Shown here one piece after another: positions 1 through 64,000 of a stretch of 64,000 nt of DNA. The position numbers and the translations under genes are program-made. The DNA is from Candidatus Thiodiazotropha sp. (ex Monitilora ramsayi). Its GTDB lineage: Bacteria > Pseudomonadota > Gammaproteobacteria > Chromatiales > Chromatiaceae. The notes beneath the pieces were generated by a model. It ran no database searches and had not been told where the DNA came from. It saw only the letters and a program-made list of their open reading frames with translations. Location: NCBI GenBank assembly GCA_025655575.1, contig JAHXIP010000006.1, forward strand, positions 124,001-188,000. The letters run 5' to 3'. How positions within the stretch are numbered: the first letter of the stretch is position 1; the number at the start of each line of letters is the position of its first letter.

Positions 1-252
1 CCAGCCAACAATAAACAATAGCCAAACCACACTGATGAGATGATTAATATTTTTTCCCATATTGTTTCTCGAATCGATAACAAGCTTAATAGTGTCCGTC
101 CAAAAACAACTGTTCCTCAAAAAACTCATTCTGATGTAAACCAAAATGAAGAGAATCAAAGACGACTGAATCCCGACATACGCAAGAAGGCAAGCCGTGT
201 GGTTTCTAAACGGACACAAATCAGTACTCAAGTTATGACCATTCTAGTCATT

Positions 253-936
253 TTATCCTTGCTTCTGTTTCATCTTCTCCATCATACGCCGGCGTTTCTC
301 AAGACGTCTCTTTCTCACCATCAGCGTATCATTCGCCATGCCGAGATAGGCGGCACTGAGTGCATCGTCAAACTTGGCCAGCTCTCCACCCTTTGCCGCT
401 TGCGCTTGCTTTGCCGCTTCGCCGGATGAGAATGCCATCTTGCTTTTAGCTGACATGGTACCTTTCAGATTTGAGCCAACCAGATAGCTCATTTTGTCGA
501 CATCAACCAGCGGCTTCACCTGAGCATCAGAAGCGAAATCTGCTGCATAGATCGCCTTTGGCCCACGATCGATATTCAACGACAGGCTGATAGCCAAACA
601 GTGGATAGAACAGGTTCCATCCACAAGCCCATCATCGTAGTGCACCAGATGTCGGCTATGGTTCCACTTGGTTCTATCCATACCGCAATAGGGACACTTT
701 GGATATTTTTCCAATTCATTCTCGAGTGGCTTATCGTCAGCTGCCGTCTTCGGTATAAACTGTAAGGGAGTACCATCACCCATGCATTTTTCACCTGAGG
801 CTTTAACCCAGCCTTTACCCGGAACCATCACTCCGATACCCGGCCCGGCCAACACGCTTCCCGATAGCCCGGCCAATCCTGCCGCTGATAACATTTTCAA
901 CATTTGTCGACGTTGCAGTTTCGTTTCTTCTGCCAT
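253..936 (-). CDS. NosL-like Tat-exported copper-binding protein
   Basis: Twin-arginine-type N-terminus (LQRRQMLKMLSAAGLAG), NosL-type CPYCGMDR motif and TCSIHC; basic C-terminal tail. Confidence 0.75.
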   Translation of the reverse strand: MAEETKLQRRQMLKMLSAAGLAGLSGSVLAGPGIGVMVPGKGWVKASGEKCMGDGTPLQFIPKTAADDKPLENELEKYPKCPYCGMDRTKWNHSRHLVHYDDGLVDGTCSIHCLAISLSLNIDRGPKAIYAADFASDAQVKPLVDVDKMSYLVGSNLKGTMSAKSKMAFSSGEAAKQAQAAKGGELAKFDDALSAAYLGMANDTLMVRKRRLEKRRRMMEKMKQKQG

Positions 937-1128
937 GATCTTTCGCTCCTTTTACATCATCAGTTAGATAAATAGTGCGGTTCATAACGCTGAATGATCC
1001 GCACCGCTCGACAGATCACTCATCAAATAGCTAGGCAATATTATTTCCACATGTTTCGCAATGAGAGAAAATATCATTGCCTACCAATGGCTCAATTCAA
1101 TCTATACTCCTCACCTCTGCCAGATGCT

Positions 1129-1800
1129 CTACCAATTTGCCAAACCTCTCATCACATCGTAAAAGATCATGCCCTCATACAATGTCCACAAACCAAGCAC
1201 CACAACAAGCGGTCCGGCAACCTTTGTCAAACCACCTTGCAAGTAACTTCCAATAGACGTGCCTATCAGAGTGACTGCCATCATGGATGGCAAGGTACCC
1301 ACTCCAAAACTCACCATTAGCAATCCTGCATTTATCGGATCGGCTGTAGCAGCTGCTTTCACTGCCACTGAGAAGACCAGGCTGCAGGGAACCAAGCCGT
1401 TGAGCAACCCGGCAATCAGCACTGATGGCCGTATTGATTGCCGACTCAATGACAAGACTGAAACTGTTGGCATGATTTCAGCCTTTTTCCATTTCAGGAT
1501 ACCCACTAAGTTAAGCCCCAACGTCACAATCAGTACGCCAGCAAGCATCATCAACAAACCCTGTACTTTTCCAATCAGACCGCTTTGCACGATCACCTGA
1601 CCCACAAAGGCACCACTGACACCGAGAAGGGTATAGACCGCGAGGCGCATACCATGAAAAGCGAGCACTGACTGCAACCTTGTCCCTCTGGCTGCGTATA
1701 TGAAATAGCCACCATTAATCCCACCACACATACCAATACAGTGAAAGCTGCCCAAAATACCTGCCATGAAAGCGATCCCTAGTGTTATCTCAGGACTCAC
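1129..1800 (-). CDS. SafE/UreH-type (TauE/DsbD-like) transmembrane protein
   Basis: Begins ITLGIAFMAGILGSFHCIGMCGGINGG, typical of the sulfite exporter/cytochrome c biogenesis transmembrane family; start overlaps stop of the upstream TlpA-like gene. Confidence 0.75.
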   Translation of the reverse strand: MSPEITLGIAFMAGILGSFHCIGMCGGINGGYFIYAARGTRLQSVLAFHGMRLAVYTLLGVSGAFVGQVIVQSGLIGKVQGLLMMLAGVLIVTLGLNLVGILKWKKAEIMPTVSVLSLSRQSIRPSVLIAGLLNGLVPCSLVFSVAVKAAATADPINAGLLMVSFGVGTLPSMMAVTLIGTSIGSYLQGGLTKVAGPLVVVLGLWTLYEGMIFYDVMRGLANW

Positions 1801-2333
1801 ATCAACTCATCCAAAATATTTTCGAAAACCTGCGGAGTCGATTCACCAATAATTTTCGTATACAACGTTCCATCCCGGTCGATGATGAAAGTTGTTGGTA
1901 GCCCAAGTACACCATAGGCATGGGCTACCTCCCCATCACGATCGAGAAGCGCGTCATAGCTGATATTCAGTTTGCTGACAAATGCAGCAGCTGTTTCACG
2001 ATCCTGTCTGACATTCAATGCCAGCACAACCAGGCCCTGTTGACGGTACTTCTGATAGACCGGCTCAATAGCCCGCATCTCAGTTTCACAGAAGGGACAC
2101 CAGTCAGCCCAGAAACGTATGACCACGACTTTTCCGGTAAAGTCATCGGGGAAATTCGCATCACCACGCTGCAGATATTCCAGTTGAAACTTGGGTGCTG
2201 TATGGCCATTGGATAGACGTGTAGTATCAGAGCCACACGCCGTCACAAAAACAAGTGTTATCAAAATGATCGGCAAAAACTTTCCTCTGATAATCACCAC
2301 CAAACCTCCATCATGGTTAGATGGGAAGTCCAT
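1797..2333 (-). CDS. TlpA-like thioredoxin-fold lipoprotein
   Basis: Lipobox-like LVFVTACGSD, WADWCPFCETEM active site, GLPTTFIIDRDG cis-Pro loop. True start may be a GTG near 2300 because the annotated ATG overlaps the upstream gene. Confidence 0.8.
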   Translation of the reverse strand: MDFPSNHDGGLVVIIRGKFLPIILITLVFVTACGSDTTRLSNGHTAPKFQLEYLQRGDANFPDDFTGKVVVIRFWADWCPFCETEMRAIEPVYQKYRQQGLVVLALNVRQDRETAAAFVSKLNISYDALLDRDGEVAHAYGVLGLPTTFIIDRDGTLYTKIIGESTPQVFENILDELM

Positions 2334-3304
2334 ACTGACCAGGTCGCAACCAGATAGAACAGCGCAAAAAACATAACCGCAATCCAGCTTAGCCGGGGCA
2401 CAATCGATTCAATTGTCGGGGTCAGACTGGAAATTCCACGCCAGGGAGAAACCGCACCTACACTCAACGCCAATGCGGTGGCTATAAAAAGCGGGACATA
2501 TAGGATATACCCCACATAGTCATGACCCGATTTAAGGATACAAAATGGGCAATGATGATGTGGATGCTCATAGATGTAGAGCGATATAAATGAGACTATG
2601 CTCATCAAAGCAACAATAAAAGCTGTACTACCCAGCAGGGCAAACAACCAACCGTTTTGCCCCCGTAACGCAACCCATACACCACTTGAAATAACCATCA
2701 CTCCCGTGAATGCAAATCCCAGTGACATGCTACTTGGGGACAGACCTGAGACCTCTGCAGCAACACCCTCAGACTGAGCAGAGAATAACGTTCCGCAGCA
2801 GGAAGTAATCACATTCGGGTCCATGTTAGTGAAATACAGTAGCTGTAGGATAAGTTCAGTAATGACCAGTGGCAGAATAGCGAGAAGCAGCAGATATTTG
2901 TATCTGATAAGCGGATAGTCGTATCCCTGGTTATCCAGATAGTTCAGTGCAATCCAGACAGCACCACTAAAGAACACACCCATCTTTAGAAACAGGGTCG
3001 GCCAACCCCATGCATTCACATTCAGTACACCCGTGGCACACATGGCACCGACGAACTGACCGGACATCGATTCCGCATTATAGATAAACAATAACAGTGA
3101 CATGAGTTGAAAGCTGAAGGCCCAGATCAGCAGTGTCGATATCAGGTAGGTACGTCGCTCCAACCTGAGCTGTCGTTCACTCCCGCTGTCTATATCCCAG
3201 CGAAGTAACACGCGGACAGCAAATCCCGAGGCAAGCAACATCATCAGACAGACCACAGCTGAGACCATTACCAGCGCCATGATTGCCGGATTGAGTAACA
3301 TCAT
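2294..3304 (-). CDS. polytopic membrane protein with CCG and HPHHHCPFC motifs
   Basis: Many hydrophobic segments; SCCGTLF and YEHPHHHCPFCILK motifs; collinear in the operon. Confidence 0.6.
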   Translation of the reverse strand: MMLLNPAIMALVMVSAVVCLMMLLASGFAVRVLLRWDIDSGSERQLRLERRTYLISTLLIWAFSFQLMSLLLFIYNAESMSGQFVGAMCATGVLNVNAWGWPTLFLKMGVFFSGAVWIALNYLDNQGYDYPLIRYKYLLLLAILPLVITELILQLLYFTNMDPNVITSCCGTLFSAQSEGVAAEVSGLSPSSMSLGFAFTGVMVISSGVWVALRGQNGWLFALLGSTAFIVALMSIVSFISLYIYEHPHHHCPFCILKSGHDYVGYILYVPLFIATALALSVGAVSPWRGISSLTPTIESIVPRLSWIAVMFFALFYLVATWSVWTSHLTMMEVWW

Positions 3305-3988
3305 TCACCCGGCATCCGTCAAGACAATGCCATCACGCATTTCAACTACCCGATCGACTACAACTGAATCGTACACTGCCGAATCATGGCTGGTGAGCAG
3401 GATTGTCTTTCCAGATTGCTGTAGCTCATCGATCAACCCCATAAACTCATACGAGAGCTTGCTATCAAGATTGGCTGTCGGTTCATCGGCTATCACGATC
3501 TGTGGATCATTGATCAGCGCCCTGCATATCGCGACTCGTTGCGCCTCCCCCCCCGATAACCACTCGACGGGGTTATCAGCCTTAGCCGACAGATTAAATT
3601 CTTTTAACAGACGTTTCGCTGAGGCAATCAATTGCGTGTAGGGCAAACCCAACGGATATGCGGGCAACATGATATTTTCCAGCACACTCAAACCGGGAAT
3701 CAGATTGAAGCGTTGAAAAATAAAACCGAAGGTATGGCGCCTCACCTCGGTAAGAAAACGCTCCGGCAGACTGGATATCACCCGATCACCCAGTAAGATG
3801 CGCCCACTGGTTGGGCGCGTCAGGCAACCGATCATCGATAACAAGGTGGTTTTACCTGAACCGCTGGCACCCTTCAGACAACTGACCCGGTTGGGTTCAA
3901 AATCTATGCTGACCCCTTGGATGGCCCAAAACTCATTGGGCTTTCCCTGGTTGTAGGCCTTTTTAATATTTGTCAGTTGAATCGTCAT
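3305..3988 (-). CDS. LolD/MacB-type ABC transporter ATP-binding protein
   Basis: Walker A GASGSGKTT, signature LSGGEAQR, Walker B VIADEPTANLD. Confidence 0.9.
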   Translation of the reverse strand: MTIQLTNIKKAYNQGKPNEFWAIQGVSIDFEPNRVSCLKGASGSGKTTLLSMIGCLTRPTSGRILLGDRVISSLPERFLTEVRRHTFGFIFQRFNLIPGLSVLENIMLPAYPLGLPYTQLIASAKRLLKEFNLSAKADNPVEWLSGGEAQRVAICRALINDPQIVIADEPTANLDSKLSYEFMGLIDELQQSGKTILLTSHDSAVYDSVVVDRVVEMRDGIVLTDAG

Positions 3989-4044
3989 CAGTGTGTCATA
4001 TTGTAAATTTCGGCCAACCCGGTCCGCCTGGTGAACCCTGCAAG

Positions 4045-5178
4045 CTAACGCATAACAGCATCAGGATCGGCGATTGACGTACGCCAGATGGGAATGATGG
4101 TGGCAACGATGTACGGCAACACTGAAAAGAAGAACAGGGTCGCCAACTGCAGGCCATCCACGAAAGGTGTCAAACGAAACTGAGGATATAGCACCGCCCA
4201 GCCTTTCAGCACCGGTTCAAATAGACTGGCAGAGGCATAAAAGACATGGGCGTAAGCGGCAAGATAACCGATCAAAAAGGCCGTCAGAGAGATAATCATC
4301 CCTTCCCAAAACTTCATCCGCATGACATCGGCCGTCTCCCAACCGACGGCTTTCAGAATTCCGATCTCACGCCGCTCCTCAGCACTTAGTCCGGAAGCTT
4401 TGTCCCAGGCAAATATCACAAATGCCAGGATAGATCCTGTTAAGAGAACAAACAGTATCCCCTGTCGCCATGAGAAGACACTGTCGTAGGTACGAAGCAC
4501 CTCGTCACGTAATATCGGGCGGGTATCTGGCAGCAGCTGGGTCAGCTTCTCTACCACCTTGATCACCTCTCTTGGATTTCTCACTGACAGCACCAGGTCG
4601 GTATACAAACCCTCTGGTATATTGAAGACTCGACGAAAGGCTTGTGGTGACATCAGCAGCAGATCGGCACTGACCAGCTCTGACTTATCGTCCAATAGTG
4701 CAGATATTTGGAACGAGAAGGCTTCTCCGTTTTGTGAACGCAAGGTAAGATAATCACCGACATCGAGACCTCGCGCACGCGCGATTCCTGTACCGATAAT
4801 AATATTTGTCAGTGGTGTCTCAGACTGCCCACCCGTCATGATGGTGTAGTTGGCCTTCACTGCCGGATCGTAGTAGTAACCCCAAAGACGCCCCGCTTTC
4901 TGCTTCACACCCCGCAGTTGTCCAATGCGCTGCAGATAGTCTGCCGGAATCATGGCATGGCGACCTGCTTCCATTCGTTGCAGGATAATCTCCGGTGATG
5001 CCTGCAACATCAGCCCTGCTTCATGACGCAAGGCATGGCTAAACAGTGTCACTGAAGCCAGCATGAAGACAATCATGGAATAGACTGCCAGTAACCCCAG
5101 ACTCTTTCCCTTCCGCCGTAATAATGAAGAGAGCGTGTAGTCAATCAGGTACTTTTGCTTGCGCAGAAAATATAGCAT
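4045..5178 (-). CDS. FtsX-like ABC transporter permease
   Basis: Within ORF 4045..5490; start reassigned to MLYFLRKQKYL at 5178, which overlaps the stop of the upstream small ORF (TGATG). FtsX-type RREIGILKAVGWET segment. Confidence 0.8.
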   Translation of the reverse strand: MLYFLRKQKYLIDYTLSSLLRRKGKSLGLLAVYSMIVFMLASVTLFSHALRHEAGLMLQASPEIILQRMEAGRHAMIPADYLQRIGQLRGVKQKAGRLWGYYYDPAVKANYTIMTGGQSETPLTNIIIGTGIARARGLDVGDYLTLRSQNGEAFSFQISALLDDKSELVSADLLLMSPQAFRRVFNIPEGLYTDLVLSVRNPREVIKVVEKLTQLLPDTRPILRDEVLRTYDSVFSWRQGILFVLLTGSILAFVIFAWDKASGLSAEERREIGILKAVGWETADVMRMKFWEGMIISLTAFLIGYLAAYAHVFYASASLFEPVLKGWAVLYPQFRLTPFVDGLQLATLFFFSVLPYIVATIIPIWRTSIADPDAVMR

Positions 5179-5465
5179 CACTGCATCCTTTGAGGAGGCA
5201 GCAGCAGCGAACCACTGGGGAAGTGTTCTAATGCCATCGGGTGATCCTGAAAGGCTGAATGGAGATCCGACTGACTTGGGTGACGGGTATATCTGGCCTC
5301 TGTAAACAGCACCAGATCGGTTAAACCGAGTTGTTGAACCAGAACAGTCCCGGAAGCATTCTCTGAAACAGCTTGATGCTGTCGTATACCTGCATCGATC
5401 AGGCTGGCCGTAAAACCAACCAATAGCAGAAAAATACACACAATAAAGGCGTTGGATTTTCTCAT
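5178..5465 (-). CDS. small membrane-anchored protein, first gene of the operon
   Basis: 95 aa, N-terminal hydrophobic anchor, TGATG overlap with the permease gene. Confidence 0.6.
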   Translation of the reverse strand: MRKSNAFIVCIFLLLVGFTASLIDAGIRQHQAVSENASGTVLVQQLGLTDLVLFTEARYTRHPSQSDLHSAFQDHPMALEHFPSGSLLLPPQRMQ

Positions 5466-5811
5466 CTATCGAGCATTCAGACACAAGCAAAGAGTGAGAC
5501 TCTGATCGAGTCTAACCGACTGAGTGGTTATCGCTCATTGACAAGAATCATTCATAAAAATATAGATCTCAATGTGTGTCATTTGACGCAATTTATAACC
5601 AATAAATGCGTTATTTCACCCACTGCTTGATGCAATGGTTTTTTTATATTGTCCACAGACAGATAGCTACTAAAAAAACAGTCTGTCACTTGTCACGCGC
5701 AGACATATGCCAACAACATTCACAAAACTGTTTAACTGAGTTCGCTAAAGTATTTTGGCCAAGAAACAAATAGGAATTGCCACCTATTCATATAGCTATC
5801 ACCTTAGACTT

Positions 5812-6672
5812 TTATGATTTGTGGGTAGTGAGCATCATTGTGTGCGGCTTGATCGCCCTGCCTTGCTGGGTACGCTCATGCTCGGGTAACACATCCATAC
5901 TAGGCCAATATCCACTGGTAAGTGCTGCAGCATATCCATTGTCCTGTCCTGCATCATACATAGCCTGTTGAGCAGCTCGGGCATCATAGAACAATCGATG
6001 CCATTCACAGCGCACACCGGTTTCGACTGGGTAGAGCAACAAAAACCAACCATCCTGAGTTCCGTCATTGGCAGGCATACCGATAACGCCGCTATTCAGC
6101 CAATATCGATTATCGAGGCATTCACCAAAAGGCAGACCTGAATGCCCACCAATCACAACGTCGGCATTACAGTGTGCCAGCTCCTCAAGTTTGCTTGCCG
6201 TGGGGGATGATGCGAAGAGAAAACGATTGATAGAAGAAAGTGCACCGTGTACCAGACGGAAACGGATTCTACCCATTGTGAATTGAAAACCGGCAGGCAG
6301 TTCACCCATCCAGCTTTTCGAATCTGTAGTGAGTCGTTCGTTGCAGAAACGATACCAGTCTTCAGCGAGCAGCGAGCAACTGGTGCCCGGTTCAAACCCA
6401 CACCCACAATCTGGCTGTCCGGTAGCCAGCGATTCTTCACAATTGCCCATCAAGCCCCTGACACCCCATTCACGCAAAGCGTTGACCGTCTCCTCCGGTT
6501 GGGCACAGTAGGCCACGCTGTCTCCGTTGCAGATCACGTGTGAGGGAGGAATACTCAGCGTCTCCGCCTGCACCTGCATCGCTTCTGTCGCCTGCAGGTT
6601 GCCATAGGGGCCACCGAATATCAGCAATGGTTCATGGATGACACCCAGATCCTCGACTACCTGGCCGGGCAT
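5812..6672 (-). CDS. metallophosphoesterase (calcineurin-like)
   Basis: GGPYGN, NGDSV, GNCEE, HGA and GGHSG motifs. Confidence 0.75.
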   Translation of the reverse strand: MPGQVVEDLGVIHEPLLIFGGPYGNLQATEAMQVQAETLSIPPSHVICNGDSVAYCAQPEETVNALREWGVRGLMGNCEESLATGQPDCGCGFEPGTSCSLLAEDWYRFCNERLTTDSKSWMGELPAGFQFTMGRIRFRLVHGALSSINRFLFASSPTASKLEELAHCNADVVIGGHSGLPFGECLDNRYWLNSGVIGMPANDGTQDGWFLLLYPVETGVRCEWHRLFYDARAAQQAMYDAGQDNGYAAALTSGYWPSMDVLPEHERTQQGRAIKPHTMMLTTHKS

Positions 6673-6674
6673 AC

Positions 6675-8066
6675 TTAAGCCTCAGCAGTACTGGCAGTCG
6701 TCCGGCGCAGTGCACTACCCTGCCGATCACCGATCCAGAACATCAGGCAGCCAAGGGTAAGCACCGTGATGGAGATGAACAGCAGCTTGGTGTATTTGTG
6801 AAAATCACCAAGCCACTGGGTGTAACCTGTCGATTCGGTGAAATAGAGCACTGCACCACCCATAGCCAGCAGGAAGCTGCCGAGATAGCTCCAGAGGGGA
6901 ATCCTGTCTCTGTCGCCCCATAGGGAAAAGAAGATTACCGGCGCCAGATACATTGAGGCGGTTCCGCTAACCGCAACGGCACTGAAAAGATCCTTGTTGC
7001 CACTGAAGACCAGCAGCAACCCTAGCACCATGAAGAGCGCCATCACCAGGCGGCCATTTTGTAGTGTCGGACGGAGGAAGTGCATATCCTTCACCACAAG
7101 CTTGGCAGAACTGGAGAGCGTACTGTCGAGGGTCGAGATGGCAGAAATCACCAGCGCCGCATTAAATAGCAACATGGGCAGGTCACCCAAGAGACGCATC
7201 AATACCGCATTCATCGCCTCACCGGTTCCCGCCTGGGATCCAGCCATGATGCCTAAACTGCCGAACAACAGAATACAGAGGCCACTAATCCACGCTGCAT
7301 GCAGAAAGCTACGACGAGTAGCCTGCCGATCGGCGATGAACCCCCGGTCCATCATGACAGGATCGTGCATGGGATAGCTCCAGATCTGCAGCAATGCCAC
7401 TACCATCAGCACCGGGCCGGGTTTGTCGAATTCGAATGGTGTAAAGAAGAGATTCTGCAGGGTGAAGTGACCATCGAAAATGGTGAGGGCGATCAGCAGT
7501 CCCAACACCAATAGAAAGATCACCATCTGAAATAAATCGGTCCGCAAAGACGCGTGCAAACCTCCCAGCATAGAATAGAGCAACGCCGCCCCCGCCATAC
7601 CGACCACAGCCAACGTATAGGCACCACTGCCGGCAGCACCGAAGAGTATGCCGATCACCAACAAGTTGGCGAAGACCTCGCTGATCAGGCGCACGCCGAT
7701 GACGAGGTTATAGCAGCGTGTCCCCCAGAGACCGAAGCGGTCACGCAGAAAAGACTGAATACTGCTGTAGCCTTTGCGGAAACGCAGATCGTCGATGATC
7801 AGACCGCCGGTGATGAAGGAGAGATAGTAGATGGCATAAGCCAGGGTACCCCAGAGCCCATAGTAGAAACCGAGAATCGCTGCGTTCATCAATGATCGCG
7901 CAAAGATCCAGGTAGTCACTTGGGAGAAGATCAGGGTCAGCAAGCCCGGTGCCCTGCCCGCCGGCGACAGACCTTGAAAAAAGGCTCCCTCACTCTGCGC
8001 CTTAGGCGCAAGAATCAGGGATACCAATGCCACGAAACCGGCAACTGCGGGTAGTACCAAATCCAT
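6675..8066 (-). CDS. sodium:solute symporter family (SSS) protein
   Basis: Polytopic 463 aa protein with SSS-type helices; stop lies 2 nt from the start of the phosphoesterase gene. Confidence 0.7.
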   Translation of the reverse strand: MDLVLPAVAGFVALVSLILAPKAQSEGAFFQGLSPAGRAPGLLTLIFSQVTTWIFARSLMNAAILGFYYGLWGTLAYAIYYLSFITGGLIIDDLRFRKGYSSIQSFLRDRFGLWGTRCYNLVIGVRLISEVFANLLVIGILFGAAGSGAYTLAVVGMAGAALLYSMLGGLHASLRTDLFQMVIFLLVLGLLIALTIFDGHFTLQNLFFTPFEFDKPGPVLMVVALLQIWSYPMHDPVMMDRGFIADRQATRRSFLHAAWISGLCILLFGSLGIMAGSQAGTGEAMNAVLMRLLGDLPMLLFNAALVISAISTLDSTLSSSAKLVVKDMHFLRPTLQNGRLVMALFMVLGLLLVFSGNKDLFSAVAVSGTASMYLAPVIFFSLWGDRDRIPLWSYLGSFLLAMGGAVLYFTESTGYTQWLGDFHKYTKLLFISITVLTLGCLMFWIGDRQGSALRRTTASTAEA

Positions 8067-8189
8067 ACAAGCTCCAGAATTCTTATTGTGTGGGTTGAGT
8101 AAAAACTATACCCGCTCATTCTCTTTACGTCCTGCGATAGAGAACGGATTCACCGGCATATTATAAGGTTGGAACAATCAGGTATTGGT

Positions 8190-10850
8190 CTACCGGGAAG
8201 GGATCTCCTCATCAGTACGCTTAAGCATGACTGACTGCATAGTGCCTTGTTCATCGGCCGGCATATCACCCATTACGCCTACAATATCCGCTGAGAGTCT
8301 GGGAAAGGCACTAACGATAGAGACCAGAAGTGTGGCCAGATAAGGAATGGACTGCAACAGCAGAACCATCGTCCAGATCCGCGCATCGGGCAGATCGCCA
8401 CCCTGCTGCCAGTAGATTGTGCCGGCAGACAGCAGTAGCGCAAACAGGAACAATACCTCCTCCCGAGCATCGCTGATAGCCCTTATCAGGCCGGTATTAT
8501 TTGCCTGTTTGGGCGTACGAAAAAAAGGCAGGCCACTGGTGTAAATACCTTGCAGGATGGCCCTGGCTATCGTGTGGGAGAGCGCCAGTCCCGCCAGTGC
8601 AGCCGCAAGACTTTGCCGCATCGTTGCCGACACCCGACGGCGATAAAGAAAGAACATCTTGGCCAACTTGAAGAAAAACAGAGACAAAGGCAAAAGCGCA
8701 AACAATGGCAGTGGCGCGCCGAAGTGATCCGGCACCAGTAACATGGCTGTGGACCAACCAATGGCGGCCAGATTAAAGAAGAGGTTGAAGCCATCTGCGA
8801 ACCAGGGCAACCAGCCGGCAATGAAATGGTATCGCTGACCACGTGTCAGAAGGTTTCTCCTTGCACCGAACAAGTGTCCCAAATGGTGTTTGATAATCTG
8901 CACCGCACCATAAGCCCAGCGAAAGCGCTGCTTCTTGAAGTCGATAAAAGTATCAGGCATCAATCCACGACCATAGCTTCTGGGAATGTAGGTCGCCTCG
9001 TAACCCTGCTCAAAGAGGCGCAACCCCAGGTCAGCATCCTCGGTAATACACCACTCTCCCCAGCCACCGACCGCTTCCAGTGCACTGCGTCTGACCATGG
9101 TCATAGTGCCATGCTGGATAATGGCATTGCGCTCGTTGCGTGTGATCATGCCGATGTGGAAGAAGCCCCGGTATTCTGCCAGACACATAGCCTTGAAACA
9201 GTTCTCTGCACCATCCCGATAGTCCTGCGGCGCCTGCACGATGGCAAGTTCCTGACGTGTCAGAAACTGTGGCACCAGATCTCTCAACCAGGCGGGATCG
9301 ACCTGATAGTCACTGTCGATGACAGCGATCACCTCTGCATCCGGGTCTGTCTCCTGAAGGGTGAGATTAAGCGCACCGGCCTTGAAGCCTGCCAGTGGTG
9401 AGCGATGAAAAAAGCGGAAACGTTCACCCAGACGCTCACAGTGTCTCTCCACCGGTTGCCAAACTTCGGGATCTTGGGTGTTGTTATCGATGACGATGAC
9501 TTCATAGTTTGGATAATCGAGTCTGGCAAGGGCATCCAGTGTCTCGATCATCATCTCCGGTGGCTCGTTGTACGCAGGCACGTGGACAGACACGAAGGGC
9601 AGTGAACTGTCCGCCAACGGTTGTGGTTTGGGCTGCCTACGCCAGGGCCGCATCCAAAGAGACTCAGCCCACTCATGGGCTTCTGCCAACAGCACGACGA
9701 TAACCCCGGCCAGCCCCACAAAAAGGATGATACCGATCACCACATGGCTGAGGGTCATGTACTGCCGGGTATAATCATAGAAGATCCAGACAGCGCCAGT
9801 GGCCGCACCATAAGCGACCAATGCCAGAAATCCCCGCCCCCTTGATCGCAATCCTTCGCTATCTCTAAACAACAGCAACATGGCCATGAGACCGAAAAGG
9901 ATCGAGATTGAGGCCAACTCACGCCAATGGGGGATGGCAAACACAGGTTCGGTAAAAGTGAACTTGGGTTGACGATCCACATTGTAGACACCCCAATAGG
10001 TCCCAATGTCTCCTTCCAGCATCTGCTTCCAGGGTTGATCGAAGGCCTCCATCAGGTAGTAGATATAGCCCTCCTCGTCCGCCCGTTTGAGAAAACGCCG
10101 CAGGAAACTGGCTTGATTGACCTGAGAGGCTCGCGCCTCACGCAGCGGTCGGCCATTGCTGGGCCAACCTACCTCAGCAATGACAATAGGCTTGTCGGGA
10201 AAACGCGACTTAAGCATTTCATACCGATCGACAACGGCATCGACAGCAACATCGAGAGAGATCCCTTCCCAGAAAGGCAGAATGTGGGCAGCGATGTAGT
10301 CCACGTGCTCTGCCAATTCCGGATGTTCCAGCCATACATGCCAGGGCTCGGCCAAACTCACCGGGGCCCAAACCTGCTTTCTGACACGCTTAAGATGCTC
10401 GATGGCCTGCGCTACCGAAATATCATCACGCAGAATCGCCTCATTGCCGACTATCACCCGAACTATCTGTTTGTGGTGGCGACGTGCAAGGACGATCAGG
10501 CGCCTCAGTTCAGCCTCATCAGCCTGCGAGTCACCGGAGATCCAACCACCCAAAGCCACATTAAGCCCCTGCTCTGCAGCCAGTCGTGGAATCTCGGAGA
10601 AAACACCCCCTACCGAATAGGTACGAACCGCATGGGTTTTGTCGGAGAGAAGTTGGAGGTCCTGCCTGATCTCCTCCAGAGAGGGATAACGAAACTCAGC
10701 TGGGTTCTGACCCTCCCGTACCGGTGAAAAAGAGAAGCCCTGAATCTGCTGCGGCCATGGGGGCTCATCCTCGGCGCCACTAAGGAGGTACCAGATCAGG
10801 GAAGTCAGCAATGTAATGGCAAGCGTGATCGACAGACTTGGTTTCAGCAT
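8190..10850 (-). CDS. GH17 - GT2 fusion, beta-glucan synthase-like (NdvB-like)
   Basis: N-terminal GH17-type segment (IVGNEAI, IAEVGWPSNG) and C-terminal processive GT2 (DSDYQ, TEDADLGLRL, QRFRWAYG) with transmembrane helices. Confidence 0.85.
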   Translation of the reverse strand: MLKPSLSITLAITLLTSLIWYLLSGAEDEPPWPQQIQGFSFSPVREGQNPAEFRYPSLEEIRQDLQLLSDKTHAVRTYSVGGVFSEIPRLAAEQGLNVALGGWISGDSQADEAELRRLIVLARRHHKQIVRVIVGNEAILRDDISVAQAIEHLKRVRKQVWAPVSLAEPWHVWLEHPELAEHVDYIAAHILPFWEGISLDVAVDAVVDRYEMLKSRFPDKPIVIAEVGWPSNGRPLREARASQVNQASFLRRFLKRADEEGYIYYLMEAFDQPWKQMLEGDIGTYWGVYNVDRQPKFTFTEPVFAIPHWRELASISILFGLMAMLLLFRDSEGLRSRGRGFLALVAYGAATGAVWIFYDYTRQYMTLSHVVIGIILFVGLAGVIVVLLAEAHEWAESLWMRPWRRQPKPQPLADSSLPFVSVHVPAYNEPPEMMIETLDALARLDYPNYEVIVIDNNTQDPEVWQPVERHCERLGERFRFFHRSPLAGFKAGALNLTLQETDPDAEVIAVIDSDYQVDPAWLRDLVPQFLTRQELAIVQAPQDYRDGAENCFKAMCLAEYRGFFHIGMITRNERNAIIQHGTMTMVRRSALEAVGGWGEWCITEDADLGLRLFEQGYEATYIPRSYGRGLMPDTFIDFKKQRFRWAYGAVQIIKHHLGHLFGARRNLLTRGQRYHFIAGWLPWFADGFNLFFNLAAIGWSTAMLLVPDHFGAPLPLFALLPLSLFFFKLAKMFFLYRRRVSATMRQSLAAALAGLALSHTIARAILQGIYTSGLPFFRTPKQANNTGLIRAISDAREEVLFLFALLLSAGTIYWQQGGDLPDARIWTMVLLLQSIPYLATLLVSIVSAFPRLSADIVGVMGDMPADEQGTMQSVMLKRTDEEIPSR

Positions 10851-10862
10851 GGTCTCGTCTGG

Positions 10863-11747
10863 GTGGAAGAAATGAAGTGCGGTATATTAGGGAAAACTAA
10901 TTCGAGCCGTTGTGACAAGAGACGCTTTTTCACTTATTTTCACACGCCCAACCTTTACTTCACACCAAGCCGGCCTTGTTGTTGTATTTTCCCAAAGGAT
11001 CCGTTCCCGTTGATTGATTTTCACTCCCCGCTACAGCTTACCTATCTCTCTATTGTCATCTTCGGCGCCTATTTTGTGCGTGGTATCGTGGGTTTCGGCT
11101 CTGCCTTGGTGGCGGTACCCCTGCTGGCGCTGGTCATGCCGATCACGATTGTTGTACCGGTCATCGTACTACTCGACTATCTGGCCTCCATGAGCCATGG
11201 CATCAGGCATTTCAAGCATATACAGTGGAAAGACCTGTTTCCCTTACTGCCTTTTACCCTGGTGGGAATTCTACTTGCACTCTACTTGCTAAAGAGTCTG
11301 CAGCCGGGAATGCTCACCAATTCGCTCGGTATCTTTATTATCTGCTATGCCATCTATTCTCTGTTACCCCTGCCTCCCCTACGTGGCTCTCGATCCTGGG
11401 CCATCCCACTGGGCACTCTTACCGGACTGATTGGCACCCTGTTTGGTACGGGTGGACCTTTTACTGTGATCTATCTTGGATTGAGGGAGTTGGGTAAATC
11501 TGCCTTTCGCGGAACCATCGCCACCTTTTTTGCAATCGATGGTGGTATGCGACTAATCGGTTTTTCCGTCAGCGGTTTCTACGGCAGGGAGAACCTTGTC
11601 TTTGCGTTGGTTGCTCTGCCAGTCATGGCCATCGGTCTCTATGCAGGTGGACATATCCATACCAATCTTTCGAGAACGGCCTTTGTGCGATTGGTAGCGG
11701 TTATCCTCATCGGCAGTGGTATCGCTCTGCTAATGAAGCGTGGATAG
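10863..11747 (+). CDS. TauE/SafE (TSUP) family permease
   Basis: FGAYFVRGIVGFGSALVAVPLLALV and GTLFGTGGPFTVIYL motifs. True start probably near the TTG at 11010. Confidence 0.8.
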   Translation: MEEMKCGILGKTNSSRCDKRRFFTYFHTPNLYFTPSRPCCCIFPKDPFPLIDFHSPLQLTYLSIVIFGAYFVRGIVGFGSALVAVPLLALVMPITIVVPVIVLLDYLASMSHGIRHFKHIQWKDLFPLLPFTLVGILLALYLLKSLQPGMLTNSLGIFIICYAIYSLLPLPPLRGSRSWAIPLGTLTGLIGTLFGTGGPFTVIYLGLRELGKSAFRGTIATFFAIDGGMRLIGFSVSGFYGRENLVFALVALPVMAIGLYAGGHIHTNLSRTAFVRLVAVILIGSGIALLMKRG

Positions 11748-11753
11748 GTTTCC

Positions 11754-12021
11754 CTAGTGGGCCATGCGGTAAATAAGGTAATGATCAGAGCCCAGCTCAT
11801 GAGCCAAGGCAAGGCGTACTCCGCAGGGAATGGCAAGCCCTTTCCAAGGAGTACAACGCAGCATTGGCTCATGAGCTGGGCTCCCTTCGGGCCGGCCCAC
11901 AAGCCTCAGCAGCGGCGTTGCACTCACTTGAATTGGCCTGCCAGTCCTACGTTCGCGCGCCTTGCTGCTGAGGCTTGTGGGTCCGGCTGATCGTTACCTT
12001 ATTTACCGCATGGCCCACTAG
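11754..12021. repeat. 268-bp three-armed inverted-repeat element
   Basis: Outer arms 11754-11788 / 11987-12021 complementary 34/35; inner hairpin 11789-11807 / 11864-11882 complementary 19/19; second hairpin 11891-11913 / 11964-11987 complementary with one bulge. Confidence 0.9.
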
Positions 12022-12524
12022 CGAATATCCTCAAGCGCCTGGGTGCGAATGAAGACCTGTGGAATGATCAAGGCATAGCCCTGCTGCTGCCAGTGAACCA
12101 GCTCAGTGAATGCGGAAGGAACGATCTCGATAAAAGGCTGGAAGTCATCCACAACATATCCAAAATCGTGTGCTGCCAACCCACAGACCTTAAACTCGAC
12201 TCCCAGAGTATGGTAGTAGCGCATCCGCTCAACCTGATCCCGGTACTTTTCATAATTCTTCTTTGCCAGCGTAACGATCTCTGTGCCGTGAATAACGATC
12301 TTAATATCCATGAACTCCGGCGCCATGTCATAGGGTGATTCTGCCAATGGATTCATTAACGCCCTGATCCAATAAAGTGCTGAATCGAGTTTTGCGGGAT
12401 CATCCAAATAGAAGTCGTAGACGACCTTGGGTGCCTGATAGTCCGGCAGGACCTCTTTGGCACGCTCTGCCCCGACACTATTGCTGAGTGTTAAAAGCAG
12501 GACCAGGGGTATTGTTAGCTTCAT
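12018..12524 (-). CDS. DsrE family secreted protein
   Basis: Signal peptide; DIKIVIHGTEIVTLAKKN and VCGLAAHDFG resemble periplasmic DsrE-like proteins. Confidence 0.7.
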   Translation of the reverse strand: MKLTIPLVLLLTLSNSVGAERAKEVLPDYQAPKVVYDFYLDDPAKLDSALYWIRALMNPLAESPYDMAPEFMDIKIVIHGTEIVTLAKKNYEKYRDQVERMRYYHTLGVEFKVCGLAAHDFGYVVDDFQPFIEIVPSAFTELVHWQQQGYALIIPQVFIRTQALEDIR

Positions 12525-12748
12525 GATTCTCTCCTCCTGCTGTCAGTATTGGTGAATCTGATTATTCAAAACCCTTTGAAAACTAGGTCAAATTTCAATT
12601 TCTTAAGAAATCCGAAAAGAGTGCAGTTTTCACTCTTGATTGCTGGACTTTTCTGACTATAGTTACAAATCATAGTTAGCTTATTGGCATATAAATTATT
12701 TTGATATCTTATCATTTTCTGAGATATACCCAGCGTGAGGAGAGGCAA

Positions 12749-13093
12749 ATGACGCAGACACGATTCCACAATCCTGAAACCGGCCGAGGGAATATCCCCC
12801 TGCACTTCGACGAAGACGGCTTTCTCATCAATACTGATGCCTGGAGCCGTGAGACAGCCAGGTTACTGGCCGAGATGGATGGCTTAGGGAAACTGGGTCC
12901 AGACCAGTGGTCAGTGATTATGTATCTGAGAGAGAAACATCTAGAATCCGGTGGACTGCCGGTGATGTCGCGCATCTGCCGTATCATGCATTTGGGCGAG
13001 CATGGTGTACAACGTCTCTTTGGTGGATGCCGCGAAGCCTGGCGTATTGCCGGACTGCCGAACCCGGGTGAAGAGGCAAAAAACTATATGTAA
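12749..13093 (+). CDS. TusE/DsrC family protein lacking the C-terminal cysteines
   Basis: FDEDGFLINTDAWSRETARLLAEMDGLGKLGPDQWSVIMYLREK...IAGLPNPGEEAKNYM; start at 12749 preceded by GAGG. Confidence 0.85.
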   Translation: MTQTRFHNPETGRGNIPLHFDEDGFLINTDAWSRETARLLAEMDGLGKLGPDQWSVIMYLREKHLESGGLPVMSRICRIMHLGEHGVQRLFGGCREAWRIAGLPNPGEEAKNYM

Positions 13094-13144
13094 TGGACCT
13101 ACCCTCTATTCTCTGAGGGCATTTCACACTATCATTTCCGGCCC

Positions 13145-13732
13145 ATGAGCAAGCAAAAAAAACGCTGTACATGGGCCGGTAGTGATCCACTCTATCAGTC
13201 GTATCATGATACGGAATGGGGCGTACCTTGTTTCGATGATCAGCGGCTATTCGAATTTTTAATACTTGAGGGTGCCCAGGCTGGACTTGCATGGATCACT
13301 ATCCTGCGAAAGAGAGCCAACTATCTAAAAAACTTTGACGACTTCGACCCCTGCAAGGTCGCCCGTTATTCACCGAAGCGTATCGAGAAACTCCTGCAAG
13401 ACCCCGGTATTGTTCGCAACCGCCTGAAGGTGGAATCCACTGTTACCAATGCCAAGGCCTTTCTGCAAATGCAGGAAAAGCATGGGCGTTTCAGTGACTA
13501 CCTCTGGGATTATGTGGACGGTGAGCCGGTCACCAACCACTGGCAGACGATCAATCAGGTACCGGCAAGCACACCACTATCGGACCAGCTCTCGAAAGAC
13601 CTGAAAAAGGCGGGTTTCAAGTTTGTCGGCACTACAATCTGCTATGCCTATATGCAGGCCGTTGGCATGGTGAATGACCATACAACCGACTGCTTTCGGC
13701 ATAGCGAGGTCAAGCAACTCAACCATGGATGA
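13145..13732 (+). CDS. tag: DNA-3-methyladenine glycosylase I
   Basis: CTWAGSDPLYQSYHDTEWGVPCFDDQRLFEFLILEGAQAGLAWITILRKR. Confidence 0.93.
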   Translation: MSKQKKRCTWAGSDPLYQSYHDTEWGVPCFDDQRLFEFLILEGAQAGLAWITILRKRANYLKNFDDFDPCKVARYSPKRIEKLLQDPGIVRNRLKVESTVTNAKAFLQMQEKHGRFSDYLWDYVDGEPVTNHWQTINQVPASTPLSDQLSKDLKKAGFKFVGTTICYAYMQAVGMVNDHTTDCFRHSEVKQLNHG

Positions 13733-14225
13733 CAATCAACTGGAACAGTTGGTGCATGATAGGACGCGTACTCTCATTGCATTGGCCGAAAACCGTTTTA
13801 ACATTCGCATACTCCTACCTGAAGTTCGATTCGATCTTAGGGGTAAAGCTGCCGGTATGGTGGTATTCAAATCCCACAGAAAACCGCTTATCCGCTATAA
13901 CGCTCAAATGCTGAGTGAGAATGGACGGGACTTTATACATCAGACGGTACCGCATGAGATGGCCCATCTGGTTGCCAGAAATCTGCATGGGGGAAAGATA
14001 CGACCCCATGGAAAAGAGTGGCAATCGATTATGCGTGAGTTTGGTGCCATACCAAAACGTTGTCATAACTTTTCCACCCAAGGTATACCCACTCGTAGAA
14101 TGCGTTACTTCCCTTATCGCTGCAGTTGCAGGAATCACCAGCTCAGTGCAATTCGCCATCGACGAACGCAGTCCGGTGTCATGTATCTGTGCCGTACTTG
14201 TGGATCACCACTGACCTCTATCTAG
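13725..14225 (+). CDS. SprT-family zinc metalloprotease
   Basis: HEMAH (HExxH) motif, C-terminal zinc ribbon; start reassigned to MDDNQLEQL. Confidence 0.85.
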   Translation: MDDNQLEQLVHDRTRTLIALAENRFNIRILLPEVRFDLRGKAAGMVVFKSHRKPLIRYNAQMLSENGRDFIHQTVPHEMAHLVARNLHGGKIRPHGKEWQSIMREFGAIPKRCHNFSTQGIPTRRMRYFPYRCSCRNHQLSAIRHRRTQSGVMYLCRTCGSPLTSI

Positions 14226-14252
14226 GGCCTCCAAGCATTGAGGCCTGGTATC

Positions 14253-14519
14253 CTATGCCTGGCTGTGATCAATCAACTGCCATTTTTGTTTGAGAGGCAT
14301 TTTTTTAATGGCATGCTCCTGCTTCAATGCTTCTCCTTGACTGAAGCATGATTGCGCAAAGATCAACTCAACCGGCCCGCGACCGCGAGTGTATTTTGCC
14401 CCACACCCACGGTTGTGCTGATCCAGGCGCCGCTCTAAATCCGTAGTGATACCGGTATAAAGCGATCCATCTGCACAACGCAGAATGTAGACAAACCACA
14501 AACACTCATTGCTATTCAT
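14253..14519 (-). CDS. GIY-YIG nuclease family protein
   Basis: FVYILRCADGSLYTGITTDLERRLDQHN. Confidence 0.9.
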   Translation of the reverse strand: MNSNECLWFVYILRCADGSLYTGITTDLERRLDQHNRGCGAKYTRGRGPVELIFAQSCFSQGEALKQEHAIKKMPLKQKWQLIDHSQA

Positions 14520-14904
14520 GAGATCAAGAATATCAGTTTTTTATTGTATTCAATCATGCTGAATCAATTCAGAGATAAAATTAAATAAATAACGACAATC
14601 GATTTCAATCAATTTACCAATTTAAAAGATAGGAACTTGCGTTAGGATTGAGGTCAATGCACAACAAAGTGTATAGAAAAACCCGCTTTCCACAGCCCAT
14701 ACAGGGGTAAACCACAATAATTTTCAATATATTCTGGACTTTACAGATGCGATGTTGAAGTATCACAATGCGTTTAGCCACAAATGTGTCCTTAAGAGGC
14801 ACTGGCACCACTAAGACTTGTTGTGAATCAAGATAAATAATTCCATGGCTTTATGGCCAGCCGCAACAGGTTCGAACCACATTTAGCCCCATTTGGAGGA
14901 AACA

Positions 14905-15276
14905 ATGATTGGTACTCGAAAAAAACTGATCGGATTGGTCGGTGCAATATCTGTCATCGCCGGACAGTTTGCCATCTCCCCGATAGTATCCGCTGAAGGC
15001 ATGAGCGCAGTTGAAAAAGGAAAGAAGATTGCCTTCAATCGTAAGACAGGGAACTGTCTTGCATGCCATAACATCCCCGGTGGACAAGCACCCGGCAACA
15101 TCGCACCGGCACTGATTGCCATGAAATCGCGTTTTGCCAGCAAGGAAGAGCTGCATCAGCAGATTTGGGATGCCACCATCAAGAATCCAGAATCTGCCAT
15201 GCCCCCATTCGGCAAGCACGGGATAATTAGCGAGCAGCAACTCAATGATGTGGTTGAGTTTGTTTGGACCCTCTGA
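14905..15276 (+). CDS. soxX: SoxX cytochrome c subunit
   Basis: CLACH heme motif, ...MPPFGKHGIISEQQLNDVVEFVWTL; followed by soxA, soxK, soxL. Start reassigned to MIGTRKK. Confidence 0.85.
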   Translation: MIGTRKKLIGLVGAISVIAGQFAISPIVSAEGMSAVEKGKKIAFNRKTGNCLACHNIPGGQAPGNIAPALIAMKSRFASKEELHQQIWDATIKNPESAMPPFGKHGIISEQQLNDVVEFVWTL

Positions 15277-15326
15277 AGATCCTGCTCACTAACCGAGACA
15301 GTAAACCCTTTGAGGATGGAAAGATC

Positions 15327-16166
15327 ATGAAGAAAGTTTTTCGTACACTGGCCCTGTTGGCCTTGACCTGCAGTATTGGTGCCACAGCTCAGGCATCGAC
15401 CCCTGAAGAAGACCTGAAGGCCTTTCAGGACTTTTATAAAAAACGATTTCCCAATGTAGAAACTTCCGACTATGTCAACGGCGCCTATTCCATAGATCCG
15501 GTTGGACGGGAGAACTGGGAAGCCATCGAAGAGTTCCCGCCCTACGAGCCCTTCATCGATGACGGTATGACCATGTGGGAGACCCCCTTCGCCAACGGCA
15601 AGACCTATAAGGACTGTTTCCCCGACGGTCCGGCCATGAAAGGCAAGTTTCCCCACTGGGATAAAGAGAAGGGTATGGTCGTTACCCTGGAGTTGGCCCT
15701 CAACCAGTGTCGCGAAGCCAATGGTGAGAAGCCGCTGAAATACAAAAAGGGCCCCATCAATAACATTGTCTCCTATATCGCCTCTGAATCCCGCGGACAG
15801 CTCACCAATGTGGAGATTCCCAAGGATGACCCCCGTGCTTTGCAGGCCTACGAGGACGGCAAGAAGTTCTACTACACCCGTCGCGGTCAGCTGAACTTCG
15901 CCTGCGCTCACTGTCATCTGCAGAATGCCGGCATGATCCTGCGTACAGAAGTGCTCAGCCCGGCCCTTGGCCACACCACCCACTTCCCCGTCTACCGCTC
16001 CAAATGGGGTACTGTCGGCACCCTGCACCGCCGCTTCACCGGTTGTAACAAGCAGGTACGCGCTAAACCGTTCAAGGCACATGGTGAAGAGTATCGAAAT
16101 CTCGAGTACTTCCTCACTTATATGAGCAACGGTCTTCCACTGAACGGCCCAGGCGCTCGCAAATAA
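15327..16166 (+). CDS. soxA: SoxA cytochrome c subunit (one CxxCH motif)
   Basis: FACAHCHLQNAG, RRFTGCNKQVRAKPF; gene order soxXAKL. Confidence 0.88.
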   Translation: MKKVFRTLALLALTCSIGATAQASTPEEDLKAFQDFYKKRFPNVETSDYVNGAYSIDPVGRENWEAIEEFPPYEPFIDDGMTMWETPFANGKTYKDCFPDGPAMKGKFPHWDKEKGMVVTLELALNQCREANGEKPLKYKKGPINNIVSYIASESRGQLTNVEIPKDDPRALQAYEDGKKFYYTRRGQLNFACAHCHLQNAGMILRTEVLSPALGHTTHFPVYRSKWGTVGTLHRRFTGCNKQVRAKPFKAHGEEYRNLEYFLTYMSNGLPLNGPGARK

Positions 16167-16221
16167 GCGAACTGCTTTGACTGAAATGATAAACTCTATA
16201 AACGCTATCGGAGCCGAAGCG

Positions 16222-16551
16222 ATGCACAAGAAACTGATACTACTTCTCACACTGCTGGCCGCCATTGTTTGTGGCGGCACGACAACCACTCTGCTGGCTG
16301 ATGAAGCATCTGCGGCCAAGGTCCAGAAGCTGATCGATGCTGCCGATGCAGCACGAAAGGAAGCCGCCAGCGTTGGTGGCGAATGGCGCGATACCGGCAA
16401 GATGATCAAAAAAGCGAAGAAGCTTTTAAAGAAAGGCGACTACACAGCCGCCGCCAAGCTTGCCAATGATGCAGCCAAGCAGGGTCACCTGGGTTATGAA
16501 CAGGCCATGTCCCAGAAAGACTTGAAAATGCCCTCTTATCTACACTACTAA
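16222..16551 (+). CDS. soxK: SoxXA-binding protein SoxK
   Basis: Small Ala/Lys-rich exported protein (RDTGKMIKKAKKLLKKGDYTAAAKLANDAAKQGHLGYEQA) directly after soxA. Confidence 0.8.
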   Translation: MHKKLILLLTLLAAIVCGGTTTTLLADEASAAKVQKLIDAADAARKEAASVGGEWRDTGKMIKKAKKLLKKGDYTAAAKLANDAAKQGHLGYEQAMSQKDLKMPSYLHY

Positions 16552-16578
16552 TAACGGTTCAATCAGGAGGAAGACAAC

Positions 16579-17250
16579 ATGAATTTTGTCAAAGCTCTCA
16601 TGCTTACCGCGCTTGTCAGCGGCGTAGCGCTCACTACCCAGCTACGTGCAAGCGAAGGTAATCAGATCACCCCTGGATTGCAATCCGTTGAAGTGATGCA
16701 TAGTGGTGATAAGGTCATGATCACCCGCTCATCTGATAAAGATGCCAAGATCCCAGGGTCATTTGCCAAAGTCGCACGCCACTGCCCCCCATTCTGTATC
16801 CAGCCCGCATCTGTAGCGTCCGGCGTGGAAACTGTCGCGGAGCTTGAGGTACTGGGTTATCTCAAACGAATCGGTAACGGAGACCGCAAGGTAATGGTTA
16901 TCGACTCCCGCACACCGGAATGGATTATTCGCGGTACCATCCCAGGCTCCGTCAATATTCCATGGAACAAGATCAATGTAGATGTGCAGGGAACCTTCGA
17001 AATCGCCGCAGAAGCGGAAGGCCTGCATGACATCCTGACCGAGCAACTCGGCGTGCAGGAAGTCGACGGTCATCTGGATTTCCGAAATTCGAAGACCTTG
17101 GTCCTCTTCTGCAATGGCAGCTGGTGCCCGCAGTCATCCAGCAACATCAAAACGCTGCTTAAACTGGGGTATCCCGCGTACAAGCTAAAATGGTACCGTG
17201 GCGGCATGCAGGATTGGGTCTCACTGGGACTCACTACCGTGAACAAATAA
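16579..17250 (+). CDS. soxL: rhodanese-like protein SoxL
   Basis: Rhodanese motif LVLFCNGSWCPQS, signal peptide, last gene of soxXAKL. Confidence 0.8.
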   Translation: MNFVKALMLTALVSGVALTTQLRASEGNQITPGLQSVEVMHSGDKVMITRSSDKDAKIPGSFAKVARHCPPFCIQPASVASGVETVAELEVLGYLKRIGNGDRKVMVIDSRTPEWIIRGTIPGSVNIPWNKINVDVQGTFEIAAEAEGLHDILTEQLGVQEVDGHLDFRNSKTLVLFCNGSWCPQSSSNIKTLLKLGYPAYKLKWYRGGMQDWVSLGLTTVNK

Positions 17251-17279
17251 GCCACTAACGGCACAACATAATTAAAATA

Positions 17280-17306
17280 GGGCTACCATCTGGTAGCCCT
17301 TTTTTT
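17280..17306 (+). terminator. rho-independent terminator after soxL
   Basis: GGGCTACCA-TC-TGGTAGCCC followed by T7. Confidence 0.85.
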
Positions 17307-17386
17307 CGGCTCCAGCAAGACATTGTCGAACACCCACCCTCAAGACTTAAAAGTCACTTAGAGCATTGGCAGAGAGAACCCACTAT

Positions 17387-17635
17387 TTAGGTATTGCGAC
17401 AATATATCCAGCCGTCACCACGACATGATGCACACTTGGTGCTTTCATCTATACCACTACCTTTACATTGAGCGCACAGCTCCCAGTTACTGGGGTCTAT
17501 AGCATTTTCGAGTGTCCCACTACAACGTTTGCCAGCAAGTGTTCTTTGGCAGCGCATATTGATATAGATTGAATCTGTATTTGTTGCGCCACATCGGGTA
17601 CATCGGGCAACAGGCGTTTTTTTTGCATTATCCAT
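17387..17635 (-). CDS. small zinc-ribbon protein
   Basis: Several CxxC motifs (CTRCG, CAQCKGSG, CASCRGDG); start reassigned to MDNAKK. Confidence 0.6.
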   Translation of the reverse strand: MDNAKKTPVARCTRCGATNTDSIYINMRCQRTLAGKRCSGTLENAIDPSNWELCAQCKGSGIDESTKCASCRGDGWIYCRNT

Positions 17636-17881
17636 TAACCCACCTCCACACATTCGGAAAGTTCGATACCACGAATACCAGCTCGACACTGCTGGCCTAG
17701 TCAGGCGAATTTATTGCCTAAATATGGTTGGAAGATGATCAGAAATCAATCTGATCAACCACACTAGCCAACTGGATTTCATTCAAAATGGAGTCTGTAA
17801 ATATTCAACGCAGGTGAGATTAAGAATATCTAGAAAGCAAATATCTTTTTCAGAAATAGTCATTGAAGATAAGGCAGACAC

Positions 17882-17910
17882 AAAAAAAGGCTAGCAGTAG
17901 ATTGCTAACC
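17882..17910 (-). terminator. rho-independent terminator downstream of tRNA-Pro
   Basis: On minus strand GGTTAGCA-ATCTAC-TGCTAGCC followed by T7. Confidence 0.8.
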
Positions 17911-17931
17911 TTATGTTTGCTGTTTGATTTT

Positions 17932-18008
17932 TGGTCCGGGCGGGGTGATTCGAACACCCGACCCCTACAACCCCATTGTAGTGCGCTACCAGACTGCGCT
18001 ACGCCCGG
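17932..18008 (-). tRNA. tRNA-Pro (anticodon GGG)
   Basis: Minus strand CCGGGCGTAGCGCAGTCTGGTAGCGC...CTACAATGGGGTTGTAG...GGTTCGAATC-type T arm...CGCCCGGACCA; anticodon loop ATGGGGT; encoded CCA. Confidence 0.93.
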
Positions 18009-18284
18009 AAAGAGCGGCAATGTTAGGCACTTAAGCCGCTGATGTCAATGTAAAAACAGCTTTACCAAGCCGCTTTGTTTCAGGCGATTCAAGCGGGAGC
18101 TAAATCTCCACATAAGCTCATATGGATCAACTTGGAAGCCTGAATTCAATGAAGGGGCAATTCGTTACCTGCGCTTTAAATCACGGGACGCAAGCACCGA
18201 ATCAGAAGACAACAGGACTCACCCATAAATGGCGATGTAAGGGATGCTAGGAAAAGTATGTAAAAACAGATACCGGGCCAAATC

Positions 18285-18644
18285 CTATCGTTTCAGGATC
18301 TGCAGTACCTCTTCCAGTTCGCTACGCAGCTGCTTGACGATCTGCTGACTCTGCTGCAGATCCTCTTTCGCGGTGTCACCGGAAAGCTGCTGGCGGGCGC
18401 CACCTATAGTGAAACCCTGCTCGTAGAGCAGACTGCGGATCTGCCTGATCATCAGGACATCGTGTCGCTGATAGTATCTGCGGTTACCACGCCGTTTGAC
18501 CGGTTTGAGTTGTGGGAATTCCTGCTCCCAATAACGCAACACGTGAGGCTTAACCTGACAAAGCTCACTCACTTCACCAATGGTGAAATAACGTTTGCCC
18601 GGAATAGCGGGCAGATCGGTATTACTGCTGCTCGGATCCAGCAT
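18285..18644 (-). CDS. MerR family transcriptional regulator
   Basis: [40 protein letters not shown]; conserved position after ihfA. Confidence 0.88.
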
Positions 18645-18924
18645 AAGCTTCCACTCGCGCCTTGAGTTTCTGACCTGGACGGAATGTCACAACCCGTCGT
18701 GCCGAGATGGGTATCTCCTTCCCGGTCTTTGGGTTACGGCCAGGCCGTTGTTTTTTTTCTCTGAGGTCAAAGTTCCCGAAACCGGAGAGCTTGACCTGAC
18801 GCCCTTGCTCTAAAGATTGACGCACTTCTTCAAAAAACATCTCCACCATCTCTTTGGCTTCGCGTTTATTTAGTCCCAACTCCTCAAAGAGCTTGGCTGC
18901 CATATCGGCCTTGGTCAATGCCAT
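18622..18924 (-). CDS. ihfA: integration host factor subunit alpha
   Basis: [35 protein letters not shown]...[27 protein letters not shown]. Confidence 0.96.
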
Positions 18925-18927
18925 ATC

Positions 18928-21306
18928 CTAATCTCTCAACTTTGCATCAAGTTCATCGGACAAATGATGAAGTACTCTCTCCAGGACTTCATCGACTTCC
19001 AGATCAGTAAGAGTGTGTGATTTTTCCTGTAAAATCAATCCCAATGCCACACTTTTTCGACCCGAATCTACGTTTTTTCCAGTATAGACATCAAATAGGC
19101 GGATGTCTTTAATAATTTTGCCGGATGATTCACGAATTACGTTCCTAACGGCTTCAAAAGTCACACTTTCATCTACCACCAATGCTATATCTCGGCGGAT
19201 AGACGGAAATTTTGAGAGGCTCTCAAATGCCGGTAGGCTACCCAGTTCAATTTTTGCCAAATCGATTTCAAACAAAAAGGTCGTACTGGTCAGATCCAGC
19301 TGCTTCTCCAGCTCGGGATGGAGCATGCCGATACGACCAACCGCTTCATCGCCATAGTGGATCACTGCAGACTGGCCTGGATGTAATGCAGGGTGTTCAC
19401 CGGCGGAGAAAACGAAGCAATCTGCTGAATCACACAGGCTCAGCAGAGCCTCGATATCGGCCTTCATATCGAAGAAGTCGACAGGGTCATTCGATGAATC
19501 CCACTGCTCATCCAAACGATCCCCCGATACCAGACCGGCAAGCACCCTCTCCTGGCGGATCTCCCCTCCATCCCTGACGAAACAGAGACCGGATTCAAAG
19601 ATCCGCACTCTGGATTGCTGGCGTGATTGATTATATCGGGCAGTCTGCAGCAGGCCTGGCCAAAGGGAAGTTCGCATCACAGCCATGTCGGCAGAAATCG
19701 GATTGGCCAGACGGATCCCTGTTTGCTCCGGATCGACCAAAGCTTCGATCTCCGGGCTGACAAAGCTATAGGTGATTACCTCTTGGTAATCACGCCCCAC
19801 CAATAGCTGTTTCGCTTGTCCGAGATCGAATTCAGCTTCCTGCCGACCCCGCATCTCCATGGAAAAGGCCCCACGATGGGTGGGGATCCTCGCGTATCCG
19901 TAGATCCTGCCAACCTCCTCGATGAGATCTTCCTCAATCGCGATATCGAAACGGCAGCTGGGTGCCCTGACCTGCCAGCCTTCGTCGGTTTCAACCACCT
20001 GCATCTCCAGGCGTTTTAGGATATCCAGCACCTCAGCACGCTCGATCTCGACCCCCAACACCTTATTCACCCGATTGGCACGCAGATTAATTAACGGATG
20101 CTCACCGATCTTCTTCTGATTGACTGCTTCAACGATGGGGCCAGGTTCTCCACCGGCAATTTCCAGTAGTAACGCTGTTGCACGCTCCATCGCCTTGGAC
20201 TGAAGCTGCGGATCGACACCACGCTCAAAACGATGGGAAGAGTCGGTGTGTAACCCATAATTTCGGGCTTTTCCGCTAATCGCCATGGGTGTGAAAAATG
20301 CGCTTTCAAGCAGAATGTTTTGTGTCGCCCCGCCAACTGATGAATCCTCACCACCCATAATCCCGGCCAAAGCCAGTGGGTGCTTTTCATCGGCAATGAG
20401 CAGGGTACCCTCTTTCAGCTCGATCTCCTGGCCACCGATCAGAGTCAGTATCTCTCCCTTCTCGGCCATACGGACCTGAATTTTTTGCGTTATCTTCTGC
20501 AGATCAAACCCATGCATGGGTTGTCCCAGTTCCAGTAACACATAATTGGTGACATCCACTACAGGACCAAGACTGCGGATATCACTACGCCGCAGACGCT
20601 CTTGCATCCACAGAGGGGTCTCCGCATTCACATCCACGCCCTTCACAACCCGGCAGAGGTATCGAGGACAGGCTTCGTCGGCCAGTAAGTCCACATCAAT
20701 CTGATCATTGATGGTGGGAGTCACAGGATGAACAGCCTGGACTGACACTGAACAGCGATTGATCACCCCAACTTCGCGGGCAATGCCCGCCAGCCCGAGG
20801 CAATCACCCCGGTCAGGGGTCAAATCCACATCAATGGCTAGATCGTCCAATCCCAGGTAAGATCGGAAGTCATCTCCCACCGGTGCATCAACCGGCAACG
20901 GCATGATGCCGTCAGAGCTCTCTGCCAGGCCCAGTTCGCTGGCGGAGCAGATCATACCCTGCGACTGCACACCTCTCAGCTTGGCCTTCTTGATCTTGAA
21001 ATCACCCGGCAGCAGTGCACCGACAGTGGCAACAGGCACTCGCATCCCAGCCGAAACATTACGTGCACCACAGACAATCTGTAGTGGTTCGTCACCACCC
21101 ACCGTAACCTGACAAACACTCAACTTATCCGCATCGGGATGTGCATCTTTTTCGAGCACTTCACCCACGACAACGCCTTGGAAAGATGCTGCTACCGGCG
21201 TCACCGAATCGACCTCCAGGCCAGCCATGCTCAACTGATCCGCAAGCTCCTGTGTGTTGACCGGCGGATCGACCCACTCACGCAACCAGGCTTCACTGAA
21301 TTTCAT
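18928..21306 (-). CDS. pheT: phenylalanine-tRNA ligase beta subunit
   Basis: 792 aa, MKFSEAWLREWV..., follows pheS. Confidence 0.97.
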   Translation of the reverse strand: MKFSEAWLREWVDPPVNTQELADQLSMAGLEVDSVTPVAASFQGVVVGEVLEKDAHPDADKLSVCQVTVGGDEPLQIVCGARNVSAGMRVPVATVGALLPGDFKIKKAKLRGVQSQGMICSASELGLAESSDGIMPLPVDAPVGDDFRSYLGLDDLAIDVDLTPDRGDCLGLAGIAREVGVINRCSVSVQAVHPVTPTINDQIDVDLLADEACPRYLCRVVKGVDVNAETPLWMQERLRRSDIRSLGPVVDVTNYVLLELGQPMHGFDLQKITQKIQVRMAEKGEILTLIGGQEIELKEGTLLIADEKHPLALAGIMGGEDSSVGGATQNILLESAFFTPMAISGKARNYGLHTDSSHRFERGVDPQLQSKAMERATALLLEIAGGEPGPIVEAVNQKKIGEHPLINLRANRVNKVLGVEIERAEVLDILKRLEMQVVETDEGWQVRAPSCRFDIAIEEDLIEEVGRIYGYARIPTHRGAFSMEMRGRQEAEFDLGQAKQLLVGRDYQEVITYSFVSPEIEALVDPEQTGIRLANPISADMAVMRTSLWPGLLQTARYNQSRQQSRVRIFESGLCFVRDGGEIRQERVLAGLVSGDRLDEQWDSSNDPVDFFDMKADIEALLSLCDSADCFVFSAGEHPALHPGQSAVIHYGDEAVGRIGMLHPELEKQLDLTSTTFLFEIDLAKIELGSLPAFESLSKFPSIRRDIALVVDESVTFEAVRNVIRESSGKIIKDIRLFDVYTGKNVDSGRKSVALGLILQEKSHTLTDLEVDEVLERVLHHLSDELDAKLRD

Positions 21307-21321
21307 TATTCTCTACTCACC

Positions 21322-22350
<1,029 letters not shown>

Positions 22351-22387
22351 CTATTTTTCCCAATCTTGATATCTAATTCAGCAATAA

Positions 22388-22420
22388 AAAAGGGGAAAGT
22401 CCAAAGGCCTTTCCCCTTTT
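22388..22420 (-). terminator. terminator/attenuator-like hairpin between rplT and pheS
   Basis: 12-bp perfect stem AAAAGGGGAAAG/CTTTCCCCTTTT, 9-nt loop, T-rich downstream on the minus strand. Confidence 0.75.
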
Positions 22421-22464
22421 GTCGCCATTAGCAAACCGGATTAACCGGCCGCCATGACTGGCAG

Positions 22465-22824
22465 TTAGCTGGAGAGAGCGGCCTTGGCCTGTTCTGCCAG
22501 CGCGGTAAATGCCGCTTTGTCGTGAATCGCCAGGTCAGCCAGCATCTTACGGTCAACCTCGACATTGGCGATATGCAATCCGTTGATCATACGGCTGTAG
22601 GAGAGGCCGTTATCACGGGCTGCCGCATTGATACGCGCAATCCACAGCGCACGAAATTGACGTTTTTTCTGGCGACGATCGCGGTAGGCATATTGGCCGG
22701 CCTTGATGACCGCCTGTTTGGCTACACGATAAATCTTGCTGCGGGCACCGTAATAACCCTTGGCTTCCTCAAGCACCTTCTTATGGCGGGCGCGTGCTTG
22801 TACACCACGTTTAACTCTTGGCAT
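22465..22824 (-). CDS. rplT: 50S ribosomal protein L20
   Basis: [55 protein letters not shown]. Confidence 0.97.
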
Positions 22825-22847
22825 TGTTCAGATCCGATTCGTAAATG

Positions 22848-23045
22848 TTAGGCGTAAGGCATCATACGACGGGCAACGGCCGCATCGGATTTTGCAATCG
22901 TATTGGGAGAGCGCAGCTGGCGCTTCCGCTTGGTGCTCTTCTTCGTCAGGATGTGACGACGGTGTGAGCAGTTTCGCTTGAACGAACCGGACGCAGTGCG
23001 TTTGAACCTTTTGGCCGCACCGCGATTTGTCTTAATCTTAGGCAT
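22848..23045 (-). CDS. rpmI: 50S ribosomal protein L35
   Basis: [45 protein letters not shown]. Confidence 0.97.
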
Positions 23046-23093
23046 TGTCTCTATAACTCCGCGATTTGTGACGCCTTATGGCGTTAAAAATAG

Positions 23094-23612
23094 TTACTTT
23101 TTCTTGGGGCCCAATACCATCACCATTTGCCGTCCTTCCATCGCAGGCTTCTGTTCGATCTGGCCAAACTCCTCCAGATCTTTCTCCACCCGTTGCAGAA
23201 GTTCTAAGCCGAGCTCACGGTGTGCGTGCTCACGGCCTCGGAACCGCATGGTTACCTTGGTCTTGTCCCCGTCTTGCAGGAAACGCGTCAGGTTGCGTAG
23301 TTTTACCTGATAGTCCCCTTCACCAGTCCCTGGCCTAAACTTGATCTCTTTGATATGAACCTGCTTCTGCTTCTTCTTGGCGGCCTGTTTCTGTTTCTTC
23401 AAATCGAAGAGAAACTTGCCGTAATCCATCACGCGACAAACCGGGGGCTCCCCGTTTGGCACGATCTCCACCAAATCCAGTGCTGCGTCTTGAGCTGCCC
23501 GCAGGGCCTCATCAATCGTAACAACACCTATTTGTTCACCATCAGCTCCAATGAGCCTCACTTCCGAAACGGTAATGTCATCATTCAGACGGTGCTTTTT
23601 TGCAGCAGCGAT
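23094..23612 (-). CDS. infC: translation initiation factor IF-3, probable AUC start
   Basis: IF-3 sequence; AUC codon at 23612-23610 lies 8 nt after GGAGG (23625-23621). The ATG-initiated ORF extends to 23657. Confidence 0.92.
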
Positions 23613-23678
23613 AGCCGGTTCCTCCAAAAAGTTCAATCCTGAAAAGTAGAAAAGCACCGGTTGACCGGTGCTTTACAC

Positions 23679-25595
23679 TCAGTTTACACGTTGATTGACT
23701 TCGCCTTGCATACGATCCATGAAGTCATCCAGCGACATTGCGCCAAGGTCTTCACCTGTTCGTGTGCGTACGGCGACTGCACCCTCCTCCATCTCCCGGT
23801 CACCAATGACCAGTAAATAAGGTACGCGCATTAACGTATGCTCGCGGATTTTAAAGCCAATCTTCTCATTTCTCAAGTCTGAATCGACACGAAAACCGTT
23901 ATTTCGCAGGGATTTGAGGCAATCTTGCAGATAATCGGCCTGACGATCCGTGATATTCAGTAAAACAGCCTGTACTGGAGCCAGCCAGAGAGGTAGCGCA
24001 CCCGCGTAGTGTTCGATCAGAATTCCGATGAAACGCTCCAGCGATCCAAGTATCGCCCGATGCAGCATCACCGGCACTTTTTTGCTGTTGTCCTCGGCGA
24101 TATAGGTGGCACCAAGCCGCTCCGGCATGGAAAAATCGAGCTGTATGGTGCCCAACTGCCAGATCCGGCCAAGACAGTCGCGCAGGGAGAACTCGATCTT
24201 CGGTCCGTAGAAGGCGCCTTCACCGGGCTGTAGTTCCCAATCCAGGCCTTGCTGATTCAATGCATCTTCAAGTGCTTTCTCAGATTTATCCCATACCTCA
24301 TCTGATCCCACACGCTTTTCAGGTCTCGTAGAAAGCTTGACCAGAACCTCATCGAAGCCAAAGTCCTTGTAGACCTCCAACAACAGGCTATTGAAGGCCT
24401 GAACTTCGGAGAGAATCTGGTCTTCGCTACAGAAGATATGCGCGTCATCCTGGACGAAATTGCGCACCCGCATCAGGCCGTGCAGTGTCCCCGAGGGCTC
24501 ATTGCGGTGACAGGAACCGAACTCAGCCAGACGCAGGGGCAGATCCCGATAACTCTTCAGGCCGTGGTTGTAGATCTGGATATGTGCCGGGCAGTTCATC
24601 GGCTTGATGGCGTAGACCCGGTCATCTGTCTCGGTCACGAAGATATCGTCGCGAAATTTATCCCAATGACCCGATTTCTCCCACAGGCTACGGTCGATCA
24701 CTTGGGGTGTATGCACTTCCTGATAACCATGATCCTTCAGCTTGTCGCGGATGTATTGCTGAATGGTCAGATAGATCTGCCAGCCTTTGTCATGCCAAAA
24801 GGCCATGCCGGGCGCCTCTTCCTGGGTATGAAAGAGATCCTGTACCTTGCCGATCTTGCGATGGTCCCGCTTTTCCGCCTCTTCCAGGCGGTGCAGGTAA
24901 GCCTTCAACTCTTTTTTATCGCGCCAGGCCGTACCATAAATACGCTGCAACATCTCGTTGTTGGAGTCACCACGCCAATAGGCCCCAGCCACTTTCATCA
25001 GCTTAAAGCCTTTTCCCAGCATGCCGGTGCTCGGCAGATGAGGACCACGGCAAACATCGAACCAGTCGCCCTGACGATAGATTGAGACCTCTTCACCTTC
25101 AGGGATATATTCTCTGATGATCTCAACTTTGTATTTCTCGCCAATCGACTCAAAAGTCTTCATCGCTTTGTCTCTATCCCAGACTTCCCGTTGCAGGGGC
25201 AGGTTGCGTTTGACGATCTCATGCATGCGCTGCTCGATCTTCTTCAGATCGTCCGGCGTGAAGGCATCCTCTCTCGCAAAGTCATAATAGAATCCGTCTG
25301 TGATGGCGGGGCCGATGGTCACTTGCGTGCCGGGGTAGAGTTCCTGCACCGCCTGCGCCATCACATGGGCGGCGTCGTGACGCAGTAATTCCAAAGCCTC
25401 TTCGTCTCGGCTGGTGACAATGGCGACTTCACAATCCTCATCAACAAGATAAGAGGTATCGACGAGACGTCCATTGACGCGCCCGGCCATCGCGGCCTTG
25501 GCAAGTCCAGGACCGATGTCTGCTGCGATATCGTGTACGGTTAGAGGCGCATCAAATGTGCGCTGGGAACCATCGGGGAGAGAAATAACAGGCAT
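23679..25595 (-). CDS. thrS: threonine-tRNA ligase
   Basis: Start reassigned to [24 protein letters not shown]; class II synthetase motifs. Confidence 0.97.
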
Positions 25596-25646
25596 GTTTT
25601 TTACTTCCTCATCAGTGGTGGCCCATACGAGAGGCCACATGAAATT

Positions 25647-25674
25647 AAAAAAGGCCAGCAGCTTGGGCCGGCCT
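25647..25674 (-). terminator. intrinsic-terminator-like hairpin in the thrS 5' leader
   Basis: Minus strand AGGCCGGC-CCAAGCT-GCTGGCCT-TTTTT about 50 nt upstream of the thrS ATG. Confidence 0.6.
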
Positions 25675-25878
25675 ACATCATTAAATCAACGGTCTGTGCG
25701 AACAGACCTCGCGAATGGGATAACACTTTGATCCGTATAAGCTTTATTTTAACGAATCAATAACTTAAAGGTACCCACTTGAAGCAGTGGTGCAGTCTAT
25801 TACAGGCCACTTCAACAAGTCAAAACAGAATCGCTCTAGGGGTCAGATTGCTGTCCATAAAAAGTTGAGAAGATCCCC

Positions 25879-26856
25879 CTACCGTTTGATTTTGCGTAAT
25901 GTCTTCTCAGTCCAGAAGGAATTTCTTCGATTACTGTTGTACTCCACCACTTTTTTCGGAATCACCGCCAGGCTCTCATGTCCCGTTCTAAGATCCAGGC
26001 CGTACCAGTATTTCCAGAAGAGTGCACGGGGGTCCCCCTCCTCTTCTGTATTCACCAACCCCCAGTCCCGGTCGATAATCTTGATCAGTTCGCCATTCTT
26101 AAAATAGAGCGTGCGGTAATCCGCGAAGCTTTTGGTGTCGACATAGCTGATGCGATAGTCGTACCACCAGTTCTTGAACCTGGTTGTGCTCTTGAGTCCG
26201 TAGACCTCTTTGTTCAGATGACGGCAACTGCGTTCAGGTAACTTACCGGCATACCGATAGTGCTTCCCCTCCAGGTTCGTCATGATGCCGAGACAGGTGC
26301 GAAGCGGTTTCTTACCAATCAGTTCATGGGTCTCATCTTCAGGTTTACGCAAGGTGACATCACCAAACGTGAATACGCTTCCACCCCAGGCATCATCCTG
26401 TCTGGGTTGAGAAAAGCGCCGGATCTTTCGCAGGCTGGGTAACCAGACCATATAATCTTTATTCTTCTGATCATCCATGTATTCCGTCACCAGCATGCCG
26501 GTACCTCTCATTTTCCCCGAATGGAAGATGGCAAGATCCCTGGATTGCAAAGTCTCGTCTGTGTTGTAGTTATTGTTGAGATGCCGCTCCACAGCGGTTG
26601 CGAGCTCATTTCCCTCCCTGGCTCTATTGATCAGTACGCTCATCGTGCGGCCTCGCCGCTTTATGGAGAAATTCCTGAAGGCGTAGAAGTGGTTGGCAAA
26701 ATAGACCTGTCTGGCAATCTCATCAGCATCCGGTATTGCACCCTCCGCCGGGTATGCCAATTCACGACCTACTGCTGCTTGACTATCAAGTGCGGCAAGA
26801 GAGACTAATGCAAGAAAAAAGCTATGGGCTATGATACTTGTAGTTGAGATAGGCAT
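25879..26856 (-). CDS. outer membrane lipoprotein-sorting (LolA-like) protein
   Basis: Signal peptide; GTGMLVTEYMDDQKNKDYMVWLPSLRKIRRFSQPRQDDAWGGSVFTFGDV. Confidence 0.75.
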   Translation of the reverse strand: MPISTTSIIAHSFFLALVSLAALDSQAAVGRELAYPAEGAIPDADEIARQVYFANHFYAFRNFSIKRRGRTMSVLINRAREGNELATAVERHLNNNYNTDETLQSRDLAIFHSGKMRGTGMLVTEYMDDQKNKDYMVWLPSLRKIRRFSQPRQDDAWGGSVFTFGDVTLRKPEDETHELIGKKPLRTCLGIMTNLEGKHYRYAGKLPERSCRHLNKEVYGLKSTTRFKNWWYDYRISYVDTKSFADYRTLYFKNGELIKIIDRDWGLVNTEEEGDPRALFWKYWYGLDLRTGHESLAVIPKKVVEYNSNRRNSFWTEKTLRKIKR

Positions 26857-26909
26857 ATCAGTTTCTCTTCATCCAGCGGACAGTAAGCCTTCACACAGAA
26901 TCATCCATG

Positions 26910-27296
26910 CTATTTGAGCTCCTTGGTATATCTGAAAATATCATCCTTAATACGATCCAGATCTCCAGTGGCAAGATAATCGCGATGCAGACGTTCTTTG
27001 TAGTCTGCGGGCAACTTCTTATAGAAGATGTAACTACCCGGGGATTTGGATTGAAGAAATATTGAAAACCCCTCGACATCCTTCAGTGCACCACCACTTT
27101 CCGGTTGATCTTCTATTGAACCAATCCAGGGCGAGTCAGGGGTGATCTCAAAAACATGACTGGTAAACTCGGCAAAGTCTGCTTTAACTGCACTTAGATA
27201 ATCTGAATCGGCAGCTTGAACAGCATCGAACTGAAGGCAGCCTATTATCAAGAATGCAAGATGACAGGCCGCGACATTCCGCACCATTTGTTCCAT
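26910..27296 (-). CDS. secreted hypothetical protein
   Basis: Signal-peptide-like start MEQMVRNVAACHLAFLIIGCLQFDAVQAA; no family recognised. Confidence 0.5.
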   Translation of the reverse strand: MEQMVRNVAACHLAFLIIGCLQFDAVQAADSDYLSAVKADFAEFTSHVFEITPDSPWIGSIEDQPESGGALKDVEGFSIFLQSKSPGSYIFYKKLPADYKERLHRDYLATGDLDRIKDDIFRYTKELK

Positions 27297-27499
27297 GACT
27301 GTTCTCCTGAAAGTCGTTGCACATACAAAAATATCCCTAAATAACATAAGGTTAAAGTCGCCTAATAACCTCGTGTGCAGAGAGCATTCTAGGGCAGATC
27401 TCTCAATATACAAGTACAGAGCTAACAGTTCTGAATCAAAAAAAACGCATACAAAAATCTAACTGTTGATCCTGATCCTCTCCATGCAGCCACCCACAA

Positions 27500-28267
27500 T
27501 CACGCCCATCTCTGTGAATTAAACCGCAGCAAACCTCCAGCAATCAAAGAGACCACAGAGAGTGCGCAGACAATCATCGCGCCTGCCGGCAGATCCCAAA
27601 GTGCCGCCAACAATAAACCCACACCATAACCGGATACCGCAATCATGTAGCCTGCACGATTCGCTTTCCTCTTGTTGTTGCGCACAGCGAGTGCCGGTAG
27701 AACCAAACTGGCAAAGACCAGATAGATACCCACCAATTGCACAGAAGCGGTAATGGCAACGGCAAACAGAAGGTAGAATCCCAACGATGATCGTTGCAGC
27801 CGGAAAGTGAACCATAGAATAAGGATCGCCAGGTAGAGCACCACCACGGGTATGAGTTGCTGATAACTGACCCAGAGTATCTGGCCGACCAATAGCTCTT
27901 TCAGGTATTCACCCCCATGTGGGTTGGCTGCTAAAAGCAGAATACTGACACTCGACGTGAGGACAAACAGCCCCCCGATCAATGCCTCCTGTATCTCGGC
28001 CCAACGCTTCTCAGTTAAATGAAGCAGATACGAAGCCATGAGTGCCGCGCTGACGGCAACCAACTGTACCTGCCAACCCCCAGGCGCCCAATGAAAACTA
28101 TGGGCTAGCACGATTCCCATACCCGCTGTCTGCGCCACCGCCAGATCGAGAAAGATGATTCCTCGTTGAAGCACATGTCGGCCAAGCGGTACATGTGTAG
28201 ATGCCACCACCAGGCCAGCCAGAAAGGCCGGCCCTAGGATGTTTAGGTCAAGCACCTCCCAATTCAT
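27500..28267 (-). CDS. metal ABC transporter permease (ABC-3 family)
   Basis: FLAGLVVASTHVPLGRHVLQRGIIFLDLAVAQTAGMGIVLAH; overlaps the binding-protein gene. Confidence 0.85.
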   Translation of the reverse strand: MNWEVLDLNILGPAFLAGLVVASTHVPLGRHVLQRGIIFLDLAVAQTAGMGIVLAHSFHWAPGGWQVQLVAVSAALMASYLLHLTEKRWAEIQEALIGGLFVLTSSVSILLLAANPHGGEYLKELLVGQILWVSYQQLIPVVVLYLAILILWFTFRLQRSSLGFYLLFAVAITASVQLVGIYLVFASLVLPALAVRNNKRKANRAGYMIAVSGYGVGLLLAALWDLPAGAMIVCALSVVSLIAGGLLRFNSQRWA

Positions 28268-29169
28268 GATTTCACCTTGAGAAGTCGCTTCAGTGTTTCA
28301 TCAAAAAGCGTGAACAGATCGGTGACCCCTTCTCCACCCCCCACGGTGTAGGGAAGTTCAACTGCCACAATTCCCGTCAGCTGAGAGAGCCGCTTGGCGG
28401 CCTTGGGATTCTGGTAGTGGGTATAGACAATCGCACTGGCCGGCATCTCCGTCAGCGTATGTTTCAGCTTAGCGAGATGCCCTGCCGAGGTTGGCAGGCC
28501 CGGCTTTGGCTCCAGAGCGCCCACTTTTTCAATGTGCAGCCAATCAAACAGATAGTCCCAGTCCTGATGATGCACCACCAACCTCATGCCTTTCAGCGGT
28601 TCAGCGAGCCGTTGCCACCGCTCCATTGCCAACTGCCAACGATGCTTAAAATCCGCAAAGCGGGATTGATAGTACTGGGCATTCGACGGATCGAGTGAGA
28701 TCAGGCGCTCGTTCAACGCCGATGCGATCTGCAATAACCTTCGGGGGTCAAGATGAACATGCGGATTACCGGAGGCATGCACATCGCCCATGGAGCGATC
28801 CACCTTTTCCGGGATACCCAAACGGTCAACCCACTGTGCAGCTTCAAAATAACCCGTCTGTCCCGCCAGGACTTTTCGATTGCCTGCCTGACGTTGCAGC
28901 ATTGGCAACCAGCCAATTTCCAATTCAGCACCGCTGCATACCAATAAATCAGCCCGTCGTACTTTTGCGATCAAGCTGGGCCGTGCCTCGATACGATGCG
29001 GGTCCTGATGAGCAGTGGTTGCTGAAGTGGTTAACACCCGATCACCACCCAACTCTTTTACCAAGGACGCCCACTCCGGTTCACAGGCAAAGATATTGAG
29101 CTGTGAGAATGCGATTTGCGGCAATCCTATTCCCATCACAATCAGAACCAAACACAGTGTATATTTCAT
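28264..29169 (-). CDS. zinc/manganese ABC transporter substrate-binding protein (ZnuA/TroA-like)
   Basis: ASGNPHVHLDPRRLLQIASALNERL, VVHHQDWDYLFDWL. Confidence 0.85.
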   Translation of the reverse strand: MKYTLCLVLIVMGIGLPQIAFSQLNIFACEPEWASLVKELGGDRVLTTSATTAHQDPHRIEARPSLIAKVRRADLLVCSGAELEIGWLPMLQRQAGNRKVLAGQTGYFEAAQWVDRLGIPEKVDRSMGDVHASGNPHVHLDPRRLLQIASALNERLISLDPSNAQYYQSRFADFKHRWQLAMERWQRLAEPLKGMRLVVHHQDWDYLFDWLHIEKVGALEPKPGLPTSAGHLAKLKHTLTEMPASAIVYTHYQNPKAAKRLSQLTGIVAVELPYTVGGGEGVTDLFTLFDETLKRLLKVKS

Positions 29170-29180
29170 TGGACAGTCCC

Positions 29181-30389
29181 CTAAAACTGGTGCGCACCAT
29201 GAGGACCAAGACTCATGATGTACTGCAGCGTGAGAATATTGTCCGTGTCTTCGTAGGAATCATCCTTGGCGTACTGCAATCGCACCCGGCTGTATTCACT
29301 GTGCGAGTAATCACCCATCAGGGTCAGCCGTTCAGGTGTATGGCCCTCATTATCGAGACCCGCTTCTGCCAGCACCGCTTGATCCGATCCCCGGTTATCC
29401 GAATCAAGTCGGTCGTAGCGCAGGCCTACCCGCCAGCGTGGTATGAACTGATAGACCGCCTGTAGATACCAACCCTTCTGTTCTCCATCGTAGGTGGTCG
29501 ATTCGGGTGTAACGGAACCGTCATCCATGACCACTGTTCCTTCTTCATCACGGATGAAATACTCACCCTGCAGTTTCAGGTTTCTCTCACTGGCATTGCC
29601 TTGAGGCGCCCATTTCCAGACAAAATCGATACCGCTGATACGACTGTCACCCGTATAAGTCGGGATCTCATGGGCGCCGCCATCATGATGGTGTCCACCG
29701 GATGTACGATTCTCGATATCGGCCTGCCAATGAGAGAGACCGACCTGCCAGGCCTGGCTCTCCCCAATGTCACCCCCGATCTTGGCAAACAGACTGTTTG
29801 CCCCTGCACCGCCATGACTGGCGCCGCCTGCTGGGAATCGCTCACCACGAGTAATCTCACCACCGAGCTTGAGATAGAGTTCAGTGGGTGCTACCCAACT
29901 GATTTGCAGTCCGTCATCGCGCAACTGGTCACCAAACAAACCCCGATAGATCAGTGGGGCATCAGAAAAATCCCAAGCGTGGGGGTGTTGCTGATTCAGG
30001 TAACCGATCGCGGAGAAGAAACGCCCACCCTTGACAGTCAGACCGTTACCCAAAGCCAATGTCTCGATGTAGGCCTCCTCGAGTTCCACCTCCGTTTCAC
30101 CTTCATGGTCGGCGATAACGGCTGTCATCTTGCCGTAGAACATGTCATCCACATTAGCGCTGATGGCCAATTCATTATGCCCAAGATGGAAGCCCTCTTC
30201 TCCGCGACCCGCTTCTCCCCCAAGCATAAAGCCGGGCAGTTCATAGTCTGTTTCATTTTCATAGGCACTGAAACGGCCATCAAGTATCAGACTGATTGCA
30301 GGATTGAAACTCTCGCTTTCAGCAGCATAAACGGGCGTTAAACCCAACACCAGTGATAGCGTTGAAATATGTGAAATACGCTTAATCAT
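29181..30389 (-). CDS. outer membrane beta-barrel protein associated with zinc locus
   Basis: Signal peptide, beta-barrel-like repeats, terminal aromatic residue, His-rich GGHHHDGGAHEIPTY loop; location in zinc locus. Confidence 0.7.
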   Translation of the reverse strand: MIKRISHISTLSLVLGLTPVYAAESESFNPAISLILDGRFSAYENETDYELPGFMLGGEAGRGEEGFHLGHNELAISANVDDMFYGKMTAVIADHEGETEVELEEAYIETLALGNGLTVKGGRFFSAIGYLNQQHPHAWDFSDAPLIYRGLFGDQLRDDGLQISWVAPTELYLKLGGEITRGERFPAGGASHGGAGANSLFAKIGGDIGESQAWQVGLSHWQADIENRTSGGHHHDGGAHEIPTYTGDSRISGIDFVWKWAPQGNASERNLKLQGEYFIRDEEGTVVMDDGSVTPESTTYDGEQKGWYLQAVYQFIPRWRVGLRYDRLDSDNRGSDQAVLAEAGLDNEGHTPERLTLMGDYSHSEYSRVRLQYAKDDSYEDTDNILTLQYIMSLGPHGAHQF

Positions 30390-30465
30390 CTAAGCTCTCC
30401 AAATAACACAGGACAGCGCACTAGCTCGCACTGCCAATAAAAAACAATGGTTTGTTGATCTGTGC

Positions 30466-30732
30466 TTAGGCGGTTGCAGGGGGTGCGCGAATGCGGCAAA
30501 AGTTGGCGGCAAGTGCGATCAGTCCTTCAGACGATCCCGCTCGTATGCCAGAGAAAACCCGATTGGTTTTGAGAGAAAGAAGAGACGGTGCAACAAAATG
30601 ATCCTGAGAATGGGCTACCAGACAGTCTTCGCAGACTTCATCCTGATCATGGTCGTGATAGAGATGATCGACCCATAGCCCCTGAGAAATCAGGACAACG
30701 AGCGCCAACAGTGTAAGCCGTATTTTTTTCAT
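30466..30732 (-). CDS. small exported His/Cys/Asp-rich protein
   Basis: MKKIRLTLLALVVLISQGLWVDHLYHDHDQDEVCEDCLVAHSQDHF. Confidence 0.6.
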   Translation of the reverse strand: MKKIRLTLLALVVLISQGLWVDHLYHDHDQDEVCEDCLVAHSQDHFVAPSLLSLKTNRVFSGIRAGSSEGLIALAANFCRIRAPPATA

Positions 30733-30815
30733 TGAATCCCGTTTCATTCCGGGGTGCTTCACGTCTATCAGGTACCAAAGCGATATCAACCAGCCCTACC
30801 GGGGGCTCGGATATT

Positions 30816-30843
30816 GTTATAATATAACGTAACATTATGTAAC
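30816..30843. promoter_or_regulatory. putative Zur box(es) in the divergent zinc promoter
   Basis: Perfect palindrome GTTATAATATAAC (30816-30828), matching the gammaproteobacterial Zur core GTTATANTATAAC as recalled, followed by GTAACATTATGTAAC (30829-30843). Confidence 0.75.
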
Positions 30844-30872
30844 AACCCTGTGCAAGAGATGCAAACTGACAG

Positions 30873-31823
30873 ATGTTCAAGCTAAAACTATTTCTCAAAT
30901 ATGCGCTCTGCCTGCTCGTACTGAATTTGTTCAGCCCACTGATTCAGGCCGAACCCAAGGTGGTTGTCAGCATTAAACCGATTCATTCGCTGATTGCAGG
31001 GTTGATGCGTGACATTGGCGAACCCCTACTCCTTATTGATGACAATCAGTCCCCTCACAATATGAGCCTCAGACCCTCCAATGCGCGTGCGTTGAATGAG
31101 GCTGATCTGATTGTATGGATTGGAAGCAGCTTAGAGCCTTCCCTCTCCCGCCTGCTTGATTCTCACAATCATGATGCAGAAGTGGTCTCTATGATCGACA
31201 CACCGGGACTACTTCTTCTACCGATGCGCGTCAATCATGATTGGGAAACGCATCAGCATATAGAGCATCACCAAAAGGTTAATAATCATTCAGCTTCTGG
31301 TACGCAAACCTGGGACAACCACATCTGGTTGTCACCGGATAACGCTATCCTGATGGTCCGGCACTTAACTCAGGTTCTGATTCGACTCGATGAATTACAT
31401 AGTGAGCAGTACCTTAAAAACAGTCGATCTCTTATCAATCGTTTACAGGCTCTCGATAGAGATCTTGCAAGCAGAATAACCGCTGTTCATGAGACTCCCT
31501 TTATTGTGTTTCACGATGCCTACCACTATTTTGAACAGCACTTCCAACTAAACGCTGTGGGTTCGGTAAGCGTCAGTCCTGAACGTTTATCCGGCGCCCG
31601 ACACATCCACGATCTTCGGCAAAAGATCCGTCACCTGAATGCTCGCTGTGTCTTCACCGAACCCCAGTTCGAACCCAAACTGGTTCGTACCTTGGTGGAT
31701 GGGACGCAGGTACGAATCGGTCAGCTTGATCCGTTAGGTCAGGCTCTTCCATCTGGGCCCGATACCTATTTCACACTGATGCAACGCCTTTCTGAGAACT
31801 TGATCGAATGCCTCACGGAGTAA
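30873..31823 (+). CDS. znuA: zinc ABC transporter substrate-binding protein
   Basis: VVVSIKPIHSLIAGLM, His-rich loop HDWETHQHIEHHQKVNNHS, DNHIWLSPDNA. Confidence 0.9.
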   Translation: MFKLKLFLKYALCLLVLNLFSPLIQAEPKVVVSIKPIHSLIAGLMRDIGEPLLLIDDNQSPHNMSLRPSNARALNEADLIVWIGSSLEPSLSRLLDSHNHDAEVVSMIDTPGLLLLPMRVNHDWETHQHIEHHQKVNNHSASGTQTWDNHIWLSPDNAILMVRHLTQVLIRLDELHSEQYLKNSRSLINRLQALDRDLASRITAVHETPFIVFHDAYHYFEQHFQLNAVGSVSVSPERLSGARHIHDLRQKIRHLNARCVFTEPQFEPKLVRTLVDGTQVRIGQLDPLGQALPSGPDTYFTLMQRLSENLIECLTE

Positions 31824-31827
31824 ATCA

Positions 31828-32328
31828 ATGAGTCGACTCAAACATCCGAAGCAATTCCCGGCTGCCGACCATGATCATAAAACCTGCATAACACACGCCC
31901 TTCAGGAGGCAGAGGCTTACTGTAAGCAACAGGGTCTGCGCTTAACTGAATTACGCCGTCGCGTACTGGAGCTGATCTGGGCCAACCATCAGCCTGTCGG
32001 CGCCTACGATCTGCTGGAACAATTGACCCGAGAAGGACGTAAAGCAGCCCCCCCTACCATCTATCGTTCTCTCGACTTTCTCATGCAAAGCGGCCTCATC
32101 CACCGTATCACTTCACTCAACGCCTATGTCGGCTGTAATCACCCCGGGCTTGATCATGCCGCGCAGTTCTTTATCTGCGAATACTGTGGACAGGCAGCAG
32201 AAATGGACGATGCCCAGATAGTGTCAGCCATTGCCAAGGATGCCAAGCGGCTTGGCTTCACGGTTGAGAAACGAACGATTGAAGTCGCTGGTATTTGTGC
32301 CCACTGCAGACATCATTCAGAAACATGA
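31828..32328 (+). CDS. zur: Fur-family zinc uptake regulator
   Basis: Fur fold with [25 protein letters not shown] and CAHC; between znuA and znuC. Confidence 0.88.
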
Positions 32329-33095
32329 ACACAACAGCCAAACCACTCATCGAAGCCAATGGTATCAGTGTTAAGCTGCAGGGGCGGCAGATACTGGAAC
32401 AGGTCAGTCTTAGTGTAGGGCGGGGAGAGATCGTCACACTAATCGGACCGAATGGCGCCGGTAAAACAACCTTGGTACGAGTCATTCTTGGCCTTCTCAA
32501 GGCCAACGAAGGCAGTATAAAAAAGCAACCCAATCTGTGTATCGGCTATATGCCGCAGCGACTCGCTTTATCGGAAAATATGCCCCTGACCGTCAAACGC
32601 TTCCTCTCTCTCGGATACAGGCGTCAGGAGAGTGAGATGCTGGGGATTGTCAACGAACTGGATATCGAACCGCTACTCGATAGCCCGATGCAACGTCTCT
32701 CCGGTGGTGAGCACCAGCGTGTATTGTTGGCCCGTGCACTGCTTCGACAGCCGGATCTGCTGGTCCTCGACGAACCGGTGCAGGGGGTGGATATTACCGG
32801 GCAGGCGGCACTCTATGCCCTGATCACCCAAATTCGCGATCGATTCGGCTGTGGTGTTTTAATGATCTCACACGACCTTCATCTGGTGATGTCGACAACC
32901 GATCAGGTGCTTTGTCTGAATCACCATGTCTGCTGCTCCGGCCATCCGGAGAGCGTCAGCCAGCACCCTGCTTACCTGGAACTATTCGGCGCGGCAGCAA
33001 GCGCCAAACTGGCGGTTTACACCCATCACCACGATCACACTCATGATATTCATGGCGATATCAAATCCCCACCAAAGGTAAATCATCATGGATGA
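32325..33095 (+). CDS. znuC: zinc ABC transporter ATP-binding protein
   Basis: [34 protein letters not shown] overlap with zur. Confidence 0.92.
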
Positions 33096-33873
33096 CTTTC
33101 TTCTGCGGGCATTGGCCGCCGGCTTGGGTGTCGCATTGGTGGCCGGACCGCTGGGCGTGTTTGTGGTGTGGCGCCGCATGGCATATTTCGGTGACACTCT
33201 TGCCCACTCCGCATTGCTCGGTGTCGCACTGGGCTTTCTGCTTGGCATCAATCTCAATCTCTCCGTGATCGCACTGGGTATGCTGCTGGCACTGCTACTC
33301 GTCGGCATGAGCCGAAACCGTCAGCTATCCAGAGACACCCAACTCGGCATACTGGCGCACAGTGCCCTGTCACTGGGACTGGTTGTGATGGCATTTCAAA
33401 CTTCGGTACGTGTCGATCTGATGGGTTATCTGTTTGGTGACATCCTGGCTGTGACCACCAACGACCTGCTCTGGGTCTGGGGTGGTGGTCTTTCGGTGCT
33501 GCTGGTCTTGTTCATGATCTGGCGTCCCCTACTCTCCCTGACGGTGCATGAAGAACTGGCCCAGGTGGAAGGGGTGCCTGTAGGCATGATGCGGTTGGTT
33601 TTCATGTTGCTTATTGCCCTGGTAATCGCCGTCTCCATGAAAATCGTCGGTGTGTTGCTGATCACCTCCATGATGATCATCCCGGCAGCGGCGGCAAGGC
33701 GCTTCAGCCACACGCCTGAGCAGATGGCGTTAATGGCTGCGGCGGTTGGCTCACTCTCCGTGGTCCTGGGGCTTACCGGTTCCTGGCAATGGGATACGCC
33801 GGCCGGACCCTCGGTTGTCGTGGCGGCGGCCATGCTGTTCGGATTGACCCAGCTTGTGAGGCAGCCGGCATGA
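33088..33873 (+). CDS. znuB: zinc ABC transporter permease
   Basis: [33 protein letters not shown]. Confidence 0.92.
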
Positions 33874-34065
33874 TCGAATCCATGAAACCAGTCCAGAGAT
33901 TAGTGCTCGACAATCATGCAGATCTGATGCATCCTGCCGATAACCATACTCAGCATGTAGGTATTTTCAAGATCCTGCCAGGATGGTGGATAGGGCTACT
34001 TGGAGAACTCCATATCCGTGGCTGTTTTTTTCCGTTCAATAAGGAACAATCTCCGCTATCACAGG

Positions 34066-35856
34066 ATGAATACAGCGCACTTCGCCATCGGTTTTACCGT
34101 CTGGCTGCTTCCCCTATTCTGCCACGCAGGCCCACCTCCAATACGCTCGGCAAGCGAACTCGACTACCCTCCCTTCTCCATCGTGCGCGAAGACAACAGT
34201 GCTGGCGGCTTCTCTGTGGAATTGATGCAGGCCACCGTCCAGGCAATGGGTCGCGAGGTCACTTTTGAGGTCGGACCCTGGGCGGAAATCAAACAGGATC
34301 TCGAGGCGGGCCACCTGGAGGCACTGCCGCTCGTGGGCCGTACCCCGGAACGGGAAGCGTTCTTCGATTTCACCGTACCCTACATCAGCCTTTTTGGTGC
34401 CGTTTTCGTACGTGATAACGAAAACCGCATTAAGCTGCCGGAAGACCTAGGTGGAATTCGCATTGGTGTCTTGCAGGGTGACAATGCAGAAGAGTATGTA
34501 CGACGGGAGGGAATTACCGACCGGATTGTGGCGACAAGATCCTATGAAGACGCATTCATGAAATTGTCAGAAGGAGAAATTGATGCGGTCGTGGCACAAC
34601 GGCTGGTCGGTCTCACGCTGATCGACAAACTTGGACTGGATGGCATTAAAACGGCCATTGCCCCTCTGCCGGGCCTTAAACAGGATTTCTGTTTCGCTGT
34701 CACTGAAGGCAACAAGGAACTGCTCGCCCTGCTCAACGAGGGACTATCGGTCATCATCGCCAATGGAACCTATGAGCAACTACGTGAAAAATGGCTCGGG
34801 ATTTTGGACAGGGAGAAAAACCAAAAGCTGCTCTACTTTCAGGTTGCCACCGGGTTAATGGGAGCAATCTCACTCATTTTATTTACGCTTTTTGTTTATC
34901 AACATTGGAAGGAACATCGCAATCTAAAAATCAATGAAGAGAAATTCCGCACACTGTTCGAGAACATGGCCCAGGGCGCTTTCTATCAAAGAGCTGACGG
35001 GGTTCTGCTCGATATCAATCGTGCCGGACTCGAGCTGTTCGGCATCACTCATGATCAATTTTTGGGAAGGACTTCAATGGATCCCCAGTGGAAGGTGATC
35101 TGTGAAGACGGCTCAGAGATACCGGGCGCGCAGCACCCCTCAATGCAGGCTTTAAGCACGGGCAAGCCGGTCAAGGGTGCCATTCTTGGCGTCTACAACC
35201 CTCAAAGAGAGGACTATGTCTGGCTGAATGTCACCGCCATCCCGCAATTCCTGCCGGGAGAAAACAGTCCGTTCCAGACATTTGTGACGATGCACGACAT
35301 CTCAGCAAGAATAGCGACCGAGGAGAGACTCAAGCAGCAGGCGACGCACGATCCCTTAACCGGTCTCTATAACCGCAAAGCACTGGAGGAGAGGTTAACC
35401 CGGGAAATAGCACGGTGCGTTCGGTATAACCACCGGCTTTCGATCTTTATGCTGGACATAGACCACTTCAAACAAATCAACGATCAATATGGCCACCAGA
35501 TCGGAGATACGGTACTAACGAATTTAACAACATTGTTTGAACGCAGTGTTCGTAAGTCGGACTATGCCGCTCGATATGGGGGAGAGGAGTTTGTCATTGT
35601 CCTCTCCGAGACGACACTCGACCAAGCCAAAGACCTGGCTGAGCGACTTCGCCAACAAATTGCCGATCATTCTATTCGTCTGGAAGACAACGAAGAGATC
35701 CAGTTAACCATCAGTATCGGCGTCGCCACCTACCCGGATCATGCCGATTCGTGGAAAGCGCTGCTGAAAGCGGCAGACATGGCCATGTATGCCGCGAAAA
35801 AAGCCGGGCGCAACCAAGTGAAAACACCCAACAATGTGAGTGATCCACAAGGATAG
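34066..35856 (+). CDS. SBP_bac_3-PAS-GGDEF sensor diguanylate cyclase
   Basis: Periplasmic SBP-like domain, one TM, PAS, RYGGEEF active site, RKSD five residues before GGEEF (I-site). Confidence 0.88.
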   Translation: MNTAHFAIGFTVWLLPLFCHAGPPPIRSASELDYPPFSIVREDNSAGGFSVELMQATVQAMGREVTFEVGPWAEIKQDLEAGHLEALPLVGRTPEREAFFDFTVPYISLFGAVFVRDNENRIKLPEDLGGIRIGVLQGDNAEEYVRREGITDRIVATRSYEDAFMKLSEGEIDAVVAQRLVGLTLIDKLGLDGIKTAIAPLPGLKQDFCFAVTEGNKELLALLNEGLSVIIANGTYEQLREKWLGILDREKNQKLLYFQVATGLMGAISLILFTLFVYQHWKEHRNLKINEEKFRTLFENMAQGAFYQRADGVLLDINRAGLELFGITHDQFLGRTSMDPQWKVICEDGSEIPGAQHPSMQALSTGKPVKGAILGVYNPQREDYVWLNVTAIPQFLPGENSPFQTFVTMHDISARIATEERLKQQATHDPLTGLYNRKALEERLTREIARCVRYNHRLSIFMLDIDHFKQINDQYGHQIGDTVLTNLTTLFERSVRKSDYAARYGGEEFVIVLSETTLDQAKDLAERLRQQIADHSIRLEDNEEIQLTISIGVATYPDHADSWKALLKAADMAMYAAKKAGRNQVKTPNNVSDPQG

Positions 35857-35942
35857 CCTGAACCCTTAATGGTGCAATTGATGTCTTGATTCGAAAGTGA
35901 ATGACCCACAATCCGATTCAGCCAAACCTGATCAGAGCATTC

Positions 35943-37289
35943 TCAAAAATAGTAACCCAGATTAATGTTGAATCGATGCTCGGTTTCCCCGCTATTGCTT
36001 CCCATGCTGCCACCGATAAAGGGTTGATTCTCAGCGCTGACAAAATCGATATAGGTATAGAGACCGCCGGCGGACACAGCCACGCCAAGTACATTCATCC
36101 AGGTATCGTCCAGACTGGCAGACTTATTGGTAATGAGTGAGTAATCGTTATAGAAAGTCAGGTTGGTAATCGGCCCCCAGGCGACCGGCAGGCTGTAAGC
36201 GATGTTGGCGGTATACGAATCAGCTTCCGCCGGAATGGTATCGTAGAAGCTATAGGCGCCGACCGCCATCAGATCCGCGCCGCCGTCCACATCGTACTCG
36301 TAAGCGCTGGCCTGTAGTTGCAGGTTCCATGGGCCATAGTCCCCGACCAGATGAATGGCATAAGCATCGTGGTCACCCACCTTATCGCTGCCGTTATGCA
36401 GTAAACCGTATTGTCCCGAAGCGCCCAGTTCGATTTTCAATCTGTCATTGACGACCCACAGATGGGCTACGCGGGCATTCCAGGTATTGTTTTCCGCCAG
36501 GATATTGGCCGGCTCATCGAAGGTGCCTTCACCCGCCACCCGGTAACCCACAACGTCATATGAGTAGCGATCCTCACGATTGTCGACAAACCCGTCCGCA
36601 CCACCCTGTTCGTCGTTCAGATAGAACCCGAAGCGAAGGTCCCAGGGCCCTGTCTTATGCAGAAATTTGATGCCGGCATCGTAGTCGTCCTCCAGACCCA
36701 CATAGTAGTTGGAGCTGAAGAAAAAGTTGTGCGAGTTATAGGGCAAAACACCAAAAGGGACTTTATGTATGCCGAGCTGACCCTGGGTCTGCTCTGAAAA
36801 ATCGTAGCCGAACCAGGCGTGGTGAACCACGTTCATGTATTGAAACCAGCGCCACTCGGCAGACAGGATGACATCCCCGATGGTGCCGTCCAGATTCAGC
36901 CTGAAGATATCGAAATCGAAGTCACCGCCCCGCTCCCGATTGCCCTGATTGTAACGTTCGTTGCTGTACTGCAAGCGTACAGCGCCGCCAACCTTGATAC
37001 CGTCAGGTACCGCTTCGGTTGTTTCATTTTCTGCTTGAGCGACATCCGCTTCGCCCTCAGCTGCTTGCGGCACCTCATCCCCGGCTTCCATCGCAGGTTG
37101 CCCCTCGACCTGTTTTTTCGCCTGGCTCTTTTTCAACAGCACCTCCAGCTCCTGGATTCGCTGCTTCATCAACTGAATCTCCTGCGCAATCCGATCCGTT
37201 TCCGTCTCTGCCGAAAGGTTGCCCGTACAGAGGACCGTCATGAGAACACCCAACAGGACCGCATATCTCATCGGAGAGAGAGCCGGCAT
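35943..37289 (-). CDS. outer membrane porin-like protein with N-terminal coiled coil
   Basis: Signal peptide, coiled coil IQLMKQRIQELEVLLKK, beta-barrel ending in FNINLGYYF. Confidence 0.75.
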   Translation of the reverse strand: MPALSPMRYAVLLGVLMTVLCTGNLSAETETDRIAQEIQLMKQRIQELEVLLKKSQAKKQVEGQPAMEAGDEVPQAAEGEADVAQAENETTEAVPDGIKVGGAVRLQYSNERYNQGNRERGGDFDFDIFRLNLDGTIGDVILSAEWRWFQYMNVVHHAWFGYDFSEQTQGQLGIHKVPFGVLPYNSHNFFFSSNYYVGLEDDYDAGIKFLHKTGPWDLRFGFYLNDEQGGADGFVDNREDRYSYDVVGYRVAGEGTFDEPANILAENNTWNARVAHLWVVNDRLKIELGASGQYGLLHNGSDKVGDHDAYAIHLVGDYGPWNLQLQASAYEYDVDGGADLMAVGAYSFYDTIPAEADSYTANIAYSLPVAWGPITNLTFYNDYSLITNKSASLDDTWMNVLGVAVSAGGLYTYIDFVSAENQPFIGGSMGSNSGETEHRFNINLGYYF

Positions 37290-37505
37290 GATTATCTCCT
37301 TTAGTAACCCAAATTTTTACTTAGTGAACGAATCATGTAAGCACCAACCGCTTGGAAACCAACATGTTTAATAGCGACAGATATTAGCCCTTGTTTTTAG
37401 GGTTAATCAGGACAAATACCTCATAAGACCCGGATTTGGGATTGATTTGAAATTCGCATTCGGATCGTGCATTGTATTTAGTACTCTAATCAATCTGAAA
37501 GTCCC

Positions 37506-39074
37506 ATGTCAAACGATAATATCGCCTACGAAACCGAATACGAGATCGGCCAGGACAACCTCAAGATGTTCGGCATGGACATGCACAATCCGGTCTTTTT
37601 CATCAGCGCCACGCTGATCCTTTTATTTGTCATCACAACGCTGCTCTTTCCCTCAGACGCAAAATCTCTACTCGATGGCGCCAAAGGTTGGTCAATAGAA
37701 AATTTCGACTGGCTCTTTATCTGGAGCGCCAATCTGTTTGTCATTTTCTGCATCGCGCTGGTTTTTCTGCCCGTCGGCAAAATACGCCTTGGTGGAGTGG
37801 ATGCGAAACCGGAGTTTTCCACCCTCTCCTGGTTTGCCATGCTGTTTGCCGCGGGGATGGGTATCGGGCTGATGTTCTGGAGTGTGGCGGAACCTGTCGC
37901 CTACTACACCAATTGGTACGGCACGCCGCTGAACGCGGAACCTCATACCGCAGAAGGCGCCCGAGCGGCCATAGGTGCCACGATGTTCCACTGGGGCCTG
38001 CATCCCTGGGCAATCTATGCCGTCGTCGCCTTGTCGCTTGCCTTCTTTGCATTTAATAAAGGCATGCCGCTGACCATCAGGTCCGCGTTCTATCCGATCT
38101 TCGGTGATGCATGCTGGGGTTGGGTAGGACATATCATCGATCTGTTGGCGGTACTGGCGACGATATTCGGTCTTGCCACCTCCCTGGGATTGGGTGCTCA
38201 ACAGGCAGCCGGCGGACTACAGCACCTGTTCGGCATCCCCAATGAGATCAATACACAGATCGCCATCATTATCGGTGTCACCAGTGTGGCGGTTTTCTCC
38301 GTGATTCGAGGTATTGAAGGCGGCGTCAAGGTGCTCAGTAATATCAACATGGTTTTCGCCGCATTTCTGTTGGTTTTCGTGTTGATCCTTGGGCAGGGAC
38401 TTGGCTTTTTTTCCAGCCTGACCAACACAGCCGGCGCTTATATCGAAAACCTCCTTCCGTTGAGCAACTCTTTCGGGCGGAAAGATGACACCTGGTTCCA
38501 TGGCTGGACCGTATTCTATTGGGCCTGGTGGATATCCTGGTCGCCCTTTGTCGGCATGTTCATTGCCCGTATCTCAAAGGGACGAACGGTAAGACAGTTC
38601 ATTATTGCCGTACTGCTGGTACCGACCGTGGTCACTATGATCTGGATGACTGCATTCGGCGGCACCGGTCTGGACCAGGCGATAAACAACGTAGGACAGT
38701 TGGCGTCGGGAATCTCCGATGTCTCCCTGGCGATGTTCCATATGCTGGAGAATCTGCCGCTCTCGTCTATCACCTCATTTCTAGGCATTGCCCTGGTGCT
38801 GATCTTCTTTGTGACCTCTTCGGACTCAGGGTCACTGGTGATCGATAGCATTACCGCCGGGGGAAAAGTTGACGCGCCGGTACCGCAACGAATCTTCTGG
38901 GCGACCCTGGAGGGCGTGATCGCCGGGACGCTTCTTTATGGCGGCGGTGCGGAAGCACTCAAGGCGCTACAGGCAGGCGCCATCAGTGTCGGACTTCCCT
39001 TCACGGCTGTCCTGCTGTTGATGTGCGTGAGCCTCTACAAAGGCCTCTCGGATGAGCGTAAAAATGCCCAATAA
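37506..39074 (+). CDS. BCCT family compatible-solute transporter
   Basis: LFAAGMGIGLMFWSVAEPVAYY, FHWGLHPWAIYAVVALSLAFF, WAWWISWSPFVGMFIARIS. Confidence 0.93.
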   Translation: MSNDNIAYETEYEIGQDNLKMFGMDMHNPVFFISATLILLFVITTLLFPSDAKSLLDGAKGWSIENFDWLFIWSANLFVIFCIALVFLPVGKIRLGGVDAKPEFSTLSWFAMLFAAGMGIGLMFWSVAEPVAYYTNWYGTPLNAEPHTAEGARAAIGATMFHWGLHPWAIYAVVALSLAFFAFNKGMPLTIRSAFYPIFGDACWGWVGHIIDLLAVLATIFGLATSLGLGAQQAAGGLQHLFGIPNEINTQIAIIIGVTSVAVFSVIRGIEGGVKVLSNINMVFAAFLLVFVLILGQGLGFFSSLTNTAGAYIENLLPLSNSFGRKDDTWFHGWTVFYWAWWISWSPFVGMFIARISKGRTVRQFIIAVLLVPTVVTMIWMTAFGGTGLDQAINNVGQLASGISDVSLAMFHMLENLPLSSITSFLGIALVLIFFVTSSDSGSLVIDSITAGGKVDAPVPQRIFWATLEGVIAGTLLYGGGAEALKALQAGAISVGLPFTAVLLLMCVSLYKGLSDERKNAQ

Positions 39075-39266
39075 AAACTGCCGCCAGATGAATATCAGGC
39101 AGAAACACTCACACGCAGGAAAAGCATTTTTCTCATAGTGTCTTGATTAGTGCGTGGTGTTTCGCAATGAATTTCGGAACAGCTCAAAGTCACAGCACAG
39201 CCATACTGTGATCACTACCCTGTCGCAAGTATTTTTGTTTGCCTTTGAGTTAACTGACAATCACAG

Positions 39267-39588
39267 TGGCAGGCACTGCTGCTGACAGAGACTGTCCGTA
39301 GCAGTTCTCTCACCGGCAGTGAATTGGCAAAACGGGTCAGCCTGAGCCAGGCCACAGTGACGGATGTGGTCAAGCCGTCGATGCCACTGTTGTAGGAAAA
39401 ATTTCAAAGCCGCCTGAGTGAACTTAAAGAACCAACTACTCTCTTCCCTGCAAAGAATTGCAGAGATGATGAACACTGAAGACCTGGATGCGGCGCCCAT
39501 GCTAACTAGTAGCGCGATCACCGCATCTCCCAAAGCCGTTGAAGAGGCTGTCTCACCACAAAAGGATGAGAACAATCCCGCTACTTAA
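39267..39588 (+). pseudogene. decayed MarR-family regulator (CosR/EctR-like)
   Basis: WQALLLTETVRSSSLTGSELAKRVSLSQATVTDVV, apparent deletion, in-frame TAG at 39393, EKFQSRLSELKE, frameshift, then LSSLQRIAEMMNTEDLDAAPMLTSSAITASPKAVEEAVSPQKDENNPAT*. Confidence 0.75.
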
Positions 39589-39597
39589 TTCAGTTTA

Positions 39598-40764
39598 CTA
39601 AACCGCCGGCCAGTAGTCTGTCGCAATCCCATTGCCCAGATCAGCCTCCATAAGACGTCCTCTGACATCAAGTAACCTTTCAAGCAGCGCCGGTTCTGCA
39701 ACACCATAGGCCGCCGCATCCGGCACCCGTTTCACTACCACACCCAGCAGCTCAGTGATGGCATTCCCGATAGAGTTCTGACTGATAGTGACAATCAGTT
39801 TACCTGCCTCGTTGCGATAGATGAGCTGTTTGAATGCCGGCTGCCAGCGGATGGAATTCGCATACTTGGCATCAACAATACACTGATCTCTCACTTTTTT
39901 GGCGGTGGCAAGGAAGTCATTATTAAACAGCAGGACACTCTCTACCTGATCAGGATAGTAGACATCTCTCGGCATGGGTGCATTGCGGGTGGAAACCTGG
40001 CAGAAGAAGGTCCGGTAAAAATCGATGAACCCCTCGAGAACAGCGTCATACTCATGCCAGAATCGGATATTTTTCAGCGCCTCCACACCTCCTCGTATCT
40101 CCCAGCAGGGTAACCCCTGGGGATAACCAGTAAGTTGAATATTCGATTCTTCTGAGCTGATCGGTTTCAGCACCTTGAGTTCCAGGGCGCGATCGAAGAA
40201 CTCCCGGTAGACATCCCGCATATAGGATTGGAAAAGACTGTGTTGTCCCCCATCCGACAGATTGGGGTTTTTCGGATCAGCCAAGTCCGCTTCTCTCAGT
40301 TGTGCCATGGGAAACACAATAAAGTGATTATGCAGCATGCGAATACTGGGCACCCCCGGAGAGGTCAATGGCCAGGTCGCATCGAGGCTGGCCTCGCCCG
40401 CCAGCAGCAAGTGATCAGCAGGATCGGGGTAGGCTTCCATCATATAGCTGATGATGATCTGGTTCATACGATTCCAGACATGTCGCACATCTTCGGGTAC
40501 TTGTGTGCGTCTCACAGGCCTGCCGAGCGGATTGAGTATCACCTGTGAGGTGTTATAGATAATAGAGGCATCAAACTCGTTGCTATGACCCAGCGCCTTG
40601 CGATAGAGCAAGAGATTTTCCGGATTCATCAAAAGGCCGTTGTTATGCACCAGATCATTGAGGTTTTCCGTACTGTTGAAAAACTCATTGGGTTTCATCC
40701 CTTCCGGCACGTCCAGCGGTATGGGGCGAAAAGGGGTAGTGATCTCGCGTGGTCCGAACTCCAT
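39598..40764 (-). CDS. conserved-looking protein of unknown function
   Basis: 388 aa ORF with no overlapping better candidate; no family recognised. Confidence 0.65.
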   Translation of the reverse strand: MEFGPREITTPFRPIPLDVPEGMKPNEFFNSTENLNDLVHNNGLLMNPENLLLYRKALGHSNEFDASIIYNTSQVILNPLGRPVRRTQVPEDVRHVWNRMNQIIISYMMEAYPDPADHLLLAGEASLDATWPLTSPGVPSIRMLHNHFIVFPMAQLREADLADPKNPNLSDGGQHSLFQSYMRDVYREFFDRALELKVLKPISSEESNIQLTGYPQGLPCWEIRGGVEALKNIRFWHEYDAVLEGFIDFYRTFFCQVSTRNAPMPRDVYYPDQVESVLLFNNDFLATAKKVRDQCIVDAKYANSIRWQPAFKQLIYRNEAGKLIVTISQNSIGNAITELLGVVVKRVPDAAAYGVAEPALLERLLDVRGRLMEADLGNGIATDYWPAV

Positions 40765-41033
40765 TAAAAAACCTCCTATTGATGAAGTGCGCCAATCTTA
40801 TACACAGCGTGTACTGTAGGTACATCCACCCTAAACAGGCAATTTGGTGAAAGCAAGGATGCTATCGCTGTTTGGCAAAAAATATTAGCAGAGTCGGCAT
40901 CAGATCTTTCCCAAACCAAATGATGCCTGTAAGAGCCTTGAAGATTTGTGGATTTTCATGAGATGCCGGTTGTAACCATCTCAGCTATGATGGCAGAAAG
41001 AGAGAGAATAAACCTTCGTTATAATCAGGATCA

Positions 41034-42350
41034 GTGCCAGTGATTGTCATTATCATGGGCGTCTCAGGCTCAGGAAAAACCACCATCGGTCAACAATTGG
41101 CCGAGCAGTTGGAATGGCGGTTCATCGAGGGTGATGATTATCACCCTGCGGACAATAAGGCAAAGATGTCTGCTGCCATTCCACTTGACGACTCAGATCG
41201 TCAACCCTGGCTGGATAGCCTCTCTTCAGAGATCGATAGATATCTGCACAATCGTCGCGATGCGGTTCTCTCCTGTTCCACCCTTAAAAAACAATATCGA
41301 GATCAACTCCTACGCGATCCGAAAAGGGTCCGCCTGGTCTATCTCCATGGTACTTTCGATCTTATTCTGCAGAGGCTGCAACAACGCGAGGGGCACTTCA
41401 TGGGACCTGAGTTGTTACAAAGCCAATTTGATGCGCTGGAACCACCCAACGATGCATTGACCTTACCCATTGATTTACCTCCCCAGATCATAGTCTCGAA
41501 CATCGAGAAGCAACTTAACCTTAAGCCTTCCTCCGGGGAAACCCGGGTACTCCTGCAAGATCTGATGTTCCCTGAAGCCCCCCGCTGGCAATCGGGCTGG
41601 CTCTGGTTTACCGATCAACATGCCCAGCGCGTGGTCAGGGTCAATCCACAAGGCACATCGGAGATTGTGGTAACTCTGGATGATTTGCCCGGCGGACTGG
41701 GCTGGCTACCGGATGGACGCCTATTGGTGATCTCTATGACAAAACGACAGATTCTTGTGTTTGAGGACACCGTTTTGCATCCCTATGCCGATCTCTCATC
41801 CCTCGCCTCCTTTCATTGCAACGACATGACTGTGGATTCCGAGGGACGCGCCTATGTCGGCAACTTTGGTTTCGACTTACATGGGGGGGAAACACAACGC
41901 CCTGCCGAACTCATTCTGGTTGATTGCAATGCCGAGGCAAGAAAAGTGGCAGATGGCCTGATCTTTCCCAACGGCTTTGCCATAACCCAAGATGGACGTA
42001 CCCTGCTGGTAGCAGAAACCTTTGCCTCACGCATTACAGCCTTTGATATCGAACCGGATGGATCTTTAAATCACCCACGCATCTGGGCAGACCTGGGTGA
42101 TGCCTACCCGGACGGTATCTGCCTTGACCCACAAGGCCTTCTTTGGATCGCCGCGCCGAACTTATCAAGCGTGCTATTGGTACGGGAGGGCGGCGAGGTA
42201 GTGCGAAGCGTACAACCCTGGGGGGATCCCTACGCCTGCATGATAGGCGGCGAGCAGGGGGAAACGCTCTTTATCGCCAGCGCCGAGACTGATGATCCGG
42301 AACAGGCCAAACAGAAACTGAGCGGCCGAATCGAGAGTCTCTCACTCTAG
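41034..42350 (+). CDS. gluconokinase - SMP-30/gluconolactonase fusion
   Basis: N-terminal MGVSGSGKTTIGQQLAEQLEWRFIEGDDYHP (GntK); C-terminal FPEAPRW...LWFTDQH...FHCNDMTVDSEGRAYVGNFG...FPNGFAITQDGRTLLVAET (SMP-30). Confidence 0.9.
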   Translation: MPVIVIIMGVSGSGKTTIGQQLAEQLEWRFIEGDDYHPADNKAKMSAAIPLDDSDRQPWLDSLSSEIDRYLHNRRDAVLSCSTLKKQYRDQLLRDPKRVRLVYLHGTFDLILQRLQQREGHFMGPELLQSQFDALEPPNDALTLPIDLPPQIIVSNIEKQLNLKPSSGETRVLLQDLMFPEAPRWQSGWLWFTDQHAQRVVRVNPQGTSEIVVTLDDLPGGLGWLPDGRLLVISMTKRQILVFEDTVLHPYADLSSLASFHCNDMTVDSEGRAYVGNFGFDLHGGETQRPAELILVDCNAEARKVADGLIFPNGFAITQDGRTLLVAETFASRITAFDIEPDGSLNHPRIWADLGDAYPDGICLDPQGLLWIAAPNLSSVLLVREGGEVVRSVQPWGDPYACMIGGEQGETLFIASAETDDPEQAKQKLSGRIESLSL

Positions 42351-42549
42351 CCATACCACCTTTTCCTGCCTGATCTCTAATCGTTTCTCAACAAGCGGTT
42401 AGATCTTACAGATCACACCAATTCAGTCTTTTCAAAAACTGAGTCTGAAAGCATTTCTTGGCTTCCTATGTACTACTTTCGAGCGACTCGGTATCGAGTA
42501 GTCAAGGTGTTTGCTCAGAGAAATTTCACCCTGACTCTTGATAAATTAC

Positions 42550-42580
42550 TATACGTCGTATATTTTTATACTTCGTATAT
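42550..42580. promoter_or_regulatory. tandem palindromic sites upstream of the TetR gene
   Basis: TATACGTCGTATAT (42550-42563) and TATACTTCGTATAT (42567-42580), same phase, 17 nt apart. Confidence 0.55.
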
Positions 42581-42597
42581 TATTTTGATGGATAGTC

Positions 42598-43188
42598 ATG
42601 AATCAACCAAGTGGTCGTCGTGAGCGCAAACTTCAGCAAACAGCGGAAAAACTGGTTAAAACAGCCTGGTCTCTCTTTGAGGAGCAGGGCTTTGAGCATG
42701 TCACGATGGAGGCAATCGCTGAAAAAGCGGATGTGGCTAAGGGTACCCTGTACAAACATTTCCCGGTCAAAGAGGCCCTGCTGCAACAGGCATTTCATAC
42801 AGAGCTACAGCAGGAAAAGCCACAACTCATGGAACAGCTTGAGCAAATACCGGCAGGCATGCCCCGTATGCGAGCATTTTTTAAAATCAGTGCCGACTGG
42901 TCTGAACAACGACGCCGTTATCTACCCTACTACCTGCGTTTCCGCATGAATGCACGGGATGTGACTAATCCCGGTCGTAGTGGTACCGATCAGATATTCA
43001 GCATGCTGATCGAGGCTGGCATCGAGAGCGGAGATTTTCGTGACAACCTGCCCTTGGAATCCTCTGTTCACTATCTCTCTTTCCTCTATCTGGGGGCTTT
43101 ACTTCGCTGGCTTAACGATTCGGAGAGCCCTCTCATGGAAGAGCTGGACAGGATGCTCGAGCTGTTTCTGAATGGTGTTCAAAACTAG
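42598..43188 (+). CDS. TetR family transcriptional regulator
   Basis: FEEQGFEHVTMEAIAEKADVAKGTLYKHFPVKEALL HTH. Confidence 0.9.
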   Translation: MNQPSGRRERKLQQTAEKLVKTAWSLFEEQGFEHVTMEAIAEKADVAKGTLYKHFPVKEALLQQAFHTELQQEKPQLMEQLEQIPAGMPRMRAFFKISADWSEQRRRYLPYYLRFRMNARDVTNPGRSGTDQIFSMLIEAGIESGDFRDNLPLESSVHYLSFLYLGALLRWLNDSESPLMEELDRMLELFLNGVQN

Positions 43189-43208
43189 CGCCTGTTAACA
43201 CTAACATA

Positions 43209-45836
43209 ATGACAAATCACACCATACTGACTGATTGGACCGAGACGTTGAAAGCCGGTGTCTCCATGGTAGGAGGCAAAGGCTGGCATCTGGCCAGACT
43301 TGCTCACTACGGTTTACCGGTACCGGAAGCCATCATTCTACCTGTCGGCATGGAGCAATCATGGCTGACTCAGATCGATAGGCCGGCAGAGCAAGCGCTG
43401 ACTGAACAAAGCGTTTCCCATTCGTATCATGAGGCATTACTCAATCAGCCATTGCCAGCCGATGTCGTCACTGACTTAACACATACGCTTAAGCAAAAAA
43501 ACTGGCGACAACTACCATTGGCGGTTCGATCATCCGCCACATCAGAGGATGGCACAAAGACATCCTTTGCCGGCATTCATCTCTCTCGATTGAATATCAC
43601 AGGTATTCAGGCACTGCTTGAGGCGGTACGTGAAGTATGGGCATCTCGTTGGCTTCCCGAGGCCATCGCCTATCGCAGGCATATCGGAGTAGCCGAGGAT
43701 GAGGGTGGCATGGCGGTTGTTATCATGCCTATGCTGCCCACTATATCCAGTGGTATCGCCTTTACCTGTGACCCGCTCAGTGGCAGAGATGACCGCCTGA
43801 TCATTCATGCGAACTGGGGATTGGGAGAATCGTTGGTTAGCGGTCATGCGGAAGGAGACGAAGCCACACTCACCATCGATCCACTGGATGACACACTCCG
43901 ACTATCGAGCTATGAGATCGGCAATAAGAACAGAATCAGTGTACCCCTGGATCATGGAACCGAAATCATCCCTTCTCCAGATGAGCAGGCAAAACAAAGA
44001 GTACTCAGTGACGAAGATGTCATGCAACTTGGCAGACTGGTCAGAAATGCTGCTGTCGCCCTTGATTTTTCCAGGCCTGCTTATGATCTGGAGTGGGCTT
44101 GGGATGGGGAACGTTTCCTCTTGCTTCAAGCTCGCCCCGTGACTGCTCAGGTTCGCAATACCTATCCCTCCCTGCTGGGACAACCGGACATCTGGTCGCG
44201 GGGCAACACCTGTGAAGTGCTACCCGATCCCATGTCAGCTTACGACTGGTCTGTCTCAAGACGCCTTGTCAATCTGATGCTGGAAGAAAACCACAAACTG
44301 ATCGGTTATCCAACGCAACCCGGCGTGCAACGGGCCGGTTTGTTCCACGGCAGACTCTACTTAAATCTGTCAGTGTTGCAGTGGGAGAGCTATGCGGCAT
44401 TTGGGGTTACACCCAAAGCGTTAAATGACCTGCTCGGGGGACATCAACCGGAGATCATGATAGCGCCCGCGAGTCTCAGGGATAAGCTGGCCAAAATGAA
44501 ACGCCTGCTGCATTTCGTGCTGGCTTCAAACAAACGTCGCCGTCATGCCGACAAGGAATTACAAAGAATACGTGAACAGGCCAAAGCATGGCGTTGTGAA
44601 ACGCTGGCGCAGAGTGAACCACGCCTGCTAAAGAAATTACTTGAACAGATTCGTTTTACCAGCAGCCTGGAGACACTCTTCTTCCTGCAAGTGTCCAGTG
44701 GCGGCAATCTGTCCCTACTGGTTGATACCATCAACAAGTATCTCCCGGGTGAAGGACATGCCTTGGGGGCTGCATTACTGGCAGGGGGAGATCCAAGTGT
44801 CACGGCACAACAGGCTTATGACCTGGCAGCCTTGGCTGAAACGGCGAAACAGGATGCTGATGCCAATGCCTGGCTAAATGACCCGAAACGTAACAAAGAA
44901 TGGCAGACTGCCTTGGCGGAAGAAAGCCCTTTCCGTATTGCCTTTGAACAGTTTCTCGAACGCTATGGTCATCGCACTGTTTACGAATCCTATTTTCGCC
45001 ATCCCCGCTGGCGCGAATCACCCGCTTATCTATTCGATATCATCCAGGGCTTCATGCAACAGGATATCAATAGATTACGCCAACAGCGACTCAAAGGTAC
45101 GGAATTTGCGTTGAAGCGAATCAAGCACCACCTGCCCTGGTGGATTCGCCCATTGATACAAAACCTCAAAAAAGCAGCTATTCGCGATAACAATCATCGA
45201 GAAGCGGCACGCAGTGCGCTTGTGGCCTTGATGGAACCGCAGCGTAATGTCTTGTTAACAATCGGAGCGATTTGGAAACGTCAGGGAGTATTAAATCAGG
45301 CCGATGAAATATTTAATCTCACAATTTCTGAAATTGTTGATGCGATCGAGGATGTCATTCCATCACAAGGCGTAAGCATGCGTGTCTCAGAGCGAAAGAG
45401 ACATCTGGAAAAACTGCAAGTGATAAATGTCGAAGAAGTATTTCTTCACCATGAGGGAAATCAACCAACACCCCAGCCTGTACAAACCACTAGCAAAACA
45501 AATGGCAAACTATTCCATGGCATGGCCGTCGGTACTGGCAAAGCATGCGGTGCTGTACGCGTCCTGCATTCACCTGATGAAGGCATCTATCTGAAACCGG
45601 GCGAAGTACTGGTTGCACCCTCAACAGATCCTTCCTGGACACCCCTGTTTTTGAAGGCGGAAGCCCTGGTGCTTGAGACTGGTGGTTATTTGTCTCATGG
45701 CGCCATTGTTGCACGAGAATTCGGAATACCTGCCGTGGTCAATCTACCTGGAATTCTGAGTCAACTTCAGACAGGCGATCGGGTTGAAGTTGATGGGCTT
45801 CGCGGACAGGTTAAGCGTATAACAGAAAACAGTTGA
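43209..45836 (+). CDS. PEP synthase-like / rifampin phosphotransferase-like protein
   Basis: N-terminal GGKGWHLARL ... RSSATSEDGTKTSFAGIH ATP-grasp; C-terminal swivelling His domain LETGGYLSHGAIVAREFGIPAVVNLPG. Confidence 0.8.
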   Translation: MTNHTILTDWTETLKAGVSMVGGKGWHLARLAHYGLPVPEAIILPVGMEQSWLTQIDRPAEQALTEQSVSHSYHEALLNQPLPADVVTDLTHTLKQKNWRQLPLAVRSSATSEDGTKTSFAGIHLSRLNITGIQALLEAVREVWASRWLPEAIAYRRHIGVAEDEGGMAVVIMPMLPTISSGIAFTCDPLSGRDDRLIIHANWGLGESLVSGHAEGDEATLTIDPLDDTLRLSSYEIGNKNRISVPLDHGTEIIPSPDEQAKQRVLSDEDVMQLGRLVRNAAVALDFSRPAYDLEWAWDGERFLLLQARPVTAQVRNTYPSLLGQPDIWSRGNTCEVLPDPMSAYDWSVSRRLVNLMLEENHKLIGYPTQPGVQRAGLFHGRLYLNLSVLQWESYAAFGVTPKALNDLLGGHQPEIMIAPASLRDKLAKMKRLLHFVLASNKRRRHADKELQRIREQAKAWRCETLAQSEPRLLKKLLEQIRFTSSLETLFFLQVSSGGNLSLLVDTINKYLPGEGHALGAALLAGGDPSVTAQQAYDLAALAETAKQDADANAWLNDPKRNKEWQTALAEESPFRIAFEQFLERYGHRTVYESYFRHPRWRESPAYLFDIIQGFMQQDINRLRQQRLKGTEFALKRIKHHLPWWIRPLIQNLKKAAIRDNNHREAARSALVALMEPQRNVLLTIGAIWKRQGVLNQADEIFNLTISEIVDAIEDVIPSQGVSMRVSERKRHLEKLQVINVEEVFLHHEGNQPTPQPVQTTSKTNGKLFHGMAVGTGKACGAVRVLHSPDEGIYLKPGEVLVAPSTDPSWTPLFLKAEALVLETGGYLSHGAIVAREFGIPAVVNLPGILSQLQTGDRVEVDGLRGQVKRITENS

Positions 45837-45853
45837 TTCAACTACAGCAAGAA

Positions 45854-48556
45854 TTACCTCGCCAAAGACTCATCCTCATGCCCGAGAAAGACGGGGATAT
45901 CCTTTCGATAGCGGCGCATAACCAGATTGGCCAATAATCCGGTCCAACCGGTTTGATGGGCAGCACCAAGTCCCTGCCCTGTCTCCGCATGAAAATACTC
46001 ATAAAAAAGACTGAGATCACGCCAAGCCTCATCAGATTGAAACGGGCTGTCACGCCGCAAGGCGGGAATACTTCCCTGTTCATCACGTCGGTAGAGATCT
46101 ACCAGTCGCTCAGAGATCAGGGTGGCAATCTCACGTAATGTCAGTGTTTGACCCGGCAGACACGGTACTTCATATTTAAATTCATCACCAAGAAAACGGT
46201 GGAATTTCTCCAATGCCTGTACGAGTGCATAATTGGTCGGGATCCATATCGGACCTCGCCAATTGGAGTTTCCGCCAAACAGCCCACTCTCCGATTCACC
46301 TGGTAGATAGCGGATTCCTGTCTGTCCGATACCCGGCAGATCGCCAAGCTCCTGGTATTGCTCATGCTGCTTACTGAGACTGCGCACACCATAGGGCGAG
46401 AGAAACTCATCCTCGCTGAGAAGGCGGCTTAGTATGCGTGGCAACATGGTGTGATCAACCAGCGCCAGGAGATGTTCACCATGGTCGTTTTCCCAATCGG
46501 GACAGGCACACACATAACTGCCTTGGAACAGCCCTTTCTTATACGTCTTCAGCATCCGTGTAAATCTTGGTACATTTTCCAGTAGACGTTTATCGACCAC
46601 CTCGGTGGCGAACAGCGGGATCAAACCAACCCAGGAGTAGACATCGATGCGATGATGGTCACCGTCCCGCGTAATAAGCATGTCTTTGAAAAAACCTGCT
46701 TCAAAATCCCACAATGATGGACCACTCTCATCCCCCCCGCTTATTGCCTTGGCAATAGAAAGAAACTGCTCGTAGCACTGGATAGCGATGTTTTCATAGT
46801 CGTTATCCTCTATCGCCAGCTCCAGTGCCATCATGGTCATGTTCAATGCAAACATGGCCATCCAACCGGTGGCATCAGCCTGCTTGAGCGTATAGCCAGG
46901 AGGCAAAGGTTTGGAGCGATCGAAGACAGAGATATTGTCGAGTCCAAGAAAACCGCCTTCAAATAAATTCTGACCCTGTTTGTCCTTCCGGTTGATCCAC
47001 CAGGCATAGTTGAGCAGCAGTTTATGAAATACCCGTTGCAAATAGCGTCTGTCCCCGACGCCTCGTTGAACACGTTCAGCCCGGTAGACTTTTAACGTAC
47101 CCCAGGCATGCACGGGAGGATTGACATCACTAAAAGCCCACTCGTAGGCAGGAATCTGTCCGTTGGGATGAAGATAGTTCTCACTCAGCAGTACCTCGAT
47201 CTGCTGTTTGGCGAAATCCACATCCACCAGAGCCAGGGCTACACAGTGAAAGGCCAAATCCCAAGCGGCAAACCATGGGTATTCCCAAGTATCAGGCATC
47301 GACAGAATATCCGCCGCTTGCAGGTGCCGCCATTGATGGTTACGGCCCTGTTTGCGTGTCTCAGGCGGTATCTGCTGGTCACCCATCAACCAGCGCTGTA
47401 CATCGAAATGGAAGAACTGCTTACTCCAGACCATACCGGCCAGCGCCTGGCGCATGATCCGGTGATCCTCCGGCCCCCCTTCCGGCAGCAGCTCATCGTA
47501 GAAGACATCTGCCTCTGACCGGCGTAGGACAAATACCTTTTCCATCTCTTTGAATGGTTCTTCCAGCGGGTCTGCACTGAGTACCAGATCGATCTTTTTC
47601 GATGCACCGGCGCCGACCTGGAGTCGATACCAGGCGCCGAACTTGGTGCCACTTCTGTCTGGATTGATCGCAGTAGAATCCCCATTCACAATCAAGCGGT
47701 GAAAAGCATCTTTCACATAGGGGGTGGGTGAGGCCAGGCCCCACAGATTTTCAGTGTTTGTTTCATTTTCAGTAAAGAGTAGTTCTGCCTGCTGCTCACC
47801 ATATAACCGATAGCCACCCAGCTCTGCATGCTCTGCCTTCACAGACCAATTCGCCCGGGTAGGTGATTCGTCGAGATATAGTTTGGGTCTTTCAACGCCA
47901 TCTCCCCAAGACCAGGTATTGCGAAACCAGAGTTGAGGTATCAGATGCAGTTCGGCCGCCTCGCTCGAACGATTCAGGATGGTGATGCGGATCTGGATCC
48001 GGGTCGGTGAGACCTTGGCATAGCAGACATCCACATCCCAATAACGGTTGTCGTTAAAAACACCACTGTCGAGTAAATTGAAGGAAGGATCGAGTCGGCT
48101 GCGTTGGAGATTTTCCTCAACTAACCGTTCATAGGGATAAGCTGACTGGGGATATTTGTATTGATAACGCAGCCAGCTATGGCTTGGCAATGCATCCGTG
48201 TAGAAATAGTACTCTTTAACATCCTCTCCCCGGTTGCCCTGATTCCCTGTCAGGCCAAAAGCACGCTCTTTGAGAATCGGATCATGTCCATTCCACATGG
48301 CCAAGGCGAAGCAGAGCCGTTGTTTTTCGTCACTGATACCACCGAGTCCATCTTCATTCCAACGATAGGCACGGGAACGAGCCTGATTATGATCAAAATA
48401 TTCCCAAGATGTACCATCGGGACTGTAGTCTTCACGTACTGTGCCCCAAGCACGCTCAGAGAGATAAGGTCCCCACAGCCGCCAATCAGACACCCCTTGC
48501 CGTTGTTGTTCCAGTCGCTTGCGTTCCTCATTGAGCTGATGATGATTCAGGCTCAT
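45854..48556 (-). CDS. GH63-like (MGH1-type) glycoside hydrolase
   Basis: 900 aa, WGPYLSERAWGTVREDYSPDGTSWEYF, (alpha/alpha)6-type regions, GNSNWRGPIWIPTNYAL. Confidence 0.8.
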   Translation of the reverse strand: MSLNHHQLNEERKRLEQQRQGVSDWRLWGPYLSERAWGTVREDYSPDGTSWEYFDHNQARSRAYRWNEDGLGGISDEKQRLCFALAMWNGHDPILKERAFGLTGNQGNRGEDVKEYYFYTDALPSHSWLRYQYKYPQSAYPYERLVEENLQRSRLDPSFNLLDSGVFNDNRYWDVDVCYAKVSPTRIQIRITILNRSSEAAELHLIPQLWFRNTWSWGDGVERPKLYLDESPTRANWSVKAEHAELGGYRLYGEQQAELLFTENETNTENLWGLASPTPYVKDAFHRLIVNGDSTAINPDRSGTKFGAWYRLQVGAGASKKIDLVLSADPLEEPFKEMEKVFVLRRSEADVFYDELLPEGGPEDHRIMRQALAGMVWSKQFFHFDVQRWLMGDQQIPPETRKQGRNHQWRHLQAADILSMPDTWEYPWFAAWDLAFHCVALALVDVDFAKQQIEVLLSENYLHPNGQIPAYEWAFSDVNPPVHAWGTLKVYRAERVQRGVGDRRYLQRVFHKLLLNYAWWINRKDKQGQNLFEGGFLGLDNISVFDRSKPLPPGYTLKQADATGWMAMFALNMTMMALELAIEDNDYENIAIQCYEQFLSIAKAISGGDESGPSLWDFEAGFFKDMLITRDGDHHRIDVYSWVGLIPLFATEVVDKRLLENVPRFTRMLKTYKKGLFQGSYVCACPDWENDHGEHLLALVDHTMLPRILSRLLSEDEFLSPYGVRSLSKQHEQYQELGDLPGIGQTGIRYLPGESESGLFGGNSNWRGPIWIPTNYALVQALEKFHRFLGDEFKYEVPCLPGQTLTLREIATLISERLVDLYRRDEQGSIPALRRDSPFQSDEAWRDLSLFYEYFHAETGQGLGAAHQTGWTGLLANLVMRRYRKDIPVFLGHEDESLAR

Positions 48557-48642
48557 GATATCTCCTGTTTACCCATTGATTGGGTCGAACTGTTGTTATT
48601 CATTGTTTGATACTTAGCTATTGCTCACCATTGAACACAGCC

Positions 48643-48743
48643 ATAACGCAAAGACCGCAGAGAAGCGCAAAGGGCGCAAAGAAAATGAATATTTGATCTA
48701 ATATCCTTGCGCTCATTGCGCTTCTCTGCGAGCTTTACGTTAT
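48643..48743. repeat. intergenic imperfect inverted repeat (about 40-bp arms)
   Basis: 48643-48682 versus reverse complement of 48704-48743, roughly 34/40 matches; core CGCAGAGAAGCGCAA. Confidence 0.8.
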
Positions 48744-48782
48744 CTTTTTTCTGAATTTCAAAACAGCCTCTAGACAATCCCA

Positions 48783-50789
48783 TCAAGTATTCAGCTTCGC
48801 CTGCTCAAGCCGCCACCAGGCTTCCAATGTGCAGGCCACCGACCAGGCTTGGCAGGGTGCGCCTCTGGGTTCATGCGGCGGATCTCCATCAAAGATCTCA
48901 CTGATGCTGCCTAAACCAGCATCGTGGAGATGATCCGCCAAGGGAGCTAAACGCTGCTGTGCTGCGGCTGCATCACCGTTCACACGATACTCTGCCCATG
49001 CATAGTGCCCAAGCAACCAGGCCCAGACCGTCCCCTGATGATAGGATCCATCACGATCGGCCACACCGCCTTGGTAACTGCCACGAAACGCCTTATCCCG
49101 ATGGCCCAGCGATCTCAACCCATAGGATGTCAGCAACTCCCGTCCACACAGGTCAACGACTTCGTAGGAGACTTCTACGTCCAAAGGAGAATAATGCAGA
49201 CTGACGGCAAAAATCTGATTGGGACGAATGGATGCATCATTGCCCTGGGGACCATCAAGTACATCGTAAAGTCCATCGGCGTTTTCTCTTTGAAAACGGA
49301 TAAAGCTCATGCGAACCTTATTCGATAACTGGCGGTAGAGCCTGGGTGATTGTTGTAGACGCTCGGTGAAATCCGCCATGGTGCAAAGCGCGTTATACCA
49401 GAGCGCATTGATCTCCACCGGCTTCCCAATACGGGGCGTGACCACCCAATCACCCACCTTGGCATCCATCCAGGTCAACTGTTTTCCGGCTTCTCCCGCC
49501 TGTAGCAGATTGTCATCGGGGTCCATGCAGATACCGTATCGCGTACCTTTTGTATGCCAGTCAATAATTTCGCATAAGACCGGAAAGACTCGAGTGAGAC
49601 TCGCCTCATCATCCGTGACTTCCATATAGGCTCGCCATGCCTCGATATACCAAAGCGCCGCATCCACCGTGTTGTATTCCGCCGTTTCTCCCTTATTGGT
49701 AAAGCGATTCGGTAGTTGTCCACGATCCACCAGGTCGGCATAACTCAGCAGAATGGATCGGGCAATTTCAGGATGGCCGGTGGCTAGTGTTAAGCCGCTG
49801 AGCGAGATCATGGTGTCCCGCCCCCAATCCCCGAACCAGGGATAGCCGGCAATGATAGAGCTGCCGGACTTACCTGAAGGTAAATCACGTTGCATCAAAA
49901 AGCTTTCTGCCGTGAGTTTTAAACGATGTATCCAATCCGGCGCGCCTGACAGCATGTCGCTATCACTTCCTTCAAGCAATCCCTGGTCAGACTTGAGAAA
50001 CGCTTCCATGGAAGCAACCAGATCGAACGACATCTCGTTTTCCATGCTGACTGCGAACCCGGCCCACTCATCCGGCACAAGCTCATAGGCCAATCGACCG
50101 ATGGAAAGATTGTTATCCAGAGATGCAAGCCCACGTGCACGTTCTTGTTTTAATTCAAATCCCTCATACCAGTGCTGCCATGGCTCGATCTCCGCCTCTG
50201 TTGTCTGTAAGTAGAGGGTCTCACCCTGTGGCCATTTGATTTTGAATCCATTGGGTGTTGCCGTCTCCGATGCAGTGCTCTCACTGATCTGCATAGTGCC
50301 GTGATGATCACGCCGATTGGCTAGCAGGTTGACACTCAATGTTGCCGTCTCATCAGCACTACTTAATCGATAGGCCACATAGGTTGTTGCTTCATTGGGC
50401 ACCATCCAGATACGTATCTCCAAGGTGGTGCGGCCAATGGCATAGCGCCATACCGGCATGCGTCCGATCAGCTGAAATTGTTCCAGATAATGATAGCCTG
50501 GCGGATCAATCACGTTCCCGTACCAACGGTTGGTGAACAGTGGCCATTCACGCCCGTACAATTTCAGCGTGGCATCAGCCTTTGCCATCATCAAATGTCG
50601 ATCTAGTGCACCGGATAACGGTGTAATGAGCAGACCGTGATAGCGGCGAGTCAGGCTGCCAGCGATGGTGCCACCAGCGTAGGCGCCCTTGTTGTTGGAG
50701 AGCCACCACTCCCGCCTTTCCGCCTGCTGCAGATCGCCACAGATTTCTCGCCCGAACAGAATACGCTGAGGCACTTCAACCCCCCTCAC
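48783..50789 (-). CDS. amylo-alpha-1,6-glucosidase (glycogen debranching enzyme)
   Basis: EWWLSNNKGAYAGGTIAGSLTRRYHGLLI, AGYPWFGDWGRDTMISLSGL, YNTVDAALWYIEA. Confidence 0.92.
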   Translation of the reverse strand: MRGVEVPQRILFGREICGDLQQAERREWWLSNNKGAYAGGTIAGSLTRRYHGLLITPLSGALDRHLMMAKADATLKLYGREWPLFTNRWYGNVIDPPGYHYLEQFQLIGRMPVWRYAIGRTTLEIRIWMVPNEATTYVAYRLSSADETATLSVNLLANRRDHHGTMQISESTASETATPNGFKIKWPQGETLYLQTTEAEIEPWQHWYEGFELKQERARGLASLDNNLSIGRLAYELVPDEWAGFAVSMENEMSFDLVASMEAFLKSDQGLLEGSDSDMLSGAPDWIHRLKLTAESFLMQRDLPSGKSGSSIIAGYPWFGDWGRDTMISLSGLTLATGHPEIARSILLSYADLVDRGQLPNRFTNKGETAEYNTVDAALWYIEAWRAYMEVTDDEASLTRVFPVLCEIIDWHTKGTRYGICMDPDDNLLQAGEAGKQLTWMDAKVGDWVVTPRIGKPVEINALWYNALCTMADFTERLQQSPRLYRQLSNKVRMSFIRFQRENADGLYDVLDGPQGNDASIRPNQIFAVSLHYSPLDVEVSYEVVDLCGRELLTSYGLRSLGHRDKAFRGSYQGGVADRDGSYHQGTVWAWLLGHYAWAEYRVNGDAAAAQQRLAPLADHLHDAGLGSISEIFDGDPPHEPRGAPCQAWSVACTLEAWWRLEQAKLNT

Positions 50790-51627
50790 GAAAACCGGGA
50801 TAGAGTGTCATACCCCCATCGACAAAGAGCGTCGTACCGGTTACATAATCCGACTCGTCAGAAACCAGCCAAACCACAGCCTTGGCAATATCCGCCGGAT
50901 CACCGACCCGTTCATAGGGAATCAGTTTAAGCAAAGAGGCTTCCGCCTCCGGTGTCTCCCAGGCACTGCGATTGATAGGCGTACGGATAGCGCCTGGTGC
51001 GATACCGTTGACACGGATTTTCTGGTGAGCCAACTCCTGCGCCACACTCTGCATAAACATCATGACCCCACCTTTGGAGGCGGCATAGTTGACATGACCG
51101 GCCCAGGGGATCACCTCATGTACTGATGACATACAGATCACCTTTCCAGCCGCACAGGAGAGTTCCGGCACCACACCCCGTCGGGTAAATTCACGGGCCG
51201 CTTCACGGGTGCAGAGAAATTGTCCGGCAAGATTGACGTCCATCACCTTATTCCACTGGGACAGAGTCATATCGAGAAATGGTGCATCTCTTTGTATACC
51301 TGCATTGTTAACCAGAATATCAATACTGCCCCAGGTTTCGATCATTTGAGCGAACATGGTTTGAACATCTGCCTCGTTGCTAACGTCAGCGTGTATGGCC
51401 ATAGCCTGGCCACCGCATTTCTCAATTTCGTTGACTAGTTTCAGTGCCGCGGGCTCATCCACCACGTAATTAATCACTACCTTAGCGCCTGACATGGCCA
51501 AGCCTCGCGCCACAGCCGCACCTATACCGGAATTTGCACCGGTAACCAATGCCCTCTGTCCAGCCAGCCGCCCCGGGTTTCGATCACTCATACGCCACAA
51601 CTCCAGTATTATTTTTACGTAAAACAA
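50776..51627 (-). CDS. SDR family oxidoreductase, glucose 1-dehydrogenase-like
   Basis: TGANSGIGAAVARGL, NNAGIQRDAPF, YAASKGG; C-terminus DGGMTLYPGFREGG resembles glucose 1-dehydrogenases. Confidence 0.8.
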   Translation of the reverse strand: MFYVKIILELWRMSDRNPGRLAGQRALVTGANSGIGAAVARGLAMSGAKVVINYVVDEPAALKLVNEIEKCGGQAMAIHADVSNEADVQTMFAQMIETWGSIDILVNNAGIQRDAPFLDMTLSQWNKVMDVNLAGQFLCTREAAREFTRRGVVPELSCAAGKVICMSSVHEVIPWAGHVNYAASKGGVMMFMQSVAQELAHQKIRVNGIAPGAIRTPINRSAWETPEAEASLLKLIPYERVGDPADIAKAVVWLVSDESDYVTGTTLFVDGGMTLYPGFREGG

Positions 51628-51692
51628 TCCTAGTCAGATTTTATGACCATCGCATGGCATGAATCCCAGAGAGATGTAACGGTTTGTAAAGT

Positions 51693-51786
51693 CGTAGGCT
51701 GGGAGGCCCAACGTCACCATTGCGACTTCTAACATGCACGGCACGGAAAAAGAGTTGTTGGGTCTCGTGCGTCGGCCCAGCCTACG
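51693..51786. repeat. nested inverted repeat upstream of mfd (MITE/REP-like)
   Basis: CGTAGGCTGGG (51693-51703) / CCCAGCCTACG (51776-51786) perfect; inner AGGCCCAAC / GTTGGGTCT 8/9. Confidence 0.8.
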
Positions 51787-51890
51787 AACTCGGCAATGTG
51801 TCAATCCGTCCCAGTGGCCCGTGCTCATGACCTGACCTCTAGCGGCAGTTATGAGACAATCGCCCGCTTCAAATTCAACCCCCAGTACCG

Positions 51891-54800
51891 ATGACTCATT
51901 CACAAACACCCTGTTCCCCCTTCGAGCCACCCTTACCCAGTACCGACGGGGAACGTCTGCAGTGGGGCCAGCTCTATGGTTGCGGCAGTGCCCTGGCGAT
52001 TGCCAATGCCGCACGAAACTATCCGGGCCTGATACTGGTGCTGACAGTGGATGTGCAATCGGCCACCCGGCTTGAACAGGCGCTACAATTCTTTCTCGGT
52101 GACGCTGATGTCCCCGTGGTGAATTTCCCCGATTGGGAAACGCTCCCCTACGATCTCTTTTCCCCCTTACCGGAACTGATCTCCCAACGATTGCACACCC
52201 TCTACCAGCTGCCACGGATGAAAAAGGGCGTACTGGTGACACCTGTCTCCACCCTGATGCAGCGCCTGCCGCCACAGGCCTTTCTCGATGCCCACTGCCT
52301 GATTGTGGAGAAAGATCAGCAGCTCGATATCGATGTCACCCGCAAACGCCTCGAATACAGCGGTTATCAGTGTGTCTCCCAAGTACTCTCCCACGGTGAA
52401 TTTGCGGTAAGAGGATCGTTGATCGACATCTTCCCCATGGGCAGCCCAAATCCCTACCGCATCGATCTGTTCGACGATGAGGTGGATACCATTCGTACCT
52501 TCGATCCGGAGACCCAGCGGTCGGCGGAAAAACTTGACCGGATAGAGATGCTCCCCGCACGGGAGTTCCCGCTGGATGAGGCGGCAATCACCCTGTTCCG
52601 ACGCAACTACCGGATACAATTTGAGGGTGACCTGCAAAGGAGCCTGATCTATCAGGACGTCTCCGACGGCAAGCTGTCAAGTGGGCTCGAATACTATCTG
52701 CCACTCTTTTTCGAACAGACAGCGACACTTTTCGACTACCTGCCGGGTAATCACCTGCTGATCCAACTGGATGGCGCCAGAGATCAGGCGAGCGTCTTTA
52801 CAACGGAGGTGGAGACACGCTTCGAAGCCAGACGCCACGATATCGAACGTCCGCTATTGCCGCCGACAGCACTCTATCTGGCACCGGACGAATTGGCTTC
52901 AATGATGAAAATGGGCAGCTCTATCCATCTCTCCGGCCATGAGCTACCACCTGGTCGCAGCAAAGGTTATGCCCGCGCCATCAACTTTCATACGCAGACA
53001 CTGCCACCCGTCGCCTTCCAGGCTCGCAGCCAATCACCGGCTGGCGCGCTGAATCAATTCCTTGCCAGTCCATCATTGCGTGTGCTGTTCATTGCCGAAA
53101 GTGCCGGTCGGCGCGAGATGCTGCAAGGCACCCTGCGGGATCTCGGCATCCAGCCAAAAGTCATGCAGGGATGGCAGGAATTCATGCAGGGCACTGAATC
53201 CATCGGCCTCTGTGTAGCCCCTATGGAGCAGGCGCTCTGGCTAGAAGATGCCGGCATCGCCCTCATCACAGAGACACAGCTCTATGGTGAGCGAGTGCGG
53301 CAGGAGCGGCGCCGACGCAAAGTCAGTCAGGACCCGGATCAGATTGTCCGTAACCTGACCGAACTCCACATCGGCGCACCTGTGGTACACGAGGATCATG
53401 GCGTCGGGCGCTATCTGGGCCTGCAAACTCTGGAAGTCGGCGGCATGCATACCGAGTTCCTGACCCTGGAGTACGCTCGGGGCGACAAACTCTATGTACC
53501 CGTTGCCTCGCTCCATCTGATCAGCCGTTATGCAGGCGCATCACCGGAACACGCCCCACTCCACCGACTCGGCGGTGACCAGTGGGAGAAAACAAAACGC
53601 AAAGCCGCCAAGCAGATTCGTGACGTTGCTGCCGAATTGCTCGAGATCTATGCCCGCCGAGCGGCACGCCAGGGTATCTCCTTCCCGGCACCGGATGCGG
53701 AATACCAGGACTTTGCCGCCTCTTTTGAATTTGAGGAGACACCCGACCAGCAACAGACCATCGACTCGGTGCTCGGTGACATGGAATCCTCCCAACCCAT
53801 GGATAGAGTGGTCTGCGGCGACGTGGGTTTCGGTAAGACAGAGGTAGCGATGCGTGCTGCCTTCATGGCCACACAGGGCAACAAACAGGTAGCTGTTCTG
53901 GTGCCTACTACCCTGCTGGCCCAACAACACTTCCAAAACTTTGCCGATCGATTCGCCGACTGGCCAGTGAAAGTTGAAAGCCTGTCTCGTTTCCGCACCG
54001 GCAAACAGCAACAGAAAGTCCTGGACGGACTGGCCGATGGTCACATCGATATCGTGGTCGGCACCCACAAACTGCTTTCGGAAGGCATCAAGTTCAAGAA
54101 TCTGGGTCTGGTGATCATCGATGAGGAGCACCGCTTCGGTGTGCGTCACAAAGAGAAGCTCAAGGCACTGCGTAGTGAGGTCGACCTGCTGACACTGACC
54201 GCAACACCCATCCCACGTACGCTGAACATGGCCATGTCGGGTATGCGCGATCTCTCGATCATTGCCACACCACCGGCGCTGCGTCATCCCGTCAAGACTT
54301 TTGTCAGTCAGTGGAACGACAGTCTGATCACCGAGGCCTGCCAACGTGAATTGAAGCGTGGTGGACAGATCTACTTTCTGCATAACGAGGTCAGCACGAT
54401 TGAGAATATGGCAGAACGGATTGAAGCGTTGCTGCCAGGTATCCGCCTTCAGGTGGCTCACGGGCAGATGCGGGAGCGGCAACTGGAAGGCATCATGCGC
54501 GACTTCTACCATCAGCGCTTCAGCCTGCTGGTCTGTACGACTATCGTGGAGAGCGGTATCGATGTTCCCACTGCCAATACCATCATCATCAACCGGGCCG
54601 ATAAATTAGGTCTGGCTCAGTTGCACCAGATCCGCGGCCGTGTCGGACGCTCACACCACAGGGCCTATGCCTACCTCGTGACACCTCCGGCAGCCAGCAT
54701 GACAAGTGACGCTAAAAAGAGACTGGAAGCCATTGAATCACTTGAAGACCTTGGCGCAGGATTCACACTGGCAACCCATGACCTGGAGATTCGCGGTGCG

Positions 54801-55370
54801 GGTGAGTTGCTCGGCGACGAGCAGAGCGGACAGATCCACGAGATCGGTTTCTCTCTCTACACAGAGCTGTTGGAACGGGCTGTTGCTGCGCTCAAATCCG
54901 GCCGACAGCCGGCGCTTGATCGTCCGCTGGATCACGGTACCGAGATCGAGCTGAATATCCCTGCCCTCCTACCCGAAGATTATCTGCCGGATGTGCATAG
55001 CCGTCTGGTGCTCTACAAGCGTATTGCGAGCGCGGCAAACGAGGCTGAACTCCGAGAGTTGCAGGTGGAGATGATCGATCGTTTCGGCCTGCTGCCCCAG
55101 GCAGCCAAGAATCTGTTCGAGATCACCGAATTGAAACTACGTGCTCACCCGCTGGGCATCCGCAAGATCGAGGCCGGTCCCAAGGGCGCACGCCTGCTGT
55201 TTGAAGAGACACCAAAAGTCGATCCTGCCAAACTGATCGCACTGATTCAGAGCAAACCCCATACCTACCGTCTGGATGGTAGTGATAAGCTACGCTTTAT
55301 TGCTGATCTCGATCTACCCGATAAGCGTATCGGCAAGATGCACGATCTGCTCGACACCCTGATAGAGTAA
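51891..55370 (+). CDS. mfd: transcription-repair coupling factor
   Basis: 1159 aa; HIGAPVVHEDHGVGRYLGLQ, CGDVGFGKTEVAMRAAF, DEEHRFGVRHKEKLK, HQIRGRVGRS. Confidence 0.97.
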   Translation: MTHSQTPCSPFEPPLPSTDGERLQWGQLYGCGSALAIANAARNYPGLILVLTVDVQSATRLEQALQFFLGDADVPVVNFPDWETLPYDLFSPLPELISQRLHTLYQLPRMKKGVLVTPVSTLMQRLPPQAFLDAHCLIVEKDQQLDIDVTRKRLEYSGYQCVSQVLSHGEFAVRGSLIDIFPMGSPNPYRIDLFDDEVDTIRTFDPETQRSAEKLDRIEMLPAREFPLDEAAITLFRRNYRIQFEGDLQRSLIYQDVSDGKLSSGLEYYLPLFFEQTATLFDYLPGNHLLIQLDGARDQASVFTTEVETRFEARRHDIERPLLPPTALYLAPDELASMMKMGSSIHLSGHELPPGRSKGYARAINFHTQTLPPVAFQARSQSPAGALNQFLASPSLRVLFIAESAGRREMLQGTLRDLGIQPKVMQGWQEFMQGTESIGLCVAPMEQALWLEDAGIALITETQLYGERVRQERRRRKVSQDPDQIVRNLTELHIGAPVVHEDHGVGRYLGLQTLEVGGMHTEFLTLEYARGDKLYVPVASLHLISRYAGASPEHAPLHRLGGDQWEKTKRKAAKQIRDVAAELLEIYARRAARQGISFPAPDAEYQDFAASFEFEETPDQQQTIDSVLGDMESSQPMDRVVCGDVGFGKTEVAMRAAFMATQGNKQVAVLVPTTLLAQQHFQNFADRFADWPVKVESLSRFRTGKQQQKVLDGLADGHIDIVVGTHKLLSEGIKFKNLGLVIIDEEHRFGVRHKEKLKALRSEVDLLTLTATPIPRTLNMAMSGMRDLSIIATPPALRHPVKTFVSQWNDSLITEACQRELKRGGQIYFLHNEVSTIENMAERIEALLPGIRLQVAHGQMRERQLEGIMRDFYHQRFSLLVCTTIVESGIDVPTANTIIINRADKLGLAQLHQIRGRVGRSHHRAYAYLVTPPAASMTSDAKKRLEAIESLEDLGAGFTLATHDLEIRGAGELLGDEQSGQIHEIGFSLYTELLERAVAALKSGRQPALDRPLDHGTEIELNIPALLPEDYLPDVHSRLVLYKRIASAANEAELRELQVEMIDRFGLLPQAAKNLFEITELKLRAHPLGIRKIEAGPKGARLLFEETPKVDPAKLIALIQSKPHTYRLDGSDKLRFIADLDLPDKRIGKMHDLLDTLIE

Positions 55371-55378
55371 TCTTAGGA

Positions 55379-56173
55379 ATGAAAAAATTAATCCCGGCGC
55401 TTAGCCTTGGCCTGCTGATGGCACTGCCTTCTTTTCCGCTTCTGGCAGAGCAAGATGAAACAGTAACACAACCCCCCTGGTACGAATTCGAGGTTCTGAT
55501 CTTTCAGCGTATAGCCAAGGGAGCAGGCTCGACCGAGGCCTGGCCCGACAATCCGGAAAGCCCCTCCTTACTGAATGCCATTCCGTTCGATAGACGTGGC
55601 AAGGCAACACTGAGAGGTGACGAGCCCATTGCCTACCGACCGCTTCCCGCCTCTGAGCGTCGCTTGAATGACATCTGGACCCGGTTTCGGAATTCCCGCA
55701 ACTATCGTCCGCTCTATCATGTGGCGTGGCGTCAGCAGATTGTGCATCCGGAACAGGCACAACAAATCTACATCAACCTGCCTCCAGATAATGGTCAAGA
55801 GACAGGGCCGATGAATCCGCCAAAGCTGGAAGGTACGCTCAAGTTTGGGGTCAAGCGCTATCTCCATCTGGAGACCGATCTGCTGCTACATTTACCGCAC
55901 AACCCGAACACTGCCACTACCTCTGACGACACACTGTTCATGGGACCCCAGTTCGAATCCTATCGTCTGCAAGCTCAGCGTCGAATGCGGAGTGGAAAAC
56001 TACACTACCTGGATCATCCGGTTCTCGGTGTGCTGGTGCAGGCAGAAAAGTATGTCCCACCCGAGCCGGAACCTGAGCCTGAGATCGAGACAGCACCGCC
56101 ATCGGAACCGACGCAACCGCCGTCTTCTGCTGATGAAGCAAAACCCTCAGAACAACCGGCACCTCAAAGCTGA
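55379..56173 (+). CDS. CsiV family protein
   Basis: WYEFEVLIFQR, FGVKRYLHLETDLLLHLP, directly downstream of mfd. Confidence 0.8.
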   Translation: MKKLIPALSLGLLMALPSFPLLAEQDETVTQPPWYEFEVLIFQRIAKGAGSTEAWPDNPESPSLLNAIPFDRRGKATLRGDEPIAYRPLPASERRLNDIWTRFRNSRNYRPLYHVAWRQQIVHPEQAQQIYINLPPDNGQETGPMNPPKLEGTLKFGVKRYLHLETDLLLHLPHNPNTATTSDDTLFMGPQFESYRLQAQRRMRSGKLHYLDHPVLGVLVQAEKYVPPEPEPEPEIETAPPSEPTQPPSSADEAKPSEQPAPQS

Positions 56174-56790
56174 TCGGCTATAAGCGTCTGCAACTGGGCG
56201 GCTATCTCCTTGGCCAGTATCTGTACCGCATCGCTGGAGGCCTTCACACCTGCCTCAATGCCTCCGCCGTTGGTCGAGGTTTCGATGACCGTCTGATCCA
56301 ATCGGAGCAGTCTGCCTTTCCTCTGTTCAACCAGACTCCAGCGTGCCTGTAACTTGATTTTGTCTAACTGGCGATCAAAACGGCTGATATAGAGGATCAC
56401 TTCATAGTCCGGTTGCACACTGCTGTGCCAGGGATGCCCGATGACCTGTGCCTGCGGCAGTGCCTGCTGCATGACATTCGATAGTACCTGCACCATGTTC
56501 TCCTGCAGGGTGCCGGCCCATCGGTCAAATTCGTAGAGATTCAACTGATGGGAAGAGATCCGCTCGATAAGTTGAGGCCGATCGAGATAGCTGGCCAGCC
56601 TGATCGGACCCACCCCAACCAGCGGCAACTCTTCGCCTGTGACAGGGCGCTCCGGCATCACTGCCCCGGAGAGTTGACTATCCAACCGATAAAATCGAGA
56701 CGGTTGTGATGGCGAGGTACAACCGAGAATGCTCAGCACCAGACTCAAAGCAATGAGCCTGGCGAGGTATCCTGATAGGGAATGGTTCAC
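56164..56790 (-). CDS. PqiC-like ABC-type transport auxiliary lipoprotein
   Basis: Lipobox LSILGCTSPSQPSRFYRLDSQ, VGVGPIRLASYLDRPQLIERI. Confidence 0.85.
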   Translation of the reverse strand: MNHSLSGYLARLIALSLVLSILGCTSPSQPSRFYRLDSQLSGAVMPERPVTGEELPLVGVGPIRLASYLDRPQLIERISSHQLNLYEFDRWAGTLQENMVQVLSNVMQQALPQAQVIGHPWHSSVQPDYEVILYISRFDRQLDKIKLQARWSLVEQRKGRLLRLDQTVIETSTNGGGIEAGVKASSDAVQILAKEIAAQLQTLIADQL

Positions 56791-57809
56791 TGTTTACCTC
56801 TCAATAGTGCTTCCGGATGACGTTCCAGATACTCCGACATAACCCGTATGGATCGGGCTGCTGCCCCCAACTCCCTCAGTGCGGCACTCATCTCGTTCAC
56901 CAGTGGGGAATCCTGTCGTATGACGCTGTCAGCCGAGGCTGCAACCTGCCGCACCTGATCGAAAGTTGCCTCACCGCTTGCCAAGGTGGCATCCCAGCTG
57001 GAAAACGCAGCATCAAGTTTCTTCTCGGATGACTGGATCAGAAGGCGGGTCTCCTTGGCCGCCCCGGTCAACTCACGAATCAATACCCGCGTCTCGTCCA
57101 CTGTTTCGTGAGTGCTGGTAAGCAACTTGGGTGTTTCCGATTCCAGTTGACGGGTAATGGATTCGAGCCGCTCTGTCATCAGGACAAAGGTATTGATCAT
57201 TTTGGGGATCTCGCCTTTCGCTAATACCTTGTCGACGCTATCCAGAATCTCAGAGACACGCCGCGTGATCCGCTTTAATGGCAACTCCTCAATGGCACTG
57301 GCAATTTTCTCCATATTTGACTGTATCGTGGGTATTTCCGGGTACTTTTCATCCTTCCTGCCAATAAGACGAATCTCGGTTTTCGGCTCGAAGCTGAGCT
57401 CAACCTCGAGCTTGCCCGTCACCAGACTCTGTAAATTGAGACGTGCCCGAAATCCCCGCTGAATCATCTCATCGAGGTTAAATAACCCTTCACTCTCCCG
57501 CTCCACTCCGTCAAACACCACCTTTCCGCTACTGATGCTGATAATGACAGGAATTCTGAACTCCCTGTTCTGACTGTCGTAAGCAATATGCATCGACTCG
57601 ACCTGCCCGATTTTGACTCCCCGAAAATTGACCGGGGATCCGATCTGCAGTCCCTTGATATCACTCTCGAAATAGAGGATGAAATAGTTCCTCTCCTGAG
57701 CAGAAAATCCGTTGCTTGAGAGATAGAAGATAGCACCCAACCCCAGCAGCATTGCACCCAATACGAACGCACCGATCAGTCCGGGATTAACCTTTCCCTG
57801 GTCACTCAT
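56787..57809 (-). CDS. MlaD/MCE family protein
   Basis: FESDIKGLQIGSPVNFRGVKIGQVESM MCE domain. Confidence 0.9.
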   Translation of the reverse strand: MSDQGKVNPGLIGAFVLGAMLLGLGAIFYLSSNGFSAQERNYFILYFESDIKGLQIGSPVNFRGVKIGQVESMHIAYDSQNREFRIPVIISISSGKVVFDGVERESEGLFNLDEMIQRGFRARLNLQSLVTGKLEVELSFEPKTEIRLIGRKDEKYPEIPTIQSNMEKIASAIEELPLKRITRRVSEILDSVDKVLAKGEIPKMINTFVLMTERLESITRQLESETPKLLTSTHETVDETRVLIRELTGAAKETRLLIQSSEKKLDAAFSSWDATLASGEATFDQVRQVAASADSVIRQDSPLVNEMSAALRELGAAARSIRVMSEYLERHPEALLRGKQ

Positions 57810-58615
57810 GAGATGCCTCTCTGCATAGTTGTTGTCTCCTCTTCACCACGGGTCAGAAAGCTTCTGACTTTTGGGTCCTTTGATTGTTCGAGCAGCTTGT
57901 TGGGATCACCTGTGGCGATCATGGTCTTGCTCTCAGGGTCGAGGAAGACGGAATTGTTACCAATAGCGAAGATACTGGCCAATTCATGTGTCACCACCAC
58001 AATGGTGGTTCCCAGACTCTGATTCAATTCAAGTATCAGATCATCGAGTCGTCTGGCGCTGACCGGATCGAGTCCGGCCGAGGGCTCGTCAAAAAACAGC
58101 AGCTCAGGATCGAGGGCCATGGCACGCGCCAGTCCCGCCCGCTTCTGCATACCGCCGCTGATCTCCGAAGGGTAATAACCCTCGAAGCCCTTGAGCCCCA
58201 CAAGAGAGAGCTTGTAAGAGACCAACTCCTGTATCTGTCCAGCCGAGAGCGTCGTGTACTCTTGTAACGGCAGCGCAATATTTTCCGCCAATGTCATGGA
58301 GGTCCAGAGTGCACCACTCTGATAGAGCACCCCCATACGGCGCATCAGTCCATCCCGCTCCACAGGCGGGAGATGCCACAGCGAGCGACCTTCGTAGATC
58401 ACCTCCCCCTTAGCCGGCGCCTTGAGGCCGATCAGATGTCTTAGCAACGTACTCTTACCACATCCGCTGCCACCCATAATGATGAAGATATCGCTGCGCT
58501 GAATAGTGAAATTGAGATCATGCTGTATCACGAAGTCCCCATAGGCCATCGTCAGATCAGTGACCTCAATATGAACCTCCTCGTTTGCCACCTCGGCCAA
58601 TTGTGATTCAGCCAC
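57806..58615 (-). CDS. MlaF-like ABC transporter ATP-binding protein
   Basis: GGSGCGKSTLLRHLIGL, EISGGMQKRAGLARAM, FFDEPSAGLDP. Confidence 0.92.
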   Translation of the reverse strand: MAESQLAEVANEEVHIEVTDLTMAYGDFVIQHDLNFTIQRSDIFIIMGGSGCGKSTLLRHLIGLKAPAKGEVIYEGRSLWHLPPVERDGLMRRMGVLYQSGALWTSMTLAENIALPLQEYTTLSAGQIQELVSYKLSLVGLKGFEGYYPSEISGGMQKRAGLARAMALDPELLFFDEPSAGLDPVSARRLDDLILELNQSLGTTIVVVTHELASIFAIGNNSVFLDPESKTMIATGDPNKLLEQSKDPKVRSFLTRGEEETTTMQRGIS

Positions 58616-58618
58616 CTG

Positions 58619-59749
58619 TTAGATTCCCAACTGATTAAAGAGGATGGTTGTGATGGCATCCCAGATCACAATCAACAAAATCGCAGTTACCGTGGCGGAT
58701 GTGGTTGCATTCCCTACAGCTGAGGAGTTCTTGCCGCTCTGCAAACCGCGCAGGCAGCCGGACATGGCAATCACCACTGCAAATATCAGGCTTTTCACCA
58801 ACCCCACAGCGACATCTCCCAGGTCCATGGACTCCTGTGTCTGTATCAGATACTCAAGAAGCGTAATATCCAACACCAGTACACCTACCAGCATACCGCC
58901 AATAATACCCAATACATCCGCCCAGATTGTTAACAACGGCAACATCATGACCAGTGCCAGGGTGCGTGGCAGTACCAAAAAGTCCATCACGGAGATACCG
59001 AAGGTCTTGAGGGCATCGATCTCGTCATTCACCTGCATGGTGCCGAGTTGGGCCGCATAGGCTGAGCCGGTACGTCCCGCCATGATGATGGCCGTCATCA
59101 TGGCACCCATCTCTCTGACCGACCCCAAGCCGACCAGATTGGCCACGTAGATCTCAGCGCCGAACATCTGCAACTGCACCGCTCCGACAAAGGCAAGCAC
59201 CGCCCCCACCAGTATGCCGATCAGGGTAACGATGGGTAGTGCTTCGGGACCTGCTGACTGAAGAAAACGCAACAGATCGATCCAGCGGAAACTTGCCCTG
59301 CCTGACAATAATCGTCCAAAGGAGAGTATCAGCTCTCCTACAAACGCATTGAATGTCAGTAGTTCTCGCCATGCATTGAGGGTCAACTCACCCAATCGAT
59401 TCAGCGGGGAAACCCGCTTTTGACTACGCTTGGCGCCTTCTCTTTCAGGGACGGCATGAGACAGGTTCAGCAACCTTGTCGCACCTTCAGGCAGGGTCGA
59501 AAGGTCGAGTGAAATCTCACGCTCTGCGACAAAGTCACAAAGATTCTGCAGCAAAGTCAGCAATCGACTGTCCCACTCACCCAATGCCTGGCTTTCGAGA
59601 CGAATCTCCCGCAGTGTGTCCTGGCTTTCCAAATCACGCTGTAGGACATGCCAATCCAGCTTTGCCTTATCCAGTGTCCAGTCACCATTCAGCACCAGCA
59701 AAGCTGTGCCGGCGGAGGGATAAGATATTTTCAGTGAATGCTCAGCCAC
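58619..59749 (-). CDS. MlaE-like permease with N-terminal STAS-like domain
   Basis: Permease FVGAVQLQMFGAEIYVANLVGLGSVREMGAMMTAIIMAGRTGSAYAAQLGTM. Confidence 0.9.
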   Translation of the reverse strand: MAEHSLKISYPSAGTALLVLNGDWTLDKAKLDWHVLQRDLESQDTLREIRLESQALGEWDSRLLTLLQNLCDFVAEREISLDLSTLPEGATRLLNLSHAVPEREGAKRSQKRVSPLNRLGELTLNAWRELLTFNAFVGELILSFGRLLSGRASFRWIDLLRFLQSAGPEALPIVTLIGILVGAVLAFVGAVQLQMFGAEIYVANLVGLGSVREMGAMMTAIIMAGRTGSAYAAQLGTMQVNDEIDALKTFGISVMDFLVLPRTLALVMMLPLLTIWADVLGIIGGMLVGVLVLDITLLEYLIQTQESMDLGDVAVGLVKSLIFAVVIAMSGCLRGLQSGKNSSAVGNATTSATVTAILLIVIWDAITTILFNQLGI

Positions 59750-59925
59750 TGCCAGATGTTTCCTTTGATATCCTCAATATTCCATCTTCCTGTTGGCCTC
59801 ACAGGCAGTCAAGGGCTAAGTTTTTAATTCCCATCGCCGCTACATCTGTATGGACAATATCTGACTACACCATCCAGAAACCCTATCGATGCTGGAAACA
59901 GAACCCTTGTAAGCGAAGAAATCAG

Positions 59926-61659
59926 ATGAAAAACGCACCACCCATCAAACGCCTTGCACTGATCGTCGAGGATGAGGAGACAAACAGGCTCATCCTGAAG
60001 TCTCTGGTTAAAAAGCAGGGTTACGACGTAGTAGAGGCAAAAAACGGTGCCGAGGCGGTCAAATGCTTTCACGAACACGAGCCCGACCTGGTGTTTATGG
60101 ATGTGATGATGCCGATAATGGACGGCTATGAGGCCACTACCAAGATAAAACAGGCGGCAGGTGACCATTTTGTACCCATTATATTTCTCACCGCCATGTC
60201 CGACGAAAAAGCCCTGGCACGCTGTGTCGAGGTAGGCGGAGACGACTTTCTGGCCAAACCGTTCAGCTTCACCCTGCTCTCCGCCAAGGTAAAGGCGATG
60301 GAACGCATCCGCTCCCTGCACCAGGCAACCCGGATGCTCTATAGCCGTATGCAACGGGATGAGGAGATTGCAGAGCAGGTCTTCAGCGGCGCCGTAGTGG
60401 CGGGCAATGTGGCATTGGATCAGATACGCAGTCTGTTGAAACCTGCCAGTGTTTTCAGTGGCGATCTTCTGTTGACGGCTTTCGCACCATCCCATGATCT
60501 ACATATTCTCCTGGGTGATTTTACAGGACATGGCCTGGCCGCAGCCCTGGGTGCGTTACCGACTTCCGAGGTATTCCGCTCGATGACGGCCAAGGGATTT
60601 GCCCCCCAGCAGATTCTTTTCGCCATCAACAACAAGCTGAATGACCTGCTGCCAACCGGCATGTTTCTCGCCACACAGTTCGTTAAGGTCGATTATCATC
60701 TCGATCACATTATGATGATCAACTGTGGTATGCCTGACTGCTTTGTATTTGACCACAAAGAAGGTCAGATTAAACACACAGTCGGCTCACACTCTCTCCC
60801 CCTGGGGATTGCTGCCGACATCAACTTCAAGGATGACATCCACTACATACCTATCGAAGAGGGGAACCGGGTCATACTCGCCACTGACGGTGTAACAGAA
60901 GCCCGCAATGCCGATGGTGAATATTTTGGTGAGGAGCGGCTCATTCAGTCCATCTGCGACGGTAACGAAGGCGGTTACCTCATCGATAGACTGGAAAAGA
61001 ATCTGGAAAACTTCTGTCTTGATGCACCTCAGGATGATGATATCAGTGCAGTTGAAATCCCTTTGATACCCGAGCTGCTGCCAGGTTGGGAGAAACCACG
61101 ACCCGTTACGCTCTCAGGAGACAAGCAGCCGGAAGTCCTATTGATGCAAGGGCACGATGACTGTATTGAGTTCCATCTCACATTGCACGGCAGTCAATTG
61201 CAGCATGCCGATCCGGTTCCTATCCTCATCAACTACATACAGGAAACCGCAGGATTGCATGAGCATCGCCGCCCACTTTTTACTATTTTGACTGAGCTTT
61301 ACATCAATGCGCTGGATCACGGCATTTTGCATCTCGACTCAAAAATAAAACAGGGTGAGGATGGTTTTACCAACTACTTCCAGCAACGCGAACAGCGGCT
61401 ACAATCGCTGAGTCAGGGGCAGATACGCATCGGATTGCGAATTCACACGCTCGAGGATGGTGGCTACATGGTCATACAGATTGAGGACAGTGGGCGCGGT
61501 TTTGACTTTGAACAACATAAACCCAAACAGACTGAGGAAGCGTTGTTTAGCGGACGAGGCATTCTACTGATAAAATCGCTCTGTAAATCACTGCATTACA
61601 CCGAGCCCGGTAACAAGGCAGAAGCTGTTTACGTTTGGAATAACCAGAATGCATCGTGA
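59926..61659 (+). CDS. REC - PP2C (SpoIIE/RsbU-type) - HATPase_c (RsbW-type) regulator
   Basis: REC (EDEETNRLILKSLVKKQG...DLVFMDVMMPIMDG), PP2C (GDFTGHGLAAALGALP, LATDGVTEARN), anti-sigma-like ATPase (ELYINALDHGILH, IEDSGRGFDF, GRGILLIKSL). Start reassigned. Confidence 0.88.
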   Translation: MKNAPPIKRLALIVEDEETNRLILKSLVKKQGYDVVEAKNGAEAVKCFHEHEPDLVFMDVMMPIMDGYEATTKIKQAAGDHFVPIIFLTAMSDEKALARCVEVGGDDFLAKPFSFTLLSAKVKAMERIRSLHQATRMLYSRMQRDEEIAEQVFSGAVVAGNVALDQIRSLLKPASVFSGDLLLTAFAPSHDLHILLGDFTGHGLAAALGALPTSEVFRSMTAKGFAPQQILFAINNKLNDLLPTGMFLATQFVKVDYHLDHIMMINCGMPDCFVFDHKEGQIKHTVGSHSLPLGIAADINFKDDIHYIPIEEGNRVILATDGVTEARNADGEYFGEERLIQSICDGNEGGYLIDRLEKNLENFCLDAPQDDDISAVEIPLIPELLPGWEKPRPVTLSGDKQPEVLLMQGHDDCIEFHLTLHGSQLQHADPVPILINYIQETAGLHEHRRPLFTILTELYINALDHGILHLDSKIKQGEDGFTNYFQQREQRLQSLSQGQIRIGLRIHTLEDGGYMVIQIEDSGRGFDFEQHKPKQTEEALFSGRGILLIKSLCKSLHYTEPGNKAEAVYVWNNQNAS

Positions 61660-61821
61660 CTGATCACATTTATTACCATCCACTCGCAATGGAGCAATAA
61701 AAAAGCAAATCTCGTTATCACTGGACGATTGGCTCAGAATAGTCAAATATAGGTGGACCTGCAGAGTTAGATCAACAGAATCCCACACGGCCACTGCTAA
61801 ACGTTCGACTGGTGCAAGGAC

Positions 61822-63012
61822 ATGGCAAAGACCCTTATTACCGACTCTTTTGAGGGAACCACCACACCGTTTCTCAGGGGTATTCTGACTCGATCCCTCA
61901 CGGATGCCGGGCTATCATTCGAAAATGCATACCAACTTTCCAGCGAAATTCGTCAGCTAATCAGTAATAAACCTGATATATCGACACAAGAACTGCGACG
62001 TCTGGTACTGAGTGAACTCAAAAAACTTAATGAAACCGATATCATAGAAGCTTACGAATCCAGCAGTCAGGTTGCCACAATCAAAGTATGCAGCCGATCT
62101 GGCGTGAGCTCGCCTTTTTCACACATAGAGCATCGTCGCTCACTGACTTCCACCGGCCTTTCCGCTGATAAAGCCTCTTTCATTACGCAATCACTCTATC
62201 AGCAACTTGCCGACTCCATGCAGGAAGAGGTTCAAAGTGACGATATCGGAAGAATTACCTATGAAGAGCTGAAACGCCAGTTCGGTAAAGAGGCGGCAAA
62301 GCGCTATCTTGTGTGGATAGACTACAAACGTGGCAGCCGTCCGCTTATCCTGTTGATCGGCGGCACAACCGGTTGCGGAAAGAGTACCATAGCCACCGAA
62401 GTCGCCCACCGGCTTGGCATCATACGCACACAGTCCACCGATATGCTGCGAGAAGTCATGCGCATGCTGATCCCTGAGCGACTGCTTCCCGCCCTACATA
62501 CCTCTTCTTTCAATGCATGGCGAAAAATGCCTTCTATTAAAGAGGTTAAGGAGATCACTGAGGAGCTGATGATTAATGGCTATTTACATCAGTCTGAGCT
62601 GCTTTCCGTACCTTGTGAAGCTGTAGTCCATCGAGCGCTTAATGAGCGCGTCTCTTTGATTGTTGAGGGTGTCCACATCCACCCGGCATTAACGGATCGA
62701 TTCAAGCAGGTGGAGAATGCCGTCATCGTGCCAATCATGCTTGCAGTATTGAAGCAGGACAAACTCAAGCTGCAACTTAAAGGCAGAGGTGTCACCTCTC
62801 CCAAGCGCAGTGAAGAGAGTAAGTACCTGACAAACTTCGAATGCATCTGGCTGTTACAGTCCTATCTGCTATCGGAAGCCGATAACAGCACCATGCATAT
62901 CATTGAAAATAATGACAAAGAGAAGACAACTGACCGGGTGATGCGATCCATCATCGAGGTACTGCAAAAGGATTTTAATGCCAAGGTGGATGATATCTTC
63001 AACATAGAATAA
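61822..63012 (+). CDS. 2-phosphoglycerate kinase-like protein with ATP-cone domains
   Basis: Two ATP-cone-like N-terminal segments; P-loop LIGGTTGCGKSTIATEVAHRLGI; LIVEGVHIHP. Confidence 0.85.
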   Translation: MAKTLITDSFEGTTTPFLRGILTRSLTDAGLSFENAYQLSSEIRQLISNKPDISTQELRRLVLSELKKLNETDIIEAYESSSQVATIKVCSRSGVSSPFSHIEHRRSLTSTGLSADKASFITQSLYQQLADSMQEEVQSDDIGRITYEELKRQFGKEAAKRYLVWIDYKRGSRPLILLIGGTTGCGKSTIATEVAHRLGIIRTQSTDMLREVMRMLIPERLLPALHTSSFNAWRKMPSIKEVKEITEELMINGYLHQSELLSVPCEAVVHRALNERVSLIVEGVHIHPALTDRFKQVENAVIVPIMLAVLKQDKLKLQLKGRGVTSPKRSEESKYLTNFECIWLLQSYLLSEADNSTMHIIENNDKEKTTDRVMRSIIEVLQKDFNAKVDDIFNIE

Positions 63013-63028
63013 TTAAGAGAGCGTTATC

Positions 63029-64000
63029 ATGCTGACCTCCTATAAAGGCCTGATGATTGTTATTGACGGCTTGGGTGACAGGGGAATTCCGGGTTTCGGA
63101 GGACAAACACCACTTGAAACAGCCGAAACACCGAACATGGACAGACTTGCCGATGCAGGTCAGTGTGGCCTGATCGATCCGCTGCATCCCGGTATGCCGG
63201 TCGGTACCCATACCGGCATGAGTCTGCTATTCGGTTTACCGCGAAAGCAGGCATTGAAACTGGCGCGAGGACCGGTAGAAGCCGCCGGCATAGGCTTTAA
63301 TCACAAAGAGAACGCCATCTACATCCGCTGCAACTTCGCCACGCTGGAGAAAAGCGGGCAAAAATACAAAATCCTCGATCGGCGAGCTGGGCGAATCGAT
63401 AAAGGGTTCAGTCAGCTGGCATCAGATCTGGGCGAACTCGATCTCGGTGAGGGTATTCATGCCTGTCTGCATCCAGCCACTCAACATCGCGTGGTACTTA
63501 AGCTCAGTGGTGATCATCTGTCTCACCGTATTTCCAATACAGATCCTGGCAACCACTATCGTACACAGGGCTTACTCACCTGCAAGGCACTCGATGATGA
63601 AGACAGCGATGCCGTTCGTACTGCAGCAGCGGTCAATCGCTTAACCGACCTCATTTATGAGCGTTTCGCAGAGCACCCGGCCAACCAACATCGAGTTGCC
63701 CAAGGCCTCTTGCCAGCGAATGGTATAATCTGTAGAAGTCCTGGGGAGCTGCATAATATCAAGACAATACTGCAACATTTCCAAGTCAGTACAGCCGTTA
63801 TCTCCGGCGAGGAAACTATCTTCGGACTGGGCAATCTTTTCGGTTTTACGCTATTTCGCGACCCCTGTTTTACCGCACTGCCCGATACGGATTTACAGAA
63901 GAAAGTCGCAACCGCTCTAGCCGCGCTGCAAAACCATGACTTGGTATTCCTACACATCAAGGGACCTGACATCTGTTCTCACGATCAGGATCCAGTCAGC
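63029..64000 (+). CDS. archaeal-type phosphoglycerate mutase (ApgM-like), truncated by window end
   Basis: MLTSYKGLMIVIDGLGDRGIPGFGGQTPLETAETPNMDRLADAG...LHIKGPDICSHDQDP; open frame to end of window (absent from ORF track because no stop). Confidence 0.85.
   Translation, partial: MLTSYKGLMIVIDGLGDRGIPGFGGQTPLETAETPNMDRLADAGQCGLIDPLHPGMPVGTHTGMSLLFGLPRKQALKLARGPVEAAGIGFNHKENAIYIRCNFATLEKSGQKYKILDRRAGRIDKGFSQLASDLGELDLGEGIHACLHPATQHRVVLKLSGDHLSHRISNTDPGNHYRTQGLLTCKALDDEDSDAVRTAAAVNRLTDLIYERFAEHPANQHRVAQGLLPANGIICRSPGELHNIKTILQHFQVSTAVISGEETIFGLGNLFGFTLFRDPCFTALPDTDLQKKVATALAALQNHDLVFLHIKGPDICSHDQDPVS

Follow-up and report, generated by a model that had tools for sequence, protein, structure and literature searches.

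A conserved 2-phosphoglycerate-kinase-like and ApgM-like gene pair within a phosphate gene cluster of Candidatus Thiodiazotropha

2-Phosphoglycerate kinase (2PGK) is known as an enzyme of the cyclic 2,3-diphosphoglycerate (cDPG) pathway in methanogens. For one methanogen, a case has been made for cDPG as a store of both carbon and phosphate (PMC1224877). Like archaea, Thermus and Deinococcus have both 2PGK and the archaeal-type mutase COG3635, as was noted in 2005 (PMC1274311). In rice, seeds contain more InsP6 and total phosphorus when a 2PGK homologue is overexpressed (PMC4844318); this relative from plants, Lpa1, influences phosphorus storage in the seed through a reaction that is unsettled. 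By title and abstract, no link between a bacterial 2PGK and phosphate genes was encountered in the literature found, a collection in which subscription journals are mostly not represented.

Candidatus Thiodiazotropha comprises sulfur-oxidising symbionts of lucinid clams. The window, i.e., the whole 64,000-nucleotide stretch of DNA analysed here, lies on contig 6 of a 3.9-Mb genome of this host, and its nearest named relatives are likewise Candidatus Thiodiazotropha, with 87–98% identity over the kinase. The window encodes, on the forward strand, a 2PGK-like kinase of 396 aa (61822..63012, +), followed by an ApgM-like enzyme of the alkaline-phosphatase superfamily of 424 aa (63029..64000, +, continuing to 64303 beyond the window). 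Both genes had been predicted by a sequence-only reading, and both were confirmed as open reading frames with profile matches and, for the kinase, an intact P-loop.

The N-terminal part of the kinase consists of two separate ATP-cone domains (PF03477), the first at 61855..62055 (+, residues 12–78, 30.8 bits) and the second at 62086..62325 (+, 29.3 bits), each above the Pfam gathering score of 25.8 bits. The order characteristic of 2PGK, in which the ATP-cone precedes the P-loop kinase, is present, along with the motifs GGTTGCGKST (the P-loop, residues 180–189, 62359..62388, +) and TDMLREVMR; residues G180, G181, G184, G186, K187, S188, and T189 are invariant among the 10 diverse relatives compared. 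The best-matching family model by far is PRK04220 (2PGK, COG2074; 7e-83), whose equivalog cut-off is missed (278.5 vs 343 bits). PRK12337, the model for double-cone 2PGK, is matched with 1.2e-74 over aligned positions 97–475 of 492, cones included, again below the equivalog cut-off (251.6 vs 603 bits), while the match to the mevalonate-3-phosphate 5-kinase model PRK12339 is weak (64.9 bits vs a cut-off of 250). The assignment to a 2PGK-type kinase with a double ATP-cone is therefore upheld, since both cones pass Pfam and PRK04220 is the best match, although under its equivalog cut-off; by homology, the substrate would be 2-phosphoglycerate (2-PG). AlphaFold models of the kinase and the ApgM-like protein, with shallow alignments, reached pLDDT values of only 37 and 36.

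The ApgM-like enzyme passes the ApgM subfamily model TIGR00306 at full length (323.8 bits vs a cut-off of 320), carries matches to PF01676 and PF10143 and to the archaeal ApgM structures 2zkt, 3idd, and 3kd8, and misses the cut-off of the ApgM equivalog PRK04024 (338 vs 489 bits). Residues D13, D314, H318, D351, H352, and H361 are invariant among the paired sequences, and we take them to be the two-metal ligands, as in known iPGM structures. The alignment with 2zkt places Thr60-His61 (63206..63211, +) at the Ser-Asp site of classical ApgM. The nucleophile position is occupied by Thr, followed by His, in 41/41 paired ApgM loci read, the catalytic serine of the subfamily being missing throughout, and Thr-His occurs in 0/34 unpaired ApgMs; archaeal and unpaired proteobacterial ApgMs display Ser-Asp or Ser-Gly, and two unpaired sequences display Thr-Asp. 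As a separate observation, an ApgM encoded on a Macrococcus plasmid (L087:2992-4227), annotated as a phosphoglycerate mutase, has Thr-Asp for Ser-Asp, and its gene follows those of a DASS anion symporter and a LysR regulator.

Threonine is the working nucleophile of the ENPPs, which belong to the same superfamily (PMC11677397); the same article cites a 4000-fold decrease in kcat for the Ser-to-Thr variant of E. coli alkaline phosphatase. Judged from its residues, the Thr-type ApgM is probably active, yet not an ordinary mutase. A canonical GpmI is encoded by the host and by each of the other paired genomes (50/50), so the paired ApgM is not the needed glycolytic mutase, and its candidacy as the sole phosphoglycerate mutase of the cell was rejected. 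The replacement of the catalytic serine by threonine, together with the presence of GpmI in every paired genome, renders an ordinary mutase role doubtful; hence, of the archaeal-type iPGM homologue described in the sequence-only reading, the ApgM family membership stands and the mutase activity does not follow. Additionally, no GpmA was detected above the cut-off in the host genome, in which a single partial match reached 29 bits against a threshold of 81.7; because the host is without a recognisable GpmA, 2,3-bisphosphoglycerate (2,3-BPG) is unneeded there as a mutase cofactor.

Lack of conservation of the pair in relatives had been named beforehand as the outcome on which the proposed pathway would fail. 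In a survey of 212 genomes of the order, the kinase is present in 69 and an ApgM close to the paired type in 51; in 51/51 of the latter, distributed over 15 genera, the kinase is located directly 5′ of the ApgM on the same strand, with a gap between the matched parts of 5–479 bases (median 38). Chance adjacency is thus rejected. Both genes are found in 22/22 genomes of the genus, and eight other genomes of the order lack the kinase and encode a distant ApgM. Of 369 genomes in a class-wide sample, 15 have a kinase of full or nearly full length, two of these genomes being Thiodiazotropha, and the pair extends to four more gammaproteobacterial families (f215, f180, f127, and f184), so the pairing survived its test. 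Sampling of 299 Pseudomonadota genomes yielded, apart from the host, no real match to 2PGK. The scan of genome contigs returned congeners only, that of viral contigs returned no relatives, and the plasmid search retrieved only distant Deinococcota kinases and unpaired ApgMs.

The kinase–ApgM pair is inside a phosphate gene cluster. The gene 5′ of the pair encodes a response regulator–SpoIIE/PP2C phosphatase–HATPase_c protein (RR-PP2C; 59908..61659, +; Pfam Response_reg 3.2e-29, SpoIIE 2.6e-36, HATPase_c_2 5.8e-8). The sequence-only reading had pointed to the DNA past position 64000; here, the ApgM-like reading frame ends at 64303 and is followed, on the same strand, by the polyphosphate kinase PPK1, a universal stress protein (Usp), and the Na/Pi cotransporter NptA with a PhoU domain, and then by a CorC-type CBS protein on the opposite strand and by PhoB-PhoR, where the names CorC, PhoB, and PhoR derive from their sequences and from family matches of homologues. 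The RR-PP2C gene is shared with genus g212, in which a histidine kinase intervenes and the order is RR-PP2C, histidine kinase, 2PGK, ApgM, PPK1, Usp, NptA, CorC; the PPK1-Usp-NptA-CorC part is thus common to Thiodiazotropha and g212. One g212 genome contains a doubled PPK1-Usp unit 3′ of the pair (L183:10242-15674). Around PPK1 in seven relatives from outside the genus, the Thiodiazotropha gene order does not occur. A search for a Pho box 5′ of the pair gave nothing beyond chance (2 weak matches in 20 kb, with 2.2 expected), and the promoter and terminator scans at the locus performed no better than shuffles.

Several kinases of the pair clade without an ApgM adjoin PhoU_div (DUF47) and Pit (PHO4), often with a calcineurin-like phosphoesterase; at L211, this phosphoesterase occupies the usual position of the ApgM, with Usp and NptA coming next. 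Kinases of other families are found near PhoU_div-Pit, PhoR-PhoB, or PPK1. A small P-loop protein of about 207–244 aa was also observed directly beside Pit with PhoU_div, often accompanied by the calcineurin-like phosphoesterase (L206:6263-6889, L211:7500-8231, L213:7300-7920, and L247:12323-12907); the L206 copy had no match in an NCBIfam search.

With redundant kinase loci removed, leaving roughly one for each genus and subtype, and with a gene list fixed after inspection of the neighbourhoods, PPK1, NptA, Pit, or PhoU_div lies near the kinase at 14/43 loci against 1/20 controls, a small set of arbitrary 18-kb stretches from related genomes (one-sided Fisher p=0.014). When the subfamily adjoining CHASE-domain histidine kinases is left out, the figures are 13/32 and 1/20 (p=0.004). 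The control stretches are longer on average, which works against enrichment, and some kinase contigs are short. Many paired loci, among them L061, L062, L178, L185, L186, and L194, have no phosphate gene in the stretch read, in some cases because the contig ends. The enrichment is support, not proof; nevertheless, the suggestion of a phosphate-storage role made in the sequence-only reading gains ground from the PPK1/NptA/PhoBR and PhoU_div-Pit contexts.

In the kinase tree, the pair clade stands apart from a clade adjoining CHASE histidine kinases and response regulators, as well as from the cNMP-binding and GAF fusions. A few lines of the pair clade seem to have lost ApgM, with 5 changes needed, including one artefact of the duplicated row L025. 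The second 2PGK-like subfamily, at 32–36% to the window kinase among loci of the order, adjoins a CHASE-domain histidine kinase (L202, L204, L205, L208, L212, L214, L215, L249, and L262), in several cases with a small response regulator also beside the kinase, and is likely a signalling cassette. The 2PGK-like domain is linked to a cNMP-binding domain in L063:5318-6451 and to a GAF domain in L065:199-1683; that one catalytic domain is attached to such varied sensors of small molecules suggests tight regulation of the kinase output. At L064:1-2777, a double-cone kinase directly follows an apparent pyruvate kinase, which was identified by eye from its translation.

The presence of GpmI in all paired genomes and the absence of a GpmA above the cut-off in the host imply that the explanation of the pair lies in neither glycolysis nor cofactor priming. 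We propose, at a probability of roughly 0.4, that the pair constitutes a dedicated phosphate-buffering module that is ATP-regulated and reversible and probably operates on 2,3-BPG. The two ATP-cone domains would sense the adenine nucleotide pool and gate the kinase, which may use ATP to phosphorylate a small three-carbon acid phosphate, most likely 2-PG to 2,3-BPG, at times of ample energy and phosphate. Probably transcribed together with the kinase, the ApgM-like enzyme would employ its retained two-metal phosphotransfer site and the threonine nucleophile to turn 2,3-BPG over, most likely as a phosphatase/phosphotransferase yielding phosphoglycerate and Pi, in a cycle that can be likened to a bacterial Rapoport-Luebering shunt. 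In the lines without ApgM, a metallophosphatase may replace the Thr-type enzyme. Alongside polyphosphate kinase, PhoBR, and Na/Pi or Pit transport, the module could act either as a soluble store from which phosphate is quickly drawn or as a phosphate reporter. The CHASE-kinase subfamily is counter-evidence to storage, as it points to signalling instead; the pair and its phosphate context together suggest an unrecognised phosphate-storage or phosphate-signalling branch. More tentative is the wider formulation of a bacterial phosphate-buffer/signal cycle with links to Pho and phosphate-transport genes in several gammaproteobacterial families. In such a cycle, 2,3-BPG or a close analogue would accompany polyphosphate in soluble form, made and broken down by a 2PGK-type kinase under ATP-cone control and an ApgM derivative with a threonine nucleophile.

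The main rival to the phosphate-buffer reading is a different kinase substrate, e.g., a phosphate of inositol or of another polyol or acid, in which case the pair would make and break a chemically different phosphate signal or storage compound. The kinase remains under the cut-off of every 2PGK model, its weak match to the mevalonate-3-phosphate 5-kinase shows that substrates have changed within the fold family, and its partner carries Thr-His for Ser-Asp; furthermore, its relatives are fused to cNMP-binding or GAF domains or lie beside CHASE histidine kinases, and for the rice homologue, an inositol monophosphate kinase function has been proposed (PMC4844318). However, the kinase matches the 2PGK models far better than any others, and a partner of the phosphoglycerate mutase type fits phosphoglycerate best, which leaves this rival a real but rather unlikely one.

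An improbable alternative is that the ApgM-like enzyme works as a mutase and channels 2-PG made from 3-PG to the kinase, forming a one-way branch from 3-PG to 2,3-BPG off carbon fixation, the product of which other phosphatases degrade. The adjacency and the kinase–ApgM order, the full-length pass of the ApgM model, and the kept metal sites are consistent with such a branch, but every paired genome already encodes GpmI, and the catalytic serine has given way to threonine, a change whose cost to E. coli alkaline phosphatase, as cited in PMC11677397, was noted above.

A methanogen-like cDPG pathway for an osmolyte or thermoprotectant, to which the sequence-only reading had also pointed, is very improbable: the presence of a 2PGK-like kinase is the sole point in its favour, whereas cDPG is reported from thermophilic methanogens only (PMC10690619). 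Among the genes adjacent to the pair, none resembles a cDPG synthetase by Pfam, and the neighbourhood is one of phosphate uptake and storage, not osmoadaptation, so this part of the earlier suggestion gains no support. The least probable explanation, priming of a cofactor-dependent phosphoglycerate mutase with 2,3-BPG, its known cofactor, is rejected for the host, which has GpmI, an enzyme that works without 2,3-BPG, and only the sub-threshold GpmA match, with the reservation of a diverged cofactor-dependent mutase.

The recurrence of a bacterial 2PGK-like kinase beside polyphosphate kinase and phosphate transporters offers a tractable entry to the real substrate of the family, and a strictly linked ApgM with a swapped nucleophile provides a test case for a mutase fold turned to a new reaction. 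Compared with the described systems, the window kinase shares the P-loop kinase motifs and the ATP-cone of archaeal 2PGK (PRK04220/COG2074), e.g., that of Methanothermus fervidus, but contains two ATP cones, scores under the equivalog cut-off, and resides among phosphate genes rather than those of the cDPG pathway. Its alignment with the double-cone 2PGK of Thermus and Deinococcus (PRK12337) takes in the cones, at 251.6 against 603 bits, and the mevalonate-3-phosphate 5-kinase (PRK12339) is a related P-loop kinase fold with a weak match (64.9 against 250 bits). The paired ApgM exhibits full-length homology and common metal ligands with archaeal ApgM (TIGR00306; PDB 2zkt and 3kd8), from which it differs by Thr-His for Ser-Asp and by missing the PRK04024 cut-off. 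The rice Lpa1/OsPGK1 protein is likewise a 2PGK homologue linked to phosphorus storage (PMC4844318); however, it is a plant protein that acts on seed phytate as a proposed inositol monophosphate kinase and has no known ApgM partner.
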